Part shown: positions 1 to 41,872 of the stretch, one piece after another
Position numbering within the stretch: the stretch's first letter is position 1
Layout: every line of letters begins with the position of its first letter
Virus record (IMG/VR): IMGVR_UViG_3300038306_000028
Span: 1-41,872 of that record
Origin: a virus
DNA: 41,872 nt
Reading direction: 5' to 3' (one strand)
Notes under the pieces: model-generated
The model's input: only the letters and a program-made list of their open reading frames with translations
What the model was told of the DNA's origin: nothing
The model's database searches: none
Made by a program: the position numbers and the translations under genes

Positions 1-127
1 ACTTGTTTATGCGTCGTTGGGCAGCAAGGGCATCCTTCCAGCATTTCGTCAATACTGCTTACGCGGTTGACGGGGCGGGCACCGCTATTCTTAAAGACAG
101 TTGGTGGAAGCAGTCTGCGAAGAGGTT
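1..127. repeat. Terminal direct repeat, left copy (assembly overlap)
   Basis: These 127 bases are identical to 41746-41872 at the other end of the window. The repeat lies inside the coding sequence of the gp16-like internal virion protein and keeps its reading frame. A length of exactly 127 equals the largest k-mer commonly used by de Bruijn graph assemblers. I therefore read it as the closure overlap of a circular contig, not as the phage's physical terminal repeat. Confidence 0.93.
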
Positions 128-926
128 TGCTCAAATCGGCATGAGTCCTGACGAAGTCAATAGAATCTCTAGAGTGCTCAGAGATCCCGAACTCATTGAG
201 TTCCAGGGTGGCGTTCTAGGAGGCAAAGTAAAGAACATACGGCTTGATAAAGTGAAGCCAGAAGACAGGGGTATCGTTGATACTTTCGTAATGACTCTTC
301 GTAGGCATACGGACTCAATGATCCAGCGACAGACGTATGGCGAGACTCCAGAATGGGTCAATACGACTGTCGGTAAGTTCATATCTCAGTTCCGCGTGTT
401 CTCTATTGTCGCTAAGTCTAAGCAGCTAGCAGCAGGGGTCGCTAGAGCCGATGCTGTAGAGGCAGGTAACGTAGTCGGCGGGACGAGTCTTGCGATACTA
501 GGCTATATGGGCATTTCTTACTATAGAGCGTTAGGACATAATGATCCTGAAGCTTACTTGAAAGAGAAGTTTACGGACGAGAACTTGATGAAGGCTGCGA
601 TCGTCAGGTTCGGCCCTAGCACGATCATCCCGATGATGACGGATTTAGGCTCGGGTCTTATCCGAGGAAAAGGTGTATTCGACGACGACTTGCGAACGAC
701 CGGGTTGGCGATGGCTCCGATCCTTGGATCAACAACCGGAAGGCTGCTATCGAACGCTCCCAGTCAAATTGCATCTCTAGGACAGCTTGTTCGACAGGGA
801 GGCTCTACTAGCGACATGACTCCCAACGAATTACGATCACTTCAAACTCTTCCTTGGCCTCTTAAAATACCCGGTGTTGATCAACTGATCAATTCTATGT
901 TCATTAACAAACACTCAGACCAGTAA
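3..926 (+). CDS. Internal virion protein D (gp16-like), C-terminal part
   Basis: This is the last 307 codons of a protein that starts at 37488 and is cut by the arbitrary contig break. Joining across the 127-base overlap keeps the frame: base 41745 begins a codon, and the next codon starts at 41748, which equals base 3. The joined gene is 5184 nt, 1727 residues. The first ATG shown here, MFMRRWAARASFQ, is internal and not a real start. The segment is helical and basic, with a short hydrophobic stretch near AILGYMGISYY, and ends in INSMFINKHSDQ. In T7, gp16 is ejected with the DNA and helps form the channel across the cell envelope. The tail fibre gene follows 8 bases after the stop. Function is inferred from gene order and size more than from sequence motifs. 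Confidence 0.85.
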   Translation: MFMRRWAARASFQHFVNTAYAVDGAGTAILKDSWWKQSAKRFAQIGMSPDEVNRISRVLRDPELIEFQGGVLGGKVKNIRLDKVKPEDRGIVDTFVMTLRRHTDSMIQRQTYGETPEWVNTTVGKFISQFRVFSIVAKSKQLAAGVARADAVEAGNVVGGTSLAILGYMGISYYRALGHNDPEAYLKEKFTDENLMKAAIVRFGPSTIIPMMTDLGSGLIRGKGVFDDDLRTTGLAMAPILGSTTGRLLSNAPSQIASLGQLVRQGGSTSDMTPNELRSLQTLPWPLKIPGVDQLINSMFINKHSDQ

Positions 927-934
927 ATAAACAC

Positions 935-3286
935 ATGGCTTACTCTTACAATGACTATGCTGACCTGACGGTTGGTCAGTCCGTATACCCCGTCATACTT
1001 GATTACCTAGACACCAATGACATATTTGTTATTGTGACTACTGGTGCATCGACCACTACTTTACCTACTACGGACTTCAGTATAGAAGTAACTAGTGCTG
1101 GGACTGCGTTTACGGTGACCTTACTAGGGACTGCTCCAGCCCTAGTAAACGAGCTTACTATAGTTCGAATAGGGCGAACTACGAGTATTACGGCTCCTTC
1201 AAGGTCGTTCTCAGATGGATCAGTTCTCAAAGCGTCTGATCTGAATACGCAGAACAAGCAGTTCTTGCTGACGATCCAGGAGTCGCTAGACAACGCGAAT
1301 ACGTCACTTCCTATTACGATGGACAATAAGTTCGACGCGGGTAACCGTGTCATTAAGAACTTGCTTACTGGAACTGCTGATGATGACTCAGTCAATCTAG
1401 GTTACGTCAATTCGCTGAGTCTTTATGGGACGTCGCTGGCTTCGATTGAACCTCAGTCTTGGTCTTTCCCGACACAGGCTAACGGCACTCAATTAATCTT
1501 TTTACTAACGTCTCCTATACCAGCGACATCCATCGCTAACATGTTTCTAGTAGAGGTTGCAGGTGCTCTCCAGGAACCTATAGCAGACTACTCAATCGTT
1601 CAGACTAACGAATCTTACTCGCTAGTGTTTGTTACTGCGCCAGCCTCTGGCGAGAAGATAATTGTCCGCAACTTCGGCTCAACGAGGAACGCACTACTAG
1701 CTCCTTTCCAGTCGCAGGAGCCGAATGTAGTGACGTTGCCGCTGGCTGAGTTTGGTGGGACTCAGGCTCAGACCGCCGACTACATTAGGATCACGGACAA
1801 AACGACAGCCGAAGTCTTTACTGTAGACGTTTCAGGTGCGATTACGATCGGAAGCGATTCTAGCGGTCAGGCAGGCTTTACGGAACTGTCTTCTTCGGGC
1901 CTTAAGCTCGGATATATTGACCCAACTGCGAGCGGCAACACAGGCTATGGCGTAGCTCTTACTAAAGTTACTGGCCTAGGTAAGCTAGAGATTCAAGGGA
2001 ACAACTCTGTTAGCGGCGGCGGGCAGCAAGCAGATCAAACAGCTATTGACGTCAGCTACGGACAGTCCAGCGGGACGCTAGACTCACCGTTCCAAGTTAA
2101 ATATGACGGAACCGTAGTAACTACTGCTGGTGTTCTATCTACTGGACCGTTGACTGGATCAGACGTCACGGCGACGGGCACTGTCTCAGGTCTTCACGGT
2201 AGAATCGTGGGAACTAATTCCAGTCTAGAGGTAGGGGACACTCTCTCATCCGGGTCGAGAGTAAAGATCACGCATAACAAGGTCTCTAACGCTCAATTCA
2301 TAAAGCTCCGAGGGGCATATTTCCACAACACTAGTCAGCCGGGTGGCCTTAATGTGCTTACGAGCGACCTCGTAGATAATACTACCGGCTTACCGACAAC
2401 TACGGGTTCCGGAGGAATCGGCTGGTGGAACGACGGTAGTATGCGGATCGGGAAGGGCGGAACTGGAGTATTAGATGGCAGCATCTCTTCTAACGGTTCA
2501 GCGGGACCAACAGGTTATGGCGGCATCGGAGGGCTGGCTTTCCAGCATGGCATCAGCGGGGAGTATGGGCCACACCTGAGATTTGAAAATGACGCTATTA
2601 CAATGGTGGGTAAGAGAGTTCCAGTAGATCAAGGGGGATCTACGGGAGAACTCGGAACTACGGGTGCTACGATTCGATACGGCGATCTCGCTGTAAGAGA
2701 CCGGCTCTGGGCAAACGTTGAGGATACTGACCTTGTCTGTAAGAAGCAGGTAGCACAGGGTCAGCATCCTGGACACGTTCTTTTCCACCCAATAGTTAAT
2801 CAAACCTATACTGGGCAAACAGACCTTATCATATACCCGCAGTCAACTGATCATAACTTCGACCCGGACGGCGGGTTCGGGTGGAATACTAGCGCAGGGT
2901 GGTATAGCGTCAGTAAGGGCGTCTGGAAGCTAGCCGTAAGAATCCCTTGTCAGCAAGCCACCTGGGTTCGGATATATGTGCAGCACATTATAGCAGCCAG
3001 TCCTCCGACTGCGTTTACTACAGCTAACGGTAACGGCACAACCACATGGGCTAATCTGTCTGGTGGGTCTGGCTACGCGTCGGGCTTCTCCAGCGGATCC
3101 GCCGTAGGCTCATTCCCCGTAGAGTCACACTGTGTAGTTGGGCTGTGGGATCCTACAGTGACAGGCCAGTCTTTACCTACCACCCCCTTAAACAACGGCG
3201 GACTCAAGATTCGCATTCTTCTCAAATCATCATACTCATTCAACACAGACTATCCATCAGTCGAGTTCACTAGGGTTCAAACGTAA
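935..3286 (+). CDS. Tail fibre protein (T7 gp17-like N-terminus)
   Basis: A 783-residue structural protein. Residues 1 to about 140 resemble the T7 tail fibre N-terminal domain that attaches the fibre to the tail: the start MAYSYNDYADLTVGQ, then a strand-rich DYLDTNDIFVIV region, then the SDGSVLKASDLNTQNKQFL segment leading into a short helix. A second gp17-like beta domain lies at about 170-250. The rest is rich in Gly, Ser and Thr, as expected of a trimeric beta-structured shaft and tip that binds the host receptor. The C-terminal part (about 560-783) has no family I recognise and is the likely receptor-binding region. It lies after the internal virion genes and before the terminase genes, matching T7 order. 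Its stop overlaps the next ATG by one base. Confidence 0.88.
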   Translation: MAYSYNDYADLTVGQSVYPVILDYLDTNDIFVIVTTGASTTTLPTTDFSIEVTSAGTAFTVTLLGTAPALVNELTIVRIGRTTSITAPSRSFSDGSVLKASDLNTQNKQFLLTIQESLDNANTSLPITMDNKFDAGNRVIKNLLTGTADDDSVNLGYVNSLSLYGTSLASIEPQSWSFPTQANGTQLIFLLTSPIPATSIANMFLVEVAGALQEPIADYSIVQTNESYSLVFVTAPASGEKIIVRNFGSTRNALLAPFQSQEPNVVTLPLAEFGGTQAQTADYIRITDKTTAEVFTVDVSGAITIGSDSSGQAGFTELSSSGLKLGYIDPTASGNTGYGVALTKVTGLGKLEIQGNNSVSGGGQQADQTAIDVSYGQSSGTLDSPFQVKYDGTVVTTAGVLSTGPLTGSDVTATGTVSGLHGRIVGTNSSLEVGDTLSSGSRVKITHNKVSNAQFIKLRGAYFHNTSQPGGLNVLTSDLVDNTTGLPTTTGSGGIGWWNDGSMRIGKGGTGVLDGSISSNGSAGPTGYGGIGGLAFQHGISGEYGPHLRFENDAITMVGKRVPVDQGGSTGELGTTGATIRYGDLAVRDRLWANVEDTDLVCKKQVAQGQHPGHVLFHPIVNQTYTGQTDLIIYPQSTDHNFDPDGGFGWNTSAGWYSVSKGVWKLAVRIPCQQATWVRIYVQHIIAASPPTAFTTANGNGTTTWANLSGGSGYASGFSSGSAVGSFPVESHCVVGLWDPTVTGQSLPTTPLNNGGLKIRILLKSSYSFNTDYPSVEFTRVQT

Positions 3287-3558
3287 TGAGCGACGAAGGA
3301 AATGGCTGGCGTGAGTATCAAAAACTAGTTCTTAATGAACTCCGTCGTCTCGACACTAACTTAGAAAAGCTCAGTGACCGCATTGACGTCTCAATTAAGC
3401 ATGAACGCAACAACAGGCAGACGGTAGAGAACGGGCTACAGGACGAGATCCGAAGCGTAGCCCTGGAAGTCCATGGTCTGAAGATCAAAGCCGGGATCTG
3501 GGGACTCTTAGGAGGTCTTCTTCCTGTCCTTGCTGCACTCTTACTAGGTAAACTATGA
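3286..3558 (+). CDS. Coiled-coil protein with C-terminal membrane segment (holin-like candidate)
   Basis: A 90-residue protein. Residues about 10-65 are charged and helical with heptad-like spacing (LNELRRLDTNLEKLSDRID), and residues about 68-90 form one hydrophobic segment, IWGLLGGLLPVLAALLLGKL, at the C-terminus. This layout resembles XhlA-type holin-associated proteins and small phage membrane proteins placed between the tail fibre and terminase genes. In T7 that interval carries the gp17.5 holin, which supports a lysis role. No endolysin was recognised, so a complete lysis cassette cannot be shown. The start overlaps the fibre stop, and the stop overlaps the small terminase start by four bases (ATGA), indicating one late operon. 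Confidence 0.6.
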   Translation: MSDEGNGWREYQKLVLNELRRLDTNLEKLSDRIDVSIKHERNNRQTVENGLQDEIRSVALEVHGLKIKAGIWGLLGGLLPVLAALLLGKL

Positions 3559-3779
3559 AAGACGTTAAGGATGTGCTCAGCAGCCTGCATGACGCAGTAG
3601 CTCAGGAGCTTCTAGATCGCGTGCTCTCTGGAGACGCTACTTCAGCGGACTTGAACGTCGCTAAAGGCTTCCTGAAAGACAACGGGATCGACGCTGGGAT
3701 TGACGCCAGTGAGCCGATGTCGGAACTAGCGAGGACGCTGCCGTTCAACGTGGATATGAGGAAAGTCTCAGAAGGCTAA
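3555..3779 (+). CDS. terS: Terminase small subunit (T7 gp18-like)
   Basis: A 74-residue acidic protein with the helical pattern of small terminases in T7-like phages, including the segment SADLNVAKGFLKDNGIDAG, which is typical of this family. The small subunit recognises or licenses the concatemeric DNA for cutting and hands it to the large subunit. It sits directly upstream of the large terminase with 3 bases between them, and its start overlaps the preceding membrane protein gene. T7 gp18 is 89 residues, so the size is close. The call rests on that segment plus position. Confidence 0.8.
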   Translation: MKDVKDVLSSLHDAVAQELLDRVLSGDATSADLNVAKGFLKDNGIDAGIDASEPMSELARTLPFNVDMRKVSEG

Positions 3780-3782
3780 TCG

Positions 3783-5441
3783 ATGCACCCGCTCCAAGAC
3801 TTCCGAAACTTCCTGTATATGGCTTGGAAGCACTTAGGACTCCCAGATCCTACTCATATTCAGTACGACATAGCTGATTACATCCAACATGGACCGAAAC
3901 GCAGGGTCGTCGAAGCGTTCCGGGGAGTCGGGAAGTCGTGGATCACGAGTGCGTTCGTCGTTCACCAGCTACTGCTGGACCCTACGAAGAACATCCTCGT
4001 CGTATCTGCGTCGAAGCAGCGAGCGGACGACTTTAGCACGTTTACGCTGCGGCTAATCACGGAGATGCCGGTGCTTCGTCACTTGATTCCTCGGGAAAGC
4101 CAGCGAAACAGTAAGGTCGCTTTTGATGTCGGTCCTGCTCCTGCTTCACATGCCCCGTCCGTAGTATCCAAAGGGATCACGAGCCAGATCACGGGTGCTC
4201 GTGCTGACTTGATCATTGCTGATGACGTTGAGTCCCTCAGTAACAGTCAGACGACGACGATGCGCGACAAGCTGTCGGAAGGAGTCAAGGAGTTTGACGC
4301 AGTCCTGAAGCCGGGAGGCAACATCCTGTTCCTCGGGACGCCTCAGACGGAAGCGAGTATCTACAGCGCACTGCCGGAGCGTGGGTTTAGCGTGAAGATC
4401 TGGCCTGCGCGTTATCCGAAGAAGTCTCAGCTAGCTAGATACGGAGACTTCCTCTGCAAGAAGGTCGCTGAGAAGGTGGCGGAAGACGAAGAACTAGTCG
4501 GTCAGCCTACGGACCCCGACAGGTTTGACGCTGACGACTTGATGGAACGGGAAGCGTCTTACGGTCGAACAGGGTTCGCGTTGCAGTTCATGCTGGACCC
4601 GAGCCTCAGTGACGTAGACAGATACCCGTTGAGGCTGTCGGATCTCGTAGTCATGTCCCTGAATCCCCGTGAAGGCCCCCAGAAGCCTGTGTGGGCCGCT
4701 TCGCCGGATAACGTGATCAATAGCCTTCCGAACGTCGGACTGCCGGGAGATCGCTTCTACGGGCCTGTAGCGTTAGGTGACGGATCCTGGGTTCCGTATA
4801 CGGGGTCAGTCATGGCGATTGACCCTAGTGGTCGAGGGGCTGACGAGACGAGCTATGCTGTCGTGAAGATGCTGAACGGGTTCCTGTTCGTCACGGATGC
4901 TGGCGGGATGCCGGGGGGCTACAGTGAGGACACGCTGAAAAGGCTGTCGCTGATCGCTAAGGAGCAGGAAGTCAACCTCGTGTTGATCGAGTCGAACTTC
5001 GGTGACGGTATGTTCACGAGCCTGTTGAAGCCTGTGCTAGCTAAAGTTTATAATGTGACGACTGAAGAAGTGAGGCATAGCACGAGTAAGGAGAGACGTA
5101 TCTGCGATACTTTAGAGCCTGTAATGAACAGCCATAAGCTGGTCGTAGACAGGAAAGTAGTGGAGAATGACTACGACAGCACGCGACATCTGCCTCCTGA
5201 GAAGGCGTTGAGATACCAGTTGATGTATCAGATGAGCAGAGTGACGAGGCATCGGGGAGCACTGGCTCACGACGACAGGCTGGACGTTCTAGCTATGGCT
5301 GTGTCTTACTGGACGGAGCAAATGGCTCAAGATGCGGACGAACAGATCGCTAACAGAGCGGATGAGTTGAGACAGAAAGATCTAGAGAAGTTCATGGAAC
5401 ACAGCGTCGGTCGTAAAGTCCGAGGATCTACGTGGTTCTGA
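3783..5441 (+). CDS. terL: Terminase large subunit (T7 gp19-like)
   Basis: A 552-residue packaging ATPase and nuclease. Walker A is AFRGVGKSW (residues about 45-53). Walker B is LIIADDVE (about D147, D148). The nuclease half has AIDPSGRGADE (about D347), an ESNFGDGMF segment, and AHDDRLDVLAMAV near the C-terminus, giving the acidic residues of the RNase H-like fold. The motor threads DNA into the prohead through the portal and then cuts it. The N-terminal sequence HPLQDFRNFLYMAWKHLGLP is characteristic of T7-like and marine podovirus terminases. The coding sequence is complete and follows the small subunit. A stem without a T-run lies about 30 bases after the stop. Confidence 0.96.
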   Translation: MHPLQDFRNFLYMAWKHLGLPDPTHIQYDIADYIQHGPKRRVVEAFRGVGKSWITSAFVVHQLLLDPTKNILVVSASKQRADDFSTFTLRLITEMPVLRHLIPRESQRNSKVAFDVGPAPASHAPSVVSKGITSQITGARADLIIADDVESLSNSQTTTMRDKLSEGVKEFDAVLKPGGNILFLGTPQTEASIYSALPERGFSVKIWPARYPKKSQLARYGDFLCKKVAEKVAEDEELVGQPTDPDRFDADDLMEREASYGRTGFALQFMLDPSLSDVDRYPLRLSDLVVMSLNPREGPQKPVWAASPDNVINSLPNVGLPGDRFYGPVALGDGSWVPYTGSVMAIDPSGRGADETSYAVVKMLNGFLFVTDAGGMPGGYSEDTLKRLSLIAKEQEVNLVLIESNFGDGMFTSLLKPVLAKVYNVTTEEVRHSTSKERRICDTLEPVMNSHKLVVDRKVVENDYDSTRHLPPEKALRYQLMYQMSRVTRHRGALAHDDRLDVLAMAVSYWTEQMAQDADEQIANRADELRQKDLEKFMEHSVGRKVRGSTWF

Positions 5442-5471
5442 CGCATAAGAACGAATAGGCTGACTGTATGG

Positions 5472-5490
5472 GGAGGGAGAGGATCCCTCC
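5472..5490 (+). terminator. Inverted repeat downstream of terL, weak terminator candidate
   Basis: A perfect 7-bp stem, GGAGGGA and TCCCTCC, with a 5-base loop. No T-run follows: the next bases are C-rich, with a repeated TAGGACA motif. It could be a pause site, an RNA-processing site or a 3'-end stabiliser rather than a true intrinsic terminator. Confidence 0.35.
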
Positions 5491-5540
5491 TAGGACAGCC
5501 TAGGACACCCCTACCCCTTCTACTACTGATAAATAAACAG

Positions 5541-5556
5541 AGACTCCTAGGAGTCT
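5541..5556. promoter_or_regulatory. 16-bp perfect palindrome upstream of the HNH gene
   Basis: AGACTCCTAGGAGTCT is a perfect palindrome ending 14 bases before the ATG at 5571. It overlaps the leader of the HNH gene and contains GACTC on one side and GAGTC on the other. It could be an operator, a protein cleavage site or a stem in the mRNA leader. Only position and symmetry support a role. Confidence 0.4.
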
Positions 5557-5570
5557 AAGGATACTCTAAG

Positions 5571-5798
5571 ATGGCTAAGGCTAGAAATTATAAGAAAGAG
5601 TATAGAGACTTCCATGGCAAGCCGAAGGCTCGTAAGAACAGAGCGGCAGCCAACAGAGCTAGGCGTAAGCTGAAGCTGAAAGTCGGCGACCCTCGGGAAG
5701 TAGACCATAAGCGTCCAATGACTAAGGGTGGGTCCAACGGCCGATCAAACCTTAGAATCGTATCTCGTTCTGCGAACCGTAAGAAAGGAGTTAAGTGA
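5571..5798 (+). CDS. Small HNH endonuclease-like protein
   Basis: A 75-residue, very basic protein. The second half carries the core of an HNH (beta-beta-alpha metal) nuclease: VDHKRPMTKGGSNGRSN followed by LRIV and a terminal ANRKKG. The likely catalytic and metal residues are D45-H46, N60 and N69. The N-terminal half is Lys/Arg rich and lacks an obvious Cys zinc knuckle, so this is a minimal version. HNH proteins often neighbour terminase genes and, in several phage groups, help the large terminase cut DNA. Others are free-standing homing enzymes. Position right after terL favours a packaging role, but this is inference. The leader contains a 16-bp palindrome and an AAGG element. Confidence 0.72.
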   Translation: MAKARNYKKEYRDFHGKPKARKNRAAANRARRKLKLKVGDPREVDHKRPMTKGGSNGRSNLRIVSRSANRKKGVK

Positions 5799-5799
5799 T

Positions 5800-5985
5800 A
5801 TGTCTAGGCATGGTGGTGATGGTGATGGTGATGGCGGCAGTAGCAGTCCTCAGACGGCGAGTGACCAAAGGGGCAAGAGAGCTACGCCTTCTAAACGCAG
5901 TAGGAGGAGTTCTGGGGGGAAGAAGAAAAAGAAGAAGTCCGTGAAAGAAATCCTGACTATTAGGAAGCCGAGTGCGGGATACTAG
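5800..5985 (+). CDS. Small basic Ser/Gly/Lys-rich protein, unknown
   Basis: A 61-residue frame starting at the ATG at 5800, chosen because AAAGGAG at 5784-5790 gives good Shine-Dalgarno spacing and because it follows the HNH stop directly. A longer start at 5728 would lie inside the HNH gene and lacks support. The N-terminus is a short GDGDGDGG run, followed by a Ser/Arg-rich linker, a run of six lysines and a KEILTIRKPSAGY tail. The composition suggests a disordered nucleic-acid-binding protein or a virion-associated peptide. No family was recognised. The GATGGT-like repeats at its 5' end could also be a simple-sequence expansion. Confidence 0.55.
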   Translation: MSRHGGDGDGDGGSSSPQTASDQRGKRATPSKRSRRSSGGKKKKKKSVKEILTIRKPSAGY

Positions 5986-6283
5986 CAACACGTATAGTCT
6001 CGTCAAAGTTACTTGGCAGGACATCCTAGGACTCGAAGGAACTTGGGTTGACTTAGAGGAAGCTGCTGCTGTGACGCCTGTGACTGTAGTGACTGTAGGC
6101 TACGTCATCGTTGAGGATGAACAGTTCGTCACTTTAGCGTCGAGCCTGGAAGTCGAGAAGTCGTTCTGTGGGTCAGTCACGAGCATACCGCGAGGCTGTA
6201 TCCTGAGTATGCTGCTAGTCTCTGATTGGCAGGTCTCTGAGAAGACTGTGGATGTTTTGGCAGTAAAATCTGACTGCCTATAA
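5972..6283 (+). CDS. Conserved phage protein of unknown function
   Basis: A 103-residue protein beginning at GTG 5972, which overlaps the previous gene by 14 bases, with AGGAAG just upstream. The body VKVTWQDILGLEGTWVDLEE, then VGYVIVEDEQFVTLAS, then SIPRGCILSML, follows a pattern I associate with small single-domain phage proteins found near virion or early genes, of unknown function. The alternating strands suggest a compact beta fold. It is the last gene before the repeat-rich non-coding region, so it may close the late operon. No catalytic motif is visible. Confidence 0.68.
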   Translation: MRDTSNTYSLVKVTWQDILGLEGTWVDLEEAAAVTPVTVVTVGYVIVEDEQFVTLASSLEVEKSFCGSVTSIPRGCILSMLLVSDWQVSEKTVDVLAVKSDCL

Positions 6284-6475
6284 AACAATACAAGGACCGT
6301 GAGTTTCCCCCATGCCCCCCTGCGGATCTCGCGGCTTGTTGGCGTTGGATGCTGCCGGTCTCCCTCGGGGATGCTAGGGGTGCGCTCCTGGTTGCTCGCG
6401 GTGACACTCTGGCGTCGGTGCGGCGGGGTGTTTTTGTGGTGTCCCCTAGAATCCACGGACCGTGATAGCTAGCCG

Positions 6476-6494
6476 ATGGTTCGGAACGAACGCT
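6476..6494 (+). repeat. 19-base hairpin repeat, copy 1
   Basis: ATGGTTCGGAACGAACGCT. It folds as GTTCG-GAA-CGAAC. Copies 2 and 3 lie at 6559 and 6578, and the stem bases differ between copies while pairing is kept. Confidence 0.6.
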
Positions 6495-6558
6495 CTGTGA
6501 TTTCCTGGGTTCGCCGCAGGACGAGCTATAGAAATAGGGAGCGACTAGCGACTTCCTT

Positions 6559-6577
6559 ATGGTTCCAAGGGAACGCT
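6559..6577 (+). repeat. 19-base hairpin repeat, copy 2
   Basis: ATGGTTCCAAGGGAACGCT. It folds as GTTCC-AAG-GGAAC and directly abuts copy 3. Relative to copy 1, both members of the loop-closing base pair have changed (G-C to C-G), a compensatory substitution. Confidence 0.6.
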
Positions 6578-6596
6578 ATGGTTTCGAAGGAACGCT
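6578..6596 (+). repeat. 19-base hairpin repeat, copy 3
   Basis: ATGGTTTCGAAGGAACGCT. It folds as GTTTC-GAA-GGAAC with one U-G wobble pair. It is tandem with copy 2 with no gap. Confidence 0.6.
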
Positions 6597-6976
6597 GCGC
6601 TACGCGCATTAGCTGCGCCGCTTTAGCGGTGGCATTTTGCCGGAGCATCGAACTCGCGAAGGCCAGGGCTTCTCGCCGCGAAGCGGACAGAAACCTAGCC
6701 GGAGCAGCCGCACAACTCGAGGAAAAGGGAGTAACGCGACCCGTGACAACTTGGACTCAAGATGTAGTGACCGGAACGGGAACGGAATCTCGAGGGCACG
6801 GCGAAGCTGCGAACGCCCGTGATTCCCGGCTCCTCGAGCTTGGCCTCGTGATAGCGAACGCTGTGCTGGAACGAATCGACGATCCGAGAACAAGCCGTAG
6901 CTTCACCGAGTGACCTACGCAGTAGCCCTCGGCAGAGACACCAGCCCCGCAGGGAGAAAATTTTTGTGAAATTGAA

Positions 6977-6991
6977 GCGGGGACTCCCCGG
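6977..6991. repeat. GANTC-centred palindrome, copy 1
   Basis: GCGGGGACTCCCCGG, 14 of 15 positions of the consensus CCGGGGASTCCCCGG. Non-coding, just upstream of an AT-rich block. Confidence 0.85.
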
Positions 6992-7001
6992 ATCCGCAAC
7001 G

Positions 7002-7033
7002 GTATATATTCTATTTTTATTTATACTTACTAG
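7002..7033. other. AT-rich block, candidate unwinding element
   Basis: A run of about 32 bases almost free of G and C (for example GTATATATTCTATTTTTATT), inside a region that is otherwise GC-rich. It lies between palindrome copy 1 and a promoter candidate. T7-like replication origins combine promoters with an adjacent AT-rich stretch, so this is a plausible origin or promoter up-element. No direct proof is visible. Confidence 0.35.
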
Positions 7034-7035
7034 TG

Positions 7036-7064
7036 TTGACTGGGAGGCCGCGAACCTGTAGAGT
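7036..7064 (+). promoter_or_regulatory. Sigma70-like promoter candidate for the 310-residue gene
   Basis: TTGACT at 7036-7041, a 17-base spacer, then TAGAGT at 7059-7064, which scores 9 of 12 against the bacterial consensus. An AT-rich block lies directly upstream. It would start transcription about 55 bases before the ATG at 7125. The -10 element is imperfect, so this is a candidate only. Confidence 0.4.
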
Positions 7065-7124
7065 GTGGGAAGTCGCAAAGCACTTCGCTAGGGCGACATT
7101 GAAACCGATACATGAGGTTGACTG

Positions 7125-8057
7125 ATGACTGCGAAAACGAAGAACAAGAACAAGAACGAGAACAAGAACCAGCTGGTTGCTGCGTTGCTCGCGTTGCGTC
7201 CTGATAGCGGGGACTCCCCGGTTGGCAAGCCGTCGATCGAGGACAAGCAAGCAGAGTTGTCGTTGGAACCTGCTGCGGCTGCGGCTGCTGGTTGTCTCGA
7301 GGTCGCCGATCTGACTAAGCAGATGCAAGGAAAGGTTCAGAGCCATCGCGAACGGATGCTGGCGCGTAACGCAAAAGCGTGGTCGATCTGGTGGCAGTAC
7401 CATAAGGTACTTGCGAAGGTTGAAGGCTACCGGACGAAGATTGAGTGGTCGGCGTCCATGGGGTTCGCGTCGAAGGATGACACGACGTTTCGCGAAGTCC
7501 TGAGTTGCGGGGGTATTGCTTCGCGTTACTTGGCTGAGAATAATCCTGAGTGGGAGGGGTTGCAGTGGTTGGCTCCCCAGGCGCAGGCAACGTGCCGCGC
7601 ATTGTGTGCCGGGATCACGGAGGACGGGAAAACGAAGCGGTTCCCTGCTGTGCTTGAGTCGGCAGAATTGCAGAAGCGTCTGGTTGCGTGGAACGCGGAA
7701 GCGAACAGGACAATCTCACACTTCGACCGTGTGAGTAACCTTCTGAACGAGTCGAGCGTTTTGGAGTCGCTGCGGAACGGTGGGCATTTGCCTGCGAAGG
7801 GCGGCGCGAATGCCGACACGAGTGACGACGGGGATGATGCTGTGTCGGATGATGCCGGCACCGGAACGGCACCGGACGAAGCGACGACAGAGCCTGTGTT
7901 GTCTGTGACGGAGCGGGTCGATGCAGGTCGTCAAGCTTGGCAGGCGGCGGTGGACTGTCTGCCGTTCGATGCCGTCAAGGGTGCGGTTGACGTTATGCGT
8001 CAGTCAATCAAGGAATGCCAGCAAGCGGCCAAGAAGCGGGAGGCGGGTGCTGAATGA
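7125..8057 (+). CDS. Unknown 310-residue protein of the repeat-rich region
   Basis: I do not recognise this protein. Start at ATG 7125, with GAGG nine bases upstream. The N-terminus is a low-complexity basic run of TKNKNKNENKN type made by a hexamer repeat (AACRAG). A Leu/Ala helix, a poly-Ala stretch at about 50-55, and a helical, Trp-rich core at about 65-205 follow (AWSIWWQYHKVLAKVEGYRT, LQWLAPQAQATCRALCAG). After it come an acidic Asp/Gly/Thr-rich linker at about 225-255 and a final helical segment. The order of a basic tail, helical core and acidic linker suggests a nucleic-acid or DNA-structure binding protein, but this is inference. Codons favour TTG, GCG and CTG, unlike the phage's core genes, which use many TTA, CTA and GCT, so it may be acquired. 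A palindrome copy lies inside its N-terminal part. Confidence 0.7.
   Translation: MTAKTKNKNKNENKNQLVAALLALRPDSGDSPVGKPSIEDKQAELSLEPAAAAAAGCLEVADLTKQMQGKVQSHRERMLARNAKAWSIWWQYHKVLAKVEGYRTKIEWSASMGFASKDDTTFREVLSCGGIASRYLAENNPEWEGLQWLAPQAQATCRALCAGITEDGKTKRFPAVLESAELQKRLVAWNAEANRTISHFDRVSNLLNESSVLESLRNGGHLPAKGGANADTSDDGDDAVSDDAGTGTAPDEATTEPVLSVTERVDAGRQAWQAAVDCLPFDAVKGAVDVMRQSIKECQQAAKKREAGAE
7207..7221. repeat. GANTC-centred palindrome, copy 2
   Basis: GCGGGGACTCCCCGG, inside the 310-residue gene, read as Gly-Asp-Ser-Pro. Identical to copy 1. Confidence 0.85.
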
Positions 8058-8134
8058 GTAAAAGCCAGCGTCGTAGTAACCAGGCGGCTTGCGTGCTCAT
8101 CGTGATAGCTATAGCTGTTGCGTTGTTCGCGTAG
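8054..8134 (+). CDS. 26-residue membrane peptide
   Basis: A short frame whose ATG overlaps the stop of the 310-residue gene (ATGA), so it would be translated by coupling. Residues 1-12 are basic and polar (MSKSQRRSNQAA) and residues 13-26 are a hydrophobic run (CVLIVIAIAVALFA) ending at the C-terminus. This is the pattern of a tiny inner-membrane protein with a cytoplasmic positive N-terminus. Role unknown. It could anchor or regulate the partner protein, or be a small toxin-like peptide. It is below usual gene-calling limits, but the ATGA overlap and clean hydrophobic segment support it. Confidence 0.45.
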   Translation: MSKSQRRSNQAACVLIVIAIAVALFA

Positions 8135-8181
8135 CGTCTGGGTCTGATTGGCGGGGCGTAGTCTACGGGCTATGTCTCGCG

Positions 8182-8191
8182 TTTTTTTTTT
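8182..8191 (+). other. T10 homopolymer
   Basis: Ten consecutive T bases follow a GC-rich stretch with a weak CGTA-GTC-TACG stem at 8157-8167. It could be the U-run of a poor intrinsic terminator ending the transcript of the 310-residue gene, although the 14-base gap between stem and T-run is unfavourable. Confidence 0.3.
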
Positions 8192-8197
8192 GGGAAT

Positions 8198-8353
8198 GGG
8201 GCGGAAGCCCGGCCTGGTCCAGCTGGAAGCTGGTCGCCGAAGGCGCGTTCCCGGTCCACTGGTAAGTGGGCCAAGCGCGTAGCGCGCTGGCGAGGTGGCC
8301 CGGTGCACCTGGAAGGTGCGCGGCTGTCTGGCCCAGTCCAGCGGGCACGCTGG
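8198..8353 (+). ncRNA. Array of short hairpins, possible structured RNA
   Basis: Six hairpins lie in about 155 bases. GGGC-GGAA-GCCC (8199-8210). CCAGCT-GGA-AGCTGG (8219-8233). GGTCCACT-GGTA-AGTGGGCC (8253-8272). GCGC-GTA-GCGC (8275-8285). GCACCT-GGA-AGGTGC (8305-8319). CCAGCG-GGCA-CGCTGG (8338-8353). Five of the six loops begin with GG and end with A, and three contain GGA. A 16-base element, GCTGGTCGCCGAAGGC, follows or overlaps the second and sixth hairpins (8229 and 8349). GGA in several hairpin loops is the hallmark of CsrA/RsmA-binding RNAs, so a protein-titrating RNA is one reading. A replication or packaging site is another. Transcription is not shown. Confidence 0.45.
8229..8244 (+). 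repeat. 16-base direct repeat, copy 1
   Basis: GCTGGTCGCCGAAGGC, identical to 8349-8364. It begins in the 3' arm of the CCAGCT hairpin. Confidence 0.6.
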
Positions 8354-8364
8354 TCGCCGAAGGC
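8349..8364 (+). repeat. 16-base direct repeat, copy 2
   Basis: GCTGGTCGCCGAAGGC, identical to 8229-8244. It begins in the 3' arm of the CCAGCG hairpin, so stem and flank are duplicated together. Confidence 0.6.
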
Positions 8365-8563
8365 CGAGCCGTCTCTGGTGCTGCTTTGCCGGCATGTTTC
8401 CGGCTCCGGATCAAGTGCGTTGACTGTCGCCGTTACATCCTCAAGCGTTCCTGATCGATCGGGACGATCGGCTGAGAAGACGACGGGATAAGTTCTTGCG
8501 CCTATTCCGGCGCACGATTCGCCGCGACTCCTCTTCACAGAACCCGAAGGGCAACGAAACAGT

Positions 8564-8609
8564 AGCGAATCAACGAGCCTGTCGAAGCCGATACTGTGCT
8601 GAGCGGATG
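8564..8609 (+). repeat. Dispersed 46-50 bp repeat, copy A
   Basis: Begins AGCGAATCAACGAGCCTGTC and ends near ACTGTGCTGAGCGGATG. One of four related copies in this region. The ending is diverged, with GCTGAGCGGATG replacing GCCGAGCGGACGGATG. Confidence 0.65.
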
Positions 8610-8650
8610 TTCGTGATAGCGAAGGATGCTTTCTAGCTAGATTTGCTTAG

Positions 8651-8696
8651 AGCGAATCGACGATGTCTTGAAGGTGGCACTGTGCCGAGCGGACGG
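8651..8696 (+). repeat. Dispersed 46-50 bp repeat, copy B
   Basis: Begins AGCGAATCGACGATGTCTTG and ends CACTGTGCCGAGCGGACGG. It is one base shorter in the middle than the other copies, so a shared reading frame is broken here. Preceded by TGCTTAG, as in copy C. Confidence 0.65.
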
Positions 8697-8764
8697 CTGC
8701 TTTAGCTGCGCTAAGGCCGACGGAAGGAGGCCCCGAGCGACTAGCGAGGGCCATAGATGCTTAG

Positions 8765-8814
8765 AGCGAATCAACGAGCCTGTCGAAGCTAAGACTGTGC
8801 CGAGCGGACGGATG
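8765..8814 (+). repeat. Dispersed 46-50 bp repeat, copy C
   Basis: Begins AGCGAATCAACGAGCCTGTC, the same 20 bases as copy A, and ends ACTGTGCCGAGCGGACGGAT plus G. Followed within 10 bases by the ATCGGGACGATCGGCT element also present at 8458. Confidence 0.7.
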
Positions 8815-8917
8815 TTGTTCCCCATCGGGACGATCGGCTCCCAGTGGCGGCACTGGCCTCATCCCTTGCTCACTCGAATGACGGGACGAATGCGGCATCT
8901 CGTGGTTGAAGTTCTTG

Positions 8918-8935
8918 ACAGTTACGCAGAACTGT
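8918..8935. promoter_or_regulatory. Inverted repeat overlapping a TTGACA box
   Basis: ACAGTT-ACGCAG-AACTGT, a perfect 6-bp inverted repeat with a 6-base centre, overlapping TTGACA at 8915-8920. A consensus -35 box covered by an operator-like dyad suggests regulated transcription. The expected -10 (TATCTC with an 18-base spacer) is poor, so promoter activity is uncertain. Confidence 0.35.
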
Positions 8936-8944
8936 AAGTATCTC

Positions 8945-9045
8945 TGATGCTGATGATGATAGCGACTCTGCTGCTGCTGCCAATGCTACTGCTACGGATG
9001 CTGCTGCTACTGGCGATGCTGCTGCTAACGCTGATGATGCTGCGA
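8945..9045. repeat. Degenerate triplet repeat block (CTG/GAT type)
   Basis: About 100 bases of imperfect CTG, GCT, GAT and ATG triplets with a strict 3-base period, for example GATGCTGCTGCTACTGGC. It probably arose by replication slippage. It keeps long open frames on both strands, which explains several spurious frames here. Confidence 0.75.
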
Positions 9046-9126
9046 GGGCGGGAGGGGCTGAAGCGAATCGACGAGTCAGTCGAAGGCGACACTGTGCCGA
9101 GCGGACGGATGCGCCACAAGCCTTAG
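8947..9126 (+). CDS. Possible 59-residue Leu-rich membrane peptide
   Basis: A frame starting at ATG 8947. Residues 1-33 are almost all Leu and Met (MLMMIATLLLLPMLLLRMLL and on), encoded by CTG/ATG/CTA triplet repeats. Residues 34-59 are polar, and IDESVEGDTVPSGRM there comes from dispersed repeat copy D. The hydrophobic half would span a membrane, as in holins or type I toxins. Against it: there is no clear Shine-Dalgarno, and the open frame could simply be a by-product of a triplet repeat. Listed as a possible gene only. Confidence 0.25.
   Translation: MLMMIATLLLLPMLLLRMLLLLAMLLLTLMMLRGREGLKRIDESVEGDTVPSGRMRHKP
9062..9111 (+). repeat. Dispersed 46-50 bp repeat, copy D
   Basis: Begins AGCGAATCGACGAGTCAGTC and ends CACTGTGCCGAGCGGACGG plus ATG. 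It contains a small perfect dyad, TCGAC-GAGTCA-GTCGA. Lies about 250 bases after copy C, with the triplet block between them. Confidence 0.7.
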
Positions 9127-9259
9127 CGGCTGACGCGGAGCGAACGGAACGTGAGCGCAGCGAGACTGAGGAGGCACTAGGCCGACGAAGGCTGCTTCCG
9201 GGCGTGTTGTCACGGCGCAACGTGATAGTGCGTCCAGAGTTCATACAGGGCCGAGCAAA

Positions 9260-9274
9260 GCGGGGAGTCCCCGG
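9260..9274. repeat. GANTC-centred palindrome, copy 3
   Basis: GCGGGGAGTCCCCGG, non-coding, about 50 bases upstream of the promoter at 9323. Confidence 0.85.
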
Positions 9275-9322
9275 ACGCTAAACTATGCTAATATCTAACA
9301 TAAGTTTATATGGCTACTACAG

Positions 9323-9351
9323 TGGACAGACACCTGACATTTGGCTATAAT
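9323..9351 (+). promoter_or_regulatory. Strong sigma70-type early promoter
   Basis: TGGACA at 9323-9328, a 17-base spacer, and a perfect TATAAT at 9346-9351, which is 11 of 12 consensus positions with ideal spacing. The predicted start is near 9358, about 110 bases before the first early gene at 9467. Palindrome copies lie upstream (9260) and at about +14 and +58 (9371, 9415), where a bound protein could block initiation or early elongation. This is the best host-polymerase promoter seen in the window. Confidence 0.7.
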
Positions 9352-9370
9352 TGGGGATCGCGTAAGAGAA

Positions 9371-9385
9371 CCGGGGAGTCCCCGG
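9371..9385. repeat. GANTC-centred palindrome, copy 4
   Basis: CCGGGGAGTCCCCGG, perfect consensus, about 14 bases after the predicted start of the early promoter. Confidence 0.88.
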
Positions 9386-9414
9386 ACGGCTACTTTCAGT
9401 AGTCGCTTACAGAA

Positions 9415-9429
9415 CCGGGGACTCCCCGG
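9415..9429. repeat. GANTC-centred palindrome, copy 5
   Basis: CCGGGGACTCCCCGG, perfect consensus, in the early mRNA leader 38 bases before the first early ATG. Copies 4 and 5 are spaced 44 bases apart start to start. Confidence 0.88.
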
Positions 9430-9466
9430 TTGACTACTTGTTCCTGATCAACAAAGGAGAAGACAG

Positions 9467-9676
9467 ATGACTGATAAGAAAGACAATCAATACAAAGCCT
9501 GGGAAGCTGCGGTTAATAGGATTATCGCAAGCCGCATCATGGTTGATCTGCATGACATGCCGGACGTAATCTCAACGCGAGACCTGTTCGATGACGGTAT
9601 TGACCCGAAGGAAGCCGCTAGCGAGATCATGCAACAGTGGGCCGATGACGGCGACATGCCGGAGGAGTTGCTGTAA
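9467..9676 (+). CDS. Early protein, unknown (69 aa)
   Basis: The first gene after the strong early promoter. AAAGGAG at 9454-9460 gives an excellent ribosome binding site for the ATG at 9467. The 69-residue product is acidic, with a helical N-terminal half (YKAWEAAVNRIIASRIMVDL) and a C-terminal segment FDDGIDPKEAASEIMQQWAD. Small acidic first early proteins in T7-like phages often counter host defence or host RNA polymerase, but nothing in this sequence identifies such a role. Its stop overlaps the next start by one base. Confidence 0.75.
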   Translation: MTDKKDNQYKAWEAAVNRIIASRIMVDLHDMPDVISTRDLFDDGIDPKEAASEIMQQWADDGDMPEELL

Positions 9677-10071
9677 TGAAAGCTCGAACAGACACGCCAA
9701 ACCATGAGCATGACTGTATCCACTGCAAGTTTCTCGGTAACGACCACTACGGAAACGACTGGTATTTCTGCGAAGATTTTGTGTTTCCATCGTTAATGAG
9801 CACAGTCATCATGCGGCGCAGCAGCGAAGGACACGACTACCACTCCTTGCCGGTCTCGGCTTTATACGTAGAAGGGAAGTGGGATCCCGTAGAGCTGAAG
9901 ACTCCCAGGGTTCCACCTACAGACCCGTTGTCCTGGATATTCACCGCTTACCACGTTTGGCGGAAGCACGTCGTAGAACAGAAGAAAACCGGGGACTCCC
10001 CGGAAACTGGAGTTGACGTTGGACTGACGGCTGATGAAGCCGAGCAATACTACGGAGGAGAAGAAAAATGA
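9676..10071 (+). CDS. Early Cys/His-containing protein, unknown (131 aa)
   Basis: A 131-residue protein. The N-terminal third carries HDCIHCKFLGNDHYGNDWYF and a following Cys, a CX2C plus His pattern that may bind zinc, then VIMRRSSEGHDYHSLPVSAL. This layout recurs in small phage early proteins of unknown function. The middle, DPLSWIFTAYHVWRKHV, is amphipathic. A perfect palindrome copy (9989-10003) is embedded in frame near the C-terminus and read as Thr-Gly-Asp-Ser-Pro. The start ATG overlaps the previous stop, and the stop overlaps the next start, so it is part of a tight early operon. Confidence 0.75.
   Translation: MKARTDTPNHEHDCIHCKFLGNDHYGNDWYFCEDFVFPSLMSTVIMRRSSEGHDYHSLPVSALYVEGKWDPVELKTPRVPPTDPLSWIFTAYHVWRKHVVEQKKTGDSPETGVDVGLTADEAEQYYGGEEK
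9989..10003. repeat. GANTC-centred palindrome, copy 6
   Basis: CCGGGGACTCCCCGG, perfect consensus, inside an early gene. Same reading frame (Gly-Asp-Ser-Pro) as copy 2. Confidence 0.88.
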
Positions 10072-10628
10072 CTGACATGAAGATCGAAACCGTTGGTGAC
10101 ATCGTCGCCATTCTCGCAGTCCCGCCTATCGGCAACGCTATGAAGGACTGCACGTTTGCTCAGTATTACGAGGAGCTGTCGAAGCCTCGGACACGGGGAA
10201 GCACTTCGGAAAACAGGCTCGACAACATCGACCCGTTCATCCCGTTGGAGGACGTTACTGCGAGCATCACAGAGCGCGGCCTAGCGATGACTGGCTGCAC
10301 TTACTACAGAGGCGAGTGCGTAGAGCTAGGTGGCAGGCTTGGTGCCGTGACTGTAGCCGAAGCGTTTGAAAAGGGCTGGGAAAGAGGCATTGAGCTACGC
10401 AAGGGTCGCCACGGTCTTGAGCTAGTCTACTACGTTCACGGTGACTGGGCTGCCGAGATCAACGCCGAACTCGATACTGCTGAGTTCCACGTAATCGTGG
10501 GTCCGGTGCCTTACGGCATCGAGAGTCTGTATCCCGGCATCATCCACACTTGGCATCCCGGCCCAGTGATGAGCAACGGCGACGATCAACTGACGATGGG
10601 CAGCGTCGTTAAGGTGGAGGTATCGTGA
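10068..10628 (+). CDS. Early protein, unknown (186 aa)
   Basis: A 186-residue protein starting at ATG 10068, preceded by GGAGGAGAAG and overlapping the previous stop by four bases. The visible segments are an N-terminal helix pair (VGDIVAILAVPPIGNAMKDC), a central ERGLAMTGCTYYRGECVELG, and a C-terminal EFHVIVGPVPYGIESLYPGI followed by HTWHPGP. The last part is Pro/Gly/His rich and might form a small beta domain. I recognise no family. Its position in the early operon suggests a host-takeover role, which is inference only. Confidence 0.72.
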   Translation: MTDMKIETVGDIVAILAVPPIGNAMKDCTFAQYYEELSKPRTRGSTSENRLDNIDPFIPLEDVTASITERGLAMTGCTYYRGECVELGGRLGAVTVAEAFEKGWERGIELRKGRHGLELVYYVHGDWAAEINAELDTAEFHVIVGPVPYGIESLYPGIIHTWHPGPVMSNGDDQLTMGSVVKVEVS

Positions 10629-10993
10629 GTCCCGGCGTATGCAGGAACGGGCACAGTAAAGCGGCTAAGAACCGCTCGAACGCTGACAAGTGCATCGTAT
10701 GCGCTCGCAATAGCAGGAGGAACCACGCCACAGTGATCCGAAACGCTAAGCGGCTAGCTGCGGGCAGAGCAAGGACGAAGATCAACGTCGAGCTACGTGC
10801 GGATGCATCGACAGCCGCCGACTGCGCGGCTGAGAAAATTAGAGCATCAGAGATCTTGACTTTGATCGATCAGAAAGACAGAGCGACTACTGTATGGGCG
10901 CGTAACGACATACAGGCAGAGATTGATAAGCGTCGGCGACTTTCGCCAATTACAGAACCACGAGGACCAGTTAAGGAGGATACTAATGGGTAA
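10625..10993 (+). CDS. Early zinc-finger-like basic protein (122 aa)
   Basis: A 122-residue basic protein starting at GTG 10625, which overlaps the previous stop (GTGA) and has GGAGG ten bases upstream. The N-terminus, VCRNGHSKAAKNRSNADKCI and on to VCAR, has a CX3H and a CX2C pair separated by about 14 residues. This is a zinc-knuckle layout like those in small HNH-associated or DNA-binding proteins. The remainder is helical and Arg/Lys/Asp-rich without a visible nuclease core. A nucleic-acid-binding role is likely but unproven. Confidence 0.65.
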   Translation: MSPGVCRNGHSKAAKNRSNADKCIVCARNSRRNHATVIRNAKRLAAGRARTKINVELRADASTAADCAAEKIRASEILTLIDQKDRATTVWARNDIQAEIDKRRRLSPITEPRGPVKEDTNG

Positions 10994-11261
10994 CTTTACG
11001 ATCTACAGATGTGACAAGCTAAACTCAGTCAAAATTGCACAGGCTGGCGAATCGGCATGGATTGAGTTCAGCCTAAGCTCTTCGCCGTTGTGGCAGAATG
11101 AAGCCAAGGCGTATTATAACGTCACGCTGTTTGCGGTGGACGCTAGCGTTGAAGGCTTTCGGGAGTTCATATCCGACTTCAGGAGTCAGCTTGCGGATGC
11201 TGAAGCCGCGTTCCTAGAGAAGTTAGCTGAGAAAGAGCTAGCGGAGGATGCGAAGCTATGA
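10986..11261 (+). CDS. Early protein, unknown (91 aa)
   Basis: A 91-residue protein. I chose the ATG at 10986 because TAAGGAGGATACTA stands directly before it, an ideal Shine-Dalgarno. An upstream in-frame ATG at 10923 would lie deep inside the previous gene. The N-terminal half is probably beta (FTIYRCDKLNSVKIAQ, WIEFSLSSS), and the C-terminal third is a long charged helix (FLEKLAEKELAEDAKL). No family recognised. The stop overlaps the next start by four bases. Confidence 0.72.
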   Translation: MGNFTIYRCDKLNSVKIAQAGESAWIEFSLSSSPLWQNEAKAYYNVTLFAVDASVEGFREFISDFRSQLADAEAAFLEKLAEKELAEDAKL

Positions 11262-11635
11262 ACGGCATGCCTTGTCACTTAGTGAGTAAAAAGCATAACT
11301 CAATCCCTAAGATCATCGAGGATCTAGCTAACTTCGTCTGGTTCAAGACTGCATATGGTGGACCCCCCGTAAATCTAGTGAACATGAGAAATTGGCCGGA
11401 TTCCGCTGAGATCACGGTCACTTACGGCGCAGACTTAACGAAGCAGACTTCTTTCCGCCTCGGTAGGGTGCGCCGGGTCTATGAACAGGCCGAGATCGAG
11501 GCACTCAAGGATAAGCCGGAGGTCGAGGCTGATCTCAGCAGCATTCCGAAAGAGTATCGACACTTAGCTGACCTCTGCGAGCCTGGGTCAGACGACCTTG
11601 ACATGCTTCTCACGATCTTCAATGAGGAGGTGTGA
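11258..11635 (+). CDS. Early protein, unknown (125 aa)
   Basis: A 125-residue acidic protein with start ATG 11258, GGAGG at 11243-11247, and overlap with the preceding stop. The sequence has mixed strands and helices (NSIPKIIEDLANFVWFKTAY, DSAEITVTYGADLTK) and an acidic C-terminus. No motif recognised. Part of the tightly overlapping early operon. Confidence 0.7.
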   Translation: MNGMPCHLVSKKHNSIPKIIEDLANFVWFKTAYGGPPVNLVNMRNWPDSAEITVTYGADLTKQTSFRLGRVRRVYEQAEIEALKDKPEVEADLSSIPKEYRHLADLCEPGSDDLDMLLTIFNEEV

Positions 11636-11880
11636 TGAAGCTTGACTACGAGGAAATAGCTAAGGACTTCTTAGCACCTGTGCGTCACTTCTACTTAGTA
11701 GTAGAGGAGTATGAAGCACATCTAGACGCAACAACTAAGCGTCTCAAGCAGCTAGCTAGGGACTGGCGCAAGGAAGGCGTACTGCTAAAAAATATTTTTG
11801 ATGGCAGAGGCCACGCCATCTGCGAAAACACACTAGTGATGGAGGACGATTGCCGTGACCGGAAAGATGAAGACTGTTAG
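11635..11880 (+). CDS. Early protein, unknown (81 aa)
   Basis: An 81-residue, mainly helical protein (EEYEAHLDATTKRLKQLARD). I take the ATG at 11635, which overlaps the previous stop by one base and follows GAGGAGG. An in-frame GTG three bases earlier is possible and adds one residue. The C-terminus is Cys- and Asp-rich and overlaps the next gene. No family recognised. Confidence 0.65.
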   Translation: MKLDYEEIAKDFLAPVRHFYLVVEEYEAHLDATTKRLKQLARDWRKEGVLLKNIFDGRGHAICENTLVMEDDCRDRKDEDC

Positions 11881-12124
11881 TTACAAAGCGGAAGTTCTAG
11901 TTCAAGGTAGCTGGGTCAGTAACGGCCTGAGATTCAGGACGGAACGTGCCGCTGAACTCTACGCTACAGACTTAGCAGGCCGATGGACTCTATGCAGCGA
12001 CAGCCGCACGCTACCATCAGACGACCCCGTGACTGAGGACAGCACGACTGTTGACTGGGCTGAACGGGGGGCAGATCGTCCCGATACTGACGCCCCTGCA
12101 TGGAGGGTATCTCTCAATGGTTGA
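11855..12124 (+). CDS. Conserved small phage protein, unknown (89 aa)
   Basis: An 89-residue protein. GTG 11855 is taken as the start because GGAGG lies at 11841-11845. An ATG at 11867 is the alternative. The pattern YKAEVLVQGSWVSNGLRF, then TERAAELYATDLAGRW, then SDDPV matches a small phage protein family that I know only as a hypothetical protein: strand, strand, helix, and a conserved Arg-Trp before an acidic strand. The family occurs in many unrelated phages. Function is unknown. Confidence 0.7.
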   Translation: MTGKMKTVSYKAEVLVQGSWVSNGLRFRTERAAELYATDLAGRWTLCSDSRTLPSDDPVTEDSTTVDWAERGADRPDTDAPAWRVSLNG

Positions 12125-12449
12125 GGATTCTAACATCATCTGGCAGGTAGTAGACTTGGATGCAGAACGCACCGACAAACCTTGGCTGCCTTACAGGTCT
12201 AGAGTGTTCACGAGCATCATCAAAGCTCTCGCGTTCTGCTGGAGTGTCTGGGATGACTGGGAGGAACCCTGTATTCGAGCGATGCAGCTAGACGTAGGGC
12301 ATTCTGATGACGGATACTTACTCTTCCTTACGAACGGTGCGCTCAGGCCACCACACCCGAGGTCAGACAGCAATCTTCGCAGGTCTGTCCTCAACATCCG
12401 TGATGAACTCGTAGCTCAGCTAGCTGCAAAGGATACCGAAAACTTATGA
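12117..12449 (+). CDS. Early protein, unknown (110 aa)
   Basis: A 110-residue protein. The start at ATG 12117 is supported by GGAGGG at 12102-12107. An upstream ATG at 12051 lies within the previous gene. The sequence includes WQVVDLDAERTDKPWLPYRS and IIKALAFCWSVWDDWEEPCI, which looks amphipathic rather than transmembrane. No family recognised. The stop overlaps the next small gene by four bases. Confidence 0.66.
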   Translation: MVEDSNIIWQVVDLDAERTDKPWLPYRSRVFTSIIKALAFCWSVWDDWEEPCIRAMQLDVGHSDDGYLLFLTNGALRPPHPRSDSNLRRSVLNIRDELVAQLAAKDTENL

Positions 12450-12598
12450 AATCTGCTGACAACAAAGAGGCACGCTGGAAGGAAGCGTATCCGCGAACCT
12501 TGAAACCTAGCATTAGCGTTGCAAGATTCGTCTCTGTATGGCTCGTTATGATCTGGATCTGCTACGCGATCTGGGCTTTTGCACTGTCTTTTACTTAG
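12446..12598 (+). CDS. 50-residue single-span membrane protein
   Basis: A 50-residue frame whose ATG overlaps the previous stop (ATGA). The first 26 residues are polar and basic (KSADNKEARWKEAYPRTLKP). The rest, FVSVWLVMIWICYAIWAFAL and four more residues, is one hydrophobic span with several Trp and Tyr at its edges. The protein probably sits in the inner membrane with the basic part in the cytoplasm. Small early membrane proteins in phages can be superinfection-exclusion factors or lysis regulators, but no specific role can be assigned. It is below common size cut-offs. Confidence 0.55.
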   Translation: MKSADNKEARWKEAYPRTLKPSISVARFVSVWLVMIWICYAIWAFALSFT

Positions 12599-12617
12599 CC
12601 TAGGAGGGCTTAAACTT

Positions 12618-13262
12618 ATGAGGAACCGATACGGTAATCATGACATCCATAGGATGTCGGGGCGCATTGCTACGTGCCTCGCCTTAGCGAAGAGAGATAC
12701 GAGTGGAGCATGGCAACGTGACTGCTACTGGTATGGACATGCGTTTAGATTCGCTGATTCCGTTGCCGAATCACTGAATATCCAGGCGTTTACGGCGGTC
12801 GGCTTTATCGCTGCACTGTCTCCCCGCAACAGCTGGGAAGGTCAGAAGAAGCATACGAAGGTGCAGCTACAGGCTGCGCTACAGGGTCTCCCGATCCCTC
12901 ACGAGGGCACAGGGGACATGAAGAGGAAGGCTTCTGCTATTGCGGCAGGGGCTGACCCTCTCGACATCCTCCGAGGTCCGAAGACGAGGGCGTTCTACAT
13001 CGCTATTATGCTGGGATGTGCGGACAATAGCCATTGGGCTAACCTGATGTCTCGGGATGAGGACGTAGTAGTAGATGTCCATGCCTGGGCAGTAGCTACA
13101 GGCAAGCTGAACACGGCTCCTAACGTGACCGGGTATCGTGCAGCATCCCGTGCCTACCATGCCGTAGCTGATGCAGCAGGCATGAACGTCCACGCAGTGC
13201 AGGCCGTGACATGGGCACACTGGCGACGGACTAAGACGTTGGAGGAACCGAGCGATGGTTAA
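12618..13262 (+). CDS. Conserved phage protein, DUF7178-like (214 aa)
   Basis: A 214-residue protein starting at ATG 12618, with AGGAGG at 12602-12607. The pattern VGFIAALSPRNSWEGQKKH, then KRKASAIAAGADPLDILRG, then PKTRAFYIAIMLG, DVHAWAVATG and WAHWRR fits a helical family spread among phages that I associate with DUF7178. The order of helices, a Gly-rich hairpin-like turn and a late Asp is reminiscent of helix-hairpin-helix DNA glycosylases. I regard that only as a hint, because no key lysine can be fixed. It lies next to a DnaA-like gene, which suggests a DNA-related role. Confidence 0.6.
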   Translation: MRNRYGNHDIHRMSGRIATCLALAKRDTSGAWQRDCYWYGHAFRFADSVAESLNIQAFTAVGFIAALSPRNSWEGQKKHTKVQLQAALQGLPIPHEGTGDMKRKASAIAAGADPLDILRGPKTRAFYIAIMLGCADNSHWANLMSRDEDVVVDVHAWAVATGKLNTAPNVTGYRAASRAYHAVADAAGMNVHAVQAVTWAHWRRTKTLEEPSDG

Positions 13263-13635
13263 TCCAGGTGACCCCTTCTACTTCGAAGTAAATGAGAAGC
13301 CGCTCAGGATGAGTAGGCGGATCAAGATCACTCCTGACATGATCATAGCTGCCGTCTGCCTGGAATATGGCAGGGTTAAGGATGATCTGCTTGCCGAGGA
13401 CAGGAGAAGGCACTTCAGCGAGCCGCGCAAAGTAGCTGCCTACTTAGTGCGTCTCAATTCTCACTTGACGTTACAGGAAGTAGCGCGTCTGTTCCTTCGT
13501 AACGACCACACTACAGCGATCTCATGGATCAAGTGGGCGAGGAAGCAGAGAGAAAGTGCGTGGTTTCAACGTGTAATTGAGATGGTTCACGCTAGACTCA
13601 AGCAACTTGATGATGAGCTAGTATTGGCATGGTGA
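13255..13635 (+). CDS. DnaA domain IV-like DNA-binding protein (126 aa)
   Basis: A 126-residue protein beginning at ATG 13255, GGAGG upstream, overlapping the preceding gene by 8 bases. Residues about 50-95 resemble the C-terminal DNA-binding domain of bacterial DnaA: SEPRKVAAYLVRLNSHLTLQ, then EVARLFLRNDHTTAIS. DHTT (84-87) corresponds to the conserved DHTTV signature that contacts the DnaA box. The AAA+ ATPase domain is absent, so it can bind but not unwind by itself. Free-standing DnaA-C proteins in phages could occupy host or phage origin boxes to divert or block host replication, or serve the phage origin. I found no clear TTATCCACA box in the window. Confidence 0.78.
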   Translation: MVNPGDPFYFEVNEKPLRMSRRIKITPDMIIAAVCLEYGRVKDDLLAEDRRRHFSEPRKVAAYLVRLNSHLTLQEVARLFLRNDHTTAISWIKWARKQRESAWFQRVIEMVHARLKQLDDELVLAW

Positions 13636-13769
13636 ACCGGTGCGATCTATGCCGCGTAGTCACAGCCATTATCAAGACTGATGATCTTTACGGTGATCTA
13701 TGTTTAGATTGCTATTCAATAGTCGAGGAAGAGGTTCCTCCAGGAGAGAGAGAGAGAAGTTATGAGTAA
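13629..13769 (+). CDS. Mini zinc-ribbon protein (46 aa)
   Basis: A 46-residue frame overlapping the 3' end of the DnaA-like gene. It has two CX2C knuckles, CDLC (5-8) and CLDC (25-28), 16 residues apart, as in small rubredoxin-like zinc ribbons. A Glu-rich tail encoded partly by a GAGAGA run follows. The start may be ATG 13629 or the in-frame GTG 13632. No strong Shine-Dalgarno precedes either. It overlaps the next ATG by 8 bases. Small zinc ribbons in early phage regions often bind nucleic acids or RNA polymerase, but no target can be named. Confidence 0.55.
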   Translation: MVNRCDLCRVVTAIIKTDDLYGDLCLDCYSIVEEEVPPGERERSYE

Positions 13770-14040
13770 CGAAGTTATCAAGGGTCTTCCAGACATCAAG
13801 CCGCGCAACTCAACGAACGGCCAGTATGCGCTCGGTAAGGCGGCAGCACTGAAGGTCAGCAAGGCAGGGCCAGGGCATCACAGCGTGACGTCCTTTGATT
13901 CCGGCTCGGACGCTGAAGTGTCAAGCTTCACGGCGGGCGCACGCGCCACTGCCGATGGCGTAGTGGCTGGTCTCGTAGTATCTCGGCGCAAGATGCCGCT
14001 GGGATCCATCAACGTATACGTGATCCATAATCCATCGTAG
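13762..14040 (+). CDS. Early protein, unknown (92 aa)
   Basis: A 92-residue basic protein with ATG 13762 after a CAGGAGAGAGAGAGAGAAG leader. The first half is Gly/Asn/Ser-rich and probably flexible (KPRNSTNGQYALGKAAALKV). The second half is compact, with GVVAGLVVSRRKM and SINVYVIHNPS, possibly two beta strands. No family recognised. It is the last gene before a 121-base leader with unusual repeats. Confidence 0.62.
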   Translation: MSNEVIKGLPDIKPRNSTNGQYALGKAAALKVSKAGPGHHSVTSFDSGSDAEVSSFTAGARATADGVVAGLVVSRRKMPLGSINVYVIHNPS

Positions 14041-14051
14041 TAAGCGATGAA

Positions 14052-14078
14052 TAGGAGACGGGCCGCGCATGTCTCCTA
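14052..14078 (+). promoter_or_regulatory. Hairpin in the leader of the DUF932-like gene
   Basis: TAGGAGAC and GTCTCCTA form a perfect 8-bp stem with an 11-base loop. No T-run follows, so it is not a standard terminator. It stands directly before the duplicated 30-base element and may be an RNA-processing or regulatory stem. Confidence 0.45.
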
Positions 14079-14079
14079 A

Positions 14080-14109
14080 TGCACTACAGGGCACCGTCCC
14101 TTGGTAACA
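14080..14109 (+). repeat. 30-base direct repeat, leader copy
   Basis: Begins TGCACTACAGGGCACCGTCC and ends TTGGTAACA. It matches 14361-14390 inside the following gene at 29 of 30 positions. The only difference is T here versus G there. Confidence 0.85.
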
Positions 14110-14110
14110 G

Positions 14111-14147
14111 TTAGATACGCGGATTTACTTAGTTCCTTAGATACACG
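14111..14147 (+). repeat. Two 11-base TTAGATACRCG repeats
   Basis: TTAGATACGCG at 14111-14121 and TTAGATACACG at 14137-14147, 26 bases apart, just before the DUF932-like gene. They could be tandem binding or promoter elements. Nothing further supports either. Confidence 0.35.
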
Positions 14148-14161
14148 AGAGGTTTTAGAAG

Positions 14162-15031
14162 ATGACTGCTACACTTATCCCAGAAGCTCCCACCCCGTAT
14201 GACCCAGGTAACTGGGGTCAGATCGTTGACGCTAAGACGATCGAGAAGACGCCGGTCCCTACCCAGGGTCCAGAGACATGGCGACCACTGCCACACAAGT
14301 GGGCGATTGACACGCTAGAAGAAGAGTTCCGTATGGCTGGCTTCGAGCACAGCGAAGGGCTGCACTACAGGGCACCGTCCCGTGGTAACAAGAAGATCAA
14401 GGATCTCCCTGAGTATGGGCGGTTCCTTAGCATGTATGGCTTGAAGCACCATGGTCTGCCTGCGATCCCTGGACAGCGATGGGAAGCAGGGCTGATGAAC
14501 AGCTATGACATGACGACGAGCCTACAGGGATTCCTAGGCGAGCGTCTCGACGTATGCTCCAACGGTATGATCATGGGTGCGACCGATCAGTTCCGGCGCA
14601 AGCATACGAAAGGCATCGACGTAGACAGAGAGGGTCACTTCGAGTTGATCCGTAAGCTGATTCACAACGTCGTTGCTAGCTTGATTCCGAAGGCAGAGGC
14701 TAGAGTCTGGCGATGTGAGATGTTCAAGGACACTGAGTGCAGCAACCAGCAGGCACGGGACATCATCGTTGAGTCTGCTAAGAAGGAAGTGATCGGTGCT
14801 GCCGCAGTGATGCGAGTGCTCAAGCACTGGGAAGAGCCAGAGCACCCAGAGTTTAAGGACAGGAACCTATGGTCTCTCTTTAATGCCTTTACGAGCAACG
14901 ACCGAGGTCGTAACATCATGACTCAGTCCGACAGGTTCAGCAAGCTGGACGCAATCATTGATGATCGGTTCAACATCGATACTGGATCGAACAAGCTGAC
15001 GCTAGACACGGTCACCGGAGGGGACTTCTAA
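14162..15031 (+). CDS. DUF932-like protein (289 aa)
   Basis: A 289-residue protein with ATG 14162 after a GAGAGG leader. It resembles the DUF932 family of phage and plasmid proteins: NSYDMTTSLQGFLGERLDVC, then SNGMIMGATDQFRRKHTKG, then a helical second half and LWSLFNAFTSNDRGRN near the end. The family's molecular role is unsettled. It is often a highly expressed phage early or middle gene. Residues about 67-76 (LHYRAPSRGN) are encoded by the copy of the 30-base element duplicated in the leader. A terminator-like stem follows the stop, separating it from the RNA polymerase gene. Confidence 0.65.
   Translation: MTATLIPEAPTPYDPGNWGQIVDAKTIEKTPVPTQGPETWRPLPHKWAIDTLEEEFRMAGFEHSEGLHYRAPSRGNKKIKDLPEYGRFLSMYGLKHHGLPAIPGQRWEAGLMNSYDMTTSLQGFLGERLDVCSNGMIMGATDQFRRKHTKGIDVDREGHFELIRKLIHNVVASLIPKAEARVWRCEMFKDTECSNQQARDIIVESAKKEVIGAAAVMRVLKHWEEPEHPEFKDRNLWSLFNAFTSNDRGRNIMTQSDRFSKLDAIIDDRFNIDTGSNKLTLDTVTGGDF
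14361..14390 (+). repeat. 30-base direct repeat, coding copy
   Basis: Matches the leader copy at 14080-14109 in 29 of 30 positions, same orientation, 281 bases downstream, inside the DUF932-like gene. Confidence 0.85.
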
Positions 15032-15040
15032 TCGCACACC

Positions 15041-15122
15041 GCTGCCTCCCTGAGCGACACGCCTAGTCAGCGTGCTTCTCCCCCTCCCTATGACTCGCTC
15101 GGGAGGCAGCATTTTCCTTTTC
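15041..15122 (+). terminator. Intrinsic terminator-like structure before the RNA polymerase gene
   Basis: GCTGCCTCCC (15041-15050) pairs perfectly with GGGAGGCAGC (15101-15110). TGAGCGA and TCGCTC extend the stem with one bulge. The large loop holds a CACGC-GCGTG mini-stem, and ATTTTCCTTTTCT follows. It would reduce host-polymerase readthrough into the phage polymerase gene. The 3' arm contains GGGAGG, the only Shine-Dalgarno-like run before the polymerase ATG. Confidence 0.65.
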
Positions 15123-15133
15123 TCAACTACACT

Positions 15134-17527
15134 ATGAGTGACAGACAGGACCGCTTAGATGCGGAGATGGTCAATCTCGGAAAGCAGCGATATAATCACA
15201 AGAAGAAGAGAGCAAAAGAAACATCCTTAGAATCCACGACTACTGTAGGTCAGCACTTACTCACTGAGTCTCTTACTCTAATGGCGGAAGCCTTAGATGA
15301 CTGGAAGAAGACGGCAGCCGCAGCCCCTGGTAAGCGACACAAGGCGTATGAGCATCTTAATAAGCTGCCTAGCGTAGTCGTAGCAGCCCTCGTCACTAAG
15401 TCTGTCTTAGATTGCATCAGTATAGAGAGAAAGATCGTCAGCACTGCGGTCACTATAGGAAGGCTGCTTGAGGATGAGCTTCGCTTCCGTGAAGTTAAGA
15501 CGGATCACCCTGCCCTATGGCAGCAGATCCATAGAGTCCTAGACAGATTCAAATCTCAGAAGACTAAGTCTAAGTTCATCAACAAGACGTTGAAGTTCCA
15601 TGACCTCGTCCTCCCTAGCTGGGACAGAAAGCTAGCAGCGTCCGTAGGTCTTACGTGTATCGAAGTGCTGCGACAGTCTACTGGGATCATCGAGACGATC
15701 ACGAGGCGAGACGCACAAGGTAAGACGTATACGAGCATCAAGCCTACGGATGCACTGCTCGACTGGATGTCTAAAGCTCACGAGTTTAACGAAGCACTGT
15801 CTCCTGTCTGGCTACCTACCGTGGAAACACCTATGGACTGGGATAATCCTTACATCGGAGGCTATAGCTCCGCGTCTTTCCGCCGCCGCCCCCTCGTCAA
15901 GACTGAAGACAAGGAATACTTAGAAGAATTAGCTAATGCAGACATGCCTCTCGTCTATAGAGCTTTGAATACTATTCAGAAGACTGGCTATAGAGTAGAC
16001 GGGCCATTAGTAGACGTATTGAAGCACTGTTGGGACAAGGGTCTACCCATAGGTGGGCTACCTCCGATGGAGGATGAGCCGCTGCCTCCTAAGCCTGAGA
16101 ATATCAAGTATGATGAAGAGATACGCAGGGCTTGGAGGAAGTCTGCTGCCCGCACTCACTTCGAGAACGAGAGGCTGAAGTCTAAGCGCATCCAAGTGAT
16201 GAAGGTCACGCACTTGGCTGACAAGTTTGAGCATGACGAGATATGGTTCCCGGCATCTCTAGACTTCCGAGGTCGTGAGTATCCGATCCCTTACTTCCTC
16301 CAGCCGCAGGGTCCAGAGTGGGCTAAGAGTCTCTTAAACTTCTCAAAGACGGAGCAGATAACGGATGAGGCTACTAAATGGCTGTATATCCATGCCGCTT
16401 CTAGGTGGGGTCTGGATAAGGAATCATATGCGGATCGTCTGAAGTGGGCTGAAGGCAACCTACAGATGATCCAACGTGTAGGCAGTGACCCGACTTCCGA
16501 CATGGTATGGGCTGACGCTTCTGAGCCTTGGTCGTTCGCTAGGGCGTGCATGGAGATCAGCCGTCTCCATAACGAGGGAAGTAAGTTCAGGACTAGCCTA
16601 CCTGTGTCTATGGATGCTACGAACCAGGGGCTACAGATCTACGGCATGGTTCTGAGGGACACAGTGGCTGCTGAAGCGACGAACGTCACTCCGAGTGCTG
16701 TGCCACAGGATGTCTACAGACAGGTCGCTGACGCCGTAAGGAAGAAGCTCTACGAGGACGACAATCCGTATGGCAACAAGTGGCTAGAGTTCGGCATCGA
16801 CAGGAAGACGACGAAGAGGCAGACGATGACGCTCTGTTACGGTTCGACGTTCTTCTCCTGTCGGACATACACAGCGGACTGGTTCTACGAGATGATAAAG
16901 GCAGGCAAGGCTAGCCCGTTCGGAGATGAGACGTATAAGCCGTGCAACTACTTAGCTGAGCAGATATGGGCAGCAATAGGAGAAGTAGTTCAGTCTGCTC
17001 AGGTAGGCATGGACTGGCTCAGGCAGTGTGCTTCTCTCTTCGTTAAGCACGATGTCACTCCACGATGGGTCACGCCTCTCGGCTTCCCTGTCAAAATGTA
17101 TTACGAGAATACGAGCAAGTATTCCATCAAGACGTTAGTCGGCGGGAAGCTACGGCAGCACCGACTACGCATACCTAACGGCGCAGTCAACAAGCGCAAG
17201 ACCGTCAACGCAATCTGTCCTAACTGGATCCACAGCCTCGATGGGCTTGGGGGTCTACTAGGGCATACCGTAAATCTTGCCCAGCATTACGGGGTCGATT
17301 CAATCATGCCTACTCATGACTGTATCAGTGTCCTCGCAACGCAGGCAGATGTGATGCACCAGAGTGTGAGGGAGGCTACCGTTGAGATATTCTCAAAGGA
17401 TCAGCTACAAATCTTAGCTTCACAGCTTGAATCCCAACTGCCTTCTGGTGTATCTTTACCGAGCTTGCCTAACATGGGTAAGCTGCATATCCCAGACGTA
17501 TTAGCGTCTAAGTATTACTTCAACTAG
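15134..17527 (+). CDS. Single-subunit phage RNA polymerase (T7 gp1-like)
   Basis: A 797-residue DNA-directed RNA polymerase. It has SLDFRGREYPIPYFLQPQG (counterpart of the T7 DWRGR region) and motif A, PVSMDATNQGLQIYG, with a catalytic Asp at about 494. Motif B is DRKTTKRQTMTLCYGS, with the conserved Lys and Tyr. CPNWIHSLDG and motif C, MPTHDCISV, follow, with the second catalytic Asp at about 728. T7 has HDS where this has HDC. Length is slightly less than T7 (883). It would transcribe middle and late genes from phage promoters, which I could not define by eye. The ATG at 15134 has no proper Shine-Dalgarno, but the N-terminal sequence from residue 8 onward matches the family, so the start is plausible. 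Confidence 0.96.
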   Translation: MSDRQDRLDAEMVNLGKQRYNHKKKRAKETSLESTTTVGQHLLTESLTLMAEALDDWKKTAAAAPGKRHKAYEHLNKLPSVVVAALVTKSVLDCISIERKIVSTAVTIGRLLEDELRFREVKTDHPALWQQIHRVLDRFKSQKTKSKFINKTLKFHDLVLPSWDRKLAASVGLTCIEVLRQSTGIIETITRRDAQGKTYTSIKPTDALLDWMSKAHEFNEALSPVWLPTVETPMDWDNPYIGGYSSASFRRRPLVKTEDKEYLEELANADMPLVYRALNTIQKTGYRVDGPLVDVLKHCWDKGLPIGGLPPMEDEPLPPKPENIKYDEEIRRAWRKSAARTHFENERLKSKRIQVMKVTHLADKFEHDEIWFPASLDFRGREYPIPYFLQPQGPEWAKSLLNFSKTEQITDEATKWLYIHAASRWGLDKESYADRLKWAEGNLQMIQRVGSDPTSDMVWADASEPWSFARACMEISRLHNEGSKFRTSLPVSMDATNQGLQIYGMVLRDTVAAEATNVTPSAVPQDVYRQVADAVRKKLYEDDNPYGNKWLEFGIDRKTTKRQTMTLCYGSTFFSCRTYTADWFYEMIKAGKASPFGDETYKPCNYLAEQIWAAIGEVVQSAQVGMDWLRQCASLFVKHDVTPRWVTPLGFPVKMYYENTSKYSIKTLVGGKLRQHRLRIPNGAVNKRKTVNAICPNWIHSLDGLGGLLGHTVNLAQHYGVDSIMPTHDCISVLATQADVMHQSVREATVEIFSKDQLQILASQLESQLPSGVSLPSLPNMGKLHIPDVLASKYYFN

Positions 17528-17536
17528 AGGACTCAG

Positions 17537-18145
17537 ATGAAGAAGCGTAATGTTCGTTTTACGACCGAAGTCGGTATCGCTAAGTGGCCGCACCTTAACA
17601 AGCCGGATACCAAGTTCGACAAGGATGGGGCTTACAAAGTATCCCTGATCCTGGACAAGGATTCCGTCAAAGGAATCATGAGCAGCGTCAAGGAAGTGCT
17701 CAAGGACTTCGTTGATGGAGGAGGTAGTCAGTCCGGTAAGATGGCTCCTCTCCCTATTCGGGACGATAAGGATGACGCAGGGAATCCTAACGGAAACTTT
17801 GAAGTTAAGTTCAAGCTGCGTGCTATCGGTGGTCGCCAGGGGGATACGTGGGAGCAGCGACCCGCTCTCTTTGATTCTTCTGGCAAGCCGATGACAGAAC
17901 TGATTGGCGGCGGGTCCAAAGTCAAGGTAGGCTGCGAGATCGTTCCCTACAGCACGGGGGCCACAGGCACAGGGATCACTCTGCGACTGAAGGCTGTGCA
18001 AGTGATCGAGCTAGTCACTGTCTCTAGTGGCGACAGCTTTGAAAGCTGGTCATTCAGCGAAGAGGAAGGCTTTACGACCGATGGTAAGCAGGCCGAAGAG
18101 AAGGACATCCCGGTCCCCCCAGGAGAAGGCGACTTCGACTGGTAG
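17537..18145 (+). CDS. Single-stranded DNA-binding protein (gp2.5-like, DUF2815 type)
   Basis: A 202-residue protein with ATG 17537 and AGAGGA close upstream. The core has VRFTTEVGIAKWPHLNKPDT, KVSLILDKD, and GSKVKVGCEIVPY, an OB-fold pattern shared with DUF2815 phage proteins. The C-terminus is acidic and ends GDFDW, like the acidic aromatic tail of T7 gp2.5 that contacts polymerase and helicase. It coats single-stranded DNA at the fork and promotes annealing. It lies between the RNA polymerase and the replication enzymes, the same place as gp2.5. Confidence 0.85.
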   Translation: MKKRNVRFTTEVGIAKWPHLNKPDTKFDKDGAYKVSLILDKDSVKGIMSSVKEVLKDFVDGGGSQSGKMAPLPIRDDKDDAGNPNGNFEVKFKLRAIGGRQGDTWEQRPALFDSSGKPMTELIGGGSKVKVGCEIVPYSTGATGTGITLRLKAVQVIELVTVSSGDSFESWSFSEEEGFTTDGKQAEEKDIPVPPGEGDFDW

Positions 18146-18182
18146 ACTGATCTCGATCCAGCGTCACGGTGGCGTCTGGAAG

Positions 18183-18596
18183 ATGTTCATCCCTATAGAT
18201 CCAGTCCCGGCCTCTAGACCTAGGTTCACGAGGTCGGGACACGTTTTCTACGGGAAGAACTACACAGAGTTTCGGAAGCAGGCAGCAGTGCTGTTCCAGG
18301 CAACAGTGCTTCCGCCTGAGTTTCCGTTAAGACAGCCGATGGCTGTCACTACAGCTTTCATAGTAAGGAAGCCTAAGACTTCTAAGCTGCTAGCCCCCAG
18401 AGGGGACGTAGATAACTACTTCAAGACGTTAGATGTCCTGAACGAAGTTGTCTGGAAGGATGACGTTCAACTGCTATGGGCGTCCATGTCTAAGAGTTTT
18501 GGCGAAACGCCTGGAATCGAATTGGAGGTAACTGAAATTGGAGGACTCGAAGTTCTTAAATCACGAACCCTGTCCGAAATGCGGCAGCAAGGATAA
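18183..18596 (+). CDS. RusA-type Holliday junction resolvase
   Basis: A 137-residue protein. ATG 18183 is the first start after the ssDNA-binding gene and gives the normal RusA length. A start at 18027 would overlap that gene by 119 bases and adds a non-conserved leader. The sequence begins FIPIDPVPASRPRFTRSG. The catalytic part is RGDVDNYFKTLDVLNEVVWK followed by DDVQL, with the RusA acidic set (Asp-Val-Asp-Asn and Asp-Asp). The enzyme cuts branched recombination or replication intermediates and takes the place of the T7 gp3 endonuclease. Its 3' end overlaps the primase-helicase by 59 bases. Confidence 0.85.
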   Translation: MFIPIDPVPASRPRFTRSGHVFYGKNYTEFRKQAAVLFQATVLPPEFPLRQPMAVTTAFIVRKPKTSKLLAPRGDVDNYFKTLDVLNEVVWKDDVQLLWASMSKSFGETPGIELEVTEIGGLEVLKSRTLSEMRQQG

Positions 18597-20160
18597 CCTT
18601 GCTCGGTATGAAGACGGGCATGGTTACTGCTTTGGCTGTGACTATTACGAGCACCCCGAGGGGGGTTCTGCTGCACCGAAAACAGAAGAGAGGAGGAAGA
18701 TGACTGGACTAATAGAGTTTGAGGTCGCTACGTTAGCGAAGCGAGGTATCGATGAGGATACGTGCAAGAAGTGGAGATACGGAGTAGGTGAATACTCAGG
18801 CAGACCTGTCCAGGTCGCTAACTACTGCGACCCCCAGGGCGGCATCGTGGCTCAGAAGCTACGGTTCCAGGACAAGACGTTCCGATGGGTAGGAGACACG
18901 ACGAAGGTCGGACTCTATGGCTCTCATCTGTGGCGGGATGGCGGGAAGATGGTGACGATCACTGAGGGTGAGCTAGATGCTCTCTCGTTATCTCAGTGCT
19001 TCAACTTAAAGTGGCCTGTAGTCAGCATTCCTAACGGCGCGAAGTCTGCTTCTAAAGTAGTCGCACAGAATATCGAATGGCTTGAGTCCTTCGAGTCCGT
19101 CATCCTATGCTTCGACCAGGATGCTCAGGGCAGGGCTGCTGCGATCGAGGCTGCTCAGCAACTCAGCCCCGGCAAAGTCAAGATCGTCACTAGCCTGCCA
19201 GGGAAGGACGCGAACGAATGCTTAGTGAAGGGACATGTCCGTGAATTAATAGACGCAGTCTACGGAGCTAAAGCTTACAGGCCCGATGGCGTCATCCCAG
19301 GAGAAGAAGTCTGGGAGATGATCATCAAGAAGGATGTCCGTAAGTCGATCCCGTATCCCTGGGATGGGCTGAACAAGAAGCTGTTCGGTATGCGGGGCGG
19401 TGAGCTAGTCACGTTGACTGCCGGGACAGGCATCGGCAAGAGCAGCGTCACTAGAGAACTAGCCCATTACTTGATCAAGCAGGGCGAGAAGGTCGGCTAC
19501 ATCGCGCTAGAAGAGAGCATCCGTAAGACGTCAGAGCAGATCATGGGCCTAGAGATGAACTGTCCTCCGCATAGCTGGGAGACGAGAGGGATCGAAGAGG
19601 CTACTAAGAGGACTGCGTTTGACGCTACGGTGGGCAGTGGGCAGCTAGTGCTCTATGATCACTGGGGGTCCATCGATCCAGCTAATCTGCTGAACCGTAT
19701 CCGATACATGGCGAGGGCAATGGAGTGCAAGTATATCATTCTTGACCACCTCTCCATCGTTGTCTCAGCGATATCTGAAGGAGATGAGCGACGTATGATT
19801 GACAACACGATGACGAAGCTACGGTCCCTCTGCGAAGAGACGGGCATCAACCTGCACGTAGTGTCCCACTTGAAGCGTCCCGAAGGCCGGGCACATGAGG
19901 AAGGTGGGCAGACGAGCCTCGCGCAACTCCGAGGTAGTGCTGCTATCGGTCAACTCTCTGATGCCGTCGTCGGTTGCGAGAGGAACCAGCAGGACGCAGC
20001 CACTGCTGACCGGATGATCCTACGCATATTGAAGAACAGATACAGCGGGCACACAGGTATCGCTACGACTGTTGAGTATGATGGGGATACAGGGCGGCTA
20101 TCTGAATGGATTGCGCCTGAAGTAGTAGACGTTCCTAGTAGACGAGCGGGGCCAAGCTGA
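18538..20160 (+). CDS. Primase-helicase (T7 gp4-like)
   Basis: A 540-residue bifunctional protein. The N-terminal zinc finger is CPKC (12-15) and CFGC (31-34). TOPRIM primase motifs are ITEGELDALS and LCFDQDAQGRAA. The helicase half has Walker A, TAGTGIGKSS (about 295-304), Walker B, YIILDHLSIVVSA, and LRGSAAIGQLSDAV. It unwinds DNA as a hexamer and makes primers for the lagging strand. The start is TTG 18538, supported by GGAGG at 18524-18528. The sequence MEDSKFLNHEPCPKC aligns with the T7 gp4 start, and no ATG is available before the first zinc Cys. The stop overlaps the DNA polymerase ATG by one base. Confidence 0.95.
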   Translation: MEDSKFLNHEPCPKCGSKDNLARYEDGHGYCFGCDYYEHPEGGSAAPKTEERRKMTGLIEFEVATLAKRGIDEDTCKKWRYGVGEYSGRPVQVANYCDPQGGIVAQKLRFQDKTFRWVGDTTKVGLYGSHLWRDGGKMVTITEGELDALSLSQCFNLKWPVVSIPNGAKSASKVVAQNIEWLESFESVILCFDQDAQGRAAAIEAAQQLSPGKVKIVTSLPGKDANECLVKGHVRELIDAVYGAKAYRPDGVIPGEEVWEMIIKKDVRKSIPYPWDGLNKKLFGMRGGELVTLTAGTGIGKSSVTRELAHYLIKQGEKVGYIALEESIRKTSEQIMGLEMNCPPHSWETRGIEEATKRTAFDATVGSGQLVLYDHWGSIDPANLLNRIRYMARAMECKYIILDHLSIVVSAISEGDERRMIDNTMTKLRSLCEETGINLHVVSHLKRPEGRAHEEGGQTSLAQLRGSAAIGQLSDAVVGCERNQQDAATADRMILRILKNRYSGHTGIATTVEYDGDTGRLSEWIAPEVVDVPSRRAGPS

Positions 20161-21971
20161 TGGAAACTCTACTGTTCGACATTGAAACGAACGGGATCTC
20201 TAACTTCAGGACACTGCTAGGTCTCCAGACTATACACTGTATCGCACTGTCTACTGAAGACGGTGAGCCTGAGATTCTACAGACAGAGGAAGCGTTAGAC
20301 AGGCTCGCTAAGGCTGACGTCATCGTAGGACATAACGTCCAGAACTTTGATATCCCGGTGATACAGCGGCTCTACCCTGACTGGAAGCCAGCGGGGGTTG
20401 TCCGAGATACGCTCGTGATGTCGCGGATGCTCTGGCCTGACATCAAGGTCGAGGACTTTCAGTCCCCTGAGTTTCCGAAGCAGCTAGCAGGCAGGCATAG
20501 CTTGAAGGCTTGGGGTGTGCGCCTCGGTCTGCTCAAGGGCGACTTCGGTGAGACGAACGACTGGGAAGTGTTCACGCCAGAGATGGCTGAATACTGCAAG
20601 CAGGACGTCCGTGTTACCCAGTCACTATGGGCTAAGATTAAGAAGGAGAACCCTCCCGAAAGCCCTACAGTGCGGGAGCACGACTTCGCGGCAGCTATCG
20701 CACAACAAGAGAGAAACGGATTCGCTTTCGACGTAGCCGAGGCTAGGAAGCTACATGCCTCTCTACTGAGCGAGAAGGATTCTCTTCACCGTAAGTTGCA
20801 GTCGTTGTTCCCTGAACAGATTATACGGATGAAAACTCCGTCGTATTACTACGACCCAGTCACTGATATCCGGTATACGCGCAAGAAGGACGCCCCTGCT
20901 GCGCTGCGAAAAGGCTTACTACACGGAGCCATCAAAGTTAAGAGGATCCCGTTTAACCCCGGCTCTCGGGATCAGATATCTAAAGGTCTCATAGATAAGC
21001 ATGACTGGATACCTGTAACCTTTACTAACGAAGGTAAGCCGAAAGTAGATGAGTCAGTGCTGAGTTCACTGAGCTACCCAGAAGCTAAGGAGCTTGTCCG
21101 GTATCTGACGATCACGAAGAGGCTAGGTCAGCTTGCTGATGGGCAGGCCGCTTGGCTGAAGTGCGAGGAGGGCGGGCGCATCTACGGGCGCGTGAATCCC
21201 TGTGGAGCGGTCTCAGCCCGATGCACGCACAGTAGTCCGAACGTTGCTCAGGTGCCCCGCGTTGGCTCACCTTGGGGCAAGGAGTGTCGCAGTCTGTTCA
21301 CGGTCCCTGCTGGTTACAAGCTCGTAGGTGTGGACGCTAGCGGCATCGAGCTACGCTGTCTTGCTCACTACACGTTCCCGTTCGATGAGGGTCGGTATGC
21401 GAGTGAGATACTAGAAGGGGATATCCATTCCGCTAACCAGGAAGCAGCCGGGCTGCCTACGAGGGACAACGCTAAGACTTTCATATACGCTCTCTGCTAT
21501 GGTGCAGGGGACGGGAAGCTTGGCGACATAACGGGGGGAGGCGTGGCAGCAGGGCGCGAGCTACGTCGTAAGTTCTTCTCACGGATGCCTGCACTGAAGA
21601 AAGTCTTGGACGGAATAAAGTTCCGCATGACTACTCAGGATTACTTGACGGGAATCGACGGGAGGAAACTACGCATACGTTCTCAGCACTCTGCTCTGAA
21701 CACTCTACTCCAGAATGCAGGAGCAGTTATTATGAAGGAGGCTACCATTCTCTTTCATAAGCATCTGCGGACAGAAGGTTATGGACCTGAAGACGTTCTT
21801 CAGGTAGCTCACGTTCATGATGAGCTTCAACTACAAGTCCGCGAGGAAATCGCTGACGATGTCGGGAAGCTTTCAGTTCAGTCCATACGAGAAACTACAG
21901 CCGCGCTCGGCTTTAGGTGCCCGCTCGATGGAGAGTATAAAGTTGGAGGAAATTGGGCAGAGACTCACTGA
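20160..21971 (+). CDS. Family A DNA polymerase with 3'-5' exonuclease (T7 gp5-like)
   Basis: A 603-residue replicative polymerase. Exonuclease motifs: FDIETN (D7, E9), VGHNVQNFDIPVI, and YCKQDVRVTQSLW. Polymerase motifs: A, VDASGIELRCLAHY (about 391-404); B, RDNAKTFIYALCYGAG (about 434); C, VAHVHDELQLQV (about 549-560). Motif A is almost identical to T7, and the intact HDE triad indicates an active enzyme. It is about 100 residues shorter than T7 gp5. It starts at ATG 20160, overlapping the helicase stop, and its 3' end overlaps the following endonuclease start by 44 bases. Confidence 0.97.
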   Translation: METLLFDIETNGISNFRTLLGLQTIHCIALSTEDGEPEILQTEEALDRLAKADVIVGHNVQNFDIPVIQRLYPDWKPAGVVRDTLVMSRMLWPDIKVEDFQSPEFPKQLAGRHSLKAWGVRLGLLKGDFGETNDWEVFTPEMAEYCKQDVRVTQSLWAKIKKENPPESPTVREHDFAAAIAQQERNGFAFDVAEARKLHASLLSEKDSLHRKLQSLFPEQIIRMKTPSYYYDPVTDIRYTRKKDAPAALRKGLLHGAIKVKRIPFNPGSRDQISKGLIDKHDWIPVTFTNEGKPKVDESVLSSLSYPEAKELVRYLTITKRLGQLADGQAAWLKCEEGGRIYGRVNPCGAVSARCTHSSPNVAQVPRVGSPWGKECRSLFTVPAGYKLVGVDASGIELRCLAHYTFPFDEGRYASEILEGDIHSANQEAAGLPTRDNAKTFIYALCYGAGDGKLGDITGGGVAAGRELRRKFFSRMPALKKVLDGIKFRMTTQDYLTGIDGRKLRIRSQHSALNTLLQNAGAVIMKEATILFHKHLRTEGYGPEDVLQVAHVHDELQLQVREEIADDVGKLSVQSIRETTAALGFRCPLDGEYKVGGNWAETH

Positions 21972-22317
21972 CCTCTCGTGGGCGGGGGGTCTCATAGATG
22001 GCGAGGGCTGTATCCGGGTTTCACCGGGTGTAAGAGTGGACGTTCAGTCTACGTCCCGAGCTACTATAGAAAGGCTGCGAGACATACTGGGCGGCAAGTG
22101 CTACGTTGAATCTCGGAAGACGGCTATGGGCCGCACCGTGTTTCGCTGGACTGCTTACGGCCCAACAGCCAGAGACTTACTGACTTCATTGTCTTCATAT
22201 CTAGTAGAGAAGAAAGGGCAGGCGGATCTAGCGATCGCTTACTTTCGATACCCTCCTCACTCAGCTATGCGGAAATCAATAGAAGCTAGAGTAAGCAAGT
22301 TAAAGAGATCATCATGA
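21928..22317 (+). CDS. LAGLIDADG-type homing endonuclease (129 aa)
   Basis: A 129-residue protein with the motif WAGGLIDGEGCIRV (residues 18-31), the single LAGLIDADG helix with the catalytic acid at D24 or E26. TSRATIERLRDILGGKCYVE and FRWTAYGPTARDLLTSL, typical of the fold, follow. A single motif means it should act as a homodimer. I chose ATG 21928. TTG 21943 is an alternative, and an upstream ATG at 21817 lies deep in the polymerase gene. It follows the DNA polymerase gene directly, a common site for free-standing homing enzymes. No intron or intein is visible in the polymerase, whose motifs are continuous. It may be mobile. Confidence 0.8.
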   Translation: MESIKLEEIGQRLTDLSWAGGLIDGEGCIRVSPGVRVDVQSTSRATIERLRDILGGKCYVESRKTAMGRTVFRWTAYGPTARDLLTSLSSYLVEKKGQADLAIAYFRYPPHSAMRKSIEARVSKLKRSS

Positions 22318-22535
22318 CGGACCTTAGATTCATATCATCTGTAGACATGATCAAAGAATTGCAGGATCGCTTTGATGACATGATATTTCTTGGGTCTGCT
22401 CAGAAGACGCAGAAGACTGAAGACCTGACTATTTCTTATTCAGGCTCCTACCATTCCTGTGTCGGGTTGGTAGAGATTGCGAGAACGGCACTAAAAGTTG
22501 GAGGACTTGAAGATGACGCGGAGACTATTGATTGA
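22314..22535 (+). CDS. Small phage protein, unknown (73 aa)
   Basis: A 73-residue protein starting at ATG 22314, overlapping the endonuclease stop by four bases. It reads ISSVDMIKELQDRFDDMIFL, then GSYHSCVGLVEIARTAL. This shape is familiar from small proteins in T7-like replication modules, but I know no function. Its 3' end overlaps the exonuclease start by 23 bases. Confidence 0.62.
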   Translation: MTDLRFISSVDMIKELQDRFDDMIFLGSAQKTQKTEDLTISYSGSYHSCVGLVEIARTALKVGGLEDDAETID

Positions 22536-23268
22536 CGGAGACGTCGTGCTCTATGAAGTATGCTTAGCCTGTGAGACGGCTACAGACTGGGGCGACGACA
22601 TGTGGACGCTGCACTCTGACTTCAAGGAAGCGAAGCAGCGGTTCGACGTCTGGGTAGTAGGTATGCAGGAGAGGCTGGAAGCTACAGAAGATCCAGTCAT
22701 CGCCCTTTCGGATAAGCGCAACTGGAGGAAGGACGTTCTCCCTGCATACAAGAGCAACAGGAAAGGCAGGAGGAAGCCGCTGATCTTCAAAGCGTTGCGT
22801 GCTTATGCGGAGGATACTTATAACGCGCCCAGCCTTCCGAAGCTGGAAGCAGATGACTTGCTAGGTCTGTATGCTACAGGCCCACAGTTCCCGGCTGACG
22901 AGAAGATCATAGTCACGATCGATAAAGACTTACTGACAATACCGGGGCTATGCTTCTACTTCAACAAAACGGATGACGGTATCCTAGCGATCTCTGAAGA
23001 ACAGGCTGACGCTAACCACTTGATCCAAGCTATAGCTGGTGACCCAGTAGACGGCTACTCGGGGTGCCCTGGACTAGGCATAGTAAGAGCAGGACGTATG
23101 ATTAAAGAAAGTGCGACCTGGGATACAGTCGTAGCAGCTTACGTTAAAGCAGGGCTTACTGAAGAGGATGCGCTGCTACAGGCTCGGGTAGCCAGGATAC
23201 TCAGGCACAGGGAATATGAGTTCAGCACTAGCACTGTCCATCTCTGGAACCCTAGGAAGGAAAACTGA
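22513..23268 (+). CDS. 5'-3' exonuclease (T7 gp6-like, PIN/FEN family)
   Basis: A 251-residue nuclease. LLIDGDVVLYE (first metal Asp), KRNWRKDVLPAYKSNRKGRR (the Arg/Lys helical arch of FEN-type enzymes), KLEADDLLG, TIDKDLLTIPG, and IAGDPVDGYSGCPGLG (helix-turn region). These are the acidic clusters of the PIN/FEN fold. It degrades host DNA and removes primers, as T7 gp6 does. The start is ATG 22513, with GGAGG at 22500-22504. A TTG at 22498 would be read through the Shine-Dalgarno itself. C-terminal His-Leu-Trp-Asn follows the same pattern as relatives. Confidence 0.9.
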   Translation: MTRRLLIDGDVVLYEVCLACETATDWGDDMWTLHSDFKEAKQRFDVWVVGMQERLEATEDPVIALSDKRNWRKDVLPAYKSNRKGRRKPLIFKALRAYAEDTYNAPSLPKLEADDLLGLYATGPQFPADEKIIVTIDKDLLTIPGLCFYFNKTDDGILAISEEQADANHLIQAIAGDPVDGYSGCPGLGIVRAGRMIKESATWDTVVAAYVKAGLTEEDALLQARVARILRHREYEFSTSTVHLWNPRKEN

Positions 23269-23269
23269 T

Positions 23270-23608
23270 ATGGCGTTGAGTAGGAAAGAACTGTTAGCTC
23301 TACATCTCCAGATGACGGACACGGCTCGGATGCTGATGGCTCGGAAGAACCATGACTACAGCGGCGGGGACAAAGCGGAGGATTGTTTTCTCAACTTCAC
23401 TCGTGTAGAAAGGCTAGGAATCGCCTCTACTGAGGCTGGGTTCCTCGTTCGGATGACGGACAAGCTGTCCCGGCTGATCACTTACGTTCAGAACGGTAAG
23501 TTCGAAGTAGAGGATGAAGGTCTTAAAGACACTGTTATTGACTTAATTAACTACAGCGTGCTGCTTTACGCTTATATGGCTGTAGAGAAGGGTGACTATA
23601 CGGAATGA
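23270..23608 (+). CDS. DUF1599 (nucleotide-modification-associated) protein
   Basis: A 112-residue protein starting at ATG 23270, right after the exonuclease stop. An upstream ATG at 23216 lies inside the exonuclease gene. The sequence KNHDYSGGDKAEDCFLNFTR, then GFLVRMTDKLSRLITYVQNG, then LKDTVIDLINYSVLLYAYM matches DUF1599, an all-helical family of phage and bacterial proteins named nucleotide modification associated domain 1. Conserved acidic and His residues suggest a nucleotide-binding role related to MazG-like folds. In T7-like phages it sits after the exonuclease. Confidence 0.82.
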   Translation: MALSRKELLALHLQMTDTARMLMARKNHDYSGGDKAEDCFLNFTRVERLGIASTEAGFLVRMTDKLSRLITYVQNGKFEVEDEGLKDTVIDLINYSVLLYAYMAVEKGDYTE

Positions 23609-23799
23609 CTGATCAACAAGAATCTCGTCCTTTCCCTCAACTTTCAGAAAGTTTAATTCTGGAACTGAACAAAAGATTTCCCGAATGCTGTGCGGACCTT
23701 GAGTGGTCTGTGAAGCAAGTCTACTTCATGTCAGGACAGCGAGCTATCGTCCGCTTTCTTAACAAAATCTATAACGAGCAACAGGAGACAGTCCTGTAA
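23605..23799 (+). CDS. Conserved T7-like phage protein, unknown (64 aa)
   Basis: A 64-residue acidic protein overlapping the previous stop (ATGA). FPQLSESLILELNKRFPECC, then VYFMSGQRAIVRFLNKIYNE, follows a pattern common in marine and freshwater T7-like phages just before the head genes. Helical, probably a small virion-assembly or regulatory protein. No function known to me. Confidence 0.7.
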   Translation: MTDQQESRPFPQLSESLILELNKRFPECCADLEWSVKQVYFMSGQRAIVRFLNKIYNEQQETVL

Positions 23800-23809
23800 G
23801 GAGTCTGCT

Positions 23810-24058
23810 ATGTGTTTCTCCAGTCCAAAAATCCAGAGAGTAGTGCAGCAAACTGCTCCACAGGAAGCTCCAGCGGCTCCTGAGCCTGTCGTATTGCCTC
23901 CACCACCCCAGATGCCGAGCGCACCTCCAGAAGTTCTAAAGCAGAAAAGGCCGCAGACTAAAGCAGGACGACGAAGACGATCGGCAGGGGGCGTCACAGG
24001 AAAGTCAGCGTTGACGATCCCGCTGTCTGTGCCTCCGTCGGTCGGGGTCAACGCATAA
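23810..24058 (+). CDS. Pro-rich protein, gp7.3-like virion or tail assembly candidate
   Basis: An 82-residue protein with ATG 23810, AAGGAG upstream. It begins MCFSSPKIQ. A Pro/Ala/Glu-rich stretch (APAAPEPVVLPPPPQMPSAP) and an Arg-rich C-terminal part (AGRRRRSAGG) follow, then a short hydrophobic tail, ALTIPLSV. Small proteins of this layout, with an N-terminal Cys, a poly-Pro linker and a basic end, stand directly before the portal in T7-like phages and include gp7.3, a virion protein needed for tail assembly and adsorption. Sequence similarity is weak, so the assignment rests on layout and position. Confidence 0.6.
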   Translation: MCFSSPKIQRVVQQTAPQEAPAAPEPVVLPPPPQMPSAPPEVLKQKRPQTKAGRRRRSAGGVTGKSALTIPLSVPPSVGVNA

Positions 24059-24059
24059 G

Positions 24060-25592
24060 ATGAACGACCAAGGAACAATAGCTGCGCTCTACAGCAAGTT
24101 AGAAGCTCAACGGCAGAGCTATTTGACTAGGGGTAGGGACGCAGCAAAGCTGACGATACCTACGATCCTGCCTGACGACGGGAACCATAGTTCGCAGTCG
24201 TTCCCTACGCCTTATCAATCTGTGGGTGCTAGGGGGGTCAACAACCTCAGTTCAGCTTTGCTGCTTTCTCTCCTCCCCCCTAACGCCCCTTTCTTCCGTC
24301 TCGTTATTAACGAGGATGAGAAGAAGAAGATGGCGGCACTCGGTCCTAACGTAAAGACTGAGGTAGAGAAGTCGCTGTCAGAGATCGAACATGCTGTCTC
24401 CCGCGAAATTGAAGTAAACAATATCCGCGTGGCGACCTTCGAGGCCCTACGACATCTAGTCGTCACAGGCAACGCCCTGCTTTATCTACCTGATGAAGGC
24501 TCCATGCGGATCATCCATCTGGATCGCTACGTCTGTAAGCGCGATCCGATGGGCAATGACCAGTGCGTCATCATGAAGGAGACGATCGCTCCCGCGATGC
24601 TCCCACCTACGATCCGCGCTTACGTCGAATCCAATATCGCGGAGTATGAAGACAGTTGCGACCTCTACACGAAGCAGGAGACGCTCCCTGATGGTCGGGT
24701 AGAGATCGTCCAGGAGATTAAAGGGAAGATTATTGAGGAGACTCAGCAAGTCTTCCCTAAAAACAAAGCACCGTTCATTACGATGCGGATGACGAGGGTT
24801 GACGGTGAGGACTATGGGCGCGGTTACGTCGAGCAATACTTCGGTGACCTACAGAGTCTTGAGGGTCTGTCCCAAGCGATCGTCGAAGGGTCCGCAGCGT
24901 CTGCTAAGGTTCTGTTCCTCGTCAACCCTAATGGCACGACGCGAGCTAGGACGCTAGCAGAGTCCCCTAACGGCGCGATTCGAGAAGGCAGCGCGTCTGA
25001 CGTCACTGTCCTCCAGACAGGCAAAGCTAACGACTTCCAGGTCGCGCTTGCGACGATGCAGCAGATCAACGATCGGCTCTCCTACGCCTTTCTTCTCACT
25101 GAGTCCACGATCCGTAACGCTGACCGAGTCACAGCCGAAGAAGTCAGGCTCGTCACTCAGTCTATCGAACGACAGCTAGGCGGAATCTACTCAGTATTGA
25201 GTCAGGAGTTTCAGCTTCCCCTCGTCAACCGGGTAATGGACCGGATGGAGAAGAAGAAGAAGCTTCCTAAGATTCCGAGAGACAAGATCACTCCTGCTAT
25301 CGTAACGGGTATTGAGGCTTTAGGTCGTGGTAACGACTTAAACAGGCTAGATGTCTACCTTTCAGGAATCGCTCAGATATTGGGACCGGAAACGATCAGC
25401 AAATACATCAACATTCAAGAATACATGGGGCGCAGAGCTTCAGCTTTGGGTATTGATACTACGAACCTAGTCCGCACTGCTGAAGAAGTCGCTCAGATGG
25501 ATCAGCAAGCGCAGCAAGCTCAGATGGCTCAGCAGCTGGGACCACAGGCTATGCAGATGGCAGCCAAACAGATGGAGAACGTCGATGAGTGA
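24060..25592 (+). CDS. Portal protein (head-tail connector, T7 gp8-like)
   Basis: A 510-residue portal. AALYSKLEAQRQSYLTRGRD and AAKLTIPTIL at the N-terminus, then GARGVNNLSSALLLSLLPPN, EALRHLVVTGNALLYLP, DGEDYGRGYVEQYFGDLQSL, and TESTIRNADRVTAEEVRLV are the family's conserved blocks in order. The C-terminus is Gln/Met-rich (QQAQQAQMAQQLG). Twelve copies form the ring through which DNA enters. Full length compared with T7 (536). It is followed by the scaffold with an 8-base overlap. Confidence 0.95.
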   Translation: MNDQGTIAALYSKLEAQRQSYLTRGRDAAKLTIPTILPDDGNHSSQSFPTPYQSVGARGVNNLSSALLLSLLPPNAPFFRLVINEDEKKKMAALGPNVKTEVEKSLSEIEHAVSREIEVNNIRVATFEALRHLVVTGNALLYLPDEGSMRIIHLDRYVCKRDPMGNDQCVIMKETIAPAMLPPTIRAYVESNIAEYEDSCDLYTKQETLPDGRVEIVQEIKGKIIEETQQVFPKNKAPFITMRMTRVDGEDYGRGYVEQYFGDLQSLEGLSQAIVEGSAASAKVLFLVNPNGTTRARTLAESPNGAIREGSASDVTVLQTGKANDFQVALATMQQINDRLSYAFLLTESTIRNADRVTAEEVRLVTQSIERQLGGIYSVLSQEFQLPLVNRVMDRMEKKKKLPKIPRDKITPAIVTGIEALGRGNDLNRLDVYLSGIAQILGPETISKYINIQEYMGRRASALGIDTTNLVRTAEEVAQMDQQAQQAQMAQQLGPQAMQMAAKQMENVDE

Positions 25593-26310
25593 TTATCAGA
25601 AAGTAGAGATCGTGCAGAGTGCAGAGGAGCCGCAAGCAGAAGAGGCAGTTGCGCCACAGGCCGACAGGCCCGAGTGGCTGCCTGAGAAGTTTGCTGCTCC
25701 AGAGGATCTCGCTAAAGCTTACGGAGAGCTTCAGACGAAGATGTCAGAGGCACCCGAAGAATCCGGGGAGTCCCCGGATGAACCAGCGGAAGTCGAGAGT
25801 CCTGCTGAGACAGGCGGGAAAGACTTCACGAAGTTCTCTGACGAGTTCGCTGAAACGGGCGAGCTATCCAGTGAATCTATCACGGAAATCAAGTCCTGGG
25901 GTATCCCTCAAGCGATGATCGACGGTTACATGGAAGGACAGAAGGCTGTCCAGAAAGCGACCTTCGATACCGTATACGGATTGACTGGTGGAGAAGAAGG
26001 CTACAAGTCGATGCTTGAGTGGGCTGAAGGCAGCCTGCCTGAAGGCGAACAGTCAGCTTTCAACAAGATCGTTACTACGGGTGATACGGACGAAATGATG
26101 TTCGCTGTGCGTAGCCTAGCTAACCGCTGGAAAGCTGAAGCAGGCGAGACGAAGCCTCTAGTCCAGGGGTCCACAGCAGCTTCAGGTGCCTCTGGCGGTT
26201 TCCGTTCACTAGCTGAACTCACTAACGCGATGAAGGATCCGAAGTATCAGAAGGATCCCGCTTACCGAAAAGACGTCGAAAACCGACTACGAGTCTCCTC
26301 CATCATATAA
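25585..26310 (+). CDS. Capsid assembly scaffolding protein (T7 gp9-like)
   Basis: A 241-residue, strongly acidic protein between portal and capsid genes. The N-terminus is rich in Glu, Ala and Pro (EEPQAEEAVAPQADRPEWLP), followed by KFAAPEDLAKAYGELQTKM, a linker, a helical part (ESITEIKSWGIPQAMIDGYM, SMLEWAEGSLPE) and a basic C-terminal segment (KDPKYQKDPAYRKDVENRLR) that contacts capsid subunits. The order acidic, helical, basic tail is standard. Palindrome copy 7 lies in the linker, coded as Ser-Gly-Glu-Ser-Pro. It templates capsid assembly and then leaves. Confidence 0.9.
   Translation: MSDYQKVEIVQSAEEPQAEEAVAPQADRPEWLPEKFAAPEDLAKAYGELQTKMSEAPEESGESPDEPAEVESPAETGGKDFTKFSDEFAETGELSSESITEIKSWGIPQAMIDGYMEGQKAVQKATFDTVYGLTGGEEGYKSMLEWAEGSLPEGEQSAFNKIVTTGDTDEMMFAVRSLANRWKAEAGETKPLVQGSTAASGASGGFRSLAELTNAMKDPKYQKDPAYRKDVENRLRVSSII
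25763..25777. repeat. GANTC-centred palindrome, copy 7
   Basis: CCGGGGAGTCCCCGG, perfect consensus, inside the scaffold gene and far from the other six copies. Same reading frame as the other coding copies (Gly-Glu-Ser-Pro). Confidence 0.88.
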
Positions 26311-26603
26311 TGCGCTACCTATACCTCGTTCCTCTCTGCCTCCTCTTTGCGTCCTGTGGCATCTTCTCTTCCGGTCAAGTAGAAGCTGCACTAACGATCA
26401 TCAATGAGATGCAGACTCAAGGGACCGTCTCAGCTTCCCAGGCGGAAGCTCTCCGCGAAGCGTTGATGATGGACACAGGCGAACCCTGGTATCTCCAGGC
26501 TGGCAAGATGATCCTAGAGATCGGCCTAGCAGTAGCCGGTGTCCGCATGTGGCGTGGCCCGTCAGCTACAGCCGCTGAGCGTATTGCTCGTCGCGCTACC
26601 TGA
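26310..26603 (+). CDS. Small phage lipoprotein (97 aa)
   Basis: A 97-residue protein overlapping the scaffold stop by one base. It begins with a signal sequence and lipobox-like site, RYLYLVPLCLLFASCGIF, with Cys16 as the likely lipidated residue. A helical part, AALTIINEMQTQGTVSASQA, and a hydrophobic segment near the C-terminus (GKMILEIGLAVAGVRMW) with a basic tail follow. It probably sits at the inner side of the outer membrane or the outer face of the inner membrane. Candidates are a spanin-type lysis protein or a superinfection-exclusion lipoprotein. The position between scaffold and capsid is unlike T7. Confidence 0.6.
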   Translation: MRYLYLVPLCLLFASCGIFSSGQVEAALTIINEMQTQGTVSASQAEALREALMMDTGEPWYLQAGKMILEIGLAVAGVRMWRGPSATAAERIARRAT

Positions 26604-26770
26604 AACTAACATACGTCGTGAGTAGGACGTAAAACTACTTAACTGATGTGCTGTCGAGGAGCAGAAACTTCGGCCCGCTGCGGTGGATAACTGGGTAACT
26701 TTTGGTTACTGAGACTGAGCATCAACAACTTACTTGTCTCTAAACAAAACCTTTTTAAGGAGTTACTACT
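26604..26770. promoter_or_regulatory. Leader of the major capsid gene
   Basis: 167 non-coding bases. There is a stem, TACGTC-GTGAGTAG-GACGTA (26612-26631), a second stem, GTAAC-TTTTG-GTTAC (26695-26709), an AT-rich end, and AAGGAG at 26757-26762 for the capsid ATG. In T7 this interval holds the strong late promoter and an RNase III site. I see no promoter match for the phage polymerase that I can defend. Confidence 0.5.
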
Positions 26771-27934
26771 ATGACCTATTACGGCTCAGAAAACCCGTCG
26801 AGTTTGGGCGTTCAGAATGGTGCAGCACGCACCACAGCTAACGAAAACGCCCTGTTCCTCAAAGTCTTCTCTGGTGAAGTTCTCACTACGTTTGAAGCAA
26901 ACAACATTATGATGCCGCTGCATCGTGTTCGCACGATCTCCAGCGGTAAGTCGGCTCAGTTCCCGGTGACGGGCGTTGCTGAAGCTAAGTATCACACCCC
27001 AGGTGAATCCCTGTTCGGTGATGAACAAACTACAGGTAGCGAATATCTGTCCCACATCAAGCATAACGAGCGGATCATCCACATCGACGGTGTCCTGACT
27101 GCCTCCTCGTTCCTTGCAGACATCGACGAAGCTAAGAACCACTATGAGGTTCGGAGCATCTACTCGACTGAGATTGGTCGCCAACTCGCTTACAACGCTG
27201 ACAAGGCTTCCATGCGGACTGTCTTGGCTGGCGCGGTGAACGGCATTACGAACAACGACCGCTTTGGTAATTCATGGGCGGAACTTGATCGGCCCTACCA
27301 TGGTGCTGTAATCGCGGTTGCTCAAGAGGCTACTAATACAGCAGTCTCCACGGGTTACGTGCTTGCTGACAATGCAGTGAACGTTACGCTTGGCGCAACC
27401 GGAGCGGCAACATCGACGGCAGATAAAGCCCAGAACATGATCCGTGGCTTCTTCACGGCTGCGCGTTTGATGGATCAGAAGAACGTCAGTGACCAAGGTC
27501 GCATCGCTCTCCTGACTCCAGCTAACTACTACGCTCTCATTAACGAGAACAAGGACGCGATCAACCGTGACTACGGCAACGAAGGTAACGGCTCGGTCGC
27601 TGGTGGCAACATCGTGTCCGTGGCTGGCATCCGTGTCATGAAGTCGAACCACATCCCGAGTACCGATGAATCATCGAATGCGCTTCTCGGTAACGCACAG
27701 GTCCGCAACGACCTGTTTGGAACCGACACAGGCTACGCCTATGATGCTTCAGGTATTGAAGGTCTCATCTTCCAGACGGAAGGTGTCGGCACCGTCAAGT
27801 TGCTGGACCTCGCTATGGAGTCGGAATACTTCATGGAGCGTCTCGGCACGATGCTGATGGCTAAGTATGCGATGGGTCACGGTGTTCTCCGTGAAGAATG
27901 CTGCTATGCCCTCAAGACGCTGCAAACAGGCTAA
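26771..27934 (+). CDS. Major capsid protein (T7 gp10-like)
   Basis: A 387-residue capsid subunit with ATG 26771 and a strong AAGGAG. It has the HK97-like order seen in T7 capsids: N-arm ENALFLKVFSGEVLTTFEAN, then MPLHRVRTISSGKSAQFPVT, HIDGVLTASSFLADIDEAKN, then AYNADKASMRTVLAGA and ALLTPANYYALINENKDAIN. The C-terminal part is SEYFMERLGTMLMAKYAMGH. Length is normal. Codon use is more optimal (CGT, CTG, AAC) than in neighbouring genes, as expected of the most expressed late protein. It is followed by an intrinsic terminator. Confidence 0.96.
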   Translation: MTYYGSENPSSLGVQNGAARTTANENALFLKVFSGEVLTTFEANNIMMPLHRVRTISSGKSAQFPVTGVAEAKYHTPGESLFGDEQTTGSEYLSHIKHNERIIHIDGVLTASSFLADIDEAKNHYEVRSIYSTEIGRQLAYNADKASMRTVLAGAVNGITNNDRFGNSWAELDRPYHGAVIAVAQEATNTAVSTGYVLADNAVNVTLGATGAATSTADKAQNMIRGFFTAARLMDQKNVSDQGRIALLTPANYYALINENKDAINRDYGNEGNGSVAGGNIVSVAGIRVMKSNHIPSTDESSNALLGNAQVRNDLFGTDTGYAYDASGIEGLIFQTEGVGTVKLLDLAMESEYFMERLGTMLMAKYAMGHGVLREECCYALKTLQTG

Positions 27935-27976
27935 TGCAGTTTGATACACTCACCTCCTCATAAGTGAGTCCTCCAG

Positions 27977-28014
27977 GGGCATCCTAGAGTAGCAGCTAGG
28001 ATGCCCTATTTTTT
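27977..28014 (+). terminator. Intrinsic terminator after the capsid gene
   Basis: An 11-bp perfect stem, GGGCATCCTAG and CTAGGATGCCC, with an 8-base loop and then TATTTTTT. It sits 43 bases after the capsid stop, the same place as T-phi after T7 gene 10, where it limits late transcription downstream. The best terminator in the window. Confidence 0.92.
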
Positions 28015-28041
28015 ATTAACTCTGAATACACGGAGTCTCTA

Positions 28042-28662
28042 ATGGCTATAGCAAGAACGACTGAGTTGCAGGCAGTGAACACGATGCTGTCGGCTGTTGG
28101 AGAACCTCCAATCACGCACTTAGAAGGGCAGAAGAACGCTGACGCAGCGATCGCTAGAAACATCCTCACTGAGATCAGTAGGGACGTTCAGACAGCAGGC
28201 TGGCATTTCAATCTACAGAAGAAAGTTTCACTGACTCCAGACAGTAGTTCATTCATCTACCTCCCCGACAACGTAGTCCGGGTTGATATCGATTACTGGA
28301 CGGATGGAACAGGAAGTGGAGACAGGCGTGACATCACGCAGCGTGGCGACAGGCTCTTCAACCGGACGGACAACAGCTACAAGTTTACGAAGGCTGTCGT
28401 AGCTACTGTCGTCTACTTGCTCGAATGGACGGAGCTACCTGAGCCTGTCCGACGTTTCATCACGGTCCAGTCTTCCAGAGTGTTCCAGGACAGGATGGTA
28501 GGCAGTCAGGCGCACCACCAATTCTCTCAAGAAGATGAAGTCAGGGCGCGAGCTTTGCTTCGTGAGTTCGAAATGGACACTGCGGATACTTCTATCTTCG
28601 ACAATTACGACACTTACAAGTCAGTAGCTCGCCGCTCTGCACTCCGAGGGTCTTCCTTCTAA
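28042..28662 (+). CDS. Tail tubular protein A (T7 gp11-like)
   Basis: A 206-residue protein. The start, TTELQAVNTMLSAVGEPPIT, then HLEGQKNADAAIARNILTEI and VQTAGWHFNL, aligns with the T7 gp11 family (ELSAVNDILASIGEPPVS in T7). The rest, LPDNVVRVDIDYW and PEPVRRFITVQSSRVFQDRM, is also family-like. Twelve copies form the gatekeeper ring between portal and nozzle. The stop overlaps the next start by one base. Confidence 0.94.
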   Translation: MAIARTTELQAVNTMLSAVGEPPITHLEGQKNADAAIARNILTEISRDVQTAGWHFNLQKKVSLTPDSSSFIYLPDNVVRVDIDYWTDGTGSGDRRDITQRGDRLFNRTDNSYKFTKAVVATVVYLLEWTELPEPVRRFITVQSSRVFQDRMVGSQAHHQFSQEDEVRARALLREFEMDTADTSIFDNYDTYKSVARRSALRGSSF

Positions 28663-31600
28663 TGCCGTTAATCTCTACTAGCTTTCCGAACCTTAGCGGT
28701 GGAGTTTCACAGCAGCCTTCAACACAGCGTCTAGAGAACCAATGTGAGGCGCAGGAAAACGCGGTTCCGCTGATTATTGGCGGACTAGTGAAGAGACCTC
28801 CAACAGAGTTCGTCTCCCAGCTTAAAAAGTCTGGAGGAGCAACTAACTTAAATCTCAGTGATTCGTTCGTCCACTTCATTCAGCGTGATGAGACAGAGAA
28901 GTATATCCTAGCAGTAGCTCCTCTAGGTGGCCTGTATCTGTATGACTTAGATGGGCAGCACCAGAACGTCTACTACCCGTATGGAACTACTTCAATCCAG
29001 TATTTAGCGGATGCTACACAGGCGTCAATAAGAGCTACGACTATCGGTGACGTTACTTATCTTCTGAACACGAAGATGCCGGTAGTTATGAAGTCTACGG
29101 TTAGTCCTGGAAGTCTGCAAACGCATGAAGCGATGATCTGGATCAAGTCCGCTAACTACGGGGCAAAGGTCAAAGCGAGCTTCAACTTGGACGGTGGAGG
29201 CACAGTAACTAGCATAGAAGTGCTACATGAGCAGGCAACGGCAACGAACCCCGCGACCGCTGCATCCACAGCCGACATCGCGGAAGCACTGACGAACGGT
29301 GTTCCTAGTGGAACGTCGAACAATATTTCGGGGCCGACTGAGGGCTTAAACGATATTACAGACGTCACTGCGGTCAGGAGCGGTAGCGTAATCTATGTTA
29401 CGCACGCGTCAGCTTTCACGATCGAGTTAGATGATCATTTCGGTGGTAATGCTGCGGTCCTCATCCGAAGCCCTGTCGGGGAGTTCTCTGATCTTCCGGG
29501 TGTCGCTAAGCATGGACAGATACTGTTCATCCAGGGGGATCCTGAGACTGAAATAGATGACTACTACGTTAAGTTTGTGACGGTGTCAGGGATTGCGGGA
29601 TCATTTGGAACTGGAGCCTGGGTTGAGACTGCGGCTCCCGGCATCAGCTACGAATTAGACAGCGCGACGATGCCTCACATCCTCGTCAGACAGCCTGATC
29701 TCTCTTGGCAGATAAAGCCTGCGGATGGTCTGACTCCTCAGAATAACGCTAGCTCGGCAGTGAGTTGGGAAACGTTCAAGTTCTCAGACCGCTCTACTGG
29801 ATCTGACTTGACTAACCCTCTTCCTTCTTTCGTAGGGAAAACGATCAGTGAGATGAATTACTTCAAAGGAAGGCTCGTCTTCCTTAGCGGTGAGAACTGT
29901 AGTCTCAGTGAAGCAGGGGAGTTCTTCAACTTCTTCCGCAATACGGTGACGTATCTGCCGGACTCAGCCCCCATTGATGTAGGAGTAGGTGGAACATCTA
30001 TTAACAAGCTTCGCCGCTCTCAGCCCTTCAGTGATCGTCTCGTGCTCTTCTCGGACCTGACGCAGTTCGTGTTGCAGGGAATCCCTACGCTGACCCCGCG
30101 AACTGCGACGATTACTGAAGTGACTAACTTCAACGCATCCACAGTCGCTGCGCCTAGCCCTGCTGGCAATACTCTATTCTTCTCTTTTGACAGGGGAGAC
30201 TTCAGCGGCATCCGAGAGTTCTATAAGACGGGCCAGGATGAGTTGAACTTCGATGCCGTGGAGGCGTCGGCACAGGTTCCTAAGTATATCGAGGGAACGA
30301 TCAAGACGCTGGCAACTACGACCCACGAAGACTTACTCGTCATCAGGGCTGACCCTAGCAACACGCTGTATGCGTTCAAGTTCCTCAAATCAGATCAAGG
30401 TCGTGTCCAGGCTGCTTGGTTTAAGATGACTTTCACGGATACTGAGATCGTTGAAGCTCACTTTCTTCAGCAGACTCTGTATATGGTTACGGTGCGAGAC
30501 GGTGAGTCCTGGCTGGAGAAGATGGACTTCCAGACCGGCAAAGTAGACGCAGGGGCTGACTACGTCACGACGTTAGATAACAGGATCAAAGTAGTAGGAG
30601 ATGGTGCGGACAATGCGGCTGGTGGCTTCACGATCAACTTAACGAACACGGCACGCCCTGAATACAGCTTCACGGCTTCTCAGCAGGCAGCTGTCCAAGT
30701 CGTATCTACGGACGGCGAAGTAATGACGATTGCGTCAGTCTCCAATGCGGAAACGGCAGCCGTGGCAGCCACAGGGCGCGGCGATGAGCTAGTAACTGGC
30801 GGTGGCTTCAGCACGGATTCTGACTGGACTAAGAGTTCGGGAACGACGGTTGCTAATGAACAGTGCAGGTTGTCGTCATCCGATGGTGGAGCGCAGTCTC
30901 TGAGCCAGACCAGCGCAGGATTCACGGCTACGCAGGGTAAGATCGTAGAAGTGACGCTAACAATCAAGGCCGTAGTCTCTGGTAGTATTCGGTGTTACTT
31001 TCTAGGTGGTCCTACTACTTACTCTTTCCCGGCTACAGTAGGGACACATTCTTTGACGTTCATCAATGAAGGAACTGGAGTAGGTGATTTCAGAGTTCTG
31101 AACACGGGCGTTACCGACATCACGTTTGACGGACTCTCCGTAAAAGAAGTATTAAGCTTTGGCAGCGAGTTAGTCATCAACGGCGGATTTGGAGCCACTA
31201 CTGTTTACGGCAGTGAACTAACGACGCACGGCGACTTTGAGGTGATCGTCGGGTCCGAGCTAGTCACTAACGGGACTTTTGATACAGACATTACTGGGTG
31301 GTCGAGCACAACTGTAGGCACCGGCAGTGCTTCGTGGGACAGTTCAGGCAAGGCGAAGTTGAGTAACTCAGATGGCACTTGGACGAATTATGCAGCACTT
31401 CACCAAGAGGTGACGGTCGTAGTCGGTAAGACTTACCGAGTCCAAGCCGCTAAATCTGGGGCTGCCGCAGGCGTTGGATGCCGATTCGCTCTAGGTGATA
31501 CCCAGTGGGGCAACAGCTATCTGTATACCTCGACCTACGTGGTCGCTGTAGACACTACTGTAACCGCGACATCCACGAGTCTGTGGATCATGCTCCTAAA

Positions 31601-32825
31601 CGCTGAGAACACAGGGGACGCGACCTTTGACGATGTCACGGTCACTGAAGTCATTGAGCCTGCCTGGACGAAGAGTGCGGGGGCGACTATCTCTAGTGGT
31701 GTAGCTCGGATCGTATCAACGGCGGGGGAGAGCCAATACGTTCTGCAAACTGGCTACTCAGACTCGACTGGTAAGCTCCACGAAATATCATTAGATATTA
31801 CGGTGGCTACGGCGGGAAGCTTACTAGTAGGCTTCGAGGAGACAGGTGTATACGCAGTTATCCCAGGCACAGTGGGGACGCATACGGCTACGTTAATGAA
31901 CAACGGCCCGACGGGTCAATTTGCTATTAACCGGAACAGTACAGAAGACCCAACTGACATCACGTTCGACAACGTCAGCGTCCGGCAGATAATGCCGCCA
32001 ACGGGTTGGACGGACGCATCTGAAAGCCCTGGTAGTATCCAGACGGACGGCACCGGGCATCTACAGCTAAACAACCCGAACGGTCTCACCACGGAGGAAG
32101 GCAAGGCCGCCCACGAAGTGCCTGTAGTGATTGGCTCGACTTACCGGGTGAAGATGGAGCGCACCGGAGGCAACAGCTACGTCACGCTAGGGTCAGTTGC
32201 GCTGGCCGCAGACTACTGGGACTCTGACTTCCTGACGACTGATGTCGATGTACTTGTCGTGGCAACGACAACGAGCCTGTTCATCACGGCAAGGAACTAC
32301 AATTCAACAACAGCAGCCCTAATTGACAACGTCAGCACTAAGGAAGTGCTTCCTGAGACAGCAGGGTCTAGCAGTTTCACGACTCCGACGATTACGCTAG
32401 AAGAAGAGTTCTCGGCAACGGACGAGTTCTACGTCGGCATCCCTTACGTGATGAAGTATGAGGCTACGAAGCCGACTCTAAAGCAGGCGCGTCAGGCTGG
32501 AGGAGTAGAAACAGTTGTTACTGGTCGCCATCAGCTTCGCTATATGTCGGTCACTTATGAAGACACTGCGTTCTTCAAAGTCAAAGTCACGCAGCTAATC
32601 GCTGACAAAGAAGGAGAGACGATTGAATACCCGTTCTCAGGAAGGTTCCTAAGCACTGGCGGATATCTAGGGTCTGTCCCTAGCGCGAGTGGAACTTTCA
32701 GATTCCCTGTGTTCGCTCAGTCTGACGAAGTCAAGATCGAGATCGAGAACGGTAGCCCGCTACCTAGTAACATCCAGTCGATCGCTTTTGAAGCTCAATA
32801 CACGAGCCGCAGCACCCGTGCGTAA
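28662..32825 (+). CDS. Tail tubular protein B (T7 gp12-like nozzle) with inserted CBM-like modules
   Basis: A 1387-residue nozzle protein, nearly twice T7 gp12 (794). Residues 1 to about 700 are gp12-like (ISTSFPNLSGGVSQQPSTQR at the start; FVGKTISEMNYFKGRLVFLS; FVLQGIPTLTPRTATITEVT). Residues about 1230-1387 resume the family (FYVGIPYVMKYEATKPTLKQ, then FSGRFLSTGGYLGSVPSASG). Between them, residues 707-1229 form a block of four jelly-roll, carbohydrate-binding-like modules, recognised by ELVTNGTFDTDITGW starts and FDDVTVTEV endings. Modules 2-4 are nested (separate entries). The nozzle is exposed on the tail, so the modules may bind cell-surface polysaccharide as extra adsorption domains. 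Frame is uninterrupted across all junctions. Confidence 0.92.
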   Translation: MPLISTSFPNLSGGVSQQPSTQRLENQCEAQENAVPLIIGGLVKRPPTEFVSQLKKSGGATNLNLSDSFVHFIQRDETEKYILAVAPLGGLYLYDLDGQHQNVYYPYGTTSIQYLADATQASIRATTIGDVTYLLNTKMPVVMKSTVSPGSLQTHEAMIWIKSANYGAKVKASFNLDGGGTVTSIEVLHEQATATNPATAASTADIAEALTNGVPSGTSNNISGPTEGLNDITDVTAVRSGSVIYVTHASAFTIELDDHFGGNAAVLIRSPVGEFSDLPGVAKHGQILFIQGDPETEIDDYYVKFVTVSGIAGSFGTGAWVETAAPGISYELDSATMPHILVRQPDLSWQIKPADGLTPQNNASSAVSWETFKFSDRSTGSDLTNPLPSFVGKTISEMNYFKGRLVFLSGENCSLSEAGEFFNFFRNTVTYLPDSAPIDVGVGGTSINKLRRSQPFSDRLVLFSDLTQFVLQGIPTLTPRTATITEVTNFNASTVAAPSPAGNTLFFSFDRGDFSGIREFYKTGQDELNFDAVEASAQVPKYIEGTIKTLATTTHEDLLVIRADPSNTLYAFKFLKSDQGRVQAAWFKMTFTDTEIVEAHFLQQTLYMVTVRDGESWLEKMDFQTGKVDAGADYVTTLDNRIKVVGDGADNAAGGFTINLTNTARPEYSFTASQQAAVQVVSTDGEVMTIASVSNAETAAVAATGRGDELVTGGGFSTDSDWTKSSGTTVANEQCRLSSSDGGAQSLSQTSAGFTATQGKIVEVTLTIKAVVSGSIRCYFLGGPTTYSFPATVGTHSLTFINEGTGVGDFRVLNTGVTDITFDGLSVKEVLSFGSELVINGGFGATTVYGSELTTHGDFEVIVGSELVTNGTFDTDITGWSSTTVGTGSASWDSSGKAKLSNSDGTWTNYAALHQEVTVVVGKTYRVQAAKSGAAAGVGCRFALGDTQWGNSYLYTSTYVVAVDTTVTATSTSLWIMLLNAENTGDATFDDVTVTEVIEPAWTKSAGATISSGVARIVSTAGESQYVLQTGYSDSTGKLHEISLDITVATAGSLLVGFEETGVYAVIPGTVGTHTATLMNNGPTGQFAINRNSTEDPTDITFDNVSVRQIMPPTGWTDASESPGSIQTDGTGHLQLNNPNGLTTEEGKAAHEVPVVIGSTYRVKMERTGGNSYVTLGSVALAADYWDSDFLTTDVDVLVVATTTSLFITARNYNSTTAALIDNVSTKEVLPETAGSSSFTTPTITLEEEFSATDEFYVGIPYVMKYEATKPTLKQARQAGGVETVVTGRHQLRYMSVTYEDTAFFKVKVTQLIADKEGETIEYPFSGRFLSTGGYLGSVPSASGTFRFPVFAQSDEVKIEIENGSPLPSNIQSIAFEAQYTSRSTRA
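30780..31151 (+). other. CBM-like module 1 in the nozzle protein (residues 707-830)
   Basis: A continuous 124-residue module from GDELVTGGGFSTDSDW to FDGLSVKEV. It has the same type and length as the rejoined module 3, for example DWTKSSGTTV here and AWTKSAGATI there. Confidence 0.8.
31161..31208 (+). other. CBM-like module 4, detached N-terminal edge (residues 834-849)
   Basis: GSELVINGGFGATTVY, the first strand of a module whose remainder lies at 31995-32348. It is separated from it by modules 3 and 2. Confidence 0.72.
31209..31247 (+). other. CBM-like module 3, detached N-terminal edge (residues 850-862)
   Basis: GSELTTHGDFEVI, the first strand of a module whose remainder lies at 31656-31991, after module 2. 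Confidence 0.72.
31251..31652 (+). other. CBM-like module 2, innermost and intact (residues 864-997)
   Basis: A continuous 134-residue module from GSELVTNGTFDTDITGW to FDDVTVTEV, with HQEVTVVVGKTYRVQAAKSG in the middle. It has the same type and length as the rejoined module 4. Confidence 0.82.
31656..31991 (+). other. CBM-like module 3, main part
   Basis: EPAWTKSAGATISS to FDNVSVRQI, 112 residues. With its detached 13-residue edge it totals 125, matching module 1 (124). Confidence 0.75.
31995..32348 (+). other. CBM-like module 4, main part
   Basis: PPTGWTDASESPGSIQ to IDNVSTKEV, 118 residues. With its detached 16-residue edge it totals 134, matching module 2 (134). Confidence 0.75.
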
Positions 32826-32828
32826 CTT

Positions 32829-33287
32829 ATGAAAGCTAGCTACCGTATCGCTGTAGAAGCTGACATCGATGTAGTCGCCCAGGACATGCGCGAAGCGGAC
32901 AAGGATGAAGTAGAAGCCTCTGGGGGCTTCAGCCCTCTAGAGGCTCTCCTAGTGAGCTACAGAGCCTCTGAGCCGTGTTATGCAGCTACGCTGGATGACA
33001 GGGCTGTAGCACTCTTTGGAGTGTCTCCGGCGGACGCTGACGTAGGCGTCATCTGGATGCTAGGAACTAACGATATTACGGACCACCCTGTGACTTTCAT
33101 GCGGTGGTCTAGAACAGTTGTCCCAATGCTCATCCGTCCGTATAAGATGGTATGCAACATTGTCGATAAAAGAAATACGGCCCACGTTGAGTGGATCAGA
33201 AGAACGGGATTCTCGTTCATCCGAGAAATCATTCATGGACCACAGAACATTACATTTTACGAGTTTGCGAGGTTAAACGATGTGTGA
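32829..33287 (+). CDS. Internal virion protein A (T7 gp13-like, DUF2833)
   Basis: A 152-residue protein of the gp13/DUF2833 family, which has a GNAT acetyltransferase-like shape: YRIAVEADIDVVAQDMREAD, PCYAATLDDRAVALFGVSP, GVIWMLGTNDITDHPVTFM, and the C-terminal RRTGFSFIREI. In T7, gp13 is a minor core protein needed for virion stability and infection. It sits 3 bases after the nozzle gene and overlaps gp14-like by 8 bases. The acetyl-CoA loop looks degenerate, so catalysis is unlikely. Confidence 0.88.
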   Translation: MKASYRIAVEADIDVVAQDMREADKDEVEASGGFSPLEALLVSYRASEPCYAATLDDRAVALFGVSPADADVGVIWMLGTNDITDHPVTFMRWSRTVVPMLIRPYKMVCNIVDKRNTAHVEWIRRTGFSFIREIIHGPQNITFYEFARLNDV

Positions 33288-34059
33288 GCCAGTATCAATC
33301 GCTATGGCAGTCATAGGAGTCGCCTCCGCTGCGGCCCAAGCTCGTCAGGCAAAAAAAGGAGCAGAAGCACAGTCTAAGGCTAATAGGGACTTGTCGATCT
33401 GGCAGAAAGACTCTTTTGACAGGGCTGTAGATTTCCAGCAAGAGGTATCAGAGTGGAAGAACGAGAACTTTGCTACACTAGTAGAGTCAGAGAAGCAGTC
33501 TCTGTCAGGTCAGTATCAGTCCGTATACGAGAAGATCGATCAGATCCGAGACAAGGAAATGGACGAGCTTAATCAGTATAGCATTGCAGCCGCTAACGCT
33601 AAGGGGACCGTAGCTACGTCAGCAGCAGAAGCGGAGACGACAGGCAACTCTGTAGCTCTATCTAAACAGCAGTATGACGTAATGGAAGCTAGGGCTACTT
33701 TCCTTGCTTTTAAGAACGTGACTAATCAAGTCAAGCAATCGGAACGACAGATGCAGGCAATGCAGGCTCGCTCCCAGTCCATCATCAATCAAGCACTCCC
33801 AGGACCGATGCAGCCGATTGACCCAGCGCAGCCTGTTCAGCAGATCCAGTCTCCGAGCATGGCTCCTTATCTGATCCAGGGAGCAAGTTCCATCGTTGGC
33901 GCAGCCGCTCATTACCAGACGGGAACGTCTCTCGCCCCACCTATTGCAGCTACAGCTACATCTACTCCTAGCAATACTAACACGTATAGTACGTCGCTTC
34001 CTACTACTAGCAATACTTACACGTATGGCGGGCAGAGCACTTACTATGGGGGATTCTAA
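33280..34059 (+). CDS. Internal virion protein B (T7 gp14-like)
   Basis: A 259-residue protein. The start, VSIAMAVIGVASAAAQARQA followed by KKGAEAQSKANRDLS, is the hallmark of gp14-like proteins: a short hydrophobic segment, then a long helix. The middle is helical (NQVKQSERQMQAMQARSQS) and the C-terminus is Ser/Thr/Tyr-rich (TSLPTTSNTYTYGGQSTYYG). It is ejected first and forms a pore in the outer membrane in T7. The start overlaps the preceding gene by 8 bases. Confidence 0.9.
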   Translation: MCEPVSIAMAVIGVASAAAQARQAKKGAEAQSKANRDLSIWQKDSFDRAVDFQQEVSEWKNENFATLVESEKQSLSGQYQSVYEKIDQIRDKEMDELNQYSIAAANAKGTVATSAAEAETTGNSVALSKQQYDVMEARATFLAFKNVTNQVKQSERQMQAMQARSQSIINQALPGPMQPIDPAQPVQQIQSPSMAPYLIQGASSIVGAAAHYQTGTSLAPPIAATATSTPSNTNTYSTSLPTTSNTYTYGGQSTYYGGF

Positions 34060-34062
34060 ATA

Positions 34063-37000
34063 ATGGCAAGCAGACGCTTACAGCCCAACCTTCGTCTACC
34101 ACAGACGTCGCTTCCTACTACTAGAGTTACCGCTTCCCCAGTCAGCACATCAGTAACCCCTGGTAGAGCGGGTGCTCCCGTAGCTCCCGTAGCTCCCGTA
34201 AAGCCTCTCGGGGCTGACATGCAGAAAGCGCAGGAAATGGCAGCATTTGCTCAAGCTTTCTCAGGGCTGTCCCAGTCTCTTCAACAGTTCGGTCAGGCGA
34301 CTGAAAATAAGAAACGTCGAGGGAAAGCTGAGCAGAAATCTTTAGAGGCTGAGATGAAAGCGCAAGCTTTAGAGGCTTCTGAATACATCGATCTTCAAGC
34401 TTCGATGACGGGGCAGGAAATAGCGTGGCAAAAAGGATTCGTCCCATCGGAAAGCTTTTCTCAGTTTAACGCTCCCGGCTTCCCTAAGTATTTGAGTCAG
34501 GCACGCGCAAGGAAGGCTGTCCGAGAGTCCTGGGTAAAAGAACGTGAAGAGTTTGGAAAGTGGCTGAAGGAAGACCCTGAAGCGATGTCACCGAACGCGG
34601 TTACTAAGTGGTATGCTTCTAGAACTTCTTCTTTTATTGACACCATTCCAGATAATGTTGGCAACGAGAATATGTATACGGCTACGATTCTCGCAGAGAG
34701 GTCGAAGCAGCGGAGCAGTTACGTGGCTGCACATGAGAAGTTCTTAGGAGACTTCCGAGTGGCAGAGAACATGGAGCACTACAAGTCTTCAGTGATCGAG
34801 ATCGTCAACGGCACTATGCCGGTGCCTGATTCGCATCCGGCTCCAGACGATGGGAGTTTTTCGGCAGACGACCGGACGGTTCCATCGGCAGAAGAACAGC
34901 TAACCGCTTCTGTCAAACAGGTTGAGAATCTTATCCAGAGTTCGCTGTCTGGACCTCTTTCTAAGACGGCTAACAGAGATTTCGGGAAATGGCTCGTAGA
35001 TGCTGCGGTTGACGCCACATCGGTGGAAGAGCGTGATCGCGCTCTAGATATCTATGAGCGCGTAAGGACAGGGACAAATAAGACAGGGCTTCTAAAGAAT
35101 GTTTCTGCTAACATTATTTACAGGGACTCTAAAAACAAAGAGCTAACTGCCGGGGATAAGGTGCTGCGCCGAAAGCAGGCAACGGCGGCCTGGGACTCTA
35201 AGGCTTCTTCTGTTAGAAGCAACTTTATGTCTATGCTTACTTCAAACATAGACAGCAAAATGGACTCACAATCCGCTATTGAAGACTTAATCTTAAAAGC
35301 TGAAAGACAGCAAAGTGAACTAAGTGAAGAGGATCGTGGGGGAGTTTCGCTCAGGGTTGACGGTGACGTTCTTACGTACAGTCAAGATGGTCAAGTTCCT
35401 AAGAAGTTTGATATACCTTCTCTGTATAAGATCGCACTAACAAATAACAACCGACTTAAAGTCAACAAAGCTGCTGCTGCTGACGCTGCTTCTGGTAACC
35501 GAGCGTCTGCTGGCTGGTATAACCCGAGGGCTTACTACTCTACGAGAACAGCTGTTACAGAGAACTCAGAAAATGATCAAGTTGTAAGCGGAACGCTAAA
35601 GCTTGGAGCTAGCATTGGCAATGTTGAGGATGCGGGTTTGGATGGGCAGCAAGCAAAAGATGGCTACCTTGTCTGGAAGATGCTAGGGAATAACGAAGCT
35701 CTTAGAAATACTTACGCACCTCAAGGATCGGATACTGCCTTCTTCTACGAAGCTCTTGATGCGATCAAGAGGACGCCTGCGCTCGAACGCCGGTTCTCTA
35801 CTTATAAATCCGACGAAGAAAATCCTGGGTTTGACTGGGAGATATTTGCTCGGACGTTTGCTAACGAGCAAGAGTTGATGAGCACTGCACAGAATCCTAA
35901 GCTAATGGTAGGCATCCAAGACCTGATATATGGGGCCAAGGGTGCCGTAGGCACAGGGATTATGAGCCTCGCAGATGCGGATGATATCTCTGTCGCGGCC
36001 CGTCTTCTAAGGGTGCTTACCCCTGGTGCAACAGATGCAGAGGTCGTCGCGGCTGCAATGGAGACAAATGAGTCTCGAAAGGTTCAGATCACTACATCAG
36101 AAGGCGTTTCAAAGCTGCCAAGAGCTTCCGTCAACCAGAAGATCCTGGATGGGACTCATGATACATTAGCATCTGCATCTTACGCGCACTCTGAGACTGG
36201 TGGTCGTCTGATGCTGGAGTCGCACATCGATAAGGCTGTCAAAGTCTTAAAGGGTTCGGCTATCGAGGTCAGTATGTCTGAGCATGTCAAAGATCTAATT
36301 GACGGCATAACGGAGCTTACGAACGGCTTGAGGGCTAACGCAGGACTGTCAGTAACTCGCGCAGTGGATGGAGGGGAAGCATTCTGGCTCAACGTCTCAT
36401 GGAAGGTTGGTGGCGACACATTATCCTCACACTACCCTATTAAGCTAAGTCTTCAAGATATAGCTGCGTTGAGCGAGTATCATCAGATGAGGCATGAGCC
36501 ACGAGGGCTTAATTACCTGGAGGGCCGGGGCGGGATGCCAAGTGTGAATAACCTGATTCTGGGAAGAAAGGCTGATAAATTGAAAGCCGCTGCCTTAGAA
36601 AAGGAAAAGAGAAGACTTAAAACGGGGCTGAGCACTACCGAACCGGGCTTATCTCCGAGTGACGCTCCAGAGCGGTGGGCCAAGAATATGGTAGAAACAG
36701 AGTCTTCCAGTGACTCGCTCAGTGGATGGACACCTCTAAGACAGGGGCCATCCAGAGAAGAGACGCTTCTAGACTCTACGGTATGGGAGCAAGCACCCGA
36801 TAAAGCTCTGCGGATCCGGTGGGGTCTTCTTAAGGATCAAGTAAAGTTAGTGACTGCGGAAGAAAGAAGCATGTGGGTAGACCACGAGAGCACGCTTCCT
36901 ACGCTTCGCTGGTTCGGATTCGGAGAGCCGACTTTGACTCCTCAATCAAAAGCTAACAGAGCGGAAGCGATCAAGACTATTGGGGTCAGACTTCGTCGTC

Positions 37001-37491
37001 TTAATAACGCGGTTGCTGAGACAGAGGGGCTTCTTTTAGCGGAAGACAGAAGCGTATATGGCGAAACAAGAGAGTTCCCAGACCCATCTAAAGCTACGGG
37101 CATGTTGCCGAGTATGTATGATTGGTTCGGGATCGGAAATAAGCCTCCGATGAAGACTGTTATAAAGTTTGACTCTGAGTTCTTTGAAGGATGGTGGAAG
37201 TCTCACAAGCAAGATTACGAAAGAAAGCGTCGGGAAGAAAATAACTTTAAACCGTTGATTGGACGCTCGGGAGTCCCCGTATACGGAGTTACAGAATATG
37301 ATCTTAAGCAGAAAGCGATTCGAGATCCTAACGAAGCAATTATGGACGCTATAGATATTAGTACCGTAGCGAGGCGCGGAAACTGGAACACGGGACTCTT
37401 CGATCAGTCAGACGCTCTTCAAAATTATTTTCGGGCGTTGAGGTGGAAGCGGTTTGAACGGCTTGCTGACGAAGTAGAGGTTAAGAGATGA
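34063..37491 (+). CDS. Internal virion protein C (T7 gp15-like)
   Basis: A 1142-residue core protein between gp14-like and gp16-like genes. It is longer than T7 gp15 (747), as in many environmental T7-like phages. Pro/Val-rich N-terminus (GRAGAPVAPVAPVKPLGADM), then mostly helical with many charged residues (QFGQATENKKRRGKAEQKSL, LYKIALTNNNRLKVN). No catalytic motif seen. It would form part of the ejected periplasmic channel. Its stop overlaps the next ATG by four bases (ATGA). The call depends on size and gene order. Confidence 0.8.
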   Translation: MASRRLQPNLRLPQTSLPTTRVTASPVSTSVTPGRAGAPVAPVAPVKPLGADMQKAQEMAAFAQAFSGLSQSLQQFGQATENKKRRGKAEQKSLEAEMKAQALEASEYIDLQASMTGQEIAWQKGFVPSESFSQFNAPGFPKYLSQARARKAVRESWVKEREEFGKWLKEDPEAMSPNAVTKWYASRTSSFIDTIPDNVGNENMYTATILAERSKQRSSYVAAHEKFLGDFRVAENMEHYKSSVIEIVNGTMPVPDSHPAPDDGSFSADDRTVPSAEEQLTASVKQVENLIQSSLSGPLSKTANRDFGKWLVDAAVDATSVEERDRALDIYERVRTGTNKTGLLKNVSANIIYRDSKNKELTAGDKVLRRKQATAAWDSKASSVRSNFMSMLTSNIDSKMDSQSAIEDLILKAERQQSELSEEDRGGVSLRVDGDVLTYSQDGQVPKKFDIPSLYKIALTNNNRLKVNKAAAADAASGNRASAGWYNPRAYYSTRTAVTENSENDQVVSGTLKLGASIGNVEDAGLDGQQAKDGYLVWKMLGNNEALRNTYAPQGSDTAFFYEALDAIKRTPALERRFSTYKSDEENPGFDWEIFARTFANEQELMSTAQNPKLMVGIQDLIYGAKGAVGTGIMSLADADDISVAARLLRVLTPGATDAEVVAAAMETNESRKVQITTSEGVSKLPRASVNQKILDGTHDTLASASYAHSETGGRLMLESHIDKAVKVLKGSAIEVSMSEHVKDLIDGITELTNGLRANAGLSVTRAVDGGEAFWLNVSWKVGGDTLSSHYPIKLSLQDIAALSEYHQMRHEPRGLNYLEGRGGMPSVNNLILGRKADKLKAAALEKEKRRLKTGLSTTEPGLSPSDAPERWAKNMVETESSSDSLSGWTPLRQGPSREETLLDSTVWEQAPDKALRIRWGLLKDQVKLVTAEERSMWVDHESTLPTLRWFGFGEPTLTPQSKANRAEAIKTIGVRLRRLNNAVAETEGLLLAEDRSVYGETREFPDPSKATGMLPSMYDWFGIGNKPPMKTVIKFDSEFFEGWWKSHKQDYERKRREENNFKPLIGRSGVPVYGVTEYDLKQKAIRDPNEAIMDAIDISTVARRGNWNTGLFDQSDALQNYFRALRWKRFERLADEVEVKR

Positions 37492-40400
37492 GCGGCTTAA
37501 GCGTTCCTAATCCGGGTGAGCAACCACAGCTACCTAACCCATCAGACCTCCGGCCTGTAGCTGACTACCCGGAGCCAAGGCCGCGCTGGTGGATCGCTGA
37601 CGTTCCAGAAGAACGGACGATGCAGCAGATTCAAGCCGCAATGACTTCCAAGGTTAATGAGAACATCGGCTTCTGGGGGACGATCGGGACAGCGTTGACG
37701 ATCGACACTATTACTGGAGAGTTCATCTCGGATATGGATGGAGTGGCTTCCACTAACGGAACCTACGAACCTACCGACAAAGAGCGGGAGTATTTTGCTT
37801 CCGACATTCCTAAGTATGTCGTAGACCGCATCGCAGACGTTTCTACTAATAAAGATCAGTTCCTCTACGAACTTCAGCAAGCTCGGATATCGATTCGACG
37901 ACGCAATGAAATGATGAGCGGAGGGACATTAGGTGCTGTAGGCGGATTCTCGGCATCTATGCTTGCTATGGGCGGCGAAGCTGTAGCGATCACGTTGTTA
38001 GGGGGTGCTATATTTCCTACGTTAGCAGCAGTAGGAGGGGCTGCTACGGTGGCAGGCAGAGTGCGGCGTGGAGCAGGCGCAGTTAAAGGTCTCGTTTCCA
38101 ACCTCGCTGTTGATGTCCCTCTTGAGATGACTCGTTATGAGCTAGATAAGACGATGACTCCTACGGACGTCATGATTGGCCTTGGAGCTTCAGCCGTTCT
38201 GGGATCAGCCGTAGGAGCCTGGAAGCCCCATATGTATCTCAGGCCGATCCAGAATATGAGTGAAGTAGCTGCTCGTCGAAAAGCTGCGGATGCGCTGAGA
38301 CGAGCGGGAGACGAGAAAGCGGCGAAGGCGTTAGAGGACTCTGTTAATCCTAGAGTCCGTGTCGTGCCTCATGACGAGGACGTTGAGGATCTTGCTTCGA
38401 TGCCTCTAGGGCACACTAACCAGCAGCCTGGATCTCTTCGCAGCGAAGCTAAAGCGAGAGGAGTTAAGGAAGACAGGGTCGTTTCCGTAGAGTCTGAAGT
38501 TGACCTGGAAAGTGAAGTTCTAATTGGAGGACTGAGTAGAGAAGAATCTGATCTACTTGACGGGATCTTCCCAGCAGGGACCAAGGCTGACGTAAGAGTC
38601 GGTGAGGGTGGGCTGACTGACAATGAGTCACTGTTCCTGGATCGCGTGTTCCGAAAAGAAGGCGCACCGGGCGAAGGAGGATTAACGAGCGCAGAAGTAG
38701 GTCTCTTAGATACTCTGTCTCCTAGAAGTGTTCTGGAAACGGGATTTGCGCGAGTTGGTGACGGAGGATTAACGGGAAGCGAAGCTAATTTCCTGAAAGT
38801 TGTTTTCCGCCAGACTGAAACTAAGAAAGCGGCACCTCGTGAGCTTCTTGTGAAAGGAGAGGATATACCGGGGGATATAGGGGGAACTGTTACAGCAGGG
38901 TCTAGAGCAGACTTGGTAGTCAACCGACGCCTGCTCAGTGAACGATCACCCGAACTCCTTCAGAGGATGGAGGCTTGGTTCAACACTTATCTAAGAGCAC
39001 CTAAATACGCGAGAGAATCTGCATCGTTTCCTAGTCCAGATGACGCAGCTAAGGGATTTACTGCTGAAGAAGCGCAGCTAGCTAGAAACTATGGGGACGC
39101 TCTAAAGAGAGCAGCCGCTATAGCAGATGCTGAAGAAGGAGGAATACCGTTAAAGAAAATACGAGCAGAACTAAAACTTTCTATAAAGCTGGCTGAAGAA
39201 GGTAAAGGAAACGTCAAGCGAGGGGTTAAAGTTCGTAAGCCTGAGATTATCAAAAAGACGGCAGAAGAGCTTAGGGCAGACCTCCTCGCTAAACGACGCG
39301 CTGATCAACCAAAAAGTCCTGCCGTCCGCAAGCAAGTTGATCGTGATTGGGCGGCTCTGGACGATGCTGGGAGAGCTAGAGAAGCTCGTCGAGTTGGTGT
39401 TGACGAGAACTTGATTAAAAGGGGAAGCGCACGCGCACTGCTTAATGCCGTTAAGAAAGCGACTGTGGCTGTGGCCCGCACAGGACAGGCAGTCGTGCAG
39501 AGCATGGGAGGTCTTCCTTACAACGTAAAGCTAAATAAAGCTATAAGTATCACCCCCGACAAAGGGAAAGGTGCGGTCAGTGTCGCATTTGCTAGTCCTT
39601 TAGAAGCTATGCTCAATAAGCTAGCTACTGCTAAGGGAGGCACTAAGAAAGCAGATGACGCCAGACAGGCGATTATTGACTGGTTCAAAGAAGCTGGTGT
39701 TGAGGATCCTGTTGCTCTCGCAAGACAGTTCCGAGACGAACTACGCAATCGTGCTCGCTTAGCAAGAAACAAAGGCACGACAACTCTGGTAGCTGACTCT
39801 AAGAATATGAGTCTAGCTGCTGCCGTTCGTGTCGCTAAAGATGGCAGTAAGTTTACGCCTAAGCTTGGACAGCACCTCTTTGAACAGCGAACGAAGCAGT
39901 CAGTGTCGGTAAGATCAGACTTATACCCTAATAGCAACGTCAAGCGCAGCGAAGTAACGAACAAAGCAGAGCGTGGAGAGATGGATCAACTGTCCGCTGC
40001 TGACGAAGCGGAATCCGTAGTAACGGGTGCGGACGGTGAGATTATCTCAGTAGGTCCGACAGCGTTCATCGGTCTAGACCCTGAAAAGCTTGCAGCTAGA
40101 GAAGCGAGTCAATACGGGATTCAGGTGGGAGCAGGATTCAGGGAGAACCTTGCTACTTCTATCGACAGCTTAGAGGCAATCGCTAGGCACTGGAACGCAC
40201 CGAAGTGGCTACAGTCTGCTGTTGGTAAGTTTGACTACTTGTTCACGGGCGTCACGAGCCGTGTGATGGGAGGCAAGACGGCGATCATGCGTAAGTTCGT
40301 CGCCGTGATGCTTGATGATCCGCGTGGACTACAGGCACACAGCGTTACGTCCGCTATTAAAGCGAATACGGAAGCAGCTTCTACGAGGCTCCATACTGCG

Positions 40401-41872
40401 ATTAAGAAAGCTAACATGGAAGCGCATAGAGCAGGGCAAACGCTAACTGATCTAGAAGTTGTCCGCGCTGTGCGTAGTGGAGAGAAGATTGACTTGGATT
40501 CGCCGCTCGGTAAAGCAGTAGAAGCTGTTCGGAAGTTCCACAGGGAGATCCTAGAACACGGTAAGAGTAAAGGAGTCTTCTCTGAAGGCATCCCTGCTGA
40601 TGACGCTTACTTCCATAGGCAGTGGAACCCTATTAAGCTCAGAAGAATTATTGAGACAAGGTTTAAGGGGGATTACGAGGCTGGCGCAAAGCGGATAACG
40701 CAGTTTATCGCAAAAGCTATTCTTAAGAAGAATGAGACGGGAGTCAATGAATCTCAGGCAAGGCGAATGGCTGAGCGCATCTTTGATTACATAGGTGACC
40801 CGACCGCCAAGAATGACTGGCAAGCTACTCGGATCATGTTCGCTAATACGAAAGAGAAGCTGAAAGGGGACTTCATGATGGACGCTCAGAGGGCGACCGG
40901 AAAAGCGGTCACGAGCGAAGCCGAAGCGGCGATTGATCGCAGTGTTGATGACTTCATGGAATTGATCATACCTAGCATGGATGGTGGTAATGCTCACATA
41001 TCCTACGGTAGACCTCGGATCAAATTAGATGAGTCGTATTCAGAAGTGATGGAGGACGGTGTCATTCTTCATCTAGATGAGTTGATGGAGAACGGCATCG
41101 AAGAGAACACGGCTCGTTATGCTCAGAAAATACTAGGTGGGGCAGAGGTTAGGAACGGCATCAAAGCAGTATTTGGCGACGCCAATACGTCCTATGCTGA
41201 CATGGAAGCTCGCATCGTTAAGGAAGCTAAGGCTTCCGGGGAAGCGCATAAAGTAGACTTCTACAAGGCTGTCCTAAGCCATACTTACAGAAGCCTCACG
41301 GGTCAGGCTATCTACAATAAGACTGCTCTCAAGTGGGCGCAGGGTGCTACTGCGTTGAACCACTCCACTCTCGGGATGGTTCTAGGGTTCGCACAGATCC
41401 CTGAGTTGATGAACATTATCAGCCGCACTAGCTTCAAGGCGGCGATTCAGCAGTTTGACTTCCACGACATTCGCCAAGTCTTCTTGATGGGAGTCCGTGA
41501 CCTAGCCAATAAGAAGAAGACTGGTAAGCAGGGTATGGGACTTGTCGATGAAGCTAACGACTTATCGGCAGTGATCGAGACATGGACTGGTATTGGTGGA
41601 GACTACGGACGCAATGACCACTTCATGCACATCATGGACGACATGGCTTTCGACACTGATGCAGCCCATAAGGGCGCAGTCGGTAACTTCCTTGAGAAGG
41701 GACGCCAGTTTGCGAGCCTGAACCCGATGGGGATCATGCCGATGGACTTGTTTATGCGTCGTTGGGCAGCAAGGGCATCCTTCCAGCATTTCGTCAATAC
41801 TGCTTACGCGGTTGACGGGGCGGGCACCGCTATTCTTAAAGACAGTTGGTGGAAGCAGTCTGCGAAGAGGTT
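37488..41872 (+). CDS. Internal virion protein D (gp16-like), N-terminal and main part
   Basis: The first part of a 1727-residue protein that continues in frame at 3-926. ATG 37488 overlaps the gp15-like stop. The N-terminus, MSGLSVPNPGEQPQLPNPSD and RPRWWIADVPEERTMQQIQA, is followed by a hydrophobic region at about 145-195 (GGFSASMLAMGGEAVAITLL) and a long charged helical middle. A compact part with PKWLQSAVGKFDYLFTGVTS is near residue 905. T7 gp16 carries an N-terminal lytic transglycosylase. I do not see its catalytic Glu motif here, so wall cleavage may be absent or elsewhere. It is larger than T7 gp16 (1318). Confidence 0.82.
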   Translation, partial: MSGLSVPNPGEQPQLPNPSDLRPVADYPEPRPRWWIADVPEERTMQQIQAAMTSKVNENIGFWGTIGTALTIDTITGEFISDMDGVASTNGTYEPTDKEREYFASDIPKYVVDRIADVSTNKDQFLYELQQARISIRRRNEMMSGGTLGAVGGFSASMLAMGGEAVAITLLGGAIFPTLAAVGGAATVAGRVRRGAGAVKGLVSNLAVDVPLEMTRYELDKTMTPTDVMIGLGASAVLGSAVGAWKPHMYLRPIQNMSEVAARRKAADALRRAGDEKAAKALEDSVNPRVRVVPHDEDVEDLASMPLGHTNQQPGSLRSEAKARGVKEDRVVSVESEVDLESEVLIGGLSREESDLLDGIFPAGTKADVRVGEGGLTDNESLFLDRVFRKEGAPGEGGLTSAEVGLLDTLSPRSVLETGFARVGDGGLTGSEANFLKVVFRQTETKKAAPRELLVKGEDIPGDIGGTVTAGSRADLVVNRRLLSERSPELLQRMEAWFNTYLRAPKYARESASFPSPDDAAKGFTAEEAQLARNYGDALKRAAAIADAEEGGIPLKKIRAELKLSIKLAEEGKGNVKRGVKVRKPEIIKKTAEELRADLLAKRRADQPKSPAVRKQVDRDWAALDDAGRAREARRVGVDENLIKRGSARALLNAVKKATVAVARTGQAVVQSMGGLPYNVKLNKAISITPDKGKGAVSVAFASPLEAMLNKLATAKGGTKKADDARQAIIDWFKEAGVEDPVALARQFRDELRNRARLARNKGTTTLVADSKNMSLAAAVRVAKDGSKFTPKLGQHLFEQRTKQSVSVRSDLYPNSNVKRSEVTNKAERGEMDQLSAADEAESVVTGADGEIISVGPTAFIGLDPEKLAAREASQYGIQVGAGFRENLATSIDSLEAIARHWNAPKWLQSAVGKFDYLFTGVTSRVMGGKTAIMRKFVAVMLDDPRGLQAHSVTSAIKANTEAASTRLHTAIKKANMEAHRAGQTLTDLEVVRAVRSGEKIDLDSPLGKAVEAVRKFHREILEHGKSKGVFSEGIPADDAYFHRQWNPIKLRRIIETRFKGDYEAGAKRITQFIAKAILKKNETGVNESQARRMAERIFDYIGDPTAKNDWQATRIMFANTKEKLKGDFMMDAQRATGKAVTSEAEAAIDRSVDDFMELIIPSMDGGNAHISYGRPRIKLDESYSEVMEDGVILHLDELMENGIEENTARYAQKILGGAEVRNGIKAVFGDANTSYADMEARIVKEAKASGEAHKVDFYKAVLSHTYRSLTGQAIYNKTALKWAQGATALNHSTLGMVLGFAQIPELMNIISRTSFKAAIQQFDFHDIRQVFLMGVRDLANKKKTGKQGMGLVDEANDLSAVIETWTGIGGDYGRNDHFMHIMDDMAFDTDAAHKGAVGNFLEKGRQFASLNPMGIMPMDLFMRRWAARASFQHFVNTAYAVDGAGTAILKDSWWKQSAKR
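41746..41872. repeat. Terminal direct repeat, right copy (assembly overlap)
   Basis: Identical to bases 1-127 and lies in the same reading frame. See the left copy. It shows that the contig is circularly closed or circularly permuted. Confidence 0.93.

Follow-up and report, generated by a model that had tools for sequence, protein, structure and literature searches.

The preQ1-I and SAM-II riboswitches are H-type pseudoknots, the leader pseudoknot of phage T4 gene 32 allows one ssDNA-binding protein to control its own gene, and ToxI, the RNA of type III toxin-antitoxin systems, is arranged as tandem repeats before the toxin gene. Here we describe a conserved pseudoknot in the leader of a DUF932-like phage gene, the third loop of which appears to have received a copied segment of that same gene. 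Taken jointly, the insertion into loop 3 and the conservation of the leader pseudoknot are made very probable by the sequence comparisons below.

The motif resembles preQ1-I and SAM-II in its size (∼35–45 nt), its two interlocked helices (the hairpin stem S1, and S2, formed by the hairpin loop), its conserved loop letters and its place near a ribosome binding site. It differs from them in the identity of the loop letters, in having no Rfam match in the scanned stretches, in the lack of a pathway common to the downstream genes and, in the cases read, in the position of the S2 arm, which is upstream of the ribosome binding site and not over it. Like the T4 gene 32 leader, it is a phage messenger pseudoknot near a gene start, but the genes downstream of it vary and are not those of one ssDNA-binding protein. 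With ToxI it shares the pseudoknot and a short stem of the GGU..ACC type; unlike ToxI, it is single-copy in 22 of 23 matching records and is followed by varied genes. General family searches detected no ToxN-like toxin among 10 downstream proteins (PHROGs) and 10 proteins (Pfam).

In mycobacteriophage D29, a transcript at the 63–64 junction is reported to be enriched over its neighbours and to be a candidate noncoding RNA (PMC5712189). The junction that carries the motif in the related Mycobacterium phage SWU1 corresponds to this D29 junction, next to dnaB, a correspondence of gene order only and therefore a lead and not proof. The D29 junction itself (L121, 4797–4960, minus strand) is without the motif; its sequence is another one, rich in GC and possibly forming a long stem, for which no Rfam match was found.

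Searches with Rfam 15 at gathering score placed no family at the motif in 8 loci, and in E-value mode (the window stretch, the related contig L025 and 9 further loci) returned only sub-threshold matches at chance level there. A candidate match of L025 to freshwater-2 (RF02980) was rejected, scoring 16.9 bits against a threshold of 49.9, and the hairpin of that family did not fall on S1. No description of the motif was found in literature searches, whose coverage of subscription papers was thin, or in a text search of PMC4729954. The pseudoknot family appears to be new, within an H-type architecture that is already a known kind.

The window and the DUF932 gene neighbourhood

The window is the whole stretch of DNA analysed, 41,872 nt of the virus record IMGVR_UViG_3300038306_000028. 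Gene family searches indicate a T7-like gene content, and the two ends are identical 127-bp direct repeats (1–127 and 41746–41872), so that the record probably represents a complete genome bounded by terminal repeats, or else a circular assembly. A phage database searched by DNA and by protein gave no match to the window region, and no close relative of the phage was found.

The gene that carries the coding copy of the duplicate had been described as DUF932-like in a first-pass annotation made from the sequence, an assignment upheld by a PF06067 score of 25.2 bits (Pfam cut-off 23) and by the predicted protein structure, whose best fold matches include viral DUF932 models. Compared with solved structures, the predicted fold gave no match at E 0.001, and a second look gave a best Z of 7.5, an uninformative comparison; Rad52, considered for a possible Rad52-like annealing protein, reached an E of about 0.5 in Foldseek and was absent among the matches listed in the second look. 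A single-subunit RNA polymerase gene lies directly downstream.

Several other features were observed in the window. Two genes upstream of the DUF932 gene, positions 13255–13635 encode a phage protein in which the C-terminal domain of bacterial DnaA is recognised (PF08299, E 4.7e-14), and between the DUF932 and RNA polymerase genes a large inverted repeat, rich in GC and with T-rich sequence behind it (15038–15120), is terminator-like by eye. A palindrome close to CCGGGGAGTCCCCGG is dispersed at 6968–6992, 9251–9275, 9362–9386, 9411–9439, 9980–10004 and 25754–25778. Three 50-nt repeats, 84–86% identical to a reference copy, are found at 8564–8613, 8765–8814 and 9062–9111, where long plus-strand ORFs are few.

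The duplicated 30-mer and the leader pseudoknot

The first-pass annotation had pointed to a 30-base segment of the DUF932 gene repeated in its own leader, and this duplicate is reproduced, with 29/30 identical bases in the same orientation at a spacing of 281 nt (Table 1). The match can be extended to 37 nt at 89%, and with up to 3 mismatches allowed there is no third copy in the window (0 copies expected from 100 shuffles). The reading frames of the two copies differ (the leader mini-frame is at 14069–14107), and thus no protein segment has been duplicated. Since the coding segment is homologous to the coding sequence of relatives (20/30 identical to L001), copying went from the gene to the leader; at the single differing base the gene has G, as in L001.

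The leader copy is preceded, as had also been noted, by an 8-bp hairpin with a perfect stem (TAGGAGAC/GTCTCCTA) and an 11-base loop, which folds better than 200/200 shuffles (z −3.4). Overlooked at that stage was the complementarity of CCGCG in the hairpin loop to CGCGG just past the duplicate, which places the duplicate within a pseudoknot. All of the S2 pairs (5/5) are present and both helices are still complementary, while the leader as a whole folds no better than shuffled sequence when folded without pseudoknots (z 0.49). Loop 3 is 39 nt long, compared with 4–22 nt elsewhere, and is reduced to 9 nt when the 30-mer is removed, suggesting that the leader copy entered this loop by a templated insertion. 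A TAGAT.ACGCG block was considered as a promoter and rejected as a single copy in the window.

Table 1. Features of the DUF932 leader and adjacent genes, with positions in the window
Feature	Position	Strand	Evidence or remark
Upstream gene, 92 aa, no family found	13762–14040	+	11 nt between its stop codon and the pseudoknot
S1 5' arm, TAGGAGAC	14052–14059	+	Pairing, fold test
Loop 1, GGG	14060–14062	+	
S2 5' arm, CCGCG	14063–14067	+	Pairing
Loop 2, CAT	14068–14070	+	
S1 3' arm, GTCTCCTA	14071–14078	+	Pairing, fold test
Loop 3, 39 nt, holds the insert	14079–14117	+	Range in the 49 other tabulated instances, 4–22 nt
Leader copy of the 30-mer, insert in loop 3	14080–14109	+	29/30 match to the coding copy
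S2 3' arm, CGCGG, within block TAGATACGCGGATTTAC (14112–14128) common to L009 and L001	14118–14122	+	
DUF932-like gene	14162–15031	+	PF06067 match; predicted fold resembles viral DUF932 models
Coding copy of the 30-mer, source of the duplicate	14361–14390	+	Homologous to coding sequence of relatives

Related leaders and the uninterrupted site

Searches at the protein level, with the DUF932 protein and the polymerase as queries, yielded 21 distinct viral contigs, with a readable DUF932 leader in 16 (of the other five, two break off within the gene and three lack a DUF932 match over the stretch examined). Six of the 16 leaders (L001, L008, L009, L010, L021 and L025) contain the hairpin loop GGG-NNGCG-YAT followed, after 8–13 nt, by a complementary CGCNN, and the insert is absent in all six. 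A different pseudoknot occupies the same place in four leaders (L011, L012, L013 and L027), with the form GGGT-..CTGCG..-ACCC-linker-CGCAG and a paired change in L027 (CTGTG with CACGG). A pattern scan for this second kind (e.g. L012, 1423–1450) gives 7 loci, four of which are these same relatives. Neither kind of pseudoknot is present in the remaining six leaders (L014, L015, L031, L035, L018 and L004), an absence that, like the occurrence of the second kind, counts against a conserved leader pseudoknot.

The block TAGATACGCGGATTTAC, which follows the insert in the window, matches a block directly behind the hairpin in L009 at 16/17 positions with one gap (3/1000 shuffles as good), and a block behind the hairpin in L001 at 15/17 (23/1000 shuffles as good). 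The alignment scores for this block are 26 (L009) and 22 (L001), compared with 10 for the insert. MAFFT placed the insert differently, which counts against the insertion reading.

The first-pass annotation had proposed a comparison with relatives, taking those that lack the leader copy as the sign of a chance duplication, and by that rule the duplicate is a chance event. Among the origins it had considered, a recent duplication is supported by the six related pseudoknot leaders without the insert and by the ancestral coding copy. In mechanistic terms, ∼30 nt of the DUF932 gene would have been copied 281 nt upstream into loop 3 in a single templated insertion, a template switch during replication being the probable copying step. 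The leader copy is probably an accident and, judged from the sequences, the insert is most likely neutral because loop 3 varies in length. It is the hairpin beside the duplicate, and not the duplicate, that looks functional.

The pseudoknot family

A pattern scan of viral contigs gives 60 loci, compared with 3 when the last five letters are scrambled, and two of these three control loci (L101 and L103) are true motifs with a short linker. Closings of the G-N-Y/R-Y-C type other than GGT/ACC are found in 10 loci, with both helices in 6. Standard pairs account for 94 of the 100 free S2 pairs in 50 non-redundant instances, whereas permuted partners give a mean of 55 and a maximum of 68 (2000 permutations). 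A few of the 50 instances may be chance, for example L043 (bacterial DUF444 context) and L044 (overlapping open frames).

The alignment A4 combines 45 of the 50 instances (leaving out the window and four with a loop 3 of >14 nt) with 12 later ones, for which the S2 arm was picked by best pairing, a choice of which the 94/100 count is free; L102, L105, L108, L109 and L112 are outside the alignment. For the 57 aligned instances, which exclude the window, the covariation score is 0.428, compared with 0.132 for shuffled alignments; slid structures reach no more than 0.101. Pairs of the types G-C, C-G, U-A, A-U, G-U and U-G are seen at the free S2 positions, and the S1 closing pair is seen as U-A, C-G and A-U. 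The pairing of the hairpin loop with the strand beyond the stem, characteristic of an H-type pseudoknot, is backed here by compensatory changes. Conservation cannot be judged at GGG, GCG, YAT and CACGC, since the patterns forced these letters.

When the A4 model (S1 only, window left out) is applied, the window leader is the top match, with 23.1 bits compared with 9.9 for the next. The model gives 10 places in 6 genomes among 151 Corynebacterium genomes. Eight of these loci were examined (one from a genome already matched by the stricter pattern scan), and seven yielded 8 pattern instances, L133 yielding none; S2 is paired 5/5 in 8/8 instances, and a stop codon lies 7–10 nt before the motif in 7/8. 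A second match in BFK20 (18.8 bits, E 0.2) was taken as chance.

Hosts and gene context

The motif is present in the isolated Corynebacterium phage BFK20 and in the Mycobacterium phages Archie, Wyatt2, Tourach (Lclasvirinae), Ph8s, Serenity and SWU1 (Fromanvirus), and Efra2. In the mycobacteriophages, S1 varies between GGT/ACC, GGC/GCC and GAT/ATC, and the loop between the arms is constant. The stricter pattern occurs at only 2 places in the bacterial genome collection. Copies per record were counted with a pattern that misses the window's own motif, loop 3 of which is too long; 23 of 29 records match, 22 with a single copy and one with three, at least 2 kb apart.

The genes downstream of the motif are unrelated, and include those for DNA polymerase, major head protein, replication initiator and DUF932, together with many unknown genes. 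Two candidate partners were rejected: Ro/TROVE, from the annotation of cluster L phages (PF05731 in 0/26 records), and DUF932 as a partner common to the family (6/26 records at E 0.01, a weak negative since the search missed the window's own DUF932 gene).

A stop codon (of a frame of at least 60 codons) ends 4–15 nt before S1 in 33/46 cases, compared with 3.8% for random positions in the same loci, and a Shine-Dalgarno-like site and a start codon are usually found downstream of the motif. The fixed stop distance had raised the idea of readthrough or frameshifting by the pseudoknot, which was discarded since, by eye, a second stop directly follows in the window and no slippery run is evident in the stretches inspected. 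In five loci (L045, L047, L058, L064 and L086), a promoter-like TTGACA...TAAxAT is seen by eye between the motif and the start, which counts against a leader role there. In L045, L047, L058 and L064 the −10 element lies ∼6 nt before the ATG of a 67–73-aa gene, an arrangement that suggests leaderless transcripts. A Pistol ribozyme is detected above gathering score (36.3 bits) at L059 535–582, ∼400 nt before the motif.

Possible roles of the pseudoknot

The pseudoknot is a phage-borne RNA element between cistrons, usually placed in the interval from a stop codon, which it closely follows, to the ribosome binding site of the next cistron, and would act in cis on the messenger. The position between two cistrons fits control of translation or message stability. 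Such control of the downstream gene in cis, with the help of a partner common to many hosts, is a serious possibility that we advance tentatively.

The motif could instead belong to the end of the upstream message, serving in 3'-end protection, processing or termination. This somewhat unlikely reading draws on the tight stop-codon distance, on the promoter-like pair that follows the motif in the five loci named above, and on six related contigs with a homologous upstream gene and a differing downstream gene; in compact genomes, however, both junction distances are near the minimum, so the tight spacing may be packing, and no T-run follows the motif in the sequences examined. A metabolite-sensing riboswitch or self-cleaving ribozyme of the compact pseudoknot type would account for a size and architecture that resemble those of known pseudoknot riboswitches and for loop letters that are constant across distant hosts, though several are forced by the patterns, but the scanned stretches gave no Rfam match and the downstream genes have no common pathway, leaving this an unlikely identity.

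Action as DNA (an origin, a recombination site or a protein site) would agree with the mostly single copy per record and with the place before a replication initiator gene in one record (L061), but is very unlikely given compensatory changes in two interlocked helices, some of them G-U pairs, and an orientation that is fixed relative to the genes. The autoregulatory site envisaged in the first-pass annotation, with the DUF932 protein or a small RNA binding both the leader and the coding copy, had its appeal in two near-identical copies that flank the start of one gene and in a protein without known function. It found no support and is highly improbable: relatives that have the gene have the coding segment and not the leader copy, the insert, folded by itself, is no different from shuffled sequence (z 0.47), and the adjoining pseudoknot also precedes many non-DUF932 genes. 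The suggestion in the same annotation that the leader copy is a decoy, a second identical target that could in principle absorb a CRISPR or antisense guide directed at the gene, can hardly be right. A second DNA target would leave the first unprotected, and a 19-base core of the duplicate is nowhere matched exactly among the bacterial genomes searched, although the test is weak since that collection contains no short contigs.

Control of the downstream gene in cis can be extended to a fuller and more doubtful proposal, in which the motif would represent a new compact class of phage pseudoknots that has moved by horizontal transfer between unrelated phages of distant hosts and that controls genes at cistron junctions, either by binding a single conserved partner in the host (a metabolite, the ribosome or a ribonuclease) or by cleaving itself; the window would then be a natural loop-3 insertion mutant.

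The duplicate alone is a small mutation, but it pointed to a conserved RNA structure of ∼40 nt carried by many unrelated phages, among them laboratory mycobacteriophages and corynephage BFK20. The presence of the motif in cultured phages makes it testable now, and the fact that a single small RNA has spread so widely ahead of unrelated genes suggests that phages use it as a general tool in their hosts.
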